Source: Deltaproteobacteria bacterium
GTDB taxonomy: Bacteria > Desulfobacterota > Desulfuromonadia > Geobacterales > DSM-12255
Assembly: GCA_021849045.1 (NCBI GenBank)
Contig: JAJZTK010000001.1
Coordinates: forward strand, 1-64,000
Direction: 5' to 3'
DNA length: 64,000 nt
Numbering within the stretch: position 1 is the stretch's first letter; each line of letters opens with the position of its first letter. Of this stretch, positions 1-64,000 are shown one piece after another. Below the pieces are notes generated by a model. It saw only the letters and a list, made by a program, of their open reading frames with translations, was not told where the DNA came from and did not search any database. Position numbers and translations under genes: made by a program.

Positions 1-87
1 GAGATGGAGAAATGCGGCGCCAAGCTCGGCCTCGCATCCCTCTGCATCGGCGGCGGCCAGGGAATCGCCATGGTGATTGAAAGATAA
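1..87 (+). CDS. Acetyl-CoA acetyltransferase (thiolase), C-terminal end only
   Basis: Frame 1 reads ...EKCGAKLGLASLCIGGGQGIAMVIER*, the conserved thiolase C-terminus; 5' end is outside the window. Confidence 0.85.
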   Translation, partial: EMEKCGAKLGLASLCIGGGQGIAMVIER

Positions 88-105
88 CACGGAAAGGACA
101 GTTCC

Positions 106-888
106 ATGGAAAAGGGAAAGTGCGCACTCATCACCGGATCGACCAGCGGCATCGGTCTCGGCATCGCCCGGGCACTGGCCGCTGCGGGATGCAACATCAT
201 GCTGAACGGGTTTGCCGCTCCGGCCGAGATCGAGAGACTTCGTTCCTCACTGAGCGAGGAGCATGGCGTCACCGTCCTCTACCATGGGGCCGACATGCGG
301 CGGCCCGAGGAGATCGCGGCCATGGTGGCAGAAGCGGAAGGCCGGCTCGGCGGGGTCGACATCCTGGTCAACAACGCCGGCATCCAGCACACGGCGCCGA
401 TCGAGGAATTCCCTCCCGAAATGTGGGATGCAATCATCGCCATCAACCTCTCCTCGGCGTTCCACACCATCCACCGTGCGCTTCCCGGCATGCGGCAAAA
501 GGGATGGGGCCGCATCGTCAACACCGCATCGGTGCACGGTCTGGTCGCGTCGGCGAACAAGGCGGGATACATCTCGGCCAAACACGGCCTGGTCGGGCTC
601 ACGAAAGAGGTGGCACTGGAGACGGCCGGCTCGGGCGTGACCTGCAATGCCATCTGTCCCGGTTGGACCCGCACCGAGCTGATCGAGCCACAGATCGCGG
701 CCAAGGCCGAGGCCCTGGGGGTGGACGTTGAAGAAGGGGGGAGGCAGCTCCTGGCGGAAAAACAGCCCTCCCGCCAGTTCGTCACCGTGGAGCAGCTGGG
801 TCAGCTGGTACTGTTCCTCTGCTCCGATGCCGCCGCCCAGATCACCGGTACGGCTATTCCTGTCGATGGCGGCTGGACCGCACAGTAA
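106..888 (+). CDS. bdhA: 3-hydroxybutyrate dehydrogenase (SDR family)
   Basis: TGSTSGIGLGIA Rossmann motif, NNAG, YISAKHG catalytic YxxxK, ITGTAIPVDGGW C-terminus; follows thiolase. Confidence 0.85.
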   Translation: MEKGKCALITGSTSGIGLGIARALAAAGCNIMLNGFAAPAEIERLRSSLSEEHGVTVLYHGADMRRPEEIAAMVAEAEGRLGGVDILVNNAGIQHTAPIEEFPPEMWDAIIAINLSSAFHTIHRALPGMRQKGWGRIVNTASVHGLVASANKAGYISAKHGLVGLTKEVALETAGSGVTCNAICPGWTRTELIEPQIAAKAEALGVDVEEGGRQLLAEKQPSRQFVTVEQLGQLVLFLCSDAAAQITGTAIPVDGGWTAQ

Positions 889-1173
889 GCAAGGTTTCGA
901 TAGACTGATCCGGCCTGGACCGCTGATGACAGCGCGATCAAAAACCAAACGACAATGACGGTGCCGAGCAATAGACGCATCTGTTACCTCCTCTGGCTGC
1001 AACGGAGCTTGATTAATGCAATTTCAGAAACATTTCATTCTCTTCGGTCGGGCAAGGAAACCCTTTAACTAAACCTGTCTTACGGCGACACGGCAGCCTT
1101 CAGAAATCCAGGGTGCATCCGATAGGAATTGTGAACGAGAATAGCAGGCTCACCTTTCCGATCCGGAGAAACC

Positions 1174-2433
1174 TTGGCCCACCTGAAAATCAACCCGGCA
1201 GCACTACGGATCCTCGCCATTCCGGCAGTCACCCTGATGCTAGCCGGGCTCGGTCTGTACCTGGCTCCGGCACTGGATCCCTCCTGGGCGCAACTGCTCA
1301 CCATCTCCCCCTATCTCGCTACCATGGCCGGCATGCTCCTGGCCGTCCATTTCCACCGGGGTCGCCCATTCTTCATCCTCCTGACACTGACCGTTTTCTA
1401 CTGGTGTTACCGATCCTTCCTTGTCGACGGTCTTGAACTACTCCAGCAGCGGGCACTGTTTCACGCCCTCTGCACCGTGATACCGATCAATCTGTTCATA
1501 TTCAACCTCATCCCCGAACGGGGAATCTTTACCGAAGCCGGCAGAGTCCGGCTCATGAGTCTTGGAGCACAGGCCTTTGTCGCCTACTTCATCTTTCACT
1601 ACCACTTCACGGAACTCCAGCCGCTTTTCGAGGGAAATCTTCTCAACCTCCGGAAGACTGACCTTTTCACCATCTCCCAACCGGCGCTGTTACTCTTTCT
1701 GGTATCGTTCCTCGGCATACTTGCCCTGTACGTGCTGAAGAACACCCCCATGGCAAGCTGCTCCCTGGGTGTTCTCGCTGCGCTCTTCATTGCCTGCAAC
1801 TGGCTGCCGTCCCCCCATGCGGTCACGGTCTTCTGCCTGGCGGCCGGCGTTATTGCCACCACCGGCATTCTCCAGGACTCTTACAACCTGGCCTTTCGTG
1901 ACGATCTGACCGGCATCCCCTCTCGCCGGGCGCTGAACGAGTCACTGTACGGCGTGGGACGCGACTTCTCCATAGCAATGGTGGATATCGATCACTTCAA
2001 GAAATTCAACGATACCTACGGTCATGATGTCGGCGACCAGGTCCTGAAACTGGTGGCCGCGAAGCTGGCCCGCGTCGGCGGCGGTGGCAAGACCTACCGC
2101 TACGGTGGAGAGGAGTTTACCATCCTGTTCGAACGGTTGCGGGCAGGAGAAACGGAGCCGTATCTCGAGACACTCCGCAAGGAGATAGCAGAATACCGGC
2201 TGGTTATCAGGGGCGAGGACCGCCCGAAGGAAAGCAGTCAGGGGAAAAAACGGCGGACCGGGGCCAAAGACGGTGTCACGACCACGGTCACGGTCAGTAT
2301 CGGAGTTGCCGAAAGCTGCCGCGAGCATCAGTCGCCGGAAGAGGTGATACAGGCTGCGGACAAGGAGCTGTACCGGGCAAAGAATCAGGGAAGAAACCAG
2401 GTTTGCCTGGCTTCGCCAAGAAAGCGAAGGTGA
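1174..2433 (+). CDS. Membrane-associated GGDEF diguanylate cyclase
   Basis: Several hydrophobic N-terminal segments, then DDLTGIPSRRALNE...MVDIDHFKKFNDTYGHDVGD...YGGEEF. Confidence 0.85.
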   Translation: MAHLKINPAALRILAIPAVTLMLAGLGLYLAPALDPSWAQLLTISPYLATMAGMLLAVHFHRGRPFFILLTLTVFYWCYRSFLVDGLELLQQRALFHALCTVIPINLFIFNLIPERGIFTEAGRVRLMSLGAQAFVAYFIFHYHFTELQPLFEGNLLNLRKTDLFTISQPALLLFLVSFLGILALYVLKNTPMASCSLGVLAALFIACNWLPSPHAVTVFCLAAGVIATTGILQDSYNLAFRDDLTGIPSRRALNESLYGVGRDFSIAMVDIDHFKKFNDTYGHDVGDQVLKLVAAKLARVGGGGKTYRYGGEEFTILFERLRAGETEPYLETLRKEIAEYRLVIRGEDRPKESSQGKKRRTGAKDGVTTTVTVSIGVAESCREHQSPEEVIQAADKELYRAKNQGRNQVCLASPRKRR

Positions 2434-2434
2434 G

Positions 2435-2662
2435 ATGAAACAGATTGATCGGACCGTCAGGCCGGGGCGCTACCGGCACTACAAGGGGAACGACTATCAG
2501 GTGATCGGCATCGCCCGCCACAGCGAAACCGAAGAAGAGCTGGTGGTCTATCGCTGCCTCTACGGCGACCACTCCCTCTGGGTCAGGCCCCTTGCCATGT
2601 TCATGGAGGAGGTCGTTGTCAACGGCCGGCAGGTACCGCGTTTTGCCCGGTGCGGCGATTGA
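2435..2662 (+). CDS. DUF1653 family protein
   Basis: PGRYRHYKGNDYQVIGIARHSETEEELVVYRCLYGDHSLWVRPLAMF matches the DUF1653 pattern. Confidence 0.8.
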   Translation: MKQIDRTVRPGRYRHYKGNDYQVIGIARHSETEEELVVYRCLYGDHSLWVRPLAMFMEEVVVNGRQVPRFARCGD

Positions 2663-2782
2663 CCCATCCGGCGTTGCCCGGTCGACGGCGGTAGATACCC
2701 TACCCTTCAGTTCCGCATGCGCCAGGATAGACCGGTTATGGCCCGCTCCAGATCGTGCCGGCGCCAAGGGCCGGGCGATGGG

Positions 2783-3529
2783 CTACCGCAGTTTGTCCAG
2801 AATACGGAGAAGACCATCAAGAATGGTCGCAGGATGGGGTGGGCAACCGGGGATGTAGAGATCGACCGGCACGAGACTGTCCGCTCCGTTACGGACCCGG
2901 GGCGAATCTATGTACGGTCCGCCGTTTATGGCGCAGGCACCACAGGCGACAACGATCTTGGGGGCGGGTATCGCCTCGTAGGTGGTGAGCAGGGCCTGGG
3001 CCATGTTTTCGGTCACCGGTCCGGTCACCCAGAGTCCATCGGCATGGCGCGGCGAAGCGACGAACTGGATACCGAAACGCCCCAGATCCCAGCCGATGGT
3101 CGACAGCACGTTGGTATCGGCTTCGCAGGCGTTACACCCGCCGGCGCTGACCTCCCGAAACTTGAGCGACCGGCCGAACATCCGGCGCAGATCGGGGGTA
3201 AGTGGCCGGGCGTGGTGGTGTTCCGAGCCGGGCCGCACCAACAGGTGATCCCGGTCGGTGACGGCAAGCTGGTAGTCTGTGGTGAATTGGATATCCCCTG
3301 CCGGACACTCGGCGCAGAAGAGACACTTCCCCATGTCCAGACAGCCGCCACCACTAGCGGTAAATGCGCCATAGGGGCACTCGGCTGTTTCGTCATGTTG
3401 TTCAGCGGACTGCGCCAGCGTTGAAACGACAGGATAGCCGCGGAACCGGTCGGGCATCTGCAGCGGTGCCTTGGGATAGGGCATGGTGCGATGTCCTTGC
3501 CTGATGCGGGAGATGATGGCACGGAACAT
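2783..3529 (-). CDS. Ehr-like complex small subunit (NuoB/HycG-like) with N-terminal one-cluster ferredoxin-like segment
   Basis: CLDMGKCLFCAECP upstream of a NuoB-like core with GGCNACE, ACGACA and PGCPPHP Cys motifs; start re-assigned to MFRAIISRIRQG. Confidence 0.8.
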   Translation of the reverse strand: MFRAIISRIRQGHRTMPYPKAPLQMPDRFRGYPVVSTLAQSAEQHDETAECPYGAFTASGGGCLDMGKCLFCAECPAGDIQFTTDYQLAVTDRDHLLVRPGSEHHHARPLTPDLRRMFGRSLKFREVSAGGCNACEADTNVLSTIGWDLGRFGIQFVASPRHADGLWVTGPVTENMAQALLTTYEAIPAPKIVVACGACAINGGPYIDSPRVRNGADSLVPVDLYIPGCPPHPATILDGLLRILDKLR

Positions 3530-3536
3530 GGCGGGG

Positions 3537-4394
3537 CTATCCTTCCTCCCGGGAAACCGGGTTGTAACCAAGTCTGCTTGAAATCTGATCGGCCGCCGCC
3601 CGCACCAGGGGAACCAGTTCGTCATGGAGCCGCTGCGGTGAAACCCTGATCGTGGGGGCGGAAATGACTGCCGCGGCAACAACCTGGTGCGTATGGTTGC
3701 GTATCGGCGCGGCAACCCCGCACACCCCGCTTTCCAGTTCCTCTTCGTTTACTGCAAACCCTTGTGAGGCCACCTGGCGCAGGTGGCTCTCGAACGCCTG
3801 ACGGTTGGTAATTGTTGCCGGTGTGTAGGCAACAAGTTCCGTATCCTTCAGATAGGCTTCCAATGCCTCGGCAGCCATCCCGGCGAGCAGCACCTTGCCT
3901 CCGGCCGAGCCGTAGGCCGGAAGTTGCGAGCCGAACCGCGACACCACCCGTACGGAATGCCGGGTTTCCGCCTGCTGCAGATACACGGACTGCCTGTCCC
4001 TGAAGACCGCAATGTACACCGTTTCTCCGCACTCCCGGCTCAACTCCTCGATGATCGGTCGCGCGTGATGAAACAGGGTCGACTGCCGGATGAATGTCTG
4101 GCTCAGGTTAAGCGTCTGGAGCGAGAGGCGGTAATGGTTGGTCAGACGATCCAGTTCCAGGTAGCCGCGCCGCTCCAGGGTTGCAATCAGGCGTAAGACC
4201 GCATCATTGGTCAACGCCAGCTCTTTCCGCAACCGGTCAACGGTCATTCCCTCGGCATAACCTGCAACCTGCTCCAGTATGCTTAACGCGTTTATTACCG
4301 ACTGAATCTGGTACATCGACTTGTCATCATGCCGCGACCACGATTTATGCTGAGAGGGTTCTGCGGCACTCCTGCTGCCTTGTCTGCGCGCCAT
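3537..4394 (-). CDS. IclR family transcriptional regulator
   Basis: IQSVINALSILEQVAGYAEGMTVDRLRKELALTNDAVLRLIATLERRGYLE wHTH plus C-terminal IclR effector domain (GKVLLAGM, GVCGVAAPIRN). Confidence 0.85.
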   Translation of the reverse strand: MARRQGSRSAAEPSQHKSWSRHDDKSMYQIQSVINALSILEQVAGYAEGMTVDRLRKELALTNDAVLRLIATLERRGYLELDRLTNHYRLSLQTLNLSQTFIRQSTLFHHARPIIEELSRECGETVYIAVFRDRQSVYLQQAETRHSVRVVSRFGSQLPAYGSAGGKVLLAGMAAEALEAYLKDTELVAYTPATITNRQAFESHLRQVASQGFAVNEEELESGVCGVAAPIRNHTHQVVAAAVISAPTIRVSPQRLHDELVPLVRAAADQISSRLGYNPVSREEG

Positions 4395-4411
4395 GTTCGT
4401 CCTCCTGTCCC

Positions 4412-5932
4412 CTATAGATCGAATCCGCAATACGAAAGATTGAAGCTCTTGTTGCAGAGCGGGAAATCGGATATCTGCTCCCCCCGCAACGCCATGGCAA
4501 CTCCTTGCCAGTTGTGAAACGATGGGTCGACAACCTTGTACCGGACAAAGCTCCCCTTGTCGTCGGTGATCGCCACATGGCAGATCTCGCCGCGCCACCC
4601 CTCGGTAAGGGCCACGGCCAGGCTCAGACCGGTGCGCGGTGCCGCCTTCGTCCGATGCCCTCCGCCGGGGAGCTGCCGCAGCTGTTCTTCGATGAAATCC
4701 ATGGATTTCTGGGCTTCCTGCCAGCGGATCATGGTCCGGGAACAGACATCACCGTGAAAGGCCGTAGCGACCGGCAGATGGGTCATCCGGTAGATGCCGA
4801 AGGGATAGTCATGGCGGACATCCCGCTTGATCCCGCAGGCACGGGCCGCCGGCCCCACCAGCCCCAGTTCCAGGGCCGTCTCCTGATGCACCGTCCCGGT
4901 TCCTTCAAGACGCCCCATGACCGACGGTGAGCTCCAGAGCAGGTCCACGGCATTGGTAAGGTCGCGCCTGGCATCGGCCAGCCGTTTGAGCAGGTCGTCC
5001 CGGTGCTCGGGCGTAAGATCGAAGATCGTGCCGCCCGGGGTGAGAAGCCCCCGGCCAAACCGGCTGCCGCACAGCACAGCCGTCATGTTGAGGAAATCTC
5101 CCCTGATCCGGCCGCAAAAGGAAGCGGTGGGGAGATAGCCGACATCGCCGGCAATGGCCCCCAGGTCGCCGGTATGGTTGGCCAGCCGTTCCAGTTCGAG
5201 GGCGATGCCGCGCAGCACCTCGGCCCGCGGCGGCACCCTGACACCGGTCAGGGATTCCATGACCATGCAAAAGGCCAGTCCGTGGCCAATGGTGGTGTCA
5301 CCGGCAGCCGTCTCCATCTGCTGCAGGGTACGCGGATGCGGGCCACCAACGAGACCCGCTTCGATCCCCCGGTGCTGGTAGCCGAGCGATATCTCCAGGT
5401 GGAAGACCTCCTCGCCGTGGCACTGGAAGCGGAAATGCCCCGGCTCGATGATCCCGGCATGGACCGGTCCGACGGCGACTTCATGGACCTCGTCCCCTGC
5501 CACCTGGAAATAGTTCATGACCCCCACGCGGAGTGGTTTGTCTTCCGGACGGTTCCAGGCGTCGTGACCGGAGCGAAACGATCGGTGGAAGCGTACCGGC
5601 TTGAACCAGGGGTGATCAACGAAGGTCAGCCCGCACTGTTCCGCGATCTCCCGTTCAAAAAGCTGCAGTTGGGGACAGAGGGACGCAATGGAGGGAAAGG
5701 TGGTGCCATCGCTAGCCGTGCGGGTCACGGCCAGCCTCCCTTCGGCCTTGTTGGCGAGTACGCAGTATAGCGCGATGTCGGCGTCGCCCGGAATCCCGAA
5801 ATAGGAGCTCACGCGCCAGCCATGGTCAGTGGCGTCGAGGATATCCTGGAGGAACTGGCCGGAGCCGACTACGGGGATGTCCGCCACCAAAATGGCAGAG
5901 CCGTTGTATATGCTGCGGAAAGAGCCGGTCAC
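4412..5932 (-). CDS. Ehr-like complex large subunit (NuoC+NuoD/HycE-like), without NiFe ligand Cys
   Basis: Fused 30-kDa and 49-kDa-like domains; L1 region reads METAAGDTTIGHGLAFC instead of CxxC; C-terminus FPLCNKSFNLSYCGFDL. Confidence 0.8.
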   Translation of the reverse strand: MTGSFRSIYNGSAILVADIPVVGSGQFLQDILDATDHGWRVSSYFGIPGDADIALYCVLANKAEGRLAVTRTASDGTTFPSIASLCPQLQLFEREIAEQCGLTFVDHPWFKPVRFHRSFRSGHDAWNRPEDKPLRVGVMNYFQVAGDEVHEVAVGPVHAGIIEPGHFRFQCHGEEVFHLEISLGYQHRGIEAGLVGGPHPRTLQQMETAAGDTTIGHGLAFCMVMESLTGVRVPPRAEVLRGIALELERLANHTGDLGAIAGDVGYLPTASFCGRIRGDFLNMTAVLCGSRFGRGLLTPGGTIFDLTPEHRDDLLKRLADARRDLTNAVDLLWSSPSVMGRLEGTGTVHQETALELGLVGPAARACGIKRDVRHDYPFGIYRMTHLPVATAFHGDVCSRTMIRWQEAQKSMDFIEEQLRQLPGGGHRTKAAPRTGLSLAVALTEGWRGEICHVAITDDKGSFVRYKVVDPSFHNWQGVAMALRGEQISDFPLCNKSFNLSYCGFDL

Positions 5933-7365
5933 GATTGCACCCCCAGCATGATGGCGCCGTCCTTGAGTAACGTGACCAGGAACTCCGGCGGCCAGACCCC
6001 CAGTCCCAGGATAATGATCATCATGACCAGCGGCGGCCCCACCGTCAGGAGGCGGTCCTCGTACTCGGTCGGTTCAACATCCGCCGGGGGGGCGCCCATG
6101 ACCATCGGCAGCACGGTCAGCGCCATGCCGATGAACACGATGACCAGAAATAGCAGGAACAGGCCCCCCACCAGATGGCGCCCTTCGATAAAGGCGTTGC
6201 TGACAATGGTGAACTCGCTGATGAACGGCGAGAACGGCGGCGAGCCGGTGATGGCAATGAATCCGGCCAGGAACAGTCCTCCCGACCAGGGAAGGCGCGT
6301 CAGCACCCCCTTGACGGCATCGGTTGTCTTGTTCGAATAGGAGCGGTGGATGTTGCCGGATGACAGGAACAGTACCCCCTTGGTCAGTCCGTTATTCAGC
6401 AGGTGAAAGAGCGCACCGTACAGTGCCCCCTTGCCGAGCCCGAGGCCGATGGCGAGAATCCCCACATGTTCGACGCTCGAATAGGCGAGCATTCTCTTGA
6501 AGTCGGCCTGGCGGGCCATGAAGACGGCGGCAAAGGCCATGGACACCAGTCCCATGCCGACCAGGGCCTGCTGGAAAAAGCGGATCTCGGTGCCCGAGGC
6601 CAGGCAGATCTGGTACACCCGCAGGATCGACAGGAAGGCGCAGTTGACCAGCCCCCCGGCGAGCAGGGCTCCCACCAGTCCCGGCGCTTCGCCGTAGGCA
6701 TCGGGTTTCCAGGCATGCAGCGGCGCCAGCCCCATCTTGGAACCATACCCCACCAGGAGGAAGATCGCCGCGGCGTGCAGCCACCCCGGATTCAGTTCGC
6801 GGGCCGAAAACATGAGCGGCCCGAGCAGCAGGGTGGCATCGCGGTGGGCTACGTAGGTGGAATAGGCAAGAAACATCAGCCCGAGCAGGGCCAGGCCGAT
6901 CCCCACGGAGCAGAGCATGAGATACTTCCAGGTCGCTTCGATGGAACGGGCGTTCCGGTTGAAGTAGATGAGAGGGGCCATGGAGACCGTGGTGGTCTCC
7001 ACGGCAACCCAGAGGAGCCCCAGATGCTGGCTCATGGTCACCGTCCCCATGGCCGACAGGCAGACCAGGAGCCCCATGCAGAGCACTCGATTGGAACGCT
7101 CCTGGCGGTAGGAGAGATAGCCGACCGCATAGAAGGCGCAGACGGCGAAGAGGAGGCTGATGCACAGGAGCACCACCTTCCCCAGCGGGTCGAGCCAGAT
7201 CCATCCCCCAGCGGATGGCGGCGGCGCATTCCCCAGCAGCAGGGCCGTCAGGACCAGATGGAGCGTTGCGACAACCGGCAGGACCAGGGGCCGCAACCGG
7301 TTGTCAGGTACGATCCAGGCAATCACCGCGCCCAGCAGTGGGAGCAGAACAAGGGCAGACAACAT
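5929..7365 (-). CDS. HyfF/NuoN-like proton-translocating subunit
   Basis: Polytopic; GLAPLHAWKPDAYGEAPG, DFKRMLAYSSVEHVGI, FHLLNNGLTKGVLFLSSG; start re-assigned to MLSALVLL. Confidence 0.8.
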   Translation of the reverse strand: MLSALVLLPLLGAVIAWIVPDNRLRPLVLPVVATLHLVLTALLLGNAPPPSAGGWIWLDPLGKVVLLCISLLFAVCAFYAVGYLSYRQERSNRVLCMGLLVCLSAMGTVTMSQHLGLLWVAVETTTVSMAPLIYFNRNARSIEATWKYLMLCSVGIGLALLGLMFLAYSTYVAHRDATLLLGPLMFSARELNPGWLHAAAIFLLVGYGSKMGLAPLHAWKPDAYGEAPGLVGALLAGGLVNCAFLSILRVYQICLASGTEIRFFQQALVGMGLVSMAFAAVFMARQADFKRMLAYSSVEHVGILAIGLGLGKGALYGALFHLLNNGLTKGVLFLSSGNIHRSYSNKTTDAVKGVLTRLPWSGGLFLAGFIAITGSPPFSPFISEFTIVSNAFIEGRHLVGGLFLLFLVIVFIGMALTVLPMVMGAPPADVEPTEYEDRLLTVGPPLVMMIIILGLGVWPPEFLVTLLKDGAIMLGVQS

Positions 7366-7369
7366 CCGG

Positions 7370-8011
7370 CTACTCCTCCTTGAGGGTCCGCAGGCGGGAG
7401 GTGTCGATGGACGAAAACTCCCGGCTGATATGGTTGATGACAATTCCCATGACAAATATCCCCACCAGCAGATCGAGGAGCGCGCCAGCCTCCACCATGA
7501 CCGGCATCGCCTCGGTCAGGAGCAGGCCGAACACGAAGATACCGTTTTCCAGCACCAGATAGCCGATGACCTGGGAAATGGCCTTGCGCCGGGTGGTGAG
7601 GAGCAGGAAACCGGTCAGCAGGGTGGCGATGGAGGCCGGAACAAACAGCAGGTCCTTGTGTTCGGGCGCCAGGGGCAACTTTTCGGCAAAGGCGAAGGAA
7701 AGGGCCGTAAAGACGGCGCCCAGGAGCAGGGTCGACACATAGCCGATGAACGGCTCCACTTCGCGCCTGATCTGGGCCTTGCGCACCGCATCGCTGATCA
7801 GGTACGGGATGACGATCCCCTTGGCCAGGATGATGCTGGCAGTGATGCCGGCCAGGTGACCGGAAAAGGGGTGGATCAGCCCCGGCAGAATGCCGAGAAT
7901 CACCCCCTGGGCAGCAACGGCGCGGATGGAAAAGATCAGCCGGCTGGTTCCGAGCATGAGCAGGTTGATCAGCATCACCAGCACCAGCAGTTGATCGGCA
8001 AACGTAGTCAT
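7370..8011 (-). CDS. HyfE/NuoK-like membrane subunit
   Basis: Hydrophobic ORF with IGYLVLENGIFVFGLLL; located in the Ehr operon. Confidence 0.75.
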   Translation of the reverse strand: MTTFADQLLVLVMLINLLMLGTSRLIFSIRAVAAQGVILGILPGLIHPFSGHLAGITASIILAKGIVIPYLISDAVRKAQIRREVEPFIGYVSTLLLGAVFTALSFAFAEKLPLAPEHKDLLFVPASIATLLTGFLLLTTRRKAISQVIGYLVLENGIFVFGLLLTEAMPVMVEAGALLDLLVGIFVMGIVINHISREFSSIDTSRLRTLKEE

Positions 8012-8015
8012 AGGA

Positions 8016-8924
8016 TCACCTCAGGACCAGCAGCATGGCAAAGGCGGACAGGATGGTGGCCCCGACCAGCAGTTGCGGGACGCGCACCAGTCTCAGACGG
8101 GCCATGACCGATTCGACAACGCCGATGGTAACTGCCAGGACAAGCATGGCGACAATGAAGATGGCCCAGTCCAGCAGGGCGTTGCCGGTGGCAACGGGGA
8201 GGGCGACATTGACGAAGACCGCCCCGAGAACGAACAGTTTCAGTGCCGCGCCATAGAGGATGATCCCGAATGCCGGCCCGCTGTGGTCCAGCACCATGAC
8301 TTCGTGGATCATGGTCAGTTCCAGGTGGGTGTTGGGGTCATCAAAGGGAATGCGGCAGTTTTCCGCCAGCAGGGTGATGAAAAGCGCCCCCGCCAGGAGC
8401 AGCATGCTGGCCCCGGCGGCAAGCCAGACATCCGGGGTGAGGTGGGTCAGGATGGTCGACAGGGAGAGCGACTTGCTCATGCGGGCCAGGGTAATCAGGG
8501 CAAAAAAGAGCGTCGGCTCGGCAAGGCAGGAAAAGGTCACCTCGCGGGCCGCCCCCATCCCCTCGAAGCTCGATCCGGTATCAAGGGCGGCAATGGTCGT
8601 GAAGAACCGCGCCAGCCCGAACAGGTAGGCAAACAGAATAAGATCGCCGCTGAAGGAAAGCGGCGCGCCATGGCGCCCCAGCGGTATCAGCAGGGCGGCG
8701 ATGAGCGTAGCCGACAGCGTCACCACCGGACCGGCACGGAAGACCCAGGTGGTGGTGTCGCTGAAGACCGACCCCTTGCGCAGCAGCTTGATCAGGTCGT
8801 AATAGGGTTGGAAATAGGGGGCCCCGACCCGGCCGGCAAATGCCGCCTTGGTCTTGCCGATGACCCCGAGCAGAAGGGGTGGAAAGAGGAGCGCCACTGC
8901 GCAATGGATGATGATATCGGTCAT
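8016..8924 (-). CDS. HyfC/HycD/NuoH-like membrane subunit
   Basis: GRVGAPYFQPYYDLIKLLRKGSV, ENCRIPFDDPNTHLELTMIHEVMVLDHSG motifs. Confidence 0.85.
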   Translation of the reverse strand: MTDIIIHCAVALLFPPLLLGVIGKTKAAFAGRVGAPYFQPYYDLIKLLRKGSVFSDTTTWVFRAGPVVTLSATLIAALLIPLGRHGAPLSFSGDLILFAYLFGLARFFTTIAALDTGSSFEGMGAAREVTFSCLAEPTLFFALITLARMSKSLSLSTILTHLTPDVWLAAGASMLLLAGALFITLLAENCRIPFDDPNTHLELTMIHEVMVLDHSGPAFGIILYGAALKLFVLGAVFVNVALPVATGNALLDWAIFIVAMLVLAVTIGVVESVMARLRLVRVPQLLVGATILSAFAMLLVLR

Positions 8925-8968
8925 AAGGTGCCATCCTTACTGAAGACGGAAACGCCGCCGCCCATACG

Positions 8969-10954
8969 TCAATGCGCCCAGATCATGAGGACAAAGAGCG
9001 TGGCAAAGATATACAGCACATAGATATGAAGCTGGCCATGCTGCACCCTCCTGAGAAAGGAAAAGCCCAGGCCGGCCAAGTGAAAGACCGGGGTCAGAAT
9101 CCGGTCGAGCACTGTTTCGGTAACCTCATACTGAAATCTTGCGCCGGCAGAGGGCATCGGTACGGTCAAGATGGGCCGCCGGCGGTTGGGGGCCACGATC
9201 GTCCCCAGTAACGATACCACCATTTCGCTGAACGAGGTACCGGTATACTGCATTCTGGCAGTCGGTTCGAGGTAGCCGCAGCCCCAGGTGGCCCCCCGGG
9301 AGCAGGGCAGCCTGCGCAGCCGCAGCAGGTATGCAGCTCCAACCACCAGGACGAGGACGAGGAGCAGGGAATTGGCCATCGTGAGCGGCACCAGGGGCAC
9401 CTGACCGGTGACGTGGACAATGGCGGGGGCAGCCAGGCCGCCATACAATCCAACCGCCGGAGTAACCAGCCGCATCAGCAGCACGGGCGCCAAACCGCCA
9501 ACCAGACAGCCCAGCGCCAGCAGGGCCATCGGACCAGTCATCGCCGCCGGTGCTTCATGGCTCCGGGCAGCGCCGGCCGAGCGGGGTGTGCCGAGAAAGA
9601 TGATGCCATAGAGCTTGACAAAGGTTATGACCGCCAAGCCGCCGACCAGCGCCAGTACCGGGGCCACCAGGGCCGCCAGCGGCAGCGGGTCCACGATGCC
9701 ATCGGTGATGGCACCGACATAGAGAAACAGTTCCCCGACAAAGCCGTTGAGCGGCGGCAGCCCGCAGATGGCAAGGGAGCCGATCAGGAAGAGCGGCGTC
9801 GTCAGCGGCATGCGCCGGCCAAGCCCCCCCATCAGGTCTATTTCACGGGTGCCGGTACCATGAATCAGCACCCCGCTTCCCAGAAAGAGGAGCGATTTGA
9901 ACAGACCGTGATTGACGATATGGATGAAGGCGCCGGACAGACCGCAAACCACCAGATACGGGGCGTGCAGCTGAAGTCCGACCAGCGCCAGCCCGATGCC
10001 GATGAAGATGATGCCGACATTCTCGATGCTGCTGCAGGCCAGGAGGCGTTTCAGGTCCCGTTGGCCCGCAGCCAGGGCAATGCCGTTGATCGCGGACCAG
10101 GCGCCGAGCACGAGGACCAGCCAGCCGAGCCAGACCGGCAGCAGGTCGAAGAACGACAACGTCCGCAGGATGCCGTAGACCCCCATCTTCAGCATCAGGC
10201 CGGACATCATGGCCGACACATGGCTGGGGGCATTGGCGTGGGCCCCGGGAAGCCAGAAATGGAGCGGCATCAGGCCGGCCTTGCCGCCGAAGCCGATCAG
10301 GGCGGCGATAATAACGACCGTTGCATAGGGCCACGACTGGGTCAGGGCATGCGCTGCCGGAAACGTGTAACTGCCGGTCGTACCTCGCAGCAGTGAAAAC
10401 ATGACGAACAGCGCCATGGTGCCGGTGTGGGTGGCAATGAGGTAGACGGTGCCAACCCGCTGCACCTCGGAACTCTGCTGTTCGGTCGTCAGCAGGAAAT
10501 AGGCCGACAGGGCCATGACCTCCCAGGCAACGAGAAACAGTACGCCGTGGCGGGCCATGACCACCATGACCATCGCGGCGGCAAACAGTCCGAGAAACAG
10601 CGTCAGCCTTCCGGCGCTGGCCTTTTCCCTGGCCGGCCAGTAGGCGATCGAATAGATCGAGACGCACCCGGCAACGAGAAACAGGGGGAGGAGGAAGAGC
10701 ATAGAGAGATGATCGACGGACAGAAGAGCCGGTCCGAACGGCAAAGGCCAGTCGATCTGGTAGGCAGCTGCCGGAGAGCCGCTGATGAGCGCGATGACAG
10801 CGAACTCCCCGAGAAGCGCAGCCAGCACAACCAGGACAGCGGCAATTCGCTGCCCCCAGACCGGACGATTCAACAGCACTCCCGGCACCCCCGAGAGCGC
10901 CATCAGCGTTGCCGCGGTCAGAATGCACACCACCGGCTCACCGGAAAAGATCAC
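8969..10954 (-). CDS. HyfB/NuoL-like proton-translocating subunit (copy 1)
   Basis: GLMPLHFWLPGAHANAPSHVSAMMSGLMLKMG, DLKRLLACSSIENVGII, NHGLFKSLLFLGSG. Confidence 0.85.
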   Translation of the reverse strand: MIFSGEPVVCILTAATLMALSGVPGVLLNRPVWGQRIAAVLVVLAALLGEFAVIALISGSPAAAYQIDWPLPFGPALLSVDHLSMLFLLPLFLVAGCVSIYSIAYWPAREKASAGRLTLFLGLFAAAMVMVVMARHGVLFLVAWEVMALSAYFLLTTEQQSSEVQRVGTVYLIATHTGTMALFVMFSLLRGTTGSYTFPAAHALTQSWPYATVVIIAALIGFGGKAGLMPLHFWLPGAHANAPSHVSAMMSGLMLKMGVYGILRTLSFFDLLPVWLGWLVLVLGAWSAINGIALAAGQRDLKRLLACSSIENVGIIFIGIGLALVGLQLHAPYLVVCGLSGAFIHIVNHGLFKSLLFLGSGVLIHGTGTREIDLMGGLGRRMPLTTPLFLIGSLAICGLPPLNGFVGELFLYVGAITDGIVDPLPLAALVAPVLALVGGLAVITFVKLYGIIFLGTPRSAGAARSHEAPAAMTGPMALLALGCLVGGLAPVLLMRLVTPAVGLYGGLAAPAIVHVTGQVPLVPLTMANSLLLVLVLVVGAAYLLRLRRLPCSRGATWGCGYLEPTARMQYTGTSFSEMVVSLLGTIVAPNRRRPILTVPMPSAGARFQYEVTETVLDRILTPVFHLAGLGFSFLRRVQHGQLHIYVLYIFATLFVLMIWAH

Positions 10955-11023
10955 GCATACCTCACCCCTACCCCCTCACGCATATCGAGGCACAACACGT
11001 CTCCAGGGCGGCATAAAATCGTT

Positions 11024-11049
11024 ATGTGTTGTAAAATTTTATGACACAT
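11024..11049. promoter_or_regulatory. Operator-like 26-bp near-perfect palindrome in the divergent Ehr/mazE intergenic region
   Basis: atgtgttgtaaaattttatgacacat (11 of 13 pairs match). Confidence 0.6.
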
Positions 11050-11138
11050 GTAAAAAATATATGGTATAAATATGCATACGTCAATGAAATTATGAGACAT
11101 CCTGACAATGCACGACATATAGCAAGGAGAGCACCGTC

Positions 11139-11375
11139 ATGCCGAACACCCGATTGAATATCACGCTGCCAACCACGATCGTGGACGATATCAAGGCCCT
11201 GTATGGGCAGCGGGGATTGAGCCAGTTCCTGGAGGAGGCGGCCCGGGAAAAGCTTGATGAGGTGAAGAAGAAGGCGTACAAAGGGCTGATCGAAGGATAC
11301 CAGTCCACTGCCGAAGATACGAAGGAAGTGCTCAAGAAATTCGAGGCTGCGGTGACGGAGAAGCGCGATGTTTAA
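11139..11375 (+). CDS. MazE-like / ribbon-helix-helix antitoxin
   Basis: RLNITLPTTIVDDIKALYGQRGLSQFLEEAAREKL RHH-like N-terminus; overlaps downstream MazF-like ORF. Confidence 0.7.
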   Translation: MPNTRLNITLPTTIVDDIKALYGQRGLSQFLEEAAREKLDEVKKKAYKGLIEGYQSTAEDTKEVLKKFEAAVTEKRDV

Positions 11376-11751
11376 GCGCGGCGGAATCTATGCGGTCAAA
11401 CTGCCCCATGCCGATGTGCAGGAGCCGGAAGTGTGCCCCTGCCTGGTGGTGAGCAACAATATCAGCAACGAGTATTCGCCGGTCGTGACCATTATCCCCC
11501 TGAGTTTTACCCGGCTGGGAAAGATCTATGATTTCGAGACATTCCTGCCGGCTTCGGGCAACGGGTTGGGAAAGGATGCCAAGATCAGCTCCCATATCCT
11601 GATCACCATCGACAAGACCAACGTGATCGGTAACCGGCTCGGCTTTATCAACAAAACGCTCATGAGCCAGGTGGATAAGGCTCTCTGCCTGCAGCTCGGC
11701 ATCGAGGAGACGCCGGCATACCCCAGCCCTGTTAAACAGGATAAAGGATAA
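11368..11751 (+). CDS. MazF/PemK-like toxin
   Basis: FKRGGIYAVKLP...PCLVVSNNISNEYSPVVTIIPLS architecture; 8 nt overlap with antitoxin ORF. Confidence 0.75.
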   Translation: MFKRGGIYAVKLPHADVQEPEVCPCLVVSNNISNEYSPVVTIIPLSFTRLGKIYDFETFLPASGNGLGKDAKISSHILITIDKTNVIGNRLGFINKTLMSQVDKALCLQLGIEETPAYPSPVKQDKG

Positions 11752-11756
11752 CCACC

Positions 11757-12440
11757 ATGCTGCTTGAACCGTCCGAGGCCGCACAGGCTTTAAATGTCGA
11801 TGAAAAAACCGTTGTACGCTGGATCAGGAAAGACAACCTGCCCGCGGAGTCCCTCCATGGAGACTACCGGATCAACCCGGTGGACCTGCTGGAATGGGCA
11901 ACGGAGCGCGGCATAAAGGTCAACCCGGCCCTGTACAAGATGCATGATGCGGATGAGCGGCCGTTGCCGACCTTGAGCCAGGCGCTGCAGGCAGGAGGCA
12001 TCCATTGCGGCTTCCCCGGTGACGACAAGGAAACGGTGCTGCGTAATACGGTTGCCATCCTGGATCTGCCGTCGGAGATCGATCCCGACTTCATCCTGCA
12101 GGTGCTGCTGGCACGCGAAGCCATGGGCACGACGGCCGTCGGCGACGGCATCGCCATCCCCCACGTGCGCAACCCGATCCTGGTGCAGTTGCCGGTCCCG
12201 AAGATCGCCCTCTGCTTCCTCTCGGAGCCGGTGGATTTCGGGGCGCTGGACGGCAAGCCGGTACAGATACTGTTCACCATAATCTCGCCGACCATCAGAA
12301 TGCACCTGCATCTGCTCTCAAAACTGGCCTACTGCTTGCGCGATGAGCGCTTGCGCGATATCCTTGGCAAGCAATGCAACGCCGAGGCGATCATGAACAC
12401 CATTCTTGAAATCGAACAGGATATCGGCAAAGGGGCATGA
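11757..12440 (+). CDS. HTH (excisionase/MerR-type) + PTS EIIA(Fru/Ntr) fusion regulator
   Basis: N-terminal LLEPSEAAQALNVDEKTVVRWIRKDNLPA; C-terminal EIIA with GDGIAIPHVR (phospho-His site) and PVQILFTIISP. Confidence 0.8.
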   Translation: MLLEPSEAAQALNVDEKTVVRWIRKDNLPAESLHGDYRINPVDLLEWATERGIKVNPALYKMHDADERPLPTLSQALQAGGIHCGFPGDDKETVLRNTVAILDLPSEIDPDFILQVLLAREAMGTTAVGDGIAIPHVRNPILVQLPVPKIALCFLSEPVDFGALDGKPVQILFTIISPTIRMHLHLLSKLAYCLRDERLRDILGKQCNAEAIMNTILEIEQDIGKGA

Positions 12441-14446
12441 TGACCGGCGACCCGACGGCACACCTTCCTGCCGTGTTCCTCATGGGAGCGGCGTTCCTGG
12501 CCGCGTTTTCAGGCACACCGCTCCTGGTGCGAGTTCTGAACCCAACCGTTGGCCAGCGACTCGCTGCTATTGCGATGACCGTGGCGGCCGCAGGAGGTGT
12601 TGCCGGTGCCGTACTGACGCTGCTCCAGCGTCAACAGGTTACCTATCAACTGGCCTGGCCGTTCCCTTTCGGTCCTGCCGAGTGCGGCATCGACCCGCTC
12701 ACCGCCTTTTTTGCCCTGCCGATCCTCATCGTTGCCGCCTGCTGCAGCATCTACGCCCTCGACTACTGGCCTGCCGGGAGCAACCCCCGCACGGTCCGCA
12801 AGCTGACCTTCTTTTTCGGCCTGCTGGTGTCGGCCATGCTCTTCGTCACTATGGCACGGTCGGCCGGCCTGTTTCTGCTGGCTTGGGAAATCATGGCGCT
12901 TGCCGCCTACTTCGTCCTCACCACCGACGACCACACGCCGGAGGTGCGCGACGCCGGCACGCTGTACCTGATCTGCACCCATACGGGGACCCTGGCCCTG
13001 TTCGCCCTGTTCGCCCTGCTGAAGAGCATCTCCGGCAGCTTCACCTTTCCGGTGGCTGGTTCACTGACCGCCACGGCGCCGCTGGCCTCAGCCCTGTTTC
13101 TGCTCGCCCTGTTCGGGTTCGGCTTCAAGGCCGGGCTCATGCCGCTGCACATCTGGCTCCCGTCGGCCCATGCCAATGCACCCAGTCACGTATCCGCCAT
13201 CATGTCCGGTATCATCCTCAAGATCGGCATCTACGGGCTGGTGCGCACACTGTCGTTTTTTACGGGCATACCGCTCTGGTGGGGCTTGGTCGTTATCGTC
13301 CTCGGCATGGTTTCGGGAATCGTCGGGGTGCTCTTTGCCCTGGGACAGCACGACCTGAAACGGCTGCTGGCCTATCACAGCATCGAGAACATCGGCATCA
13401 TCACCATGGGGATCGGCACGGCGCTGATCGGTACGGCTACCGGTTCACCGACCCTCATGCTGCTGGGAATGGCCGGCGCGCTCCTGCACGTGCTGAACCA
13501 TGCCACCTTCAAGGCGCTGCTTTTCCTCGGCGCCGGCTCCGTGATCCATGCCGTCGCAACCCGTGAAATCGATCGCATGGGCGGACTGCTGCGGACCATG
13601 CCCTGGACCGCCGCATCGTTTATCATCGGCGCCGTGGCCATTTGCGGTCTGCCACCCCTCAACGGTTTTGTCAGTGAATTTATGATCTACCTCGGCTTCT
13701 TCAACGGCACGGTTGCAGGCAGCGGTGCAGGGGCCATCGGTACCGCTCTCGCCACTCCGGCCCTGGCCCTGATTGGCGGGTTGGCAGTGGCCTGTTTCGT
13801 CAAGGTGGTCGGTATCGTCTTTCTCGGCACCCCCCGTGCGCCGCTTCCGGGGTCCGTCCATGAGGCAACCTGGACCATGCGGCTCCCGATGGCGGCATTG
13901 GCCATTGTCTGCCTCACCATCGGCGTGGCGCCGGTCGCGATGGCCCCACTGCTGGAATCTGCCGTAACCGCTTGGCTGCCAAGTTCACCCCGATCCGTTT
14001 CCCTGGAGTCAGTTGCCCCTCTGAACTGGATTTCAGCCCTTGCCGTTGCTCTGATTATCATCACCTTCTGTCTGGTGCTCTGGTACCGCGGCCTGGTGAA
14101 GAAAGCTACCGTGGCCAGCGCCGGCACCTGGGGATGCGGCTATCTCGACCCGAGCAGCAGAATGCAGTACAGCGCGTCGTCCTTTGCCGACATGCTGGTG
14201 AGCCTCTTTGCCGGCATTCTGCGTCCCGAGCGCCACGCGCCGCACATCGCCGGGTCTTTCCCTGCCGACCCCCATTTTGAGAGCCATGTGCCGGAAGCCG
14301 TCCTCGAACGGATATATCTACCCCTCCTCGCCCGCATCTATGAGAAGTTCCTGCCCATCAGAAGACTACAACACGGACACCTGCATCTCTACATCTTCTA
14401 CACCTTCATCACCCTGGTCGTGCTTATCGTCGTCAGTTTGGCCTGA
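12437..14446 (+). CDS. HyfB/NuoL-like proton-translocating subunit (copy 2)
   Basis: Paralog of the 8969-10954 protein: GLMPLHIWLPSAHANAPSHVSAIMSG, GTWGCGYLDPSSRMQYSASSFADML; ATGA overlap with the EIIA gene. Confidence 0.85.
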   Translation: MMTGDPTAHLPAVFLMGAAFLAAFSGTPLLVRVLNPTVGQRLAAIAMTVAAAGGVAGAVLTLLQRQQVTYQLAWPFPFGPAECGIDPLTAFFALPILIVAACCSIYALDYWPAGSNPRTVRKLTFFFGLLVSAMLFVTMARSAGLFLLAWEIMALAAYFVLTTDDHTPEVRDAGTLYLICTHTGTLALFALFALLKSISGSFTFPVAGSLTATAPLASALFLLALFGFGFKAGLMPLHIWLPSAHANAPSHVSAIMSGIILKIGIYGLVRTLSFFTGIPLWWGLVVIVLGMVSGIVGVLFALGQHDLKRLLAYHSIENIGIITMGIGTALIGTATGSPTLMLLGMAGALLHVLNHATFKALLFLGAGSVIHAVATREIDRMGGLLRTMPWTAASFIIGAVAICGLPPLNGFVSEFMIYLGFFNGTVAGSGAGAIGTALATPALALIGGLAVACFVKVVGIVFLGTPRAPLPGSVHEATWTMRLPMAALAIVCLTIGVAPVAMAPLLESAVTAWLPSSPRSVSLESVAPLNWISALAVALIIITFCLVLWYRGLVKKATVASAGTWGCGYLDPSSRMQYSASSFADMLVSLFAGILRPERHAPHIAGSFPADPHFESHVPEAVLERIYLPLLARIYEKFLPIRRLQHGHLHLYIFYTFITLVVLIVVSLA

Positions 14447-14501
14447 TCGTCAACGAACCTGCCGCCATCTTTTTTTGGTCTTTTAGGTATCCACCGACGC
14501 A

Positions 14502-14531
14502 AAAAGGCCCACGGTTTCCCGCGGGCCTTTT
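14502..14531. terminator. Bidirectional Rho-independent terminator
   Basis: aaaaggcccacggtttcccgcgggcctttt between convergent genes. Confidence 0.8.
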
Positions 14532-14554
14532 CATTCCCGTCTTTCTACTTCTGC

Positions 14555-15538
14555 TTAATAGTTACCGCTCTTCAACAACTTCGCCACTTCCTTGGCATGA
14601 TAAGTCAGGATCAGGTCGGCACCCGCCCGCTTGAAGGAGAGCATGGTTTCCATGATGACCCGCTCCTCGTCGATCCAGCCGTTCCTGGCCGCGGCCTTGA
14701 TCATGCTGTATTCGCCGGAGACGTTGTAGGCGGCCACCGGCAGGTTGAATTCGTTGCGCACGTCGCGGATGATGTCCAGGTACGGGAGGCCCGGCTTGAC
14801 CATGAGGATGTCGGCTCCCTCCTCCACGTCCATCTGGGCCTCGCGGAGCGCTTCGAGGCGGTTCCCCGGGTCCATCTGATAGGAGCGGCGGTCACCGAAC
14901 TGGGGGGTGGATTCGGCCGCCTCCCGGAACGGGCCGTAGTAGCCGGAGGCGTACTTGACCGCGTAGCTCATGACCGGGATATGCTCGAAGCAGTTCTCGT
15001 CCAGGATCTCTCTGATGGCCGCCACCCGGCCGTCCATCATGTCTGACGGGGCGACCATGTCGGCCCCGGCCCGGGCGTGGGAGAGCGCCTCCCTGGCCAG
15101 GAGTTCCAGGGTAGCGTCGTTGTCCACATCGCCGTCCTTGATGATGCCGCAATGACCATGGTCGGTGTATTCGCACATGCAGACGTCGGTGATGACTGCA
15201 AGGCCGGGTACCTCCTTCTTTAAGGCCCGTATCGTCTCCTGAATGATGCCATGCTCGGCATAGGCGTCGCTTCCCACGTCATCCTTCTTCTCCGGGATGC
15301 CGAAGAGGATCACTGCCGGCACACCCAGTTCATGAACCTCCTGGGCCTCGGCAACGATATGCTCGATGGATTGTTGATAGATCCCCGGCATGGAGGAGAT
15401 CTCCTTCCTGATCCCCTTGCCGAAGGCGGAGAACATCGGGTAGATCAGGTCGTTAGCCGAAAGGGTGGTCTCCCGGACCATCCTGCGGAACACCTCTTTG
15501 CCGCGGATCCGGCGGGCACGGAATTGGGGGAAGAACAT
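14555..15538 (-). CDS. hemB: Delta-aminolevulinic acid dehydratase
   Basis: [61 protein letters not shown]. Confidence 0.95.
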
Positions 15539-15628
15539 AGTTGTTTCTCCTTTTCTTTCACCGCCGGGTGTGCAGAGCTTTTGGGGAAAGTTGCAAACAG
15601 GTTTGGCAGGGCGGCAACTCAGTCTTGT

Positions 15629-17155
15629 TTATGAATAATACTGTACTATCTCGGCCGTCATCGCCGCAAGGGTATATTCCTTCGGTTCGATGGTGACCTT
15701 CAGACCCAGCTCCCGACAGGTAGTGGCCGTAATCGGTCCGATGGCCGCCACGGCCACCCCTTCCAGAAGACCGAGGAGCCGGTTGACCCCAAGGACCTTG
15801 GCCAGGTTGTCTACGGTGGAAGAAGAGGTGAAGGTGATGCAGTCGATCCGTCGCTCCTCAAGCGCCTGGATGGCGTCTGCCGGGAGTTTGTCCGGCAGTA
15901 CGTTGCGGTAGGCGACCGGCGCCAGGACCTCGGCCCCCATCTGCGTCAGCGCCGATGGGATGACCTCCCTTGCCCGGTCGGCCCGGGGAAAGAGGACACG
16001 GACACCGGCAAGCTGAAGCCCGGCAAGCTCTACCACCAACCCTTCGGCCTTGTAGTCGGCCGGCACCAGATCGGGACGGATGCCGTGGGGAAGGAGCGAG
16101 GCGGCAGTCTTGGGGCCGACTGCGGCAACCCGACAGTTCCCAAGGGCGCGGCTGTCCTTACCCAGTTCCGCGAGGCGGGCGAAGAAATGTTTTACCGCAT
16201 TGATCGACGTGAAGATGATCCAGCCGCAGGCGGAGAGATTTGCAATGGCGGCATCCATCTCGTCCCACGACTCAGGGGGAACGATGGCGATGGTGGGACA
16301 CTCAAAGACCCTGGCACCCAGTGCCTGGAGCAGATCCCCGAATTCCCCCGCCTGATCGGCAGCCCGGGTGACCAGCATCCCCCGGCCGAAGAGGGGACGG
16401 TTATCGAACCAGCGAAGTCGTTCCCGCAGGCGAACCACCTCCCCGACCACGGTGATGGCAGGTGCCTTGAACCCGACCTGTCTGGCCTGCTCGGCGATAC
16501 CGGCCAGGGTCCCCTCCAGCACCTCCTGCTCCGGATGGGTCCCCCAGCGGACCAGGGCCACCGGGGTGTCCGCCGAACGGCCGTGGGCAATCAGGTTGGC
16601 AGTGATCTGGGGGAGGTTCTTCACCCCCATGTAGAAGACCACGGTGCCGCTGCCAAGGGAAAGCCGCTCCCAGTCGATCTCGGAGGTCTCTTTGGCCGGG
16701 TGTTCGTGCCCGGTGACAAAGGCAACCGACGTGGTCACATGACGATGGGTCAGGGGGATGCCGGCGTAGGCTGCCGCGCCGATGCCGGCCGTGACGCCGG
16801 GCACGATCTCGAACGGGATGCCGGCCTCCACCAGGGCCTCGCACTCCTCCCCCCCCCGGCCGAACACAAACGGATCCCCCCCCTTCAGGCGGGCAACCAC
16901 CTTCCCCTCCAACGCCTTCTGCACGAGAAGCTCGTTGATCTGCCGCTGCTCCCGGTTGTGGGCGCCCCCTACCTTGCCGGAATAGATCAGCTCCGCATCC
17001 GGCCGGGCATGACCGAGAAGCCGGTGGTTGGCCAGATAGTCGTACATCACCACGTCGGCCTTGGCGATGCAGTCGCGCCCCTTGACCGTGATCAGGCCCG
17101 GATCGCCGGGGCCGGCGCCGATGAGATAGACAAATCCTGATGTTCCAACGCGCAT
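15629..17155 (-). CDS. cobA-hemD: Uroporphyrinogen-III C-methyltransferase / uroporphyrinogen-III synthase fusion
   Basis: VYLIGAGPGDPGLITVKG, ARLKGGDPFVFGRGGEE; C-terminal HemD domain (FTSSSTVDNLAKVLG). Confidence 0.9.
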   Translation of the reverse strand: MRVGTSGFVYLIGAGPGDPGLITVKGRDCIAKADVVMYDYLANHRLLGHARPDAELIYSGKVGGAHNREQRQINELLVQKALEGKVVARLKGGDPFVFGRGGEECEALVEAGIPFEIVPGVTAGIGAAAYAGIPLTHRHVTTSVAFVTGHEHPAKETSEIDWERLSLGSGTVVFYMGVKNLPQITANLIAHGRSADTPVALVRWGTHPEQEVLEGTLAGIAEQARQVGFKAPAITVVGEVVRLRERLRWFDNRPLFGRGMLVTRAADQAGEFGDLLQALGARVFECPTIAIVPPESWDEMDAAIANLSACGWIIFTSINAVKHFFARLAELGKDSRALGNCRVAAVGPKTAASLLPHGIRPDLVPADYKAEGLVVELAGLQLAGVRVLFPRADRAREVIPSALTQMGAEVLAPVAYRNVLPDKLPADAIQALEERRIDCITFTSSSTVDNLAKVLGVNRLLGLLEGVAVAAIGPITATTCRELGLKVTIEPKEYTLAAMTAEIVQYYS

Positions 17156-17325
17156 TGTTTTCACTGAGGTTCCTAGATTTTTTCCGGCCATTTCGGGGAG
17201 AGACATCTGGTGTACTGTAGAGCGGTTCTTTCCCGGTGATGTCAGCCCGTTATTGATGCCGGTACAAACGGCAACGGGGCACAACCCGTTGGATGGTGCC
17301 CCGCGCATGTGGTGACAATAGGATC

Positions 17326-18279
17326 TTACACGTTTTCGTCCACCCGGCCGATTTCCCGCTGGTAGACTTCTTCAAGAATTTCCTTGCCACCGTTGCGCAA
17401 CAGCCGCTCGGCCAGTTCAGATCCCAGGTGCTCACAGGCATCCACCGGGCCGATGATGCTCTCCTTCAGCGTCCGCGTTCCGTCCACCGAGGCGATGAAC
17501 CCGGTCAGCTTCAGTTGGTCGCCGGTCACTTCGCCAAAGGCGGCAATCGGGACCTGGCACCCTCCCTCGCAACGCTTGAGCAGTGCCCGTTCGGCCCGCA
17601 CCGCGTAGCTGGTCTCCGGGTGATTGAAGAAGTCAATGGTCTCCTTGACCGCTTCGTTACATAAGGAGCACTCGATCCCCAGGGCACCCTGGCCGATGGC
17701 CGGCAGGGAGAGGTCGGTGGGAAGCAGTTCCGTAACGTTTTCAGTGAAGCCGAGGCGATTGAGACCGGCGGCCGCCAGAATCACCGCGTCGAGCCCTTCG
17801 GTGTCCAGCTTCTTCATCCGAGTTTCCACGTTGCCACGGATCACCACCATCTGCAAGTCGGGCCGCACCTTGAGTAGCTGGGCCTGGCGGCGGAGTGCCG
17901 AGGTGCCGATCTTCGCCCCTTTGGGCAGATCGGCAAACTTTACTCCTTTGGAGATGACCGCATCCCGCGGGTCTTCGCGTTCGGTGATGCAATGGAGGCC
18001 CAGCCCTTCCGGAAACTCGGTCGGGACGTCTTTCATACTGTGCACGGCGATGTCGATCTCACCGCGCAGCATCGCTTCCTCAATCTCCTTGACGAAGAGC
18101 CCCTTCCCGCCGACCTGGGCCAGGGGTACATCGAGGATCTTGTCACCGATGGTCTTGATCTTGACCAGGGTCACCTCCATTTCCGGGTAGCGCTTCTCCA
18201 GCTCGGACTTGACCCAGTTGGCCTGCCAGAGGGCCAGTTGACTGGCCCTAGTGCCGATTCTAAGTTGCTTCAGTGACAT
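17326..18279 (-). CDS. hemC: Hydroxymethylbilane synthase
   Basis: LRIGTRASQLALWQANWV, HSMKDVPTEFPEGL, ALLKRCEGGCQVPIAA. Confidence 0.95.
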   Translation of the reverse strand: MSLKQLRIGTRASQLALWQANWVKSELEKRYPEMEVTLVKIKTIGDKILDVPLAQVGGKGLFVKEIEEAMLRGEIDIAVHSMKDVPTEFPEGLGLHCITEREDPRDAVISKGVKFADLPKGAKIGTSALRRQAQLLKVRPDLQMVVIRGNVETRMKKLDTEGLDAVILAAAGLNRLGFTENVTELLPTDLSLPAIGQGALGIECSLCNEAVKETIDFFNHPETSYAVRAERALLKRCEGGCQVPIAAFGEVTGDQLKLTGFIASVDGTRTLKESIIGPVDACEHLGSELAERLLRNGGKEILEEVYQREIGRVDENV

Positions 18280-18364
18280 ATGGACTCCTTTGTTAAGACA
18301 CGAGGTCTACGTCATGAAGCATCCAGGAAATAATCCCAGTCCCCAGTCCCCGGTCCTGATTTTC

Positions 18365-19669
18365 TTACTCTTCCAGCTCGCCGAGCTCCTCACCCCCCTG
18401 GACCCCCAGGTTCAGGTCGAACAGGGCACGGAGGGCATCCACGTAAAGGTCGGTGCGCCCCCCCTGACCGCCCTGTTTCAGGAGGCTGGTCGGCGGGTGG
18501 AGCAGCTTGTTCATGATGGCGTTGGTCAGGGCCTCCAGCCGCTTCTGCCCTTCCGGCGTAAGGTCCTTCCAGCCGGCAACGGTTTTCTCCAGCTCGGTCC
18601 GGCGAACCTCGTCAAACCTGGCCCGCAAGGCCACAATCGTGGGAGTCACTTCCAGGGAGGAGAGCCACTTGAAGTACTGCCCGATCTCCTGGTTGACGAT
18701 CTCCTCGGCCTTTCCGGCCTCTTCGGCACGTTGCTGGAGATTGGCTGCCACCACCTCCTGCAGGTCGTCCACGGTATAGAGGTAGACGTTCTCCACGTCG
18801 TTGACGCCGGGATCGATGTCCCGCGGCACGGCAATGTCGATGAAAAACATCGGCTTGAGCTTGCGCCGCCGCATGACATCGTCCAGGTCCCGGGGACCGA
18901 TGATGCAGTGGGGAGCACCGGTGGAGGAGAGGATGATGTCCGCCTTGTGGAGCTGGTCGAACAGGTCTTCGAACGGGACGGCCTTGCCATCGAACTCTTC
19001 GGCCAGTTTCACGGCCCGCTCGAAGGTCCGGTTGGTGACCATGACCCCGCGCACGCCGTTGTTCAGGAAGTGCTTGGCAGCCAGCTCGCACATCTCGCCG
19101 GCACCGATCAGCATGACTGTCTTGTCGGTCAGGTCGTTGAATATCTTTCTGGCCAGTTCCACGGCGGCAAAGGCAACGGAAACGGCAGAGGAGGCGATTT
19201 TCGTCTCGGTCCGTACACGCTTGGCCACCGAGAACGCCTTGTGGAGGAACCGGTTGAGAATAATCCCGGAGGTCCTGAATTCGGCGGCATAACCGTAGGC
19301 GGTCTTGATCTGGCCGAGGATCTGCGGCTCACCGACCACCATGGAATCGAGACTGGCAGCTACCCGGAAGACGTGGCGGATCGCCTCCTCGCCGTGGTGG
19401 GTGTAGAGATGCTGCTCCAGGGTCTCCAGGGGAAAGTTGTGATAATCGGCCAGGAACCGCTTGATCCGGGCCATACCGCCGGCAATGTCACGGGTGCAGG
19501 CGTAGATCTCGACCCGGTTGCAGGTGGAGACAATGATCGCCTCGGTGACATCCGGGATCGCCACCAGTTGGTGGAGCGGCTTGTCCATCTGGGTCGGGGC
19601 GAAGGCGACTTTCTCGCGTATCTGAACCGGGGCTGTCTTGTGGGAAAGCCCCACCACAATGATGTTCAT
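18365..19669 (-). CDS. hemA: Glutamyl-tRNA reductase
   Basis: [43 protein letters not shown]. Confidence 0.95.
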
Positions 19670-19687
19670 CTCTGCGCGGCCTCTTCT

Positions 19688-20503
19688 CTATTTGTAACTG
19701 TGCAGCCCCGGCATGAGCAGGTTGACGCCGAGGAAGGTGAATAGCATGACAAGAAATCCGACGATGGACAGGATAGCGGCCTTGCGTCCCCGCCAGCCGG
19801 TGGTAAGGCGGCCGTGCAGCAGGGCGGCATAGACGAACCAGGTGATCAGCGACCAGGTTTCTTTTGGATCCCAGCTCCAGTAGGTTCCCCAGGCGGTTTC
19901 CGCCCAGATCGCGCCGGATATGATCGCGATGGTCAGGAGCGGAAAGCCCAAGGTCAGGCAACGATAGTTGATGTCGTCAAGGGTATTGAGTGACGGCAGG
20001 CGCTGGAATAGCCCGCCCAGTTTTTTTCGCTTCAGGAACCGCTCCTGGATCAGGTACATGACCGCGGCGCCAAAGGCCACGGCAAAGCTGGCGTAGCCGA
20101 CAAAAGCCACAACCGTGTGGACTACCAGCCACTTACTCTTCAGTGCCGGATTGAGCGGGGTTATCCCCATGGGGAAGAGGGTTGAGACCAGCAGCAGTAT
20201 CAGCGCCAGGGGGGTGATGAATGAGCCGAGGATGAAGATCTTGAACTTGCGCTCGAAGAAGATGAACACCCCGACCACCGACAGACTGAAGAACGACAAG
20301 GATTCATGCAGGTTGGTGATGGGGGTATGGCCGTCCTGGATATAACGGACAAGGGTAAAGGTGGCATGCAGGACGAAACCGGCGGTGATCAGCCAGCGGG
20401 AGGCGGTACCAGTGGCCGGTTGCGGTTTGACGAGGTAGACCAGGTAACAGACGGTTGCGGCGAAATAGAGCAGAAGCGTGACGTAGAACATCAGGGCATT
20501 CAT
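19688..20503 (-). CDS. ccsB: Cytochrome c biogenesis protein CcsB/HemX-like
   Basis: Polytopic with IWAETAWGTYWSWDPKETWSLITWFVYAALLH WWD-type motif. Confidence 0.85.
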   Translation of the reverse strand: MNALMFYVTLLLYFAATVCYLVYLVKPQPATGTASRWLITAGFVLHATFTLVRYIQDGHTPITNLHESLSFFSLSVVGVFIFFERKFKIFILGSFITPLALILLLVSTLFPMGITPLNPALKSKWLVVHTVVAFVGYASFAVAFGAAVMYLIQERFLKRKKLGGLFQRLPSLNTLDDINYRCLTLGFPLLTIAIISGAIWAETAWGTYWSWDPKETWSLITWFVYAALLHGRLTTGWRGRKAAILSIVGFLVMLFTFLGVNLLMPGLHSYK

Positions 20504-21174
20504 GGGTTATCCTTTTCGGGTACTCCCAGGGTGGCTAGGGTGAAACCGGGCCCGCAGAGCATCGCCAGGAGTTGATCGATCTCGGCATAGGCCCGAATAC
20601 GGAACAGATGCGGCAGATCGGCGTCCGCCAACTCCTTTAAAATCCGCTTATTGTACGCGCCGGCCTTATTGGCCGTCAACAGCTTTTCACGCACCGCGCC
20701 GAGGAGTTGGACCGTCTCCGCATAGGCGTGGTCGAAACGGTCCTCCAACTCCTGACGAATCCTGCCGGCCAGGGCCGGTGCTGCCCCGCCGGTGCCGATG
20801 GCAATGGTGAGATCGCCCCGGGTAACCACTGCCGGCGTGGTGAAATTACCGCGATCCGGCTCCGTACAGACTTCCACCAGAATACCGTCACGGTGGGCTT
20901 CATCGGCGACGGCCCGGTTCACTGCCGGCTGGTCTGTTGCGGCGTAGGCAAGGAACGCTCCGGCCAGGTCCCCCTGCGCATAGGTCCGCGCCAGGTGACG
21001 AACCTCACCGGCATTAGCGAGCTCCTGCAATACCAGCGCCACTTCAGGCGCGATGATAGTCACGCTGGCACCGCTGGCTCTGAGAAGCTGGCACTTGCGG
21101 GTGGCAACCGGCCCACCACCCACGATGACCACCGTCTTCCCCCGCACATCCAGATTGATCGGCAGATAGCGCAT
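20500..21174 (-). CDS. Precorrin-2 dehydrogenase/sirohydrochlorin ferrochelatase
   Basis: MRYLPINLDVRGKTVVIVGGGPVATRKCQLL, CTEPDRGNFTTPAVVTRGDLTIAIGTGG (CysG N-terminal/Met8p family). Confidence 0.9.
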   Translation of the reverse strand: MRYLPINLDVRGKTVVIVGGGPVATRKCQLLRASGASVTIIAPEVALVLQELANAGEVRHLARTYAQGDLAGAFLAYAATDQPAVNRAVADEAHRDGILVEVCTEPDRGNFTTPAVVTRGDLTIAIGTGGAAPALAGRIRQELEDRFDHAYAETVQLLGAVREKLLTANKAGAYNKRILKELADADLPHLFRIRAYAEIDQLLAMLCGPGFTLATLGVPEKDNP

Positions 21175-21304
21175 TGTGGTACGTTATGCCGCTATCCGTG
21201 GCGGCTGTCAAGGGTAGGCACCTTGAGCGCGTTTTGCGCCTTGATTTTTTCACCTGCTTGGCTATAGTTGCAAAATCAACTGCAGAATGAAAAGGAGACA
21301 CAAC

Positions 21305-21634
21305 ATGGCAAGTGAAAAGGTTCACACCTTTACCGACAATACGTTCGACTCCGACGTTCTTAAGGCCGACACCCCGGTACTGGTCGATTTCTGGGCCACC
21401 TGGTGTGCCCCGTGCAAGATGCTCGCCCCGACCATTGACGCCATTGCTGATGAGTTCGACGGCCAGGTGAAGGTCGGAAAGGTAAACGTCGATGAAAACC
21501 CGGGAACTCCTGGCACATATGGCGTTCGCGGGATTCCCACGGTGATCCTCTTCAAGGGGGGCAAGGTAGTCGACCAGATCGTCGGCAACGTTCCCAAGTC
21601 CCAACTGGAAGCGCTGCTCAAGAAGGCCCTCTGA
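21305..21634 (+). CDS. trxA: Thioredoxin
   Basis: VDFWATWCAPCKMLAP; RGIPTVILFKGG; start re-assigned to MASEKVHTF. Confidence 0.93.
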   Translation: MASEKVHTFTDNTFDSDVLKADTPVLVDFWATWCAPCKMLAPTIDAIADEFDGQVKVGKVNVDENPGTPGTYGVRGIPTVILFKGGKVVDQIVGNVPKSQLEALLKKAL

Positions 21635-21639
21635 TTCCG

Positions 21640-22152
21640 ATGGCAAAGCGAACAATGCGCACAACGATGTCGACCTTGCTGGCAGCGGCGCTTCTTTTGG
21701 GAAGTGCCATGCCGGCAGCAGCCATCCTCCAGAAGGGACAGCCTGCACCTCCGCTGGAAGGAACTGCCATGTCTGGAGAGCGGTTGTCACTGGCCACCTA
21801 TCGTGGCCAGGTGCTCATTGTGGATTTTTTCGCCACTTGGTGCGGCCCCTGCAAGGAAGTGATCCCGCACCTTGTGTCTCTCAAGGAGAAATACGGTAGG
21901 AAGGGTGCCCAGATCCTGGGGCTGGCGGTCGACGATACACCGAAGGCGTTACGGGAATTCATTAGTGCAAAGCGGATCAATTACCCGGTCGCCCAGTCCA
22001 ATGAAGATCTGGAGACCGAATACGGTATCCGTTCCCTGCCGACACTCTTTGTCATCAACAAAAAGGGGGTCGTTGTCGGCCGGTTTCAGGGGATATCCGA
22101 TCAGACTTTGCGGCAGGTGGATGAGCTGATCAGGAAGTCGCTGGCAGAATAG
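21640..22152 (+). CDS. TlpA/ResA-like exported thioredoxin-fold protein
   Basis: Signal peptide; VDFFATWCGPCKEVIPHL; YGIRSLPTLFVINKKG. Confidence 0.88.
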   Translation: MAKRTMRTTMSTLLAAALLLGSAMPAAAILQKGQPAPPLEGTAMSGERLSLATYRGQVLIVDFFATWCGPCKEVIPHLVSLKEKYGRKGAQILGLAVDDTPKALREFISAKRINYPVAQSNEDLETEYGIRSLPTLFVINKKGVVVGRFQGISDQTLRQVDELIRKSLAE

Positions 22153-22303
22153 CCGTACAGCGAGAGACGAAACGACGAGCCGGCGGGCTTGCTGTTTGTA
22201 TGCACAAAAAAGGGGAGGCGCTGCAAGGTGGAGTAGGTTCAAGACCTTTGTTGAACGGCTTCCCTTTTCGGCCCCTTTGGGACTTCTGTATTGAAAGGAA
22301 TGA

Positions 22304-22660
22304 TCAGCGTCTGTTGTGGACCCTGACCCGCACAACTGTCAGCCGTTGCATTAGAATCGCTTCGGTGGTTGCCAGGCAGCAGGAGACGGCGGCATAGGCT
22401 GCCACAGCGCTGGCGAAACGTGCACACGGCGCAAGCACAGACAAAAAGCCGATGCCGGTACACAGGGCAACCGAGATCACTGCGCCGGTCAGATGGCGCA
22501 TCTGCCAACGGTTCAGGGCTGCCCTAATCCGGTCCAGATCGGTCAAAGCCCCATCATGATCAGCCGCTTCGATCCGCAGCCAGTCGCTGTGCATACGCAT
22601 CGCCATGAAGCAGGCCATGGCTGCGGTCAATGTGAGTATGACGGCAGTGTATTGATTCAT
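22304..22660 (-). CDS. Hypothetical small membrane protein
   Basis: ORF with two or three hydrophobic segments; no recognised family. Confidence 0.45.
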   Translation of the reverse strand: MNQYTAVILTLTAAMACFMAMRMHSDWLRIEAADHDGALTDLDRIRAALNRWQMRHLTGAVISVALCTGIGFLSVLAPCARFASAVAAYAAVSCCLATTEAILMQRLTVVRVRVHNRR

Positions 22661-22830
22661 GGTACACCTCCCGACCAGTTGAGCAGTTCCTTCCCATGTC
22701 TTTCTAAATCAATGCCAGAACAAGACCAATCATTTGGCTCGTTATTTCAGACGCTTACGGGAGTATACGCATCAAGCTACGGCCGTGATCGGGAGATTTA
22801 TGTGCAATGGTTGAACAGTAATGCTGCCGT

Positions 22831-23097
22831 TCAGGCGGTTGCCAGTTCCCGCACCACTTCGCCGAGCAGACGGCGGATGGTCCGTTCGTCCACACAGTTA
22901 AACAGCATGCTGCCAGTGCCGAACACCACCTCCACATAGTCGCGCCAGCTCCGTACCGTTACCGGCACTTCACTGATGCCGTTCCCCAGCAGTCCGGTAA
23001 AGCGTTGTTCCATGCCGCCTTGCCGCCGACGGGACTTCTGGCGATGCAACTCGCAATATACTGCCTGGTCGTATTCATCGTTGGTCAGATAGATCAT
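22831..23097 (-). CDS. Hypothetical protein (MIYLTNDEYDQAVYCEL...)
   Basis: ORF with GGAGG-like RBS upstream of MIYLTNDE; no recognised family. Confidence 0.5.
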   Translation of the reverse strand: MIYLTNDEYDQAVYCELHRQKSRRRQGGMEQRFTGLLGNGISEVPVTVRSWRDYVEVVFGTGSMLFNCVDERTIRRLLGEVVRELATA

Positions 23098-23298
23098 GGC
23101 GCCCCTCCTGGTTTTTTTACCATAAGAGCACATGCATGAGACATAATACGTCACAAACATTTGTGGTGTTGATAGCGAGCGGATGGGCACCTTGACAGCT
23201 CTGTTGCCGGCGTGTAGGTTTGCTTCGACCGAATAGATTGTTTACAGCGCTGAGGCCTTCCGGTTCGGGCGGGTAACGGCGTGGGCAGGGGAGAGTTA

Positions 23299-23838
23299 AT
23301 GGCGGACCAGACGCTGCTGCAGAGACTGTTTCAGGTAAAAGGGGGGAGGGATTTCCGCTGGATAGATCCGGCCGAGACTGTGGTCGGCCAATGGGTACGG
23401 ATGAAATGCATGTACGGCTGCAGCGACTACGGCCGCAATGCGTCCTGCCCGCCGAACACTCCATCGGTGGCCGAATGCAGGGATTTCTTCCTGGAATACC
23501 GGCTGGGGGTCATTTTCCGGTTCAGCAAACGGTTCGACGATCCCGAAGAGCGCCACGCCTGGTCACGGGGGGTCAACATGAAGCTGGTGGAACTGGAGCG
23601 GGAAGTCTTCCTTGCCGGATACCAGAAGGCGTTCCTGCTCTTCATGGACAACTGCCAGCTCTGCCGGGAGTGCGCCCGAACCCGCACGGCATGCCACAAC
23701 CGCAACCTGTCGCGCCCCACCCCGGAGGGGATGGGGGTTGATGTCTTTGCCACGGTAGCCAAATTCGGCTACCCCATCGAGGTGCTGGCCGGCTACGAAG
23801 AAGAGATGAACCGCTACGCCTTCCTGCTGATCGAATAA
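23299..23838 (+). CDS. DUF2284 predicted metal-binding protein
   Basis: CMYGCSDYGRNASCPPNTPSVAECR and CQLCRECARTRTACHN Cys pattern. Confidence 0.8.
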   Translation: MADQTLLQRLFQVKGGRDFRWIDPAETVVGQWVRMKCMYGCSDYGRNASCPPNTPSVAECRDFFLEYRLGVIFRFSKRFDDPEERHAWSRGVNMKLVELEREVFLAGYQKAFLLFMDNCQLCRECARTRTACHNRNLSRPTPEGMGVDVFATVAKFGYPIEVLAGYEEEMNRYAFLLIE

Positions 23839-23847
23839 CTCACTCAA

Positions 23848-24008
23848 AAGGTAAGCCATGGAGGCTCGGTGGAGCGCAGCACCAGCGATTCCCGCGGCCA
23901 GTTGGCGACAAGCCTGATCTGCTGTGTGAGGTCGGCCTCAGACATTGCACGTTCGTCTGGTGTCAAATCGCTGGGGGTGCGCGGAAACGGGCCTCCATGG
24001 CTTACCTT
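23848..24008. repeat. 161-bp element bounded by perfect 18-bp inverted repeats
   Basis: aaggtaagccatggaggc (23848-23865) and gcctccatggcttacctt (23991-24008); inner IR ccagcgatt/aatcgctgg (23882-23890/23966-23974). Confidence 0.85.
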
Positions 24009-24009
24009 C

Positions 24010-25506
24010 TCACCCTCGTTTCGCCCCCAACCCGCGCAGATACTCGATCAAGAGCCGCACGCCAACGCCGGTGGCCCCTTTCGGCAAATAGTGGCGCCCC
24101 TTTTCCTCCCAGGCGGTGCCGGCGATGTCCAGATGGACCCATTTCGCTTTTCCGCTGAACTGCTTGAGGAACCAGGCGGCCGTGATGGTGCCGGCATGGG
24201 GGCCGCCGGCGTTCTTCAGATCGGCGACATCACTCTTCATCGCCTCGCCGTACTCTTCCCACAGCGGCAGTTCCCAGACCCGTTCACCGGTTGCCTCGCC
24301 GGCCCTTGTGATCGCTCTCGTCAATCCTTCATCCGTCCCCAGCATTCCGGTTGCCTGGTCACCCAGCGCCACCAGGCAGGCGCCGGTCAGGGTTGCCAGG
24401 TCGATGAGCGCTGCTGGCTTGTACCGCTGGGCGTAGTGAAGGGCATCACAGAGGATCATCCGTCCCTCCGCATCGGTGTTGTTGATCTCAACGGTCTTGC
24501 CGGCCAGGGTGGTGACGATGTCCCCCGGCTTGTACGAACCGCCGTCCGGCATGTTTTCGGCCAGCGGCACGAGACCCACGACGTTGACCGGCAGACCCAG
24601 TTCCGCTGCCGCCCTGATTGTGCCGAGGACCGCCGCGGCGCCGGCCATGTCGTCCTTCATCCGCTCCATCCCCTCCCTCGGTTTCAGGGAGATGCCGCCC
24701 GAGTCAAAGGTGACCCCTTTGCCTACCAGGACTACCGGCCGCTGGCCCGGACCGCCGCCCTGATATTCCAGCACCACGAACCGGGGCGCGTGTTGCGACC
24801 CCTTGCCGACCGCCAGCAGCCCCCCCATGCCCAGCTCCTCCAGCTCGGCCCGCTCCAGCACGACGCAGCTGACCCGGTCGAGGCTTGCCAGCTCCAACGC
24901 CTTGGCAGCTATATACGCCGGGGTTGCCTCATTGCCGGGGAGCGAGACCAGGTCCCTCGCCAGCAACACGCCACGGCAGAGGATTTCCGCATCGGCCATG
25001 GCACCCTTTGCCGCCTGGGACTTCTTCTTGTCCCGCATCAGGAGCGTCACCCCGGCCAACGGCTTGGGCTCGTCCTTGCCGGTCTTGTAGCGGGTGAACG
25101 CGTAGCCGCCGAGAACCATGCCGGTGGTCGTGGCGGCAACGGCCTCATCCGGGACCAGGCCGGCCAGGTGCAAGAGAGAGCTGGCCGTGGTCAGGCGCGC
25201 ACCCCGCAGCGCCTGTGCTGCCGAGCCGGCAGACTGGCGGAGCCTCTCGGCAGTCAGCTCCCCGGCCTTGCCCAGACCAACCAGAAGCAGCCGTTCAGCT
25301 GGCAGCCGGCCGCAGGTATGGACGATCTTGGTCTTGTTGAGGCCGCCGGTGAACTCCTTCTGGGCATAGAGCGCCTTGATGGCACCGTGAAGCGCCTTGT
25401 CCAGTTCCGCCAGCAGAGGCGATTTCGTCATCTCCTCAAAACAGCCGATAATAAGGGCAGGGCAGGGGTGGGTGGTCGGGTCGGCAACAACGGCTAAAAA
25501 TTTCAT
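24010..25506 (-). CDS. pepA: Leucyl aminopeptidase (M17)
   Basis: VGKGVTFDSGGISLKPREGMERMKDDMAGAAAV, NTDAEGRMILCDALHYA; start re-assigned to MKFLAVVADP. Confidence 0.93.
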   Translation of the reverse strand: MKFLAVVADPTTHPCPALIIGCFEEMTKSPLLAELDKALHGAIKALYAQKEFTGGLNKTKIVHTCGRLPAERLLLVGLGKAGELTAERLRQSAGSAAQALRGARLTTASSLLHLAGLVPDEAVAATTTGMVLGGYAFTRYKTGKDEPKPLAGVTLLMRDKKKSQAAKGAMADAEILCRGVLLARDLVSLPGNEATPAYIAAKALELASLDRVSCVVLERAELEELGMGGLLAVGKGSQHAPRFVVLEYQGGGPGQRPVVLVGKGVTFDSGGISLKPREGMERMKDDMAGAAAVLGTIRAAAELGLPVNVVGLVPLAENMPDGGSYKPGDIVTTLAGKTVEINNTDAEGRMILCDALHYAQRYKPAALIDLATLTGACLVALGDQATGMLGTDEGLTRAITRAGEATGERVWELPLWEEYGEAMKSDVADLKNAGGPHAGTITAAWFLKQFSGKAKWVHLDIAGTAWEEKGRHYLPKGATGVGVRLLIEYLRGLGAKRG

Positions 25507-25575
25507 GAAATCCCTCCTGTTCGCAGTTCGCGAATTATTGTAGCCGGATTCCCCGGCGGTGCAAGGAGTGGCAAC

Positions 25576-25613
25576 GCAAAAGGCCTCCACCGGTGCCGGG
25601 GGAGGCCTTTTGC
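25576..25613 (-). terminator. Rho-independent terminator downstream of htrA-like gene
   Basis: gcaaaaggcctccaccggtgccgggggaggccttttgc. Confidence 0.75.
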
Positions 25614-25634
25614 GCAGTATGCGCCGGATAGGCG

Positions 25635-27029
25635 CTAATCGACCTTGAAGGCGATGTAGAGCGACGAATTGCCCCGCTTCACCAGGAAGCGGACGGCCGC
25701 GCCTTTCTTCCGGGCCGCAACGGCCTTTTCATAGTCGCCGACCGTGGCGATCTTTTTGCCATTGATCTCCTTTATCACGTCGCCACGGGCGATCCCCGCT
25801 TCCTGTGCTACGCTGTCGGCGTTGAGGTCGGTCACCACCACCCCGCTGGTCTCCTTGCTGCGGAACCGGGCGGCCAGCTCCTTGGTCAGCGCCTGGACCG
25901 TGAGCCCCAGCTTGTCCGTGGCACTGCCCACCTGTTCCCCGTCCTCGCCGTCCTTCAGTTTTTCTATCGTGACCGCAAGCTCTTCCGGTTTGCCATCCCT
26001 TAGCAGCTTGACCGCAACCTTCTTGCCGACCGTGGTGGCGGCCACCAGGCGCGGCAGCTCATTCATCTCGTTGATCTGCTTGCCGTCGAATTCGGTGATG
26101 ATATCCCCGGCCTTGATGCCGGCCTTTTCCGCCGGGCTCTCCGGCAGCACATCGGCCACCAGCGCCCCCTTTTCGGCGGAAAGCCCGAACGACTGCGCAA
26201 GATCCGCTGTTACCGGCTGGATGGAGACGCCGAGCCACCCCCGTGTCACCTTCCCCTTGTCCCGCAGCTGGGGGATGATCGACTTGGCCATGTTCACCGG
26301 AATGGCAAAGCCGATCCCCTGGCCCCCGGCAACGATGGCCGTGTTGATGCCGATCACCTCGCCCATGGCGTTAAACAGGGGGCCACCCGAGTTGCCGGGG
26401 TTGATGGAGGCGTCGGTCTGGATGAAGTCGTCGTAGGGACCGCTCCCGATGACCCGCCCCTTGGCGCTGACGATCCCGGCGGTCACCGTCTCGGCCAGGC
26501 CGAACGGGTTGCCGATGGCCATGACCCACTCACCCACTTGGATGGCATCGCTGTCGCCGAGCTTGGCAGCAGGCAGGTCACCCTTGGCATCGATCTTCAA
26601 GAGGGCCAGGTCCAGCTTCTCGTCCAGTCCCTTTATCTCGGCCTTGAATTCGCGGTTGTCGTCCAGTTTGACCTTGATTTCGTCGGCCCCGTTCACCACA
26701 TGGCTGTTGGTGATGATGTATCCCCCCTCGATCAGGAACCCCGAGCCGAGGCTGCGCTGCTTGTAGGCCTGGGGCTGCTGCCCCTCGAAGAACCGCTCGA
26801 AGAAGTCCTGGAACGGGTCGTTGCCGAACTGGTTTTGCGGAGGTTGAAGCCGTCGCTGTGGTTTGATGGTCTTGGCAGTGCCGATATTGACCACGGTCGG
26901 CTTCAGTTTTTTGGCCAGCTCTACGAAATCGGGAGGGCCGGCCTTGGCGAAACTCTCTTCGCCCACGACCAGGCATCCCAGGAGGAGCGCGAGAGACAAG
27001 GACAGAAGACGGACCACGAACTGAGACAT
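25635..27029 (-). CDS. degP: DegP/HtrA-like periplasmic serine endoprotease with two PDZ domains
   Basis: TNSHVVNGADEI, LALLKID, DASINPGNSGGPLFN, two PDZ repeats. Confidence 0.92.
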   Translation of the reverse strand: MSQFVVRLLSLSLALLLGCLVVGEESFAKAGPPDFVELAKKLKPTVVNIGTAKTIKPQRRLQPPQNQFGNDPFQDFFERFFEGQQPQAYKQRSLGSGFLIEGGYIITNSHVVNGADEIKVKLDDNREFKAEIKGLDEKLDLALLKIDAKGDLPAAKLGDSDAIQVGEWVMAIGNPFGLAETVTAGIVSAKGRVIGSGPYDDFIQTDASINPGNSGGPLFNAMGEVIGINTAIVAGGQGIGFAIPVNMAKSIIPQLRDKGKVTRGWLGVSIQPVTADLAQSFGLSAEKGALVADVLPESPAEKAGIKAGDIITEFDGKQINEMNELPRLVAATTVGKKVAVKLLRDGKPEELAVTIEKLKDGEDGEQVGSATDKLGLTVQALTKELAARFRSKETSGVVVTDLNADSVAQEAGIARGDVIKEINGKKIATVGDYEKAVAARKKGAAVRFLVKRGNSSLYIAFKVD

Positions 27030-27161
27030 GCTAAACCTCCTTGGTGGTGAATTCCTTGAATGTAATTATTCGGTTGGGCTATGTCAACCTTGTCAGCAGA
27101 TTGTCAGGCAGTTGAGGGCAAATCGGATGCCCAGAATGTTAAATACTTTCTCCGCAGCACA

Positions 27162-27658
27162 CTATTGCTCTTCATCACGTTTCAGTTTCCGGGGTAGAAA
27201 GTTTTCTTTGCTGACCGCGCTTCGTCCCAACTCCTTCTCGGTTTCCCTGCGGGCCGTGCCGGCGACGCTGCCGCCCCGCTTGGCCACTTTTTTGTTCTTC
27301 TCGACTGTATCCGCTCATGGCCCACCTTTGCCAGCCAGCGCTTGAACGGCTCAGCTTTGGGGGATGGGATGGACTGGATGATGCGGAACAAGCCTTCGGT
27401 GTTCGAGCAGTTCGTTTTGCGTCTCTTTCCGTCGGGTGCAAGCAGTTCAAGTGGGGTACAAATTGTACCCCAGTAGGAATCAAGCTCAGGGTCACGCCGC
27501 CGCATCCGCTTTATGTATTGACGAACGTCAATACTGTCCGTCAGCGCTTCAACAACATCGGCAACCGAGAACCACCACTCTTCTTCGTGGATGGTTTTTC
27601 TGATCTGCTTTCCTTCAAAAACAGCCAGTTTTATTATTTCTGTTGCGGTCATATTCAA
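27162..27658 (-). pseudogene. BRO-N / DinD-like protein, internally deleted and frameshifted
   Basis: N-terminal frame ...EGLFRIIQSIPSPKAEPFKRWLAKVGHERIQ; the next frame continues VEKNKKVAKRGGSVAGTARRETEKELGRSAVSKENFLPRKLKRDEEQ*. Confidence 0.75.
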
Positions 27659-27742
27659 ATTTTCCCTTCCCTGGAAGCCTGATACATAAAGCGGTCGATT
27701 ACGACCGCTAATAAATCAGTACATTTCAGTTGACTAAAATAA

Positions 27743-29302
27743 TTACGGCCCCTCTACCGTCAGTTCGGCAACCACCGCTTCCATGAGGTTACTGGCGGCA
27801 GCGCGGGATGCCGCGAGCTGCGTTTCCAACTGGTCCACCAGGGCCATCAGTTCATCGACCTTGGCGACGATCCGACGTTGTTCGGCGAGGGGGGGAAGGG
27901 GAATGGGCAGGCTACACATCACGTCCCGGCCAACATTCTTCATCGAGCTACTTGTACCGGAGGCGTTACGGACGTAATAGTCGCGAGAAGAATCCGATGA
28001 GTTGGCAAGGTTGATGAAGGCCTTCTCGATCTCATCGGGGAAAGTGAACCGGACTATCTTGTCACTCATCATCAGACGCGGGGGCGTTTGATCGACGACA
28101 ACACTTCGAGCTACGAGTTCTTCGGTGTTAGCACGCGAGAGGAGGAAGTCTCCGGCCTGAACTTCACAGTCCGGGCGAGCACGCATTCCAGGGGGAAGAG
28201 CCTTGTTTTCTTCGGCCTTGAAGACGCCCCACGACACAGCGCTAACCTTTAATACACCCCATTCCGTTCCCGAGCGGCCTTCTGGGAAGCATTGCGGACT
28301 CCATCCTGAGTCGCTTTTAAGAGAAACATTCCCGAGCCGAACCCAAGACCACGATTCCGGGATTTCGTAGGGAACCTCACCAGAATCAACGGGACGATAC
28401 CCCTTCAGTTTCGCTGCGCGCCGCTTATCAGAGATGCGGTCGATCAATTCTTCTGCTGGTTCATCATTCACATCCTGATGAACGAGTTTCCCTTGAACGG
28501 CCAAGCTTAATATAGTCTTGCGGATGTCGGCAGGCGCGATGGCATAAGCCGGATGAAAGAGGAGGTTCAGGTTCGCCGGGGTGGGCGCGTCGGCAAAGCG
28601 AGCGAGAGAGGCGCGGGCAAGGGCGGCGTGTCGGGCGTCGCGATCCTGCTGCTGCGCCTCCAGCCGATCACACAACGCCATCAACTTGTCCACCTTCGTC
28701 ACAATCCGCTTCTGCCCGGCAAGAGGGGGAAGAGGAATGATGAACTGTTCGATCATTCCCTTCGTCAGTGCCTGTCTTGTGGCTCCGACCTGAACATCAT
28801 TAATCATCTGTTGCACCGCCGGACTGGCTAAAAACATGGCCAGAAATCGTGGCAGCAATTCGGCGGTTGGTCGAATTATAGTCACATGCTGATTCACTCT
28901 CGCTCCTGCCATTTCAGGAGGAGCTGTTGTCACACGTCCGATTGACGCCCCAGTAATGTTCAACAATACATCATCGGGCTGTACGACTACATTGGCAAGC
29001 TTGTCCGCTTGCTCTTCGCTCAAAAAAACTATTCCGGTTCGGTCAAAACCGCGAAAATGAACATTCATCGAACGAATAAGCGGTATACCTTCACTGAAGT
29101 AAGATTCGCGCCCACCAGCCGGGGTCGCACCGCTGCCAATTTTTGTTGCGAGCGACTTCAATGGCTTCTTCTGACAAACTTGCGCAGTCGCTACCAAACG
29201 TCCCGTGACTGCAAGATGCAGCACCAACTCCCGCATCTTCGCCACTGCATTGGGCGCGTCGGCAAATTGATCGAACTTCTCAAAGAAGGTCGCCAATTCC
29301 AT
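27743..29302 (-). CDS. hsdS: Type I restriction-modification specificity subunit
   Basis: Two TRDs with repeated IPLPPLA.Q.RIV.KVD.LMAL motifs. Confidence 0.92.
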   Translation of the reverse strand: MELATFFEKFDQFADAPNAVAKMRELVLHLAVTGRLVATAQVCQKKPLKSLATKIGSGATPAGGRESYFSEGIPLIRSMNVHFRGFDRTGIVFLSEEQADKLANVVVQPDDVLLNITGASIGRVTTAPPEMAGARVNQHVTIIRPTAELLPRFLAMFLASPAVQQMINDVQVGATRQALTKGMIEQFIIPLPPLAGQKRIVTKVDKLMALCDRLEAQQQDRDARHAALARASLARFADAPTPANLNLLFHPAYAIAPADIRKTILSLAVQGKLVHQDVNDEPAEELIDRISDKRRAAKLKGYRPVDSGEVPYEIPESWSWVRLGNVSLKSDSGWSPQCFPEGRSGTEWGVLKVSAVSWGVFKAEENKALPPGMRARPDCEVQAGDFLLSRANTEELVARSVVVDQTPPRLMMSDKIVRFTFPDEIEKAFINLANSSDSSRDYYVRNASGTSSSMKNVGRDVMCSLPIPLPPLAEQRRIVAKVDELMALVDQLETQLAASRAAASNLMEAVVAELTVEGP

Positions 29303-30440
29303 AGGCCACCTCCTGCTCCCGCACCCATTCAGTCAGCTTCTGCTGCAGCAGCTCCTTGGACGGCAGGTAGAGATCGTATTCCCGGGCATGAATGTTGGCG
29401 TCGGCCGGCAGGGTCAGTTCGACGATGGTCTGTTTCTTCCGTTTGCAGAGCAGAATGCCGATGGTGGGGTTCTCGTCGGGGGTCTTCACATGGCGGTCGA
29501 AGTAGTTCACATACATCTGCATCTGCCCCAGATCCTGATGGCTCAGCTTGTCCAGCTTCAAGTCGATGATCACGTAGCAGCGGAGCAGACGGTTGTAGAA
29601 GACGAGATCGACGAAGAAATGATCTTCGTCGAAGGTGAAGCGCTTCTGGCGGGCCTCGAAGAGATACCCCTTGCCCAGCTCCAGCAGGAACCGTTCGAGC
29701 TGGTCGATGATGGCGCTTTCCAGATCGGATTCGGAATAGCCCGCCTTTTCGTCAAGACCGAGGAATTCCAGGACATAGGGCTCTTTGAGGATGTCCGCAG
29801 CCGTGACGATGATCTGCCCCTTGTCGGCAAGCTGGCGGACACTTTCCTTGTCTTTGCTGAGGGCGAGACGCTCGTAAAGGCAGGAGGCGACCTGGCGTTT
29901 CAGCTCCGGAATCGACCATCCCTCGTTTGTTGCCTCAATTTCATAAAAGCTACGCTCTCCCGAGTTCTTGATGGTAAGCAGCAGAACGTAATGGGACCAG
30001 CTGAGGGTGAATACTCGTGTCTGAAGGAACTGACTGGAGGATAATTGCCCAGAAGGCTTCTGGGTAATTTGCAATTGGTCAGTAGCCTTCTGACCAATCT
30101 GTTTGAGGGGGAATTGGTCAGTACCTGACTGACCAATTCGGTTCTGATATTCAACGAAAAACTGTCGCATAAGCTTCAGGTTGGTCAAAGAAAAACCCTT
30201 ACCAAACTCCTCAGACAAGCGCGCGGAAAGTTCCTTCAACAATTCTTTCCCATATTCGGCCCGCTCCGCCCCCTGCTGCTCATGCTCAACAATCCGCCGG
30301 CCAATCTCAAAATTGGTCATCACCTGCAGCGTGTTGACGGTGGTGGCAACGGCATGGCGGGCGGACTGGATGAGTCCACGGAGTTCGGTCATGAGCGGGC
30401 CAAGTTCATGGGTTGTTGTCGTAACAGGCCTTTTTTTCAT
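29280..30440 (-). CDS. DUF1016/YhcG-family PD-(D/E)XK nuclease domain protein
   Basis: IGRRIVEHEQQGAERAEYGKELLKELSARLSEEFGKGFS; DHFFVDLVFYNRLLRCYVIIDLKLDKLSHQDLGQMQMYVNYFDR; start re-assigned, ATGA overlap with hsdM. Confidence 0.88.
   Translation of the reverse strand: MKKRPVTTTTHELGPLMTELRGLIQSARHAVATTVNTLQVMTNFEIGRRIVEHEQQGAERAEYGKELLKELSARLSEEFGKGFSLTNLKLMRQFFVEYQNRIGQSGTDQFPLKQIGQKATDQLQITQKPSGQLSSSQFLQTRVFTLSWSHYVLLLTIKNSGERSFYEIEATNEGWSIPELKRQVASCLYERLALSKDKESVRQLADKGQIIVTAADILKEPYVLEFLGLDEKAGYSESDLESAIIDQLERFLLELGKGYLFEARQKRFTFDEDHFFVDLVFYNRLLRCYVIIDLKLDKLSHQDLGQMQMYVNYFDRHVKTPDENPTIGILLCKRKKQTIVELTLPADANIHAREYDLYLPSKELLQQKLTEWVREQEVAYGIGDLL
30048..30139. repeat. Three consecutive palindromes inside the DUF1016 coding sequence
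   Basis: cccagaaggcttctggg (30048-30064), attggtcag-7nt-ctgaccaat (30074-30098), gaattggtcag-7nt-ctgaccaattc (30111-30139). Confidence 0.85.
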
Positions 30441-31882
30441 CGTGTCAAAGCCTCCTGCAACTGAGCCTTCAACTCCGCCCGCGTCGCAGAAATCTGCGCC
30501 AGGAGCTTTTCGTATTCCGGCAGCAGGTGATCCACGTCGCCGGGGCCGGTGTCGCTGATGTGCGGGTTCTTGAGGTCGAGGTTGTAGTTGCCTGCCTTGA
30601 TCTGGTCGATGGAGACGCGCCACGCCTGCTCGTTTTCCGTTCGATTGTCCCACCAGGCCCTCTCCGGCTCGAACTCCTCGATGCGAATCGGTTTCCCCTT
30701 GTTGTAGGACTTGGCTCCCTTCGGATAGGGGTGCTCGTAATACCAGACCTCGGTGGTGGGTTGGCCTTTGGTGAAGAAGAACAGGTTGGTACGGATGCCG
30801 GTATAGGGGTTGAAGACACCGTTGGGCAGACGGACGATGGTGTGCAGGTTGCACTCTCTCAGCAGCTCTTCCTTGATGCGGGTCTTGACCCCTTCGCCGA
30901 AAAGGGTGCCGTCCGGTAGAACAAGCCCGGCGCGGCCGCCCGGCTTGAGGATCTTCATCAGCAACACCAGAAAAAGATCGGCTGTCTCGCGGGTGCGAAA
31001 TTCGGCGGGAAAGTTGGCCTCGATACCATCCTCCTCCATGCCACCGAAAGGAGGGTTGGTGACGATGACATCTACTCGCTCCTTGGGCGACCAGTCCCTT
31101 AAGGGGCGGCTAAGGGTGTTGTCGTGGCGGACGTTGGACGGAACGTCGATACCGTGCAGCAGGAGGTTGGTCATGCAGAGCACATGGGGCAGGTGTTTCT
31201 TCTCGATCCCCGCGAAACAGTCCTGAATAAAGAGTTCGTCAGCCTCAGTCCTGGCCTGCTTGCGCAGGTGCTCGATGGCACAGGTGAGGAAGCCGCCGGT
31301 GCCGCAGGCGGGATCGAGGATGGTTTCGTGTCTGTCCAGACACGGGTTGACCTGTTCGACGATAAACTGGGTGACGGCGCGGGGGGTGTAGAACTCACCC
31401 GCATTCCCGGCGGATTGGAGGTCCTTGAGGAGCTTTTCGTAGATGTCGCCGAACATGTGCCGGTCATCGGAGGCATTGAAATCGATGCCGTTGATCTTAT
31501 TGATGACCTGCCGCATGAGGGTGCCGTTCTTCATGTAGTTGTTGGCATCCTCAAAGCTGGCGCGGATGAGAATGGTGAGCTTGTCCCCGGTGGCACCGGT
31601 CAACGCCTTCAGCCTGGGGAGGAGGGTGTTGTTGACGAAATCGAGCAGGGCATCGCCGGTGATCCCCTCGTCATCGGTCGCCCAGGCGGACCAGCGCAGA
31701 TGTGCAGGGATCGGCGAGCGGTACGCGTCGCGGAGGAGTTCCAGCTCCTTTTCGCGGTCGTCGAAAATTTTGAGAAAGAACATCCAGCCGAGCTGTTCCA
31801 GGCGCTGGGCGTCGCCATAGGTGCCGGCGTCCTTGCGCATGATGTCCTGGATGGTTTTAACGATATTGGAAACATTGGGCAT
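30437..31882 (-). CDS. hsdM: Type I restriction-modification N6-adenine methyltransferase
   Basis: ILDPACGTGGFLTCAIEHL, DVIVTNPPFGG. Confidence 0.95.
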   Translation of the reverse strand: MPNVSNIVKTIQDIMRKDAGTYGDAQRLEQLGWMFFLKIFDDREKELELLRDAYRSPIPAHLRWSAWATDDEGITGDALLDFVNNTLLPRLKALTGATGDKLTILIRASFEDANNYMKNGTLMRQVINKINGIDFNASDDRHMFGDIYEKLLKDLQSAGNAGEFYTPRAVTQFIVEQVNPCLDRHETILDPACGTGGFLTCAIEHLRKQARTEADELFIQDCFAGIEKKHLPHVLCMTNLLLHGIDVPSNVRHDNTLSRPLRDWSPKERVDVIVTNPPFGGMEEDGIEANFPAEFRTRETADLFLVLLMKILKPGGRAGLVLPDGTLFGEGVKTRIKEELLRECNLHTIVRLPNGVFNPYTGIRTNLFFFTKGQPTTEVWYYEHPYPKGAKSYNKGKPIRIEEFEPERAWWDNRTENEQAWRVSIDQIKAGNYNLDLKNPHISDTGPGDVDHLLPEYEKLLAQISATRAELKAQLQEALTR

Positions 31883-31885
31883 GGA

Positions 31886-34258
31886 TCAGGCCGCCTTGAG
31901 GTAAAGTTCGGTTTCGAGTTCGTGGATGGCGGCAAGGTAGTTCTTTTTGCCGCCGAAGAGATTGATGATCTCGATGGGCGTGCCAAAGGTGGTCAGGGGG
32001 TCAACTTTCAGGATATCGAGGGACTCCACGCTCCTGAGGCCGCTGTCGGCGTATTTCTGCAGCAGAGCCAGGAGCACGGCCCGCGCCTTCTCTCCATACT
32101 GGGCAAAGACATGGCGTTTCTGCACCTGCTCGGCCCGCTCGCGGCGGGTCAGCGGCGGCTGGTCGAAGGCGACATGGCAGACGAGGTCGAAGGGGTCATA
32201 GTCGCGACCAACCTGTTCGGCAAGTTCGTCGAGAAAAACCCCTTGCCCGGCAAGCTCTTCAATTATGGCCTGTTTACGTTCAGCACTGTTCCACGCATGG
32301 AGGAAGACTCTCAGTGAGGTATAGGCCTTACGGACGGTCTTGCGAGTATAGTCCTTGAGCGACTCGGTAATGAGCTTGCCGTTGGCGTCGAGGTACTGCA
32401 CCCGCTCGGTGGCAATGGTGACTTCGACGTCGTCAACGTAGTACCTGCTGGGCTTAGCGGTTGTAGGCTCATTCGCAGACAAGGGGTCGGGCTCTTCGCC
32501 AAAGGCGGGCGATTCCTCGTAGACGGAATCGCCCTGCAGAACATCGCCTGGAGGCACAACGGAATCAGCTGCCCCCGGTTCGTAGATCTGCACCGGATCG
32601 CCATCGAACTCCGGGTCGGCAAAGAGCGCTGTGGCCCGTTTGCAGTCCATGATGGTGAAGAAGAACTTGTTGTAGTCTTCGTTGATGCGGGTACCACGGC
32701 CGATGATCTGCTTGAACTCGGTCATGGAGTTGATCCGCTTGTCGAGCACGATCAGCTGGCAGGTTTGGGCATCGACGCCGGTGGACATCAATTGTGACGT
32801 GGTGGCGATGACCGGAAAGGTGGACTCGGGATCGATGAAGTTGTCCATCTGTGCTTTTCCCTCGTCGTTATCGCCGGTGATGCGCATGACGTACCGGTTG
32901 TTGGCAGCGGCCAGGTCGGGGTTGGCATTGACCAAGGCCTGTCGCATCCGTTCGGCGTGGTCGATGTTGTCGCAGAAGACGATGGTCTTGGCAAAGCGGT
33001 CGGTGGCCTTAAGAAACTCGGTGATCCTGGCGGCGACGAGTTCGGTCCGTTTTTCGAGGATGAGGTTGCGATCAAAATCGAGATCGTTGTATTCCCGGTC
33101 TTCGATCTCCTGGCCGTACTTGTCGGTCTTCCCCTTCTCTGGCCGCCACCCGTCCAGGTCCTTGTCGATGCCGATGCGAATGACCTTGTACGGTGCAAGG
33201 AAGCCGTCGGAGATTCCCTGCCTGAGCGAGTAAGTGTAGAGCGGGTCGCCGAAGTATTCGATGTTGGAAACATCTTTGGTTTCCTTGGGGGTGGCGGTCA
33301 TGCCGATCTGGGTGGCCGAAGAGAAGTATTCGAGGATCTTGCGCCAGGAGGCATCGTCCGCCGCACTGCCGCGATGACATTCGTCGATGACGATCAGATC
33401 GAAAAAGTCCGGGGAGAACTGTTTGTAGATATTCTGTTCTTCCTCGGTGCCGGTTACGGCTTGGTAGAGCGAGAGGTAGATCTCGAAGGCCTTGTCGGCG
33501 GTGCGGTTGGTGATCTTGGTCATTGCCTGACCGAACGGCTTGAAGTCGTTGGTCTTGGTCTGGTCGGCCAGGATGTTACGATCGACAAGAAAGAGGATGC
33601 GCTTTCTGGCTCCCGACTTCCAGAGCCGCCAGATGATCTGGAACGCGGTATAGGTCTTGCCCGTGCCGGTGGCCATGACCAGCAGGATACGGTTCTCGCC
33701 GCGGGCGATGGCATCGACGGTGCGGTTGATGGCGACGAGTTGGTAATAGCGTGGCGATTTCCCGGAGCCATCGTCGTAGTAGTCTTGGGTGGTTACGGTT
33801 TCCTGCTTGGCTGTGTACCCCTTGGCGGCGCTATAGCGTGCCCAGAGCTCAGCGGGTGAAGGAAACTGGTCGAGGGGGATTTCCTTTTCGACAACGCCGC
33901 CGCTGGCGGTGCGGTCATGTTCGAGAAAAGCATCGCCGTTGGAACTGTAAGCGAAGGGGACATCCAGAATCTCGGCGTATTCAAGCGCCTGTTGCATGCC
34001 AGCGCCCACGGTGTGGTTGTTGTCTTTTGCTTCGATAACAGCGATGGGGATGTTCGGCTTGTAGTACAGCAGGTAGTCAGCTTTCTTGGCCTCACCGCGC
34101 TGCACCGTCTTGCCGTGAACGATGACGCGGCCTTTGGTGAAGAAGATCTCCTCACGAAGCTGGGTCATTACATCCCATTTGCACCCGTTCTCGCCGATAA
34201 TTGCCGGGGTGATGAACTTGGTGCGGATATCCGCTTCGGTGAGGGTTTTCTTGTTCAT
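31886..34258 (-). CDS. hsdR: Type I restriction endonuclease/translocase subunit
   Basis: IEAKDNN nuclease motif, [42 protein letters not shown]. Confidence 0.95.
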
Positions 34259-34420
34259 TGTCTACCCTTGAATGTCGATTACCATTTCGCAAATACAGGG
34301 CTAACAGACACCCTCAATCCCCCACGAATGGCCTGTGTTATACCGTAACGGATACAGTTCGTCAATCTAACGCCTTAATGTTTCAAGCGGTTTCGTGCCC
34401 AGCCATTCTTAAAAGCAAAA

Positions 34421-34448
34421 AAGCCCCGGCAGCGGACTGTCGGGGCTT
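34421..34448 (-). terminator. Rho-independent terminator of response regulator gene
   Basis: aagccccggcagcggactgtcggggctt with T-tract on minus strand. Confidence 0.8.
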
Positions 34449-34476
34449 GGCAATGATCAGATGGCACTGTTTCCGG

Positions 34477-35151
34477 TTAATCCTGTTCCTTGAGGATGTA
34501 GCCGACACCACGAACCGTATGGATCAGCTTCTTGTCCGCATCGCGGTCGATCTTCTTCCGCAGGTAGTTGACATACACATCGATGATGTTGGTAAAGCTG
34601 TCGAAGGTGTAGTCCCAGACATGATCGGCAATCATGGTTCGCGTCAGCACCTGGTTCGGATTCCGCATGAAGTACTCGAGGAGCGCATACTCCTTGGCGG
34701 TCAGATCGATCTCCTTGTCGCCGCGCCATACCTTGTGGGTAACCGGGTCGAGCTTCAGGTCGCCGAAACGGAGCTCGGCGCCCCGGTCCATCTCGCTTCG
34801 CCGGATAAGTGCTTTTACCCTGGCGAGCAGTTCGGCAAAGGCGAACGGCTTGGTAAGGTAATCGTCGGAGCCCGACTCCAGACCGGCTACGATATCTTCC
34901 ACCGTATCCTTGGCAGTCAGCATCAGGACCGGGGTCGAGACGCGGCGATCCCGCAGCTCCTTGAGCAGCGAGAGGCCGTCCCGCTTCGGCAGCATCCAGT
35001 CCAGCACCAGAAGGTCATATGCCTTTTCCAATGCCAGCTTCAGCCCGTCCTCGCCATCCGCGGCCACATCGACTTCGAACTTCTCTTCTTCCAGTCCTCT
35101 TTTTATAAAGCTGGAAACCTTTTTTTCATCTTCAACCACGAGAATTCGCAT
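34477..35151 (-). CDS. OmpR/PhoB-family response regulator
   Basis: MRILVVEDEKKVSSFIKRGL, LLVLDWMLPKRDG, KPFAFAELLARV, C-terminal wHTH; AGGAGG upstream. Confidence 0.93.
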   Translation of the reverse strand: MRILVVEDEKKVSSFIKRGLEEEKFEVDVAADGEDGLKLALEKAYDLLVLDWMLPKRDGLSLLKELRDRRVSTPVLMLTAKDTVEDIVAGLESGSDDYLTKPFAFAELLARVKALIRRSEMDRGAELRFGDLKLDPVTHKVWRGDKEIDLTAKEYALLEYFMRNPNQVLTRTMIADHVWDYTFDSFTNIIDVYVNYLRKKIDRDADKKLIHTVRGVGYILKEQD

Positions 35152-35210
35152 TTGTTCCGACCTCCTCATGCACTGGTATTCACCCGCTCGAAGCGTAATG
35201 TGTGTACTGC

Positions 35211-36026
35211 TTATGTAGTCAGACCGAGTCCGGTCATTTTTTTCAGTATCTCGCTGGCTGCCTCTTCCACCGACTTGTGAGTGATGTCAATCACCAGCCA
35301 CTGGGAGTTGCGGCGATAGAGCTGTTTGCAGCAGATCACCTCGTCCACGACCTCGTCATAGTTGGCGTACTTGCCCCGCGGATTCTGGTGTAGTTGAATC
35401 AGGCGGGCCGCCCTGAGTTCGGCCAACCGGCGTGCCTCGACCAAAAGGCCGACCACCCGGTTCTGGTCGATCTCGAACAGCTCCTTGGGCGGATCAATTC
35501 CCTTTACCAGCGGTACGTTCGCAACCCGGTATCCCTTATGGGCAAGGTACATGGAAAGCGGGGTCTTGGATGTCCGCGAGGCTCCCACCAGCACGATGTC
35601 TGCCCGGTAGAGATGCCTCAGCTCCTGACCGTCGTCCTGCTTGACCGTGAAATTTACCGCGTCCACCCGCCTATAGTATTCTGCGTTCATTTCATACAGG
35701 AGCCCGGGCTCCTGTTGCGGGGGCAGGTTGAAAAATTCCGACAGCTTGTACAGGAGCGGACTCAGCAGGTCAACGGCATCCAGTCCCCGCTCTTCGACCT
35801 TTTCCTGCAGAAACTGGGCAAGCTCTCCGTTTACCAGGGTATAGATGATGATGCCGGGATTGGCCACAATCACGTCGATGATATCGACGATTTCCGCTTC
35901 CTCCCTGATCCGGGTGAAACGGTTGACGTGGATCTCCACATCCTTGAACTGCGAGAGGACCGCTCTCACAACCCGATCAACGGTCTCTCCGGTAGCATCG
36001 GAGAGCAGGTAGAGTTCTTTAGCCAA
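35211..36026 (-). CDS. Pyruvate phosphate dikinase / PEP synthase regulatory protein (DUF299)
   Basis: [51 protein letters not shown]. Confidence 0.92.
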
Positions 36027-36100
36027 ATGTCACCGCATATCTGGTTTAGCTGCTCTTAATTAAGCACAATAACATACTATCATTAAAGAGCAACAAAATT

Positions 36101-37273
36101 TCAACTGCCGATTAAAAATTCTTGCCGGATCTCTTCCTGAAGTTCCGGCCTGGAGACTATCCGGGCCGCGGTCATGGCCATGGCCGTAGCCCCCTCCAGA
36201 ACCGCCTGGCGTCCACCTTCCGTCACGGTGGCACGGGCGAACTCGGCCGTATGGATATGCAGCCCGACACCGATCGGCACATGGGGGTGGATGGTGGGGA
36301 CCACCCGCGAAACATTGCCGATGTCCGACGAGCCTTTGTGTATATTTGGCGGCGCCGTGGAAATCTCAAGCCCGAGGTATGCCAGCTGCTCCGCATACAC
36401 CCCGGAATAGGAGTCGAGGATCATGAGCGGTGCCAGCACCCCGGGCTCTGCCAGCACTTCAAGTCGGCAGCCGGTTGCGAGGGCCGCCCCCCTGGCACAG
36501 TCGGTCACCCGTTCCCGGACGGCCAGCAGCTCTTCCAGGTCATCGGCCCGGACGTAGAAGAAGCAGGCGGCCCGCTCGGGAATGATGTTGGGAGCTTTGC
36601 CCCCATCGGTGATGATGCCGTGCACCCGGACATCCTGCCTTAGTTGCTGGCGCAGAGCGTTGACGGCATTGAATGTCTGGATCACGGCATCGAGGGCATT
36701 GATACCCTCTTCGGGATAGGCGGCCGCATGGGACGGCTTGCCGTGAAAATTATAGCGGATCTTGGCGAGCCCCAGCCAGTGCTTGAATACTCGCCGCCGG
36801 GAAGAGGGATGGACCATCATGGCAAAATCGATATCGCTGAAACAGCCCGCTTCGATCATGGCCACCTTGCCGACCCCCATCTCCTCGGCAGGTGTGCCAA
36901 GGACCACGATCCGGGCATCCGTGGTGGCCAGCGCGCGGCAAAGGGCACAGGCAGCGCCGATGGCAGCTGCGGCAATGATGTTGTGGCCGCAGGCGTGTCC
37001 CAGGTCGGGAAGGGCATCCATTTCCGCCAGTATGGCAATGGTCGGTTGTCCCTCGCCCCAGGCGGCCCGGAAAGCGGTCGGCATTCCCGCGACACCTTTC
37101 TCGACCCTGAAGCCATTCCGCTCCAGAACAGATGTCAGAAGCGCGGCGGCCCGGACCTCGTTCAGGCCGGTTTCCGGATGGCGGTACAGTTCCCCGGCAA
37201 TGGACCAGAGCTCTTCCCGCTGTTCCTGTACCGCCGCAATGATGGCAGTGCGTATCTCTTCCAGACGGATCAC
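36101..37273 (-). CDS. M20-family amidohydrolase/peptidase
   Basis: LYRHPETGLNE, GHACGHNIIAAAAIGAA, GTPAEEMGVGK; start uncertain (GTG at 37273 or TTG at 37321). Confidence 0.85.
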   Translation of the reverse strand: MIRLEEIRTAIIAAVQEQREELWSIAGELYRHPETGLNEVRAAALLTSVLERNGFRVEKGVAGMPTAFRAAWGEGQPTIAILAEMDALPDLGHACGHNIIAAAAIGAACALCRALATTDARIVVLGTPAEEMGVGKVAMIEAGCFSDIDFAMMVHPSSRRRVFKHWLGLAKIRYNFHGKPSHAAAYPEEGINALDAVIQTFNAVNALRQQLRQDVRVHGIITDGGKAPNIIPERAACFFYVRADDLEELLAVRERVTDCARGAALATGCRLEVLAEPGVLAPLMILDSYSGVYAEQLAYLGLEISTAPPNIHKGSSDIGNVSRVVPTIHPHVPIGVGLHIHTAEFARATVTEGGRQAVLEGATAMAMTAARIVSRPELQEEIRQEFLIGS

Positions 37274-37278
37274 CTTTG

Positions 37279-37301
37279 AAGTAATTTTAATGAAATTACT
37301 T
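37279..37301. promoter_or_regulatory. Perfect 9-bp inverted repeat near amidohydrolase start
   Basis: aagtaattt-taatg-aaattactt. Confidence 0.5.
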
Positions 37302-37396
37302 GTCGGCCAAGCGGTTGTCAAGGGTTTTTATTGTCAATAGTGCGCCATTCTGATAGGTTAGCGCCGCAACTGCCCGTACGTAATGAAAGGAACCTC

Positions 37397-38314
37397 ATGG
37401 CCTCCACCACCTGGCTGGAAATCGCCTGCCGCGTGCCCACCCCCCTTGTCGACCAGGTTGCCGACGAGCTCGTAGTCTTGACCGGTAGTGGTGTCTGCAT
37501 CGACAACCAGACCCTCGATACCTTTTCCCTGGATACCGTGTCAGAACCGCCGATCGTGACCATCAAGGCATATCTGCCTGACGAGACCAGTGCCCGTGAG
37601 ACGGTAGCAGCCATCCAGAAGCTTCTGGACGATCTCGTACCGGCCGACCGGCACGGGGCGCACTCCGTTGCGGTCGTTACTCCGGTCCACCAGGAAGACT
37701 GGGCCAACAGCTGGAAAGAGCATTTCAAGCCCACCAGGGTCGGAGAGCGGCTGATCGTTGCCCCCACCTGGGAGCCTTATGCCGCGGAACCGGGCGACCT
37801 CGTCATCCGCCTTGACCCGGGAATGGCTTTCGGCACCGGCACCCACGCCACTACCCGCCTCTGTCTCCAGGCACTGGAACAGATCCTGGCATCCTGCCCG
37901 GCAGCCAACACCCTTGACGTGGGGTGCGGCTCCGGCATCCTGGCCATTGCCGCGGCCCTGCTCGGCAGCGGCCCGGTTATTGCCATCGATATCGACCCGG
38001 TCGCCGCGGAGGTAACGACGGAGAATGCCCGGCTGAACGGTGTCGAGGAACGGATCGCCGCCTCCATCACCCCGCTGCAGTTGGTCTCCGGCCGCTTTGA
38101 TATCGTCGTTGCCAATATCCTGGCCGAAGACCTGGCCCGCATGGCCGGAGAGCTCGTTGCCAAGGTGGCCGGCAACGGCTGGCTGGTCCTCTCCGGCATT
38201 CTGAACGAGAAGGAGTCCGTGGTCACCTCCGCCTTCGACCGGCTCTTCCCGGCGCCGGCAACGGTCACCAGGGACGGTGACTGGTGTTGCCTGGTGTACC
38301 GCGCCACCCCATGA
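37397..38314 (+). CDS. prmA: Ribosomal protein L11 methyltransferase
   Basis: LDPGMAFGTGTHATTRLCLQAL, LDVGCGSGILAIAA, VVANILAEDL. Confidence 0.93.
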   Translation: MASTTWLEIACRVPTPLVDQVADELVVLTGSGVCIDNQTLDTFSLDTVSEPPIVTIKAYLPDETSARETVAAIQKLLDDLVPADRHGAHSVAVVTPVHQEDWANSWKEHFKPTRVGERLIVAPTWEPYAAEPGDLVIRLDPGMAFGTGTHATTRLCLQALEQILASCPAANTLDVGCGSGILAIAAALLGSGPVIAIDIDPVAAEVTTENARLNGVEERIAASITPLQLVSGRFDIVVANILAEDLARMAGELVAKVAGNGWLVLSGILNEKESVVTSAFDRLFPAPATVTRDGDWCCLVYRATP

Positions 38315-39054
38315 GCAGACGACGCATCCTTGTCACCGCCCGGCTCGCTCCCGGCACCGTTGCCACGCTCACCGGCACCGAGCGCCATTATCTGGCAACG
38401 GTCCTGCGGCTGAAGCCTGGCACGGAACTCATCCTTGCCGATGGTGCGGGTCGGGAATTCATCGCCAGTATCAACCGGGTCGACAGCGACGGGGTGGAGA
38501 TCGCCATCGGTGACGAACTGCCTGCCCTGCAGTCGGATGGACCGGCCATCACCATCTATCAGGGGATGCCCAAAGGGGAGAAACTGGAGCTGATCCTGCA
38601 GAAAGGGACCGAGCTGGGGGTCGGATCGATCGTCCCGTTTTACGCAGCCCGCTCTGTTCCGCGTCTGCGCGACGAGCGGATGGAGGGTCGACTGGTGCGC
38701 TGGGAGCGGATCGCCCGGGAAGCGGCCCGGCAATGCGGCCGTCCGGACACGCCACAGCTGGGGCTGGCCAGGAATCTGGCCGATGTGTTGCGCATGGGGG
38801 AACATTCTGTTAAGCTTCTCCTCTGGGAAGGGGAGAAGGCGGTGGGCCTTCGCCAGTTGCTGGCTGATGCGCCACGGCCCGACAGCGTGGCTGTCATCAT
38901 CGGGCCAGAGGGCGGACTCACCGGTGAAGAAGTGACAGCTGCCCGGGAGGCGGGTTATTGTTCCGTCACCATGGGGAAGCGGATACTCCGGACCGAAACA
39001 GCCGGCCTGGCGATCCTGGCCATTCTTCAGCATGTATGGGGCGATTTGGGGTAG
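38311..39054 (+). CDS. rsmE: 16S rRNA (uracil1498-N3)-methyltransferase
   Basis: IGPEGGLTGEEVTAAREAGYCSVTMGKRILRTETA. Confidence 0.93.
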   Translation: MSRRRILVTARLAPGTVATLTGTERHYLATVLRLKPGTELILADGAGREFIASINRVDSDGVEIAIGDELPALQSDGPAITIYQGMPKGEKLELILQKGTELGVGSIVPFYAARSVPRLRDERMEGRLVRWERIAREAARQCGRPDTPQLGLARNLADVLRMGEHSVKLLLWEGEKAVGLRQLLADAPRPDSVAVIIGPEGGLTGEEVTAAREAGYCSVTMGKRILRTETAGLAILAILQHVWGDLG

Positions 39055-39094
39055 GATAACGCACCAACCCGTCGGTGCGAAAGGAGCAATGTCT

Positions 39095-39637
39095 ATGAAG
39101 TGTCCCAAGTGCGGTTTCAACAGCTTCGAGTATCTGGACAGCTGCAAAAAGTGCGGCAACGATCTGGCTGCCTTCAAAATGTCTCTCGGCATCCAGCCGG
39201 TTGTCATGCCACCGGGAGTTTTCTCGGGACAAGAGGCCACTTCAGAGGGGGCGGAAGACTCCTTTATCCCTGAAACGTCAGCCATACCTGCTTCTGCTGC
39301 CGACGAGTTCGAGTTCGAAACGACATCGGTTGCCCCGGCTGAAGCACCGGCCATGGCGGCTGAAGATGCCGCCTTTGGCGAAATCTCCTTCGACGATACT
39401 GCCAGCGATGCCACGACCTCCGGGTGGAGCGGTAGTGACCAGGCAGACGGCTTCTCGGGTCAGGAATTCGAAGGATTCAGCACTGAGCCGGTGGGAGCTC
39501 CGAAAGACGACGCGCTGGCCGATATGTTCGGTAAGGATGGGGCAAAGGCGGCCGAGAAAAAAACAGACCCCGATGACTTCTTCAATTCACCGGAACTGGC
39601 CGATCTCTTCAAAGACGACACAGAAGACAAAAAGTAG
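39095..39637 (+). CDS. Zinc-ribbon-containing hypothetical protein with acidic low-complexity C-terminus
   Basis: MKCPKCGFNSFEYLDSCKKCGNDL CxxC...CxxC ribbon. Confidence 0.75.
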   Translation: MKCPKCGFNSFEYLDSCKKCGNDLAAFKMSLGIQPVVMPPGVFSGQEATSEGAEDSFIPETSAIPASAADEFEFETTSVAPAEAPAMAAEDAAFGEISFDDTASDATTSGWSGSDQADGFSGQEFEGFSTEPVGAPKDDALADMFGKDGAKAAEKKTDPDDFFNSPELADLFKDDTEDKK

Positions 39638-39655
39638 GGGCGAAGCAAGGGCCTG

Positions 39656-39694
39656 ATCTGCTTCGCCCTGTGTTCAGAATAGGGCGAAGCAGAT
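39656..39694. terminator. Perfect 14-bp stem hairpin between convergent genes
   Basis: atctgcttcgccct-gtgttcagaat-agggcgaagcagat; no strong U-tract. Confidence 0.55.
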
Positions 39695-39715
39695 GACGTT
39701 GCTCCTGACGTTCAC

Positions 39716-40834
39716 CTACCCGGCAATCTGACAAACCTTCAGCAACTCCCCGCCGAACGCCGCCGCCTGCCAACCCTTGAGCCCTGCGCCGGCTGCCAGC
39801 TCTTCCAGGGAAGACGGCCCCAGGTCGGCAAGTCCCTCCAATGTTTTGTTGTTCACCAGCACACCTCCTGCCACGCCCAGTCCCTGTGCCGTTTGTTCGC
39901 GCCAGCACTTAAGGGCCTTGAGGCGCTGCTCCTGCGCCCGACTCCGCTCCGGGCGACGCTCTCTCGGATAGCGCGGTTGCCGTGCCGCCGGCACGTTAAC
40001 TCCTTTGGCAATGACCGCTAACAGCTGTTTGCCGTAACGCTCGGCGAGTCGTGGCGACAGGCCGCTGATTCCGGCCAGCTCGGTAGCGGCAGCGGGCTTG
40101 CGTTCAGCCAGTTCCCGAATCGTCTCGGTTCCCAGTATCTTGAACGGCGGTACATCCCGCCGCTCGGCTTCCTGTTCGCGAAAGCGCAGCAGCTCCTCCA
40201 GCACAGCCATTGTTGGCGGGGTCATGCGGGCCGCCCCCTTGAAACGTAGGAACAGTGGCTCATCGCCCCGTTCGGTCATCCGCACTCCGGTCAGCAGCTC
40301 GCACTCTTCCAGCACCCATGCCAACCGTCCCTTGGCCGTCAGTTCCGCCTCCAGCTGCCGGCACAGCTCCGGCAACAGGGTGGTGTCCTTTGCCGCGTAA
40401 TCGATCATCTCCGGTGGCAACGGGCGCCGGGTCCAGTCTGCCTGCTGATAGCGCTTGTCCAGTTCCACGCCGAACCGCTTGCGCAGCATTGCTGCGAGCC
40501 CCACCTCCGGCTCGCCGAGGAACTGGCAGGCAATCATGGTGTCGAACAGGTTGCTGACCGTCATCCCGAAGTCACGGTGCAGCATCCGTACGTCATAATC
40601 GGCTCCGTGGAACACCTTGCGGATGGCCGGGTCTGCCAGGAGTGGCGCCAGCGCCGAGAGGTCAAGGCCGGCCAGAGGGTCGATCACCAGTGTCTCGGTT
40701 GGGGTGGAGACCTGCAGCAGGCAAACCTTTTCCCGATAGTGGTGCATGGAGTCCGCTTCCAGGTCCCAGGCCAACAGCGGTTCGCCTGACATGCGCGCGG
40801 CAGCCTGCTCCAGGGCGGCGGTGGTGGTGATCAT
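39716..40834 (-). CDS. rnd: Ribonuclease D-like 3'-5' exonuclease
   Basis: LLAWDLEADSMHHYREKVCLLQVSTP (DEDD), HGADYDVRMLHRDFG, HRDC domain. Confidence 0.88.
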   Translation of the reverse strand: MITTTAALEQAAARMSGEPLLAWDLEADSMHHYREKVCLLQVSTPTETLVIDPLAGLDLSALAPLLADPAIRKVFHGADYDVRMLHRDFGMTVSNLFDTMIACQFLGEPEVGLAAMLRKRFGVELDKRYQQADWTRRPLPPEMIDYAAKDTTLLPELCRQLEAELTAKGRLAWVLEECELLTGVRMTERGDEPLFLRFKGAARMTPPTMAVLEELLRFREQEAERRDVPPFKILGTETIRELAERKPAAATELAGISGLSPRLAERYGKQLLAVIAKGVNVPAARQPRYPRERRPERSRAQEQRLKALKCWREQTAQGLGVAGGVLVNNKTLEGLADLGPSSLEELAAGAGLKGWQAAAFGGELLKVCQIAG

Positions 40835-40915
40835 AGTAATTGGTGTCAAAATCGTTCCCTTCGGTATACGTTCAGGATGTGAGACGCTCGTCGCGTTCAC
40901 GAGACGTCCAGCGGC

Positions 40916-42004
40916 TCACCCCTGGTCAAATGTTGTTACGATCCGGTAGAGGGTCGTCCGTTGCGCGGCCCGGAAGCCGGCACCATGGATGAGGTTCACC
41001 ATCTCGTCTCCGCTCATCCGGAACCTGCAGCCGGCAGCTGCCACCACATTCTCTTCCAGCATGGTCCCCCCGAGGTCGTTGGCGCCGAAGAACAGCGCCA
41101 CCTGGGCCATTTTTGCCCCCTGGGTCACCCAGCTGGCCTGGATGTTGGGTACATTGTCCAGTACGATACGGGACAGGGCCAGCACCTTCAGATACTCCAC
41201 GCCGGTGGCGGTCTGCCCCCCCAGTTCCGTGTTGCCCGGCTGATAGGTCCAGGGGATGAAGGCGGTGAAGCTGCCGCCCTCCGCCTGGAGTTCCCGCACC
41301 CGGAAGATATGCTCCACGACCTCTCCAGGCGTCTCCGTGCTGCCGAACATCATGGTCGCCGTGGTGGGAAGTCCCTGGCGGGCCGCCTCCCGCATTACCG
41401 CGGCCCATCCTTCCCAGCCGATCTTCTTGGGGGAGATCTCAGCCCTTACCCGGTCCACCAGGATCTCTGCTCCGCCCCCCGGCACGGAATCCAGCCCGGC
41501 TGCCTTGAGGCGGCTCACGGTTTCCGGCAGGGAGAGCTTCGACACCCGGGCGATCTGGGTGATCTCGGCCGGCGACAGGGAATGGTTCTGCACGGCCGGA
41601 AAACGGGCCTTGATTTCCCGGAACAGCCGTTCGAACCAATCTATCCCCAGCCCGGGGTGGAGCCCCCCCTGCATCAGAAGCTGGGTCCCCCCCTGGTCCA
41701 CCAGTTCCCGGATCTTGGCGAAGATCTCTTCCTCGGCCAGCAGATAGGCGTCCGTGGCCCCTTCGTCCCGATAGAAGGCGCAGAATCGGCACTTGGATTC
41801 GCAGATGTTGGTGTAGTTGACGTTCCGGTCCTTCACAAAGGTGACCAGGTTGTCCGGGTGGAGTCTTTTTCTGATGCGGTCCGCGAGCTTCCCCACGACC
41901 AGCAGGTCGGCATCGGTCAGGAGCCGGAGGGCATCGGACCTGGTGATGGCAGCACCCTGTTCAACGTTGCGGATGATGGTTGCGACAGCACTCATGATCG
42001 TCAC
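40916..42004 (-). CDS. mqnC: Cyclic dehypoxanthinyl futalosine synthase (radical SAM)
   Basis: NVNYTNICESKCRFCAFYRDEGATDAY; paired with MqnE paralog. Confidence 0.88.
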   Translation of the reverse strand: MTIMSAVATIIRNVEQGAAITRSDALRLLTDADLLVVGKLADRIRKRLHPDNLVTFVKDRNVNYTNICESKCRFCAFYRDEGATDAYLLAEEEIFAKIRELVDQGGTQLLMQGGLHPGLGIDWFERLFREIKARFPAVQNHSLSPAEITQIARVSKLSLPETVSRLKAAGLDSVPGGGAEILVDRVRAEISPKKIGWEGWAAVMREAARQGLPTTATMMFGSTETPGEVVEHIFRVRELQAEGGSFTAFIPWTYQPGNTELGGQTATGVEYLKVLALSRIVLDNVPNIQASWVTQGAKMAQVALFFGANDLGGTMLEENVVAAAGCRFRMSGDEMVNLIHGAGFRAAQRTTLYRIVTTFDQG

Positions 42005-42630
42005 CGTTCCACCAGGGCCAGCCGGACGCCGAGCAGGGCAAAGATGCCGGCGGCGAGCCAGCCGAACTGCTGACCGGCCCGTGGCCGCTTTGAGATCCAG
42101 CCGCCGACACTGCCGGAGAAAAAGCCGATCAGGGAGAAGATGACCAGGGCCTGGGCCATGAAGAGGAGCCCGAGCAGCATCATCTGCAGCGGGATGCTGC
42201 CGGCGTCACGGTTCGCGAACTGGGGGAGAAAGGCAAGAAAGAAGAGCGCCACCTTGGGGTTAAGGACATTCATGACAAAGCCGCGCCGAAAGAGCGCCGC
42301 CCCCGAAGGCCCATCGACCGCACCGCTGGCCGGCAGTGCCAGCAGCCCCCCTTCGCGCACTGCCTGCCAGGCCAGATAGAGCAGGTAGGCCGCGCCCGCG
42401 TACTTCACGAGCTGAAAGGCGAGGGCCGAGGAATAGAAGAGCGCCGAGATCCCGGCCGCGGCGGCCAGGGTATGGACCGTGACGCCGCTGCACATCCCCC
42501 AGGCGGTGACGATGGCGGCCCGCCGGCCCCGGCTGAGTCCCTGGGTCACGACAAAGATGTTGTCCGGCCCCGGCGCCACGGTCAGGGCCATGGAGGCGCC
42601 GAGGAAGAGAAGGATAGTGGTTATGGTCAT
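42001..42630 (-). CDS. LysE/RhtB-family exporter
   Basis: GASMALTVAPGPDNIFVVTQGLSRGRRAAIVTAWGMCSGV, GFVMNVLNPKVALFFLAFLPQF. Confidence 0.88.
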   Translation of the reverse strand: MTITTILLFLGASMALTVAPGPDNIFVVTQGLSRGRRAAIVTAWGMCSGVTVHTLAAAAGISALFYSSALAFQLVKYAGAAYLLYLAWQAVREGGLLALPASGAVDGPSGAALFRRGFVMNVLNPKVALFFLAFLPQFANRDAGSIPLQMMLLGLLFMAQALVIFSLIGFFSGSVGGWISKRPRAGQQFGWLAAGIFALLGVRLALVER

Positions 42631-42648
42631 TACGAAATCCTTAACGCT

Positions 42649-42772
42649 CAGGTTGCTCAAAAATAGTCAGATCGTCGCATCCGCAGAAAGCTTCGAGGGA
42701 GGCGTAGCAGCGCTACGCCGCACTGAGGAGCTTGCGAGGACGGCGGCGAGATGGCTGTTTTTCAGCAACCTG
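42649..42772. repeat. 124-bp imperfect palindrome (MITE/REP-like)
   Basis: caggttgctcaaaaatag ... ctgtttttcagcaacctg ends with central ggcgtagcagcgctacgcc. Confidence 0.8.
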
Positions 42773-43852
42773 TTAGTACACCCGCAGTTCGTTGTAGAGC
42801 GTGTCCCGTTCTACCGGCACCCGCCCGGCTTTGCGGATCATGGCGATGATGCCGTCCCGGCTCATGGCCGTGGGAGAGTCTGCGCCGGCGTCGTGACCGA
42901 TCTTCTCCTCCACCACGGTGCCGTCCAGATCGTTGACCCCGAAGGCCAGTGACACCTGGGCGATCTTCTCCCCCAGCATCACCCAGTAGGCCTTGATGTT
43001 GGCGAAGTTGTCCAGGTAGAGCCGGGCCACGGCCAGGGTCTTCAGGTCGTCCACCCCGCCGCTGGCCGGGTTTTTCAGGTGCCCCAGCGGGTTGTTCTCG
43101 GACTGGAAGGCCAGCGGGATGAAAACCTGAAACCCGCCGGTCTCGTCCTGCAGCTCCCGCAGCCGACGCATGTGATCCACCCGGTCGGCATGGCTTTCCA
43201 CATGGCCGTAGAGCATGGTGGCGTTGGACTTCAGGCCGGCCCGGTGGGCCTCGGCCATGACCGCCAGCCATCGTTCGCCGCTGATCTTCTCGGGACAGAG
43301 CTGGTCCCGCACCTCCTTCGCCAGGATCTCAGCCCCGCCGCCGGTGAGCGAGCCGAGACCGGCCGATTTCAGCGTTGTCAGGGTATCCGGCACGGAGAGC
43401 CTGGCCAGACCAGCCAGGAAGTCGATCTCCACCGCCGTGAACGCCTTGATATGGAGGAGCGGCGAGACCTCACGCACCGTGCGGAGCATGTCGAGGTAAA
43501 AGTCGAACGGAAGGTCTGGATGCAGTCCGCCAACGATATGGATCTCGGTCGCCCCTTGGGCCAGCGCCTCTTCGGCCCGGCGCCGGATCTCGTCCAGGTC
43601 GTAGCAGTAGGCCCCCGGCTCGTCGGCGGTTTTTGAAAACGCGCAGAACTTGCAGCGGTTCACGCAGATGTTGGTGTGGTTGATGTGCCGGTTGACGTTG
43701 AAAAAGACCCGCCGACCGTTCTTCCGCTCGTTGACCAGGGCTGCCAGTTCTCCCACTGCCAGCAGGTCGGCGGAGTCGAACAGGAAGAGGGCCTCATCGT
43801 CGGTGAGACGGATGTTGTTATGTACTTTTTCTGTAATCTGTTCAATGGTCAT
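42773..43852 (-). CDS. mqnE: Aminofutalosine synthase (radical SAM)
   Basis: FNVNRHINHTNICVNRCKFCAFSKTADEPGAYCYDLDEI. Confidence 0.88.
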   Translation of the reverse strand: MTIEQITEKVHNNIRLTDDEALFLFDSADLLAVGELAALVNERKNGRRVFFNVNRHINHTNICVNRCKFCAFSKTADEPGAYCYDLDEIRRRAEEALAQGATEIHIVGGLHPDLPFDFYLDMLRTVREVSPLLHIKAFTAVEIDFLAGLARLSVPDTLTTLKSAGLGSLTGGGAEILAKEVRDQLCPEKISGERWLAVMAEAHRAGLKSNATMLYGHVESHADRVDHMRRLRELQDETGGFQVFIPLAFQSENNPLGHLKNPASGGVDDLKTLAVARLYLDNFANIKAYWVMLGEKIAQVSLAFGVNDLDGTVVEEKIGHDAGADSPTAMSRDGIIAMIRKAGRVPVERDTLYNELRVY

Positions 43853-44472
43853 AGACGATCTCTTGTCGCAATCTCTGTTGTTAACTTTTGTTCAAACCTG
43901 CAAAAGCTTGTCGACTTGCGCAGCTTCCGCAAATCCGTAGCGGATGACTTCATCACTTTAATCGCATGGGTTCGATCCTCATAACGCCATCCCCGCGCTG
44001 TCTTGAAGTGATTCATCATCACTGCCTTGGGATTTGGCTCGCGATCGGGCTTACTGGTACGCTTGACCGTGTATGGATGAGCAGCAGTGGAAAGGTACGC
44101 CGCGATCTTTGATTCGTCCGCCAGCAACCAGCTTTCCAGTTCCTGTTCGACACAAACCAGAAAGACCGATCTGTCTGCGACACCTGCTTTTGCTACAGCA
44201 TCCAAAAGGGCGAGGCGTTCGGCTCTGCGGCAAGGTTTGTGTTTCCTGTCGGGCCAGGCGGGGCGCAGATCCCAGACTATCAGCACCCGTTCGCAACCAT
44301 CAGCAAACAGCGCAGCCGCAACCCTCCCTGCATCACGCAGCAGGTTCTCCTTGTTGTCGAGGGTACGTGATACCGGCATAATATCTGCCCTGATCTGTGT
44401 AGCGAGATACTCGCAGACCAGCACGTCCGCCCCCTTCAAACCACATTCGAAGATAAAACCGACCTTGCTCAT
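43849..44472 (-). CDS. DUF4276-like (Toprim-like) protein
   Basis: GFIFECGLKGADVLV (Toprim-like Glu), VLIVWDLRPAWP, VEQELESWLLAD (DUF4276-like motif); ATGA overlaps with both neighbours. Confidence 0.65.
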   Translation of the reverse strand: MSKVGFIFECGLKGADVLVCEYLATQIRADIMPVSRTLDNKENLLRDAGRVAAALFADGCERVLIVWDLRPAWPDRKHKPCRRAERLALLDAVAKAGVADRSVFLVCVEQELESWLLADESKIAAYLSTAAHPYTVKRTSKPDREPNPKAVMMNHFKTARGWRYEDRTHAIKVMKSSATDLRKLRKSTSFCRFEQKLTTEIATRDRL

Positions 44473-45608
44473 GCGCCCCCCGCGGCAAGACTGCCCATGG
44501 TATAGAGCTTTCCGGGAGCGAAGTCGATAGCCCAGCGTTGCAGGTTTTCGTTGTCAGCAGGTCGCAGAAACAGAGGCTGTCCTTTGGCGTTGCGCTCCAC
44601 CAAAACCAGATGCTCAAGGGTGAGCAGATCAAGCAGGTAGGGAGAGTGGGTGGTCAAAATCACCTGTGTCGTGCCATCCAGCACGGCGTTGCGGATTTCC
44701 TCAACAAGCAGGTGGATGCTGCGTGGGTCCAGGCCGTTTTCAATTTCTTCCACCACAATCAGCGATGGCGGATTGGGGTGACGAAGCAATGCAAGCAGCG
44801 CCAGCATGCGTAGCGTCCCGGTGGAGAGCATCCACCCCGGCACCTTGAAATCAGCCTCTGCCAATTGCAGCCAGGCTTTACGCTCGATCTCGGATGAAGT
44901 CAGTGAGGGCTGAATATCTTTGGCGTACGGCAGCACATAACCCATTGTTTCCACAATACCGTCAAAGGCGTTTTGATCCTGGCGCCGCAGGTCGAGCAGA
45001 AAGTCGGCGATGTTTGAACCATCCCGGGCCAGTCGCACCCCGCCCCCGGTGCGCTGCTGCGGCACCGGCAGCCCCATCCGCTCAGGACTCAAGGTCAGAA
45101 ACTGCCAGTCGAGAACATGATGAGCCTCTTCCGCGAAGTCAGGCATTGGAGCCGAAAGGATCGAACGGCCTTGCCCATAAGTCTGCATAGCTCCTATCTT
45201 GTTGCGCTCCAGCCAGCTCCCGTCAGGATTGGAAATACGTTCCTGTGCAATAAACATGCGGTTGGCTGCCGGGTCGTTGTTCGCCTCAAGTTCGATACGA
45301 CGCACCTTTCGCGGACTCATACCGATAGCCAGTTCAAAGCTGATCGGATTTACCAACTCACCCCGACGCTCTTTGGCCTCCTGGCCTTTGTGACGCGCAT
45401 GCTCGATCCCCAGCCAGCGCTGCATGGCAATGTCAAGCCCGTCGTGGACGATACTCTGATAGGTTTCCAGTGCCTCGATCAGACTTGACTTGCCCGCGCC
45501 GTTGTTGCCGATAAAAGCGGTCAGAGACCCGAGCTTGACCACCTTGCTGTCGACAATGGCCTTGAAATTGCGGATGCGCACACTTTGCAGTCGTTTGGGC
45601 TGGCTCAT
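44469..45608 (-). CDS. AAA_21-family (OLD/RecF-like) ATPase
   Basis: FIGNNGAGKSSLIEAL Walker A; LIVVEEIENGLDPRSIHLLVEEI Walker B; QVILTTHSPYLLDLL. Confidence 0.88.
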   Translation of the reverse strand: MSQPKRLQSVRIRNFKAIVDSKVVKLGSLTAFIGNNGAGKSSLIEALETYQSIVHDGLDIAMQRWLGIEHARHKGQEAKERRGELVNPISFELAIGMSPRKVRRIELEANNDPAANRMFIAQERISNPDGSWLERNKIGAMQTYGQGRSILSAPMPDFAEEAHHVLDWQFLTLSPERMGLPVPQQRTGGGVRLARDGSNIADFLLDLRRQDQNAFDGIVETMGYVLPYAKDIQPSLTSSEIERKAWLQLAEADFKVPGWMLSTGTLRMLALLALLRHPNPPSLIVVEEIENGLDPRSIHLLVEEIRNAVLDGTTQVILTTHSPYLLDLLTLEHLVLVERNAKGQPLFLRPADNENLQRWAIDFAPGKLYTMGSLAAGGA

Positions 45609-46177
45609 TCAAACCCCTCCCCAACCCTCCCCTTGTCAAGGGAGGGAGTTTTTCGTTCCCCCCTGACAAGGGGGGCTAGGGGGGGTAGATTTTCAAGCCG
45701 ACGGCTCAAATCATCATACACTCCCTGGATATTCCGCAACACTTCGTCGTTAGTGTATCTGACCACAGTCAACCCTAATGCTTCGAGTACCTTTGTTCGT
45801 TCCGCATCGTATTCAATGGCTTCGGCGTGGCTGTCGCCATCAATCTCAATAACCAAATGGAGTTCAGAACAGTAGAAGTCTGCGATATAGTTGTCAATCG
45901 GCTTTTGACGCAGGAATTTGTAATCTGCGAACTGCCGCATGCGCAAGACTTCGTTCCAGATTTTGCTTTCAGCCTTGGTGGGATTCTTGCGGTTTTCGCG
46001 GGCGCGCTCAGTTAACTTTTTATTGTATGGGAGGAAAGCAGAATCAACGGCAAACCCCTCCCCCGCAGGTGCTAAAAGCAAACCCCTCCCCCGCCTCCCC
46101 TTGTCAGGGGAGGAGCTTTCAAGCCCCCCCCCTGATAAGGGGGGGCCAGGGGGGGGTAGGTTTTGCTTTTGACTCAC
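45605..46177 (-). CDS. DUF559 endonuclease-like protein (VSR fold)
   Basis: ENRKNPTKAESKIWNEVLRMRQFADYKFLRQKPIDNYIADFYCSELHLVIEIDGDSH; GTG start overlaps methylase stop. Confidence 0.85.
   Translation of the reverse strand: MSQKQNLPPPGPPLSGGGLESSSPDKGRRGRGLLLAPAGEGFAVDSAFLPYNKKLTERARENRKNPTKAESKIWNEVLRMRQFADYKFLRQKPIDNYIADFYCSELHLVIEIDGDSHAEAIEYDAERTKVLEALGLTVVRYTNDEVLRNIQGVYDDLSRRLENLPPLAPLVRGERKTPSLDKGRVGEGFE
45609..45695. repeat. G/C-rich double-palindrome element, copy 1 (encodes the DUF559 protein C-terminus)
   Basis: ccctccccttgtcaagggagggag and tcccccctgacaaggggggct; translated NLPPLAPLVRGERKTPSLDKGRVGEGFE*. Confidence 0.85.
46078..46165. repeat. G/C-rich double-palindrome element, copy 2 (encodes the DUF559 protein N-terminus)
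   Basis: cctccccttgtcaggggagg and cccccctgataagggggg; translated NLPPPGPPLSGGGLESSSPDKGRRGRG. Confidence 0.85.
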
Positions 46178-49100
46178 TTTATCAATCCTCTCTCCACATC
46201 GCGATAGGCATTCTGCGCGGCGATCTTCACCGGGTCGGCCACCAGGGGGAAGGTGGTCAGAATGTAGGCAAATTCTTCTTCCGTCAAGCCGTAAAGATGG
46301 GCGATGAGGCCATCCAATTCGGCCCGCAGGCGTCCGCGCTCGACCTCGTTGGTCACTCCCTGTTTATGGCTGCCGATGCCGGCCTCTTTGGCCAGGTCGT
46401 CAAATTCAGGCGTAGTGCAGATCAGCCGGGCGGCCCGCTCGACTATGGGGCGGAAGGCAGGGTCTTTTTCAGTGAGTCGCGGGACGGGGAGTTGGTAGAC
46501 ATAAAACATGTTGCAGTGCGCATTGACTTTTTGGCGAAGCATGAAATCACAAGGAAAGCTGTTCAGCAAGGCAGTTACAGCGATTAATTCCTTACGTGGC
46601 AATGAGTGTGACAGATACAGAGTATTTCCTGCGAACACGTTCTTTGGCAGAACAGCGGCTATCATGGTCCTTTCATCAGTATTTCGAGCAATGTCTCGGA
46701 ACGCAAGACGATAGGTTTGATAGTCAAGTTCCTGGCCCGAATCTTCGGTACGCTTTAATATCGCCTTTCTGCCGTCATTTTCATCTATCCAATAACGCGG
46801 CTCAGCAAAAACATGGGCAAACTGGTGGATCATCTTCCCTTCATAAAGCATCAGCCTGCCGGGTTTTAATTCGGTTTTAAATACCTTGCTGTCGTTCGTC
46901 ATATGGAACTCATTGCACAGAACAAGATTCCAGGAATTAGGGACATTTTCACCCAATAATGGAAACCTGAGGAATTTCTCCGCGATATGAGCATCAGTGC
47001 CCGTTTTGAATTCCATAAGCGACAAAGAGTCCGGTGAAAGTTTTCGTATTAACTCAACAGTTAGCTGTAACGCCCCTTCTTTCGGAAACCTGTCCAGCTC
47101 CGCCACATCATGCCTCATAAACGCTGTCGGGAAGGTTTCAGTTCTGCCACCTTTCACAAATGTCAGCACCACGAACTTGAAGCTGCGATGCACCCCCTCA
47201 AAAATCTCTTTGTTGTTTTCAAAGCAGAACAGCCCGGTTAATTCCGTTTCGGTGAACAACATTTCCCGCAACTGTTTGGTTCCCAAGTCGCTGTAGATGC
47301 CGCCGGGGATAACGATGCCGCATTCCCCGCCACTTCGCAGCAGGTTGAAACACTGCTCGGTGAAGAGTTTGTAAAGGTTGATATCGGAACCAGCTTTCTT
47401 GCCATTTACCACCGAAATCTGGTTCTTGTACTGGCTGGAACCCCGGAAATACTGGCTGACATATGGAAAACTATTCTGGTATTCAATCCAGGCAGCGCGG
47501 ATGTCGGCATCCTTCATCAACTTGGATTGTTCTTTCTCGAATTCCTTGATGGTCATCTTGTTCTTGGTGACCAGATCGGAATGATCTAGGAAAAACTCTT
47601 TGGCATTGGGCTTGAAAATCTCCCATGGCGGGTTGGTGATGATGGCGTCAAAACCGCCGCGCTTGTTGAGAATCTCGTCAAATTCGTAGCCCCAGTGAAA
47701 CGGATGCAGCGCCTCTAGGTCTTTCAAGGTCAGGGGACGCTTCTTCGGCTTTCCTTCCTTGTTTTTCGCGGTATCCCAGGTAGCCTCTTCGAATTTTATC
47801 CCCAGACGACTGAACTCTTCCAACAGGATTTTGTTAAGAGTGCCGACTGCTTCCTTCTTCTTCTGCTCGATGGTGTCCCGCATGGAACGAAGGTCTTCAG
47901 CGTATCCGGCGGTGTGACGGAACGTGTCGATCAGGCGGTTCTTCTCGGCCAATATCTCCCGATAACTCTTGCGGAACAGGTCGCCCTGGGCGTCGCGCTC
48001 ATAGTCGGCATCCGCCACGTGCAACAGGCCGATCAACGAGTTGCCTGCCAGGATGTTGAAGTCGATATTCGGCAGCGGCTCCAATTCATCGACATGTTGT
48101 GCCGCCGCTACCAGCGCCAGGAAGAGCCGCAGCTTGGCGATCTCCGTGGCCTCTTCCATGATGTCCACGCCGAACAGGTTGTCGGTGATGATCCGTTTCT
48201 TGATGAAGTAGCCGATGGATTTGTGCTCTGCCTTCTCCTTGCGTAACCAGTCGGTTAGGTTTCGGTCAGCCAGAAAATCAATCTTGCCGATGATGGCCGA
48301 GTAGATGTTGATGAGGGTCTTCATGGCCGCAACCAGAAACGCACCCGAGCCGCAGGCCGGATCGAGCAGGCTTAAGGCAGGCAGGACTTCGTGCAACAGA
48401 AAACGACAGAGCGGAGCATCGAGATTGAGCAGCAGCTCGGCAATCGAATCAAACCGGCGGGCCGCCAGCACGCCGGGGATGCCTGGAGTGTTGACCTTAT
48501 CGAGGATCAGCTTGTAGATGGTCTGTTCGCAGAGGTACTCGGTAATCTCCGGCCGCGTGTAATACGCGCCGAACGCCTTCTGGTTGATGTATTTCTCAAA
48601 GATGTAACCCAGCACATCGGGGTTGATCTCGTCGTCCTTGCCGGCCGGGGTGTCGTTCAGGTTCCAGGAATAGCGCTGGAACAGATCGAAGAGGTTTTCA
48701 AAGGCGATGTCCGGTATGCGGATGTCGGGATTTGTGTGTTCAATGGCATGGGGCAGGAAAAGCCCGCCGTTCAGGTATTTGATGGCGCCGAGAAGTTTCT
48801 TTGCCTCTGGGCTGCGCTCCTGTTCCGGCTTGGCAAATCCTTCAAAGAAGAGGGCTTTCAGAAAGACGGAAAAGAAAACCCCTCCCGGCCTCCCCTTGTC
48901 AGGGGAGGAGCTGTCTATAGTCCCCCCCTGACAAGGGGGGCTAGGGGGGGTGTTTTTGCAAAACTCCAGTTTCTCATGCAGGTAGTTCTGGTTACCGCCA
49001 TCCAGAAAGCCCTTTTTCTGGAGGAAGTAGATGAACATCAGCCGGTTGAGAAGGACTGAAGCGTACCAACGGCGCATGCGATCATCTTCAATGCCTTCGA

Positions 49101-49656
49101 TCAGATTGAGGAAATCAAGCCGTTGCCGGTCAAATTCACCAAAGAATTTCTTGGTGACCCGTTCAATGTCCAGAGCCTTCTTCAGGCGGGTTGCAACCTC
49201 GGTTACCGGCAGGCTGCCTGTTTCATCCAGTTCCGAGATGTCCACCACCATGGCGCCCAGCTTGCTGAGAAACAGGTCGCCCGGCTGCCCCTGCACATAA
49301 AGGTGCTCGCGGGGAAAGGTCTTGGTCCCCTCGCGTTTTACCCAGTACCAGAGGCTTTGGGTGCGCTCTTTGTCGAGAAAGATGAGCAGGTTTTCGTGAT
49401 GGTGGCGGGATATTTCCTTGTGCATGGCGGCACGGGCCTTGGCGTCGGGCATTCGGCCGTAATGGGATGAAATTTCCAGGACAACCACTCCTGAAAGCTG
49501 GGCAATCTGTTGCCGCCCGTAGCTGACCCCCTCGTGCGAAAAGGTAGCAGTTTGTCTGCTGGTCGGCTGGGACCAGCCCAGTTCTTCGATGAAGAGCGAC
49601 TGAAAATCGAATTGCTGCAACAGGTCGCGGGTTCTTTCGATGTTGAGAACTGCCAC
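46174..49656 (-). CDS. Eco57I/PglX-like N6-adenine DNA methyltransferase (possible RM fusion)
   Basis: LLDPACGSGAFLVAAMKTL, FDAIITNPPWEIFKPN; about 1160 aa with an additional N-terminal domain. Confidence 0.9.
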   Translation of the reverse strand: MAVLNIERTRDLLQQFDFQSLFIEELGWSQPTSRQTATFSHEGVSYGRQQIAQLSGVVVLEISSHYGRMPDAKARAAMHKEISRHHHENLLIFLDKERTQSLWYWVKREGTKTFPREHLYVQGQPGDLFLSKLGAMVVDISELDETGSLPVTEVATRLKKALDIERVTKKFFGEFDRQRLDFLNLIEGIEDDRMRRWYASVLLNRLMFIYFLQKKGFLDGGNQNYLHEKLEFCKNTPPSPPCQGGTIDSSSPDKGRPGGVFFSVFLKALFFEGFAKPEQERSPEAKKLLGAIKYLNGGLFLPHAIEHTNPDIRIPDIAFENLFDLFQRYSWNLNDTPAGKDDEINPDVLGYIFEKYINQKAFGAYYTRPEITEYLCEQTIYKLILDKVNTPGIPGVLAARRFDSIAELLLNLDAPLCRFLLHEVLPALSLLDPACGSGAFLVAAMKTLINIYSAIIGKIDFLADRNLTDWLRKEKAEHKSIGYFIKKRIITDNLFGVDIMEEATEIAKLRLFLALVAAAQHVDELEPLPNIDFNILAGNSLIGLLHVADADYERDAQGDLFRKSYREILAEKNRLIDTFRHTAGYAEDLRSMRDTIEQKKKEAVGTLNKILLEEFSRLGIKFEEATWDTAKNKEGKPKKRPLTLKDLEALHPFHWGYEFDEILNKRGGFDAIITNPPWEIFKPNAKEFFLDHSDLVTKNKMTIKEFEKEQSKLMKDADIRAAWIEYQNSFPYVSQYFRGSSQYKNQISVVNGKKAGSDINLYKLFTEQCFNLLRSGGECGIVIPGGIYSDLGTKQLREMLFTETELTGLFCFENNKEIFEGVHRSFKFVVLTFVKGGRTETFPTAFMRHDVAELDRFPKEGALQLTVELIRKLSPDSLSLMEFKTGTDAHIAEKFLRFPLLGENVPNSWNLVLCNEFHMTNDSKVFKTELKPGRLMLYEGKMIHQFAHVFAEPRYWIDENDGRKAILKRTEDSGQELDYQTYRLAFRDIARNTDERTMIAAVLPKNVFAGNTLYLSHSLPRKELIAVTALLNSFPCDFMLRQKVNAHCNMFYVYQLPVPRLTEKDPAFRPIVERAARLICTTPEFDDLAKEAGIGSHKQGVTNEVERGRLRAELDGLIAHLYGLTEEEFAYILTTFPLVADPVKIAAQNAYRDVERGLIK
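48873..48958. repeat. G/C-rich double-palindrome element, copy 3 (in frame inside the methylase gene)
   Basis: cctccccttgtcaggggagg and cccccctgacaagggggg; translated KNTPPSPPCQGGTIDSSSPDKGRPGGVFF. Confidence 0.88.
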
Positions 49657-52600
49657 CTAGTTCCCCTCCCTTTGGACAAGCCCCATCGAACAGATAATGC
49701 GCGGTTCGAAGCTTTGCTCTTCTTCGTGGACGAGACAAAGCCGGTCTTCTTCCCTCAATGCCATAACAAGCTCGGCTAGTGACTGATCGGAAATGCCGCT
49801 GCGTAACTGCCGGTTCAGCGTGTCGGTCGATGTTTGACGAAGCGGATAACGGTAGATTTCGTCAATCGATTTGTAAAGAGCCGGGGAGTCGAATAGCGTC
49901 CCCTTGACCTCTGCGGCATACCGTTTCAAGCGCTCGTAGGTCCGAAAACGGGCTCCGGATGGTCGGCCGAGTTGTCCACCGACCGTTTTCTCTTCAGCAA
50001 CAATCTGCTCGACACCTTTGTGGACCAGCTCGTGATGCTTTTCCTGGCGCGGCAGCGCCGGTGTGTCGGGTGAGCATTCCGCTGCCCTTAAGATAGCATA
50101 CTGTGATTCGGTGACGCTGTTGCCCTGTGTATCTATCCATGCCAGTGAATCGTTACCTTCGGCGGTACGGAGGTAGACAAGGACACCGGAATCGCTCCCC
50201 CCTTGATAAAGGGGGGCTGGTGGGGATTTGGTTGTAGAGGCAAATCCCCCTAAGTCCCCCTTTATCAAGGGGGACTTCAATTCTTTGGTCGAATACACTA
50301 CCGCCGGCAACTCCGGCACTACCTTCTGCAAGCCGGGATCAACCTTGATGGCATTCTTCCAGATCTGCCATGCATACGAAGCCAGATCGACTTCAGTATC
50401 GGCATCGCCATCGAGTATGCCGGATTTCTCATGGTAGAGATCGATAACAGCCTGACCTTCGCCATCTCCCTCGAAAAAGGCTTCATCGGTCCCGACCACT
50501 TCGGCGTTTTCCTGAAGCCGTTGACGCACCCGCGCCCGCAATCTGATGATGCGCTCAACCCCTTCAGCAGGGAGGAAGGAATAGCAGAGGATCTTTTCCG
50601 CTTGCTGGCCTATACGATCCACACGACCGGCACGCTGGATGAGTCGAATTATCGCCCAAGGGAGATCATAGTTGACGATGACGGAACAATCCTGCAGGTT
50701 CTGACCTTCGCTGAGGACATCCGTAGCAATCAGGACTCGTAATTCTTCGCTACGTGCTATTTTGTCGCGCTTGTTATTGCTCACCGGGCTGAAACGCCAG
50801 GAAAGAGCAGTAGGATCGGCTGAGGCCCCTGTTGCGCCTGCCTGCTGAGTTATCCCTTGAGCTTTCAGCTGCGCCTCAAGATACCGGACTGTGTCGGCAA
50901 ACTGGGTAAAGATAAGGACCTTTTCAGATGGATGTCTTTGTGTGAGGAGCTCCAGCAGCGCATTCAGCTTGGCATCTCTGGCTGCATCCCAATTGCCGCA
51001 TTTTTGCAGGGCCTGTAACAATGCCTTCGCATCGTTAGCCAAGTCTTTGCCCAAAGTTTTTACAAACAATGAAGGGCGAAGCCATTTGAACCGTTTTTTG
51101 TAGTGAACAGTATACTCGGCATAAATCTCTGCTGCGCGTTGGCGGAATTCTTCCTCGGAACGTGGTCCGGAAGGCGTCTCGATAGTGCATTGCTCACCGG
51201 TTTCTTCTTCAAAAAGATCGGCTGTCACACATGCATCATCGGCATCCTCATCGTATGTAGCACTGTCCAGAGAACCGGCATCGAGGGTGCCGACGGGAAT
51301 TGGTTGCCCCTGTTCGATGGCATGAAGGAAGACATAATTCCTTAATATATGCCGCTCCAGCGACAGAATGAATGCCTGGCCACTACTTTCAAGCCGTTTG
51401 AAGAGGTTGGTGCGACAGAATCCCATCAGCCGTTTACCCGCAAGGGACAGGTCGTGCAACAGTTTCGCCTCATGGGGGGTGGGTGCCTCATGGGGCGTTG
51501 CGGCAACATAGTTACCCAGGCCGTAACGCGGAAGAGTGAGCACGTTGATTGTATCCACAACATCCGATGCATAGAGCTGTGCATACTGGTCTGAGGCATC
51601 TTTGTCGTTGATTGCAAAAGCAACGGTACAGGGCTTTCGCGATGGGAAGTAGGAGCGGCTGCCATCCTCAAACGTAAGAAACCTGCGCCCGGTATCCGGG
51701 TCAGTATCGGAATAGTTGTCCTGAATGAAGCTCCGCGTCCGGCGCACCATGTAAAGGCGCATCAACTCACGCCAGTCGTCGGTGAACTCGCTTTTTTCAA
51801 AAGCCGCCAGTGACCGGACTGGGCACTGATGCCGCCGGACGAATTCATCCTGTCCCAACTCACGGATCAGCCGCTCCGGGCGGATACCAAGATCCTTGTC
51901 TTCAGGCACGAAGAGACGGAGTTGATTGGAGAGATCAAGATACGTCTTGTTGTAGGGAGTTGCGGAGAGCAGGATGCATTTGCTCTCGTTTTCCTGGATG
52001 TATTCCTGAATTGCCCGATAGCGCTTCCCTTCACGGTTGCGCAGGTTGTGGCTTTCATCAATCAGAACCAGCCGGTAACGGCGCAACTCCGGGAGATCCC
52101 TGGTTGCCTGACTGATGGAGAGGATTTTGGCCCGCAGGCGATACTGGTCGCGATAGTCCTCCCACATCGGCACAAGGTTCTTGGGACAGATGATCAGTGT
52201 TTCAAGCCCGTGATCGTCCTCAAAAATGCGTACCAGCGCCGTCGCCATGAGGGTCTTGCCCAGGCCGACGACATCACCGATCAGGACACCACCACGTTTA
52301 TTTAGATGGTGAGCTGCAATCTTAACCGCTGCTGCCTGGAACTCGAAGAGCCTCTTACCGAAATCACGGGGGATACGGAACTGAAGCAGACCTTCACGTG
52401 CTTCATGGGCCAGGTGATAGGCCATCTTCAAATAGATATGGTAGGGCGGGATGACCTCTTCTCTGGCCCAGCTATCCTCGATAATCTGGACCAGTTCATC
52501 CGAAATATCCAGACACCAGCGATCTTTCCAGCGATCTTCAAACCACTTTGCCAACTTCAGCGTAGCGTCGTGATCGAGGACATCGATGTTCAATTCTCCC

Positions 52601-53112
52601 TGCCCTGAAAGACCGGGAAAAGTAAGGTTGCTGCTGCCGAGATAGCCGATGATCGGGTTTATGGGATCGGGACGGAACAACAGGTAGAGCTTTGCATGCA
52701 GAGAGTGGCGCAAGAATAATTTGACGACCACCTTACCGGCTTTTATCTGCGATGCCAGACGGCGCAGACCGGCCTCATCCTCGTTTGTCGGCACGCCTTT
52801 GGTCAACTGGTCCCGAAAATCTTCAGCCAGCTTTTTTTTGAGACGGAGAGCAGTTTGATTGTCGATTCCCGTGTCCTGCTTCACCAGGGCAAAGAGGTCA
52901 CGCAGTTCATCCTGAGGCGGGCGCTGCATGCCGACGAGCAGGCGACAACAGTTACCCGCGCCGCCGCCCCACTTTTCAATATAGGAATCGAGTTGCTTCC
53001 AACCTCTCAGATTGAAATAACCGACACAAAAATCTGCATGATCAGAGACATTTAGTGTCTCCTGCAATGTCGGAAGAAGCCTGTTTTCTATATTGTCGAA
53101 TATGCGCGGCAC
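49657..53112 (-). CDS. PLD-domain + SNF2-family helicase
   Basis: HSLHAKLYLLF...GYLGSSNLTFPG (HKD-like); GGVLIGDVVGLGKTLMATAL, VLIDESHNLRN, LLSATPYNKT, QRAGRVDRIGQ; GTG start at 53112 with GGGGAG upstream preferred over 53166. Confidence 0.88.
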   Translation of the reverse strand: MPRIFDNIENRLLPTLQETLNVSDHADFCVGYFNLRGWKQLDSYIEKWGGGAGNCCRLLVGMQRPPQDELRDLFALVKQDTGIDNQTALRLKKKLAEDFRDQLTKGVPTNEDEAGLRRLASQIKAGKVVVKLFLRHSLHAKLYLLFRPDPINPIIGYLGSSNLTFPGLSGQGELNIDVLDHDATLKLAKWFEDRWKDRWCLDISDELVQIIEDSWAREEVIPPYHIYLKMAYHLAHEAREGLLQFRIPRDFGKRLFEFQAAAVKIAAHHLNKRGGVLIGDVVGLGKTLMATALVRIFEDDHGLETLIICPKNLVPMWEDYRDQYRLRAKILSISQATRDLPELRRYRLVLIDESHNLRNREGKRYRAIQEYIQENESKCILLSATPYNKTYLDLSNQLRLFVPEDKDLGIRPERLIRELGQDEFVRRHQCPVRSLAAFEKSEFTDDWRELMRLYMVRRTRSFIQDNYSDTDPDTGRRFLTFEDGSRSYFPSRKPCTVAFAINDKDASDQYAQLYASDVVDTINVLTLPRYGLGNYVAATPHEAPTPHEAKLLHDLSLAGKRLMGFCRTNLFKRLESSGQAFILSLERHILRNYVFLHAIEQGQPIPVGTLDAGSLDSATYDEDADDACVTADLFEEETGEQCTIETPSGPRSEEEFRQRAAEIYAEYTVHYKKRFKWLRPSLFVKTLGKDLANDAKALLQALQKCGNWDAARDAKLNALLELLTQRHPSEKVLIFTQFADTVRYLEAQLKAQGITQQAGATGASADPTALSWRFSPVSNNKRDKIARSEELRVLIATDVLSEGQNLQDCSVIVNYDLPWAIIRLIQRAGRVDRIGQQAEKILCYSFLPAEGVERIIRLRARVRQRLQENAEVVGTDEAFFEGDGEGQAVIDLYHEKSGILDGDADTEVDLASYAWQIWKNAIKVDPGLQKVVPELPAVVYSTKELKSPLIKGDLGGFASTTKSPPAPLYQGGSDSGVLVYLRTAEGNDSLAWIDTQGNSVTESQYAILRAAECSPDTPALPRQEKHHELVHKGVEQIVAEEKTVGGQLGRPSGARFRTYERLKRYAAEVKGTLFDSPALYKSIDEIYRYPLRQTSTDTLNRQLRSGISDQSLAELVMALREEDRLCLVHEEEQSFEPRIICSMGLVQREGN
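50195..50278. repeat. G/C-rich double-palindrome element, variant family, copy 4 (in frame inside the helicase gene)
   Basis: ccccccttgataaagggggg and gtccccctttatcaagggggac; translated ELKSPLIKGDLGGFASTTKSPPAPLYQGGS. Confidence 0.85.
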
Positions 53113-53116
53113 TTGC

Positions 53117-53752
53117 TTAGGCTCCCCACCTATTGAACAGCCGGTGCTCCACTCCGAGCGCGTCAAGCACCTTTCCGACCATGAAATCGGCCAGATCGTC
53201 CAGGGTCTCCGGCTGGCCGTAGAAGCCGGGCATGGCCGGCACGATCCTGACCCCGAGGCGGGCGAGCTTCAGCATGTTTTCCAGATGGATGGCGGACAGG
53301 GGGGTCTCCCGCGGGACCAGCACCAACGGGCGTCCCTCCTTGAGCATGCAGTCGGCAGTCCGCTCCAGGAGGGTTCCGGAGAGGCCGGCAGCTATCCGGG
53401 CCAGGCTCCCCATGGAGCAAGGGGCAACGACCATGGCATCGGCGGCGCTGGAACCGCTGGCGACCGGGGCAAAGAAGTTGTCCTCGGCATAGTAAGAGAT
53501 GACGGGCTCGAAGTCGGTTTCATCCCTGCCCACTGAGATCGCAGCGGCAAAATGATCCCATGCCTTCTCCGTCACCTCTTCCGGCGTACCTTCCCAGTCG
53601 AGACCGCACTCCTCCCGCAGCACCGTGAAGCCGCAGCGGCTGATCAATAGAGTTACCCGGATGCCGGAGCGAAGCAGTTCATCGGTGAGCCTGAGGCCGT
53701 AGACCGCACCGGAGGCGCCGGTGATGGCGAGGACGATGTGCCGTGCCGTCAT
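53117..53752 (-). CDS. ubiX: UbiX/MqnM-like flavin prenyltransferase
   Basis: VLAITGASGAVYGLRLTDELL, VVAPCSMGSLARIAAGLSGTLLERTADCMLKEGRPLVLVPRETPLS. Confidence 0.93.
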   Translation of the reverse strand: MTARHIVLAITGASGAVYGLRLTDELLRSGIRVTLLISRCGFTVLREECGLDWEGTPEEVTEKAWDHFAAAISVGRDETDFEPVISYYAEDNFFAPVASGSSAADAMVVAPCSMGSLARIAAGLSGTLLERTADCMLKEGRPLVLVPRETPLSAIHLENMLKLARLGVRIVPAMPGFYGQPETLDDLADFMVGKVLDALGVEHRLFNRWGA

Positions 53753-54621
53753 GCTACCCCCTTCCCGGTCAGAACATCAAGCAGCGTGGCAACGAAGATG
53801 ATGATGCTGATGTAGCCGTTCGTGGTGAAGAACGCCATATCCAGCCTTGCCAGGTCACCGCTCCGGAGCAGCCAGTGCTCGTAGCAGAGCAGCAGCGTGG
53901 CTGCCACGATCCCGGCCAGGAAGAAGCCCCCCACCGGCAGCAGACTGCAGAGTGTTGCCAGCAGCGCCACCATGACCAGCGAAAAGAGGCGGGCCGTCCA
54001 GAGGGAACCGTTCACCCCGAGCCGCACCGGGATCGAGTGCAGCCCCCGTGCCCGGTCAAACTCCAGATCCTGCAGGGCGTAGAGGATGTCGAACCCTGCC
54101 ACCCAGAAGAGCACCGCCAGCCCGAGCAGGACGGCCGGGAGATCGACAGTCCCGCGGATGGCGATCCAGGCGCCGACCGGCGCCGCGCCCAGACAGAGCC
54201 CCAGCACCACGTGGGCAAGGGCGGTGAACCGCTTGCAGTAGGAGTAGAGGACCAGAAAGAAGAGCGCAACCGGTGCGAGCTTGAGGCAGAGCGGATTCAG
54301 ACGGGAAGCGGCGTACAGCATGAGTAGGATTGCGAGGACGATGAACAGTATGACCGTCCCTTTGCCCAGGAGCCCCGCCGGAATGGCCCGGCCCTTAGTG
54401 CGCGGATTCTCGCCGTCGATCTCCGCGTCGATCACCCGGTTGAGCCCCATGGCCGCGGTGCGCGCCCCTACCATGGCCATGACGATCCAGAATATCTGCT
54501 GCCACGTCGGGAGTCCCTGCGCTGCTAAGAGCGCACCGGTCAAGGCAAAGGGGAGTGCGAAGATGGTGTGGGAGAACTTGATCATCTCCAGGAAGACCGC
54601 AATGCGGGATACTATGGTCAT
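53749..54621 (-). CDS. UbiA/MqnP-like polyprenyltransferase
   Basis: MGLNRVIDAEIDGENPRTKGRAIPAG, FDILYALQDLEFDRARGLHSIP Asp-rich motifs. Confidence 0.9.
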   Translation of the reverse strand: MTIVSRIAVFLEMIKFSHTIFALPFALTGALLAAQGLPTWQQIFWIVMAMVGARTAAMGLNRVIDAEIDGENPRTKGRAIPAGLLGKGTVILFIVLAILLMLYAASRLNPLCLKLAPVALFFLVLYSYCKRFTALAHVVLGLCLGAAPVGAWIAIRGTVDLPAVLLGLAVLFWVAGFDILYALQDLEFDRARGLHSIPVRLGVNGSLWTARLFSLVMVALLATLCSLLPVGGFFLAGIVAATLLLCYEHWLLRSGDLARLDMAFFTTNGYISIIIFVATLLDVLTGKGVA

Positions 54622-54932
54622 AGCTGTACCTTCGTGACAGTTCATCGGCGCTTCTTCTGGGAAATCGTTATTTTTAACATTTCAAGGCCATGGCAGCAAT
54701 CCTTTTCCGCCCGGACAACACGGTCGGGTGGCACGCAAGCGCCTGTTCCTCGTAGGAGGAGTGGAGCTTGACCACACATCTGCTGGTAGCGGTGCATACC
54801 CTACCCTATTTCCGCCGCTTTTCGCAACCCTTGCGGGCAGTTCAAAGCGTTTATTGTGCTTGAATTCATGGGGCAATCTGCCATAATAAACCGCTTTGCC
54901 ACAGAACCCCAGCAGCAGGAGCACCAGACACC

Positions 54933-57371
54933 ATGCCGGTTTATCAAGGACAGCACCCCCAACAGCCGCACAACCGCCGACAGCCGCGGAGCGGCTTTCG
55001 CACCATCACCATCCTCGTCATTGTCGCCATCCTCATCGCCCTGATGGCCGGCTTCGGCTATACGGCCTACATCTTCGCCACCCTCCCGAAAGTCGACCGG
55101 TTGGCCGACTACCGCCCGCCCATCGTTTCCCAGGTCTTCGGTGACGACGGCAGCCTGGTGGGCGAGTTCTACCTTGAGCGACGCAAGGTGGTGGAGGTGG
55201 ACAAGATTCCCCGCCGCCTGATCCAGGCCTTTGTCTCCGCCGAGGATGCCAACTTTTACAAGCACAGTGGGATCGACTACCTGGGAATTGCTCGGGCAGC
55301 GTTCAAAAACGTCATCTCCCTCCGCAAGAAGGAGGGAGCCTCCACCATCACCCAGCAGGTGGCCAAGTCCATGCTCCTGACGCCGGAGAAGAAGTTCTCC
55401 CGCAAGATCAAGGAAGCGATCCTCGCCACCCGGATGGAGAAGAAGCTTTCCAAGGACGAAATCCTCTACATCTACCTGAACCAGATCTACCTGGGAGGCG
55501 GGGCCTACGGCGTTCAGCTGGCTGCGGAAACCTATTTCGGCAAGAACGTAGAGCAGTTGACCCTGGCCGAGATGGCCATGCTGGCAGGCCTGCCCAAGGC
55601 GCCCAACAGTTACTCCCCCATTAAACACATGGACCGGGCCAAAGAGCGGCAGGCCTATGTTCTGGAGCGGATGGTGAAGGAAGGGTACATCACCCAGGCC
55701 GAGGCAGACTATGCCAAAAACAGTCCCATCGTGATCCAGTCGATGAAGAAGGTGAACAACGACCAGTCCGCCTACTTCCTGGAGCAGATCAGGATCCAAC
55801 TGGTGGAGCATTATGGTGAGGAACGGCTTTACAAGGACGGCCTGCGTATCTACACCACCATGAACGCCGAGATGCAGAAGGGAGCCTACGACGCGGTGGT
55901 GAACGGCCTCAAGGCCCTGGACAAGCGCCAGGGGTTCCGCGGCCCGCTCCGCTACCTGAACGAAGGTGAGGTGGAACCGTTCTGCAGGAAGGTCGAGGAC
56001 GGCATAGACACCGTTGCCCTGAAGCAGGGGGTCATCTTTCAGGGGGTAGTTACAGCGGTTAATCCGGCAAACGGGGACGTGACCGTCCGCGTCGGTGACC
56101 GGATCGGCTCGCTCACCCGCAGGCAGATGGCCTGGGCCGGAAAGGTTGAACTTATCGGCACCTACGGCAAGCCGGACGGTAAAGGGAAGGCGCTGCCGCT
56201 GGGGAGCGTCATCAACGTGTCGGTGGTTACGTCGGACGTCAACAAGACCGGCGCCCTCTTCGCCCTGGATCAGGAACCAGAGGCCCAGGCGGCTCTGGTG
56301 GCCATCGATCCCCGCACCGGCGGGGTCAGGGCGCTGGTCGGCGGGTACGACTTCAAAAAGAGTCAGTTCAACCGGGCCGTTCAGGCCCGCCGCAACCCCG
56401 GCTCCGCCTTCAAGCCGATCATCTACGGGGCAGCCCTGGAAAAAGGGATGACCGCTGCCGCCATCATCGACGATGCCCCGGTGGAGTACGAAAGCGGTAG
56501 GGAGAAGGCCTGGAAGCCCAAGAATTACGACAATATCTACCGCGGCAGCGTCACCATGCGGGAGGCGTTGACCAACTCCATCAACGTGGTGAGCGTCAAG
56601 ATCCTGGAACAGATCGGGGTAGCATCGGCCATAGAGTTTGCCAAGAAGCTGGGGATCACCTCCCCCCTGGAAGCCAACCTGACCCTGGCGCTCGGCTCCT
56701 CCAGCCTCACCCCCCTGGAACTGACCAACGCCTATGCCGTCTATGCCTCGGGCGGCTATCGCCTCACCCCGTACTTCGTCACCAAGGTGACCGACCGGGA
56801 CGGGAGAGTGCTTGAGGAGATCCCCACCCCGGCAATCCCTGTCTTCACCCAGCCCAGCTCGGCCATGGGGGAGGAAGGGCCGGTCACCCTGAACCAGCCG
56901 AGCCAGCCGGCACCCGTTGCCTCCCCCCTCGCGCCGGTGCCGGCCACGTCGCCGGAGGTGGCCTATATCATGACCAATCTGATGGAAAGCGTCGTCACCA
57001 GCGGTACGGGTCAGCGCGCCCGGGCACTGGGACGGCCGGTAGCCGGCAAGACCGGCACCACCAACGACATGAAGGATGCCTGGTTCGTCGGGTACATTCC
57101 CCAGTTGGTGGCCGGCGTCTGGGTCGGCTACGACCAGGAACGGTCACTGGGCGCCAGCGGCTCAGGCGGCCATGCTGCCGCCCCTATCTGGACAGAGTTC
57201 ATGCAGCGGGCCGTGGCCGGACTCCCCCTCATGGACTTTCCCCCTCCTCGGAACATCACCTTAGCCAGGATTAATCCTCGTACAGGCAAGCTGACTCGGG
57301 AAGGAAGCGAGGGGAGCGTCATGGAATGCTTTGTATCGGGGACTGAGCCGACGTCATATGACGGAGAGTAG
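54933..57371 (+). CDS. Penicillin-binding protein 1A (transglycosylase/transpeptidase)
   Basis: [78 protein letters not shown]. Confidence 0.93.
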
Positions 57372-57422
57372 GACTGACGCGGCTTCGCAGCTGAAAAAAA
57401 TATTTTTTCTTAAAATAATTCC

Positions 57423-57450
57423 TTGCAATGCCGAAAATTATGTCTATAGT
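57423..57450 (+). promoter_or_regulatory. Candidate sigma-70 promoter with AT-rich upstream tract for the HU gene
   Basis: ttgcaa-16 nt-tatagt, preceded by aaaaaaatattttttcttaaaataatt. Confidence 0.55.
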
Positions 57451-57483
57451 TTGAAAAACTTTCACAAATCAGGGAGGTATCGT

Positions 57484-57768
57484 ATGACTAAAGCAGAACT
57501 CATCGATTCGGTCGCCAAATCCGCCAGCCTTACCAAAGCCGCTGCAGAGAAGGCCGTAAACGGCTTCATCTCCGCTGTGAGCGACGCACTGAAAAAAGGT
57601 GACCGGGTCACCCTCGTTGGCTTCGGCAGCTTCGAAGTCTCCACCCGCAAGGCCCGCACCGGCCGCAACCCGCAGACCGGCAAAGAGATCAAGATTGCTG
57701 CTGCCAAGGTGCCCAAGTTCCGTCCGGGCAAGGCCCTCAAGGACTCGGTTACCTCCAAGAAGAAGTAA
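57484..57768 (+). CDS. HU-family DNA-binding protein
   Basis: [58 protein letters not shown]. Confidence 0.95.
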
Positions 57769-57821
57769 GCCCTGCGCTGCGATATTCTGCCGGCAGTCAC
57801 GGATATCTGTTCATTCATATG

Positions 57822-57852
57822 AAAAACCCCCGCCACAAGCGGGGGTTTTTTT
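57822..57852 (+). terminator. Rho-independent terminator of HU gene
   Basis: aaaaacccccgccacaagcgggggttttttt. Confidence 0.88.
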
Positions 57853-57865
57853 CATCCAGCGAGCC

Positions 57866-58046
57866 GTGAGGAGCGGGGGGCTCGTGGAGCGATTGTGCCT
57901 GAGCAACAGCCGCTGTAGGCGAAATGGAGCGTAAGCCGGCCTGATTGTCTGAGCCCGGCAGGGCGAGTTTCAGGCCGGAAGCGCAATGAGCCGTACAGCG
58001 GCGATGCGAACGGCACGTTGAGCGCAATGAGCCCCCCGCTCCTCAC
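57866..58046. repeat. 181-bp long imperfect palindrome with perfect 18-bp terminal inverted repeats
   Basis: gtgaggagcggggggctc (57866-57883) / gagccccccgctcctcac (58029-58046); inner gccgctgta/tacagcggc and ccggcctga/tcaggccgg. Confidence 0.88.
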
Positions 58047-58050
58047 TGAC

Positions 58051-59142
58051 TCATCTGCCGTACTTGTATGCCGCCGCGCAGGTCCCCTCGGACGATACCA
58101 TGCAGGCCCCCATCGGCGTCTCCGGACTGCAGACCCCGGCAAAGAGCGGACAGTCGAATGGCGAGATCTTTCCTTTAAGGATATCGCCGCAACGGCAGCC
58201 GGCGTGCTCCCGCAGCGGTTCCACCGGAACAGGGATAGCCCGTGCCGCGTCAAAGGAGGCGTAATCGTCCCGGATGGCCAGGCCGCTCCCCGGAATAATC
58301 CCAAGCCCGCGCCATTCGGCATCTGATGGCACGAATACCCGGTCGAGCAGTTCGCGCGCCCGCCGGTTCCCCTCCCAGGTCACCACCCGGCGGTACTGGA
58401 TCTCCACCCGGCTCTCAAGGGCCAGACACTGACGGACCAGCATCTCCACCCCCTGCATGACATCCGCCGGCTCGAAACCGGTCACCACACAGGGAATCCG
58501 CTGCGCCTCGGCAAGGTGCCGGTAGGCATGAGCACCGATAATGGCACTCACATGGGCCGGGCAGAGATACCCGTCGATGCTGAGCTCGGGGTCGGCGGAA
58601 AGCAGCTGCATCGGGATGGGGATGGTCTTGTGGGACGCCAGAACGAAATAGTTGGCAACTCCCCTGGCCAGGGCAGCAAGGATGCTGCCGGCAATGGCCG
58701 GTGCCGTGGTCTCGAAACCGACTCCCAGGAAGATCACCCGTTTTCCCGGATGCGCAGCGGCCATGGCCACGGCATCGAGGGGGGAATACACGATCCTGAC
58801 GTCCGCGCCCCGTGCCCGCTCCTCCATGAGCGAGGAACTGGAGCCGGGTACCCTGATCATGTCGCCGAAGGTGGCAACGATGGTGTCGGGCTGACGGCAG
58901 TAGGCCTCGGCCCGGTCCAGATAGCCGTTGGGGGTGACGCAGACCGGGCAGCCGGGGCCGGAAATGAGCCGCACCGATGGTGGCAGAAGGCTGCGGAGCC
59001 CGTATTGGTAGATAGCCATGGTGTGGGTGCCGCAGACCTCCATGAAGGTGAGGGTCCGGCTGCTCCCAGCCACCAGCCGTTGTATCTCCCCTGCCAGACC
59101 CAGCACCAGTTCCCTGCTTCGAAATGCATCTTGATAATTCAT
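58051..59142 (-). CDS. hypD: Hydrogenase maturation protein HypD
   Basis: FMEVCGTHTMAIYQYGLRSLLP, SGPGCPVCVTPNGYLD, GFETTAPA. Confidence 0.95.
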   Translation of the reverse strand: MNYQDAFRSRELVLGLAGEIQRLVAGSSRTLTFMEVCGTHTMAIYQYGLRSLLPPSVRLISGPGCPVCVTPNGYLDRAEAYCRQPDTIVATFGDMIRVPGSSSSLMEERARGADVRIVYSPLDAVAMAAAHPGKRVIFLGVGFETTAPAIAGSILAALARGVANYFVLASHKTIPIPMQLLSADPELSIDGYLCPAHVSAIIGAHAYRHLAEAQRIPCVVTGFEPADVMQGVEMLVRQCLALESRVEIQYRRVVTWEGNRRARELLDRVFVPSDAEWRGLGIIPGSGLAIRDDYASFDAARAIPVPVEPLREHAGCRCGDILKGKISPFDCPLFAGVCSPETPMGACMVSSEGTCAAAYKYGR

Positions 59143-59208
59143 GACATACCTTTGGAGAGACTGGCAATACCCTTACCAGTCACGAGTAACGAGTCACCGG
59201 TAACCGTT

Positions 59209-59439
59209 TTACCGCATATCCTCTTCCGAAAAGACTTCCCGCATCATGGCCAGCGTCTGCTGCGCCTCGTCCTCGTCCAGTCTGGCAATGGCGAAGCCGG
59301 CGTGCACGATGACAAAATCTCCCACCCGCACCTCGTCGGCCATGAGCATGAGGCTCGCTTGGCGTCTGACGCCGTCGATCTCAGCAACTGCATCGCTCCC
59401 GTCGATGCTGACTACCTGCATCGGTACCCCTACGCACAT
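59209..59439 (-). CDS. hypC: Hydrogenase maturation chaperone HypC
   Basis: MCVGVPMQVVSIDG...VGDFVIVHAGFAIARLDEDEA. Confidence 0.95.
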   Translation of the reverse strand: MCVGVPMQVVSIDGSDAVAEIDGVRRQASLMLMADEVRVGDFVIVHAGFAIARLDEDEAQQTLAMMREVFSEEDMR

Positions 59440-61727
59440 AGATGACTCCTTCCCGCTATGACTGCCTGTCCCAGGGCCAGCCCCCCGTCGTTGGGGGGAA
59501 CCAGCCGGTGGGTGAAAACCGTGAATCCGTCCTGTTCCAGTGCTGTTGCCACCCATTCGGTGAGGAGACGATTCTGGAAAACCCCGCCCGAGAGAGCGAT
59601 CCTAGCGCAGCCATGCTCCTTGCGGATCGCCCGGCAGATGGCCGCCACGCCGAGCGCCAGGGAATGGTGAAAGGTTGCGGCAATGTCCGTTCGTGGCACC
59701 TCGGCCAGCAGTTCAGCCACAATGGCGGAGATCAGTGGCCGCAGATCCAACTGGAGTCCCGCAGTGCCCGGTATGATGGCAAAGGGGTAGGGCGGCCGCA
59801 CAGTTCCCTGCTCGGCGGCCCCTTCCAGTTCGATGGCTGCCTGGCCTTCGTAGCTGACAAGGCTAGCCAGCCCCACAAGCGCGGCAACAGCATCGAACAG
59901 GCGGCCGCAGCTGCTGGTGAGCGGTGAATTCACCTGCCGCTCCAGCATCTGCAGGAACAGCTTCCGCTCCTGGTTGCCCAGGTGCCGGAAACAGCCCAGG
60001 GGGAGATCGAAAAGCCGTGTCCCATATCCTTCCCAGAGCCAGGCAATGGCCATCCGGAAAGGCTCTCTGGCAGCAGCGTCCCCGCCCGGCATTGCTACCG
60101 GCCTGAAATGCCCGACCCTCCTGAACGATCGATAGTCTCCCAAGAGGAATTCCCCGCCCCAGGCGGTGCCGTCCAGTCCGTATCCCATGCCATCGAAGAT
60201 CACCCCCAGCACCTCACCTTCCAGTCGGTGCTCGGCCATACAGGATGCCAGGTGGGCGTGATGATGCTGAACCACCACCTTGGGCAGGTCGGCGATCCCG
60301 GCAGCATGGAGGGTGGAGTGGTAGTCGGGATGGAGATCGTGGGCTACTACTGCCGGCTCGATTGCCAGCAGCCGTTGCAGGTGGGTGATGATTTCCGCCT
60401 GGGCCGCGAAGGTGGTCGCGTTCTTCAGATCCCCCGCGTGCTGGGTCAGGAAGGCACGGTCATTGCGGGTCAGGCAGGCGGCGCTCTTCAACTCCCCACC
60501 CACGGCAAGCACGGAGCGCTGGGCCGACGGCAGCTGCACCCCGCGCGGGACATAGCCCCGCGAGCGCCGCAGGAATAGCGGGGCGCCGCGGAAGACCCGG
60601 ATGACCGCATCGTCCTCCCGGGTATGGATGGCCCGGTCATGGGTCAAAAACCCGTCAACGATCCCCCCCAGCGTCGCCAGAGCCTCTTCGTCCCGGTATT
60701 GAATCGGCTCGTCGGAAACGTTACCGCTGGTCATAACCAGGGCAGCAAAGGTGTCCTTGAGCAACAAGTGGTGAAGCGGCGTTGCCGGCAGCATCACCCC
60801 GTAATAACCATTGGCCGGCGCCACCAGCGGGGCAATGGGATCTTTCCCAGCCCCGGCCCCCGAGCACCAAGCCCGCTTCTTCAACAACACTATCGGTCGC
60901 TCAGGGCCGGTCAAAAGCCGTTTCTCCAGTGCGGTCGGCTCCGCAAACCCGTTGATTCGTTCCAGATCAGCGGCCATGACCGCAAAGGGCTTTTCGTCCC
61001 GCAGCTTGCGCCGGCGGAGTTCGGCCACGGCAGCGGCATTGCCGGCATCCACGGCCAGGTGGTAACCGCCGGTCCCCTTTATCGCCAGTATCTGCCCCTC
61101 CCGAAGGAGGCCGACTGCTTGTGAGAGCGGATCGCCGGCAATCTCCCTGCCTTGCCGGTCCAATAGCCGCAGACGCGGGCCGCAGGCCGGACAGGCGTTG
61201 GGCTGGGCGTGGAACCTGCGGTCGGCTGGGTTCTCATATTCCCGCTGGCATGCCGTGCACATGACAAACGGAGCCATGGTGGTGGAGGGGCGGTCATACG
61301 GGACGGCGGTGATGATGGAGTAGCGTGGGCCGCAGTTGGTGCAGTTGATGAACGGGTAACGGTAACGCCGGTCGGTCGGGTCGAAGAGCTCCCGCAGGCA
61401 GTCGGAACAGACGTCGGCATCCGGGGCAACTTGAGCAGCCGCCAAACCCGCGCCGCTTTCGACGATGGCGAACTGCCGCTCCCCGCAAGGGGAGAGCTCC
61501 CTGGAGTGCTGGGCGGTTATGACCGCCAGGGGAGGGGCCTCCCGTTCCAGCACGGCACAAAAATCCCGAAGTGATTCCTGCGGTCCCTCGACTTCGATCA
61601 GGACCCCTTGAGGTGTATTCCTCACCCAGCCGGCCAACTGCCGGGTTGTGGCAAGACGGTACACATAGGGGCGAAAACCAACCCCTTGGACGATCCCTTC
61701 GATCTCGATGCGCAGTCGCTTGATCAT
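59430..61727 (-). CDS. hypF: Carbamoyltransferase HypF
   Basis: Acylphosphatase N-terminus GIVQGVGFRPYVYRLA; CxxC zinc motifs; VQHHHAHLASCMAEH. Confidence 0.95.
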   Translation of the reverse strand: MIKRLRIEIEGIVQGVGFRPYVYRLATTRQLAGWVRNTPQGVLIEVEGPQESLRDFCAVLEREAPPLAVITAQHSRELSPCGERQFAIVESGAGLAAAQVAPDADVCSDCLRELFDPTDRRYRYPFINCTNCGPRYSIITAVPYDRPSTTMAPFVMCTACQREYENPADRRFHAQPNACPACGPRLRLLDRQGREIAGDPLSQAVGLLREGQILAIKGTGGYHLAVDAGNAAAVAELRRRKLRDEKPFAVMAADLERINGFAEPTALEKRLLTGPERPIVLLKKRAWCSGAGAGKDPIAPLVAPANGYYGVMLPATPLHHLLLKDTFAALVMTSGNVSDEPIQYRDEEALATLGGIVDGFLTHDRAIHTREDDAVIRVFRGAPLFLRRSRGYVPRGVQLPSAQRSVLAVGGELKSAACLTRNDRAFLTQHAGDLKNATTFAAQAEIITHLQRLLAIEPAVVAHDLHPDYHSTLHAAGIADLPKVVVQHHHAHLASCMAEHRLEGEVLGVIFDGMGYGLDGTAWGGEFLLGDYRSFRRVGHFRPVAMPGGDAAAREPFRMAIAWLWEGYGTRLFDLPLGCFRHLGNQERKLFLQMLERQVNSPLTSSCGRLFDAVAALVGLASLVSYEGQAAIELEGAAEQGTVRPPYPFAIIPGTAGLQLDLRPLISAIVAELLAEVPRTDIAATFHHSLALGVAAICRAIRKEHGCARIALSGGVFQNRLLTEWVATALEQDGFTVFTHRLVPPNDGGLALGQAVIAGRSHLCA

Positions 61728-61764
61728 CTGTAACCCGGGTAAAGGGAGAGATATGAGAACGAAA

Positions 61765-62562
61765 TCAGCGGTTCGTTACCGCTCCCGTTACCTTTTCTAT
61801 TACTTCAACCCGTCTCTCCCCGAGCCATCCGTACCACGCGTCCATGCCGGCGCCGGTCCGGCTGGAGAGCTGGAAGATCCTGATGCCGGGGCTCACCCGC
61901 CGGGCGAACTCACAGCAGCGCTCCACATCGAAATCCAGGTGGGGGAGCAGATCGACCTTGTTGAGCAGCATCACGTCGGCGGCATGAAACATCTGGGGAT
62001 ATTTGAGCGGCTTGTCCTCCCCTTCGGTGACCGAAAGGACCACCACCTTGTGGTGTTCGCCCAGATCGAAAGCGGCCGGACAGACCAGGTTCCCCACGTT
62101 CTCGATGAACAGCATCTCCAGTGCGTCCAACGGCAGATCTTCGACCGCATGGGCCACCATATGGGCATCCAGGTGACAGCCGGCGCCGGTGTTGATCTGC
62201 TTCACCGGCACGCCGGTGGCCGCGATGCGGCGGGCGTCGTTGTCGGTCTGTTGATCCCCTTCGATAACCGCGCACCGGCTCGTGCCCGACAGATCGGTCA
62301 GGGTCCGCTCCAGGAGGGTGGTTTTGCCGGAGCCGGGCGAACTGACCAGGTTCAGCACGAACAGCCCCTTTTCGCGGAAAAGGTGCCGGTTGCCGGCTGC
62401 CAGCCGGTTGTTCCGGGCCAGGATATCGGTCTCGACGGCGATTGTTTCCCTGCCTTGGGTAGCTGGCTCACCATGGTGATGATCCCTTTTGTCGTGCCCA
62501 TCACCATGATGGTGGTGCCCATGATCGTGATCGTGTGACGTACAGCCGCAGGTGGTACACAT
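61765..62562 (-). CDS. hypB: Hydrogenase nickel incorporation GTPase HypB
   Basis: MCTTCGC + His-rich N-terminus; [17 protein letters not shown]. Confidence 0.95.
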
Positions 62563-62564
62563 GG

Positions 62565-62897
62565 CTAGTCAACCTCCAGTTCTTTAACCCGTAGTTCTTC
62601 GCCGCCCAGCAGGGAAAGACCGTAGCTGCCGCAGGCCGGGCACGGGTCGTAGTAAGCATGTACCGGAACCTCGGCCTGGCAGTCCGTGCAGAGTGCCCGG
62701 CCCGGTATCCGGTCGATGGTGAGCAGCGCCCCTTCCAGCAAGGTATCCCTGGTGCAGGCCTGAAAGCAAAATTCAACCGCATCCGGCACCACACCGGAAA
62801 GCTCGCCGATCTCCAGCGTGACCGAGCGGACCCGCCGGCCGGCAGCATGCTCACTGCAGATCTCCACGATACTCTGGGTGATGGACATCTCGTGCAT
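62565..62897 (-). CDS. hypA: Hydrogenase nickel chaperone HypA
   Basis: [18 protein letters not shown]; zinc-ribbon CTDCQ...CPACG. Confidence 0.93.
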
Positions 62898-63049
62898 GGC
62901 GTCCCTTTCCGATGGGAGAAATACTAGCATAAAATGAGCCGTATATATGAAGTTTTCGCCGCGTATCCCGCTTGTCTGCCTGCCGGGGGTGGTGTATACT
63001 TTCGCCGCCATGCGCCATTGTCTGCGGCGCAGCCCCAAGGACTGATCCA

Positions 63050-64000
63050 ATGAAACTGACCGCCAAACTGGTGATCATCATGCTCACGCTGCTGATCATC
63101 GCCGTTTTCATCCTCTTCACCCTGAACCAGCTCAGCCAGAACGACCTGGTCCAGGAGATCCAGGAAAGCTCCACCGAGGTCTCCAAGGCGATCCAGATGA
63201 GTGTGGAGGACCTGACCTCCGCGGACGACACCCAGACCTCCCGCCTGACCGAATACATGAAGCAGGCGCGGACCAAAGGGATCAACGAGATCAACATCAT
63301 CAACAACGAAGGGGAGATCATCGATTCCTCCGACCCGGCCAAGGTCGGGAAAAAACGTGACGTGCACAAGATGGAGAAGGGGCTGAAAGCCACTCCCGGG
63401 CGCCGGTCGACCACCACCACCGGCAGTTCCCTTAAACCGTATAACCTTACCGTGCCGATCATTGTCGGCGACGAACAGCTGGGCTTCATCCAGATCAACC
63501 TGCTCCTGGACAACATCCGCGACATCCAGCACGCCAACTTTCTGCGTCGCCTGCTTGGCACCATCATGGTATTCCTCTTTGGGATCACCCTGAGCCTTTT
63601 CCTGGCCAGGCGCTACACCAACCCGATCCACCGTCTGGTGGACGGGGTCAAAAAGGTGGCGGCCGGCGACCTGACCGTCATCTTCCCGGTGCAGGGGACC
63701 GACGAAATCGGGGAGTTGGCCCGCAGCTGCAACGAGATGGTCGAGCAGCTCAGGGAGAGGCAAACCCTGGAGCAGCGGCTGAACGAGGCCGAACACCTCT
63801 CCAAGGTGGGGCAGCTGGCGTCGGGCATTGCCCACGAGATCAGGAATCCCCTCAACTACATCAGCCTGGCCATCGATCATCTGAAGGAGGAGTTCCGTAC
63901 CGACTGCCCGGAGCGGAGCCGGGAACTGGCGGCCATTGCCGATAACATCAAGGAAGAGGTCCGCAAGGCCAACTACATGGTGCTCAACTTCATGAACTAC
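63050..64000 (+). CDS. Sensor histidine kinase (HAMP + HisKA), truncated by window end
   Basis: TM-periplasmic-TM, RRYTNPIHRLVDGVKKVAAGDLTV HAMP, SKVGQLASGIAHEIRNPLNYI H-box; no stop before 64000. Confidence 0.9.
   Translation, partial: MKLTAKLVIIMLTLLIIAVFILFTLNQLSQNDLVQEIQESSTEVSKAIQMSVEDLTSADDTQTSRLTEYMKQARTKGINEINIINNEGEIIDSSDPAKVGKKRDVHKMEKGLKATPGRRSTTTTGSSLKPYNLTVPIIVGDEQLGFIQINLLLDNIRDIQHANFLRRLLGTIMVFLFGITLSLFLARRYTNPIHRLVDGVKKVAAGDLTVIFPVQGTDEIGELARSCNEMVEQLRERQTLEQRLNEAEHLSKVGQLASGIAHEIRNPLNYISLAIDHLKEEFRTDCPERSRELAAIADNIKEEVRKANYMVLNFMNY

Follow-up and report, generated by a model that had tools for sequence, protein, structure and literature searches.

Within the window, a stretch of 64,000 nucleotides, five minus-strand genes with defence-type domains stand inside a menaquinone operon, which raises the question whether they make up one new defence system or several modules sharing one place. 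The earlier note had taken them for a putative defence cassette, possibly composed of one module based on methylation and another of the ATPase/Toprim-like kind, and comparison of the relatives' loci supported that description. The cassette is a real composite of predicted defence genes and probably not one new system. The genes and repeats concerned are given below in the direction of transcription.

53749..54645, minus strand: MqnP/UbiA-type prenyltransferase, operon gene
53117..53752, minus strand: ubiX-type flavin prenyltransferase, bordering the slot upstream (TIGR00421, 209 bits)
49657..53112, minus strand: PLD (HKD/BfiI-like) nuclease joined in one protein with an SNF2-type translocase, first core gene, called the helicase here (Pfam, relatives)
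50191..50280, no strand: solo repeat, in frame inside the helicase gene
46174..49656, minus strand: Eco57I/type IIG-like N6-adenine methylase with DPACGSGAF and NPPW (Pfam, PADLOC, comparison with G075)
48865..48960, no strand: solo repeat, in frame inside the methylase gene
46046..46170, no strand: C/G-rich hairpin repeat on the 5' side of DUF559, beginning at the methylase stop codon
45605..46177, minus strand: DUF559 (VSR-fold) nuclease ORF between the methylase and ATPase genes (Pfam, repeats)
45606..45693, no strand: C/G-rich hairpin repeat on the 3' side of DUF559, ending at the ATPase start codon
44469..45608, minus strand: OLD/PtuA-like ABC ATPase (AAA_21, HEC-01A-like) (Pfam, PADLOC, structure match)
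43849..44472, minus strand: DUF4276 protein (HEC-01B-like), the ATPase's cognate partner (Pfam, PADLOC)
42773..43852, minus strand: mqnE aminofutalosine synthase, bordering the slot downstream (TIGR03700, 556 bits)
42001..42660, minus strand: LysE-type transporter within the operon (labelled by sequence inspection)
40916..42004, minus strand: mqnC, operon gene (TIGR03699, 505 bits)

The four junctions at which the five genes overlap or abut (49657/49656, 46174/46177, 45605/45608 and 44469/44472) were exactly as first described. The motifs of the five proteins were intact, and a Pfam scan confirmed their domain labels, with PLDc_2, SNF2-rel_dom and Helicase_C in the helicase, Eco57I (82 bits) and MmeI_Mtase in the methylase, DUF559 (118 bits) in the nuclease ORF, AAA_21 (99 bits) in the ATPase and DUF4276 (34 bits against a cut-off of 30.2) in the last gene. 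The first ORF spans 49657-53166, and its homologues, with the pattern [M/V]P-[RT]-I-[FY]-D-N-I, place the helicase start at a GTG at 53112. The overlaps are real, but a coherent five-gene unit is not supported, as DUF559 is bracketed by repeats and missing from every homologous locus.

The operon around the cassette is of the futalosine type, with MqnP/UbiA and UbiX upstream and MqnE and MqnC downstream. Four nucleotides separate the stop of ubiX (53117-53119) from the helicase GTG, and at the other edge the stop codon of DUF4276 shares bases with the mqnE start ATG (43849/43852), so both edges of the cassette are coupled to the operon. A search of 52900-55000 for minus-strand promoter- or terminator-like sequences gave no match. 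Since all its genes run in the operon's direction and translation is coupled at either end, read-through from the menaquinone operon probably drives expression of the cassette. The interval 43849-53752, earlier proposed for cloning, takes in ubiX, a housekeeping gene.

Among the 13 genomes of families f1 and f2 with visible upstream sequence, seven had the ubiX|mqnE slot occupied (in G007 and G013 the contig stops short of ubiX). It holds the studied cassette in G000, HEC-01 in G001, HsdR with SIR2_2 in G013, BrnT/BrnA with a SIR2-like fragment in G007 and non-defence genes in G003 and G012. The slot of G011 carries a Schlafen/AlbA_2 gene amid remnants of the studied cassette, namely helicase residues 13-47, methylase residues 1068-1160 (95%) and DUF4276 residues 156-207 (87%). 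It is empty in G002, G004, G006, G009, G016 and G019. In family f3, ubiX was adjacent in 39 of 40 loci and none had an insert; the occupancy of f1/f2 versus f3 differed with a Fisher p of about 1e-5, a value that ignores relatedness. At least four unrelated defence contents have turned over at this slot among related genomes, and stacking defence modules in a co-directional, coupled slot would let them be expressed without bringing along their own promoter or integrase. Two smaller features were seen at these loci. In G001, an HsdR-like gene start of 22 residues, 64% identical to the intact HsdR of G013, lies upstream of mqnE (L120:4739-4804); in G011 (L019, a MAG), mqnE has an in-frame TGA beside the cassette remnants, due to decay or to an assembly error.

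A second defence slot within a metabolic operon, as judged from its gene content, is argG|argH of the arginine operon. There G075 (L018) holds the cassette in its four-gene form, without DUF559, and G091 (L327) a C5-methylase/HATPase/Z1/DUF4420/AIPR/Vsr cluster, and G052 (L331) has an empty 18-bp gap. In G491 (L324), NERD and DUF559 genes lie just upstream of argH, with argG outside the visible sequence.

Which genes belong together was judged from their relatives. A search with a four-sequence helicase alignment found helicase relatives on at least 539 genome contigs (GTDB) from many phyla, and the best 80 of these were 64-82% identical over nearly the full length. The gene directly 3' of the helicase was the methylase in nearly all loci with enough sequence. 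Going by this neighbourhood, the PLD-SNF2 helicase and the Eco57I-type methylase are a widespread two-gene core. In the helicase, with four relatives compared, H139, K141, N162, E173, the Walker A motif GDVVGLGKT and DESH were invariant, and the SNF2 motifs are intact. The order and, roughly, the spacing of H139/K141/N162/E173 fit the H-K-N-E site of BfiI-type PLD nucleases.

The methylase has motifs I and IV and scored 391 bits with PADLOC REase_MTase_IIG (PDLC03628), and in these respects resembles type IIG/Eco57I-type restriction-modification methylases. It differs from them in having a separate PLD-SNF2 partner and an N-terminal domain with no solved relative: a PDB profile search was empty and Foldseek gave no match below E 0.001. 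On these two results this domain was rejected as an active nuclease; the predicted domain has no evident D-ExK motif. The methylase relatives fall into two classes with a common N-terminal half, one of full-length relatives and one with an unrelated C-terminal half. Because the C-terminal half is 86-87% identical to that of G075 but the N-terminal half only 55% (window 46174-49656 against L018:7827-11420), the comparison suggests that the methylase is a mosaic whose putative recognition half has been exchanged. Methylases of the full-length type are rare, with 3 of 395 phylum genomes, the window's genome included, matching the C-terminal half at 1e-60.

Class-B helicase-methylase loci often continue with a DprA/PsyrA-like gene, a possible third component of these loci. 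This gene, of about 205-225 aa, recurs after class-B pairs in L026, L031-L035, L049, L052, L069, L078, L090, L096 and others. Separately, two Viridilinea genomes (L061, L060) carry an MNT/HEPN-like pair and another methylase-like fragment after a class-A helicase-methylase pair.

The ATPase, with intact motifs (Walker A GNNGAGKSS, VVEEIENGLDP and TTHSP), matched PADLOC HEC-01A with 160 bits over residues 2-374 of 379; its closest solved structures are 6p74 and PtuA 9kjx, making it OLD/PtuA-like. The adjacent DUF4276 protein matched several HEC-01B models (best 33 bits, E 1.5e-8). An exact match to a catalogued system, which the earlier note had considered for the whole set, was obtained for this pair alone, as PADLOC HEC-01A/B. 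The pair differs from PADLOC HEC-01 in being embedded behind a helicase-methylase pair and in its low HEC-01B scores (at most 33 bits); HEC-01 itself was not found in the literature searched. As regards the Toprim/DUF4276-like signatures, DUF4276 was above the Pfam cut-off, while a Toprim fold is weakly supported. The predicted model was of low confidence (pLDDT 68.5), and the top hit over nearly its whole length, to the OLD C-terminal (Toprim) region of 6nk8, was not significant (E 0.039, TM 0.41), so the protein was not accepted as a proven Toprim. An OLD/PtuA-like ABC ATPase beside a putative Toprim-like partner recalls PARIS, Gabija and retron-PtuA, although the partner here is DUF4276 and not DUF4435 or a fused Toprim.

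The ATPase and DUF4276 genes directly follow the methylase in G075, L024, L030 and L048, with -3 nt overlaps or short gaps. At the same position L038 has AAA_21 with a HEC-02B protein (199 bits), and L036, which has the other methylase class, a distant AAA protein with a 221-aa protein of no assigned family. Most other helicase-methylase loci have neither gene, and G001, of the same genus, has the HEC-01 pair without helicase or methylase (HEC-01A, 333 bits). In PMC12839542, OLD-ABC modules figure as auxiliary layers that accompany BREX and related systems. We read AAA_21 with DUF4276 as a HEC-01-like add-on that, by analogy, may have been recruited as a guard or backup effector. Its presence co-varies mainly with one methylase class, and for this reason it could be functionally integrated and not independent.

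At the methylase|ATPase junction, G075, L024 and L048 have a plain ATGA overlap where the window has a repeat-DUF559-repeat unit, and since DUF559 is absent from all homologous loci of the cassette relatives, it was rejected as a native fifth gene. All four C/G-rich hairpin repeats sit in coding sequence and fold as single-strand DNA with z = -3.7 to -6.8. Two of them bracket the DUF559 domain, which lies at 45695-46018, and the DUF559 ORF runs through them at both ends. Inspection of the 3'-side repeat on the minus strand, CCCTCCCTTGACAAGGGGAGGGTTGGGGAGGGG, against TMECO, CCCTCTCCCTTGAGGGAGAGGGTTAGGGTGAGGGT, revealed a pyrimidine arm, a complementary purine arm and a mirror purine strand; on this layout it is an intrastrand-triplex (TM) type repeat by prediction. 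The copy in the helicase gene fits the triplex layout less well. The two sides of the unit carry TGAGTCA and TGAGCCA, identical at 6 of 7 positions, a match too short to be relied on as a clean target-site duplication. The bracketing repeats and the empty site in relatives are features of a REPtron-like mobile element, and DUF559 is probably a separate, mobile nuclease gene. As it occurs in one copy in this genome, there was no recent burst here. Its nuclease domain is intact, and it could act in defence.

The cassette was compared with named systems as well. The absence of drmA/drmB and of the BREX genes pglZ/brxC was confirmed by Pfam and PADLOC scans. BREX was rejected on the missing pglZ and brxC and on PglX models of at most 45 bits (cut-offs 400-900), and MADS on scores of 37 for MAD2 (cut-off 720), 115 for MAD3 (420) and 18 for MAD4 (160). 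The DISARM likeness seen earlier in the PLD/SNF2/methylase parts did not hold, as the helicase scored 136 bits with NCBIfam DrmD against a cut-off of 610 and no dedicated drmA/drmB protein is present, the helicase being just a weak DrmA match (53 bits). The suggested Hma likeness of helicase, methylase and ATPase fell as well. HmaC is a DUF499 ATPase (PMC12839542) and HmaB is described as an m5C methylase (PMC8565338), whereas the ATPase here is OLD/PtuA-like AAA_21 and none of the five proteins has DUF499. A type-2 BREX-related system was rejected, as DUF3780 is not among the five proteins. The DUF499-centred type-2 BREX-related systems (Hma-like, PMC12839542) share with the cassette an HKD plus Swi2/Snf2 helicase with an N6-methylase, and auxiliary OLD-ABC/nuclease effectors within the same loci; the cassette differs in having neither the DUF499 ATPase nor DUF3780.

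Taken together, it is probable that three independently acquired layers share one slot of a housekeeping operon. Layer 1 would be an ATP-dependent, restriction-modification-like pair. The methylase would mark its own adenine-containing site through motifs I/IV and the C-terminal recognition half, and the PLD-SNF2 protein would translocate on unmodified DNA and cut, probably as a dimer, with its BfiI-like H-K-N-E PLD site, an activity suggested by a family-wide conserved sequence. Layer 2, the OLD/PtuA-like ATPase with its DUF4276 partner, might be a guard or backup effector, set off either by infection or when layer 1 is inhibited, on the model of PARIS-type OLD/Toprim pairs, which have been proposed to back up BREX. 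Layer 3 would be the DUF559 nuclease and the hairpin repeats around it, inserted between the first two layers in REPtron-like fashion and probably outside the defence mechanism. Specialist attention is best spent on the slot within the operon and on the DUF559-repeat unit.

A single integrated four- or five-gene system, with the OLD-like ATPase, DUF4276 and possibly DUF559 as obligate parts of a restriction complex, would agree with the overlap of all ORFs and with the ATPase and DUF4276 following in 5 of 8 loci that have a full-length-type methylase and enough downstream sequence. We consider it unlikely, given the many helicase-methylase loci that do without the pair, the HEC-02-type pair in its place in L038, the stand-alone HEC-01 of G001 and the restriction of DUF559 to this locus among relatives. 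Far less probable is a degenerate Hma or type-2 BREX-related system, left with its HKD-SNF2 helicase and N6-methylase after loss of DUF499 and DUF3780. The helicase architecture and the N6-methylase do match type-2 components (PMC12839542), but DUF499 and DUF3780 are both lacking from the cassette, and the helicase, for all its PLDc_2 and SNF2 domains, scored 73 bits with HmaA as compared to 159 with PADLOC C3a139 (HKD+Snf2). Moreover, helicase and methylase stand as a conserved pair in dozens of genomes, so the pair is not a one-off decay. The layered arrangement is the reading we prefer.

The repeats around DUF559 were then sought in other genomes. With matching repeats of at least 40 bits within 400 bp on each side counted as bracketing (mostly within tens of bp), the figure for the top DUF559 genes in the order was 25 bracketed out of 27 that could be tested, as compared to 1 of 240 random control positions. 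Phylum-wide the count was 16 of 30, against none of 28 dprA genes and none of 120 random windows; the DUF559 loci sampled were the top-scoring ones. In G019, DUF559 is flanked on each side by a 24-mer (C73:56437, 56924) that turns up on its own at four further places. Genomes with DUF559 had a median of 10 palindromes versus 2 in those without it (p 5e-6, phylogeny partly controlled), and the higher count also holds within f1, f3 and f4 separately. In their layout of a hairpin plus a mirror strand, the linked repeats agree with the triplex motifs of PMC4666352, a 2015 survey which reports no mobility genes near TMECO-type intrastrand-triplex repeats. Our literature search found no paper linking DUF559 to repeats.

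We tentatively propose, as a possibility somewhat short of even, that short stand-alone DUF559 (VSR-fold) nucleases mobilise C-rich intrastrand-triplex repeats (TMECO/boxC type), the bracketed units moving REPtron-like and scattering solo repeats. As in REP/RAYT REPtrons (TnpA-REP), a small DNA-acting enzyme is bracketed by palindromes that are also found solo, but the enzyme is a VSR-fold DUF559 nuclease and not a Y1 HUH transposase, and the repeats are of the triplex type (TMECO family, PMC4666352) and not REPs. The link may instead be passive, with both gathering in recombinogenic variable regions and DUF559 neither moving nor using the repeats. TM repeats do go with genetic variation in E. 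coli (PMC4666352), about half of the phylum-wide DUF559 genes have no strong flanking repeat pair, and at DUF559 in G491 the repeats are one-sided. We regard such a passive link as doubtful, though a serious contender, since two-sided bracketing far exceeds that of random positions and dprA genes, the G019 24-mer also stands solo and DUF559 carriers are richer in repeats. These repeats occur across bacteria and their spread has had no explanation; the bracketed DUF559 gene points to a candidate enzyme for it.

In E. coli K-12, the DUF559 gene ycjD ends 168 bp from an exact TMECO-type copy, for which the chance is about 0.4% on a rough estimate (23 copies in 4.64 Mb). The loci for these observations, the DUF559 genes of the phylum bracketed by C-rich triplex-type repeats and ycjD beside its TMECO copy, are L224-L253, L254-L283 and L314:1718-2261.
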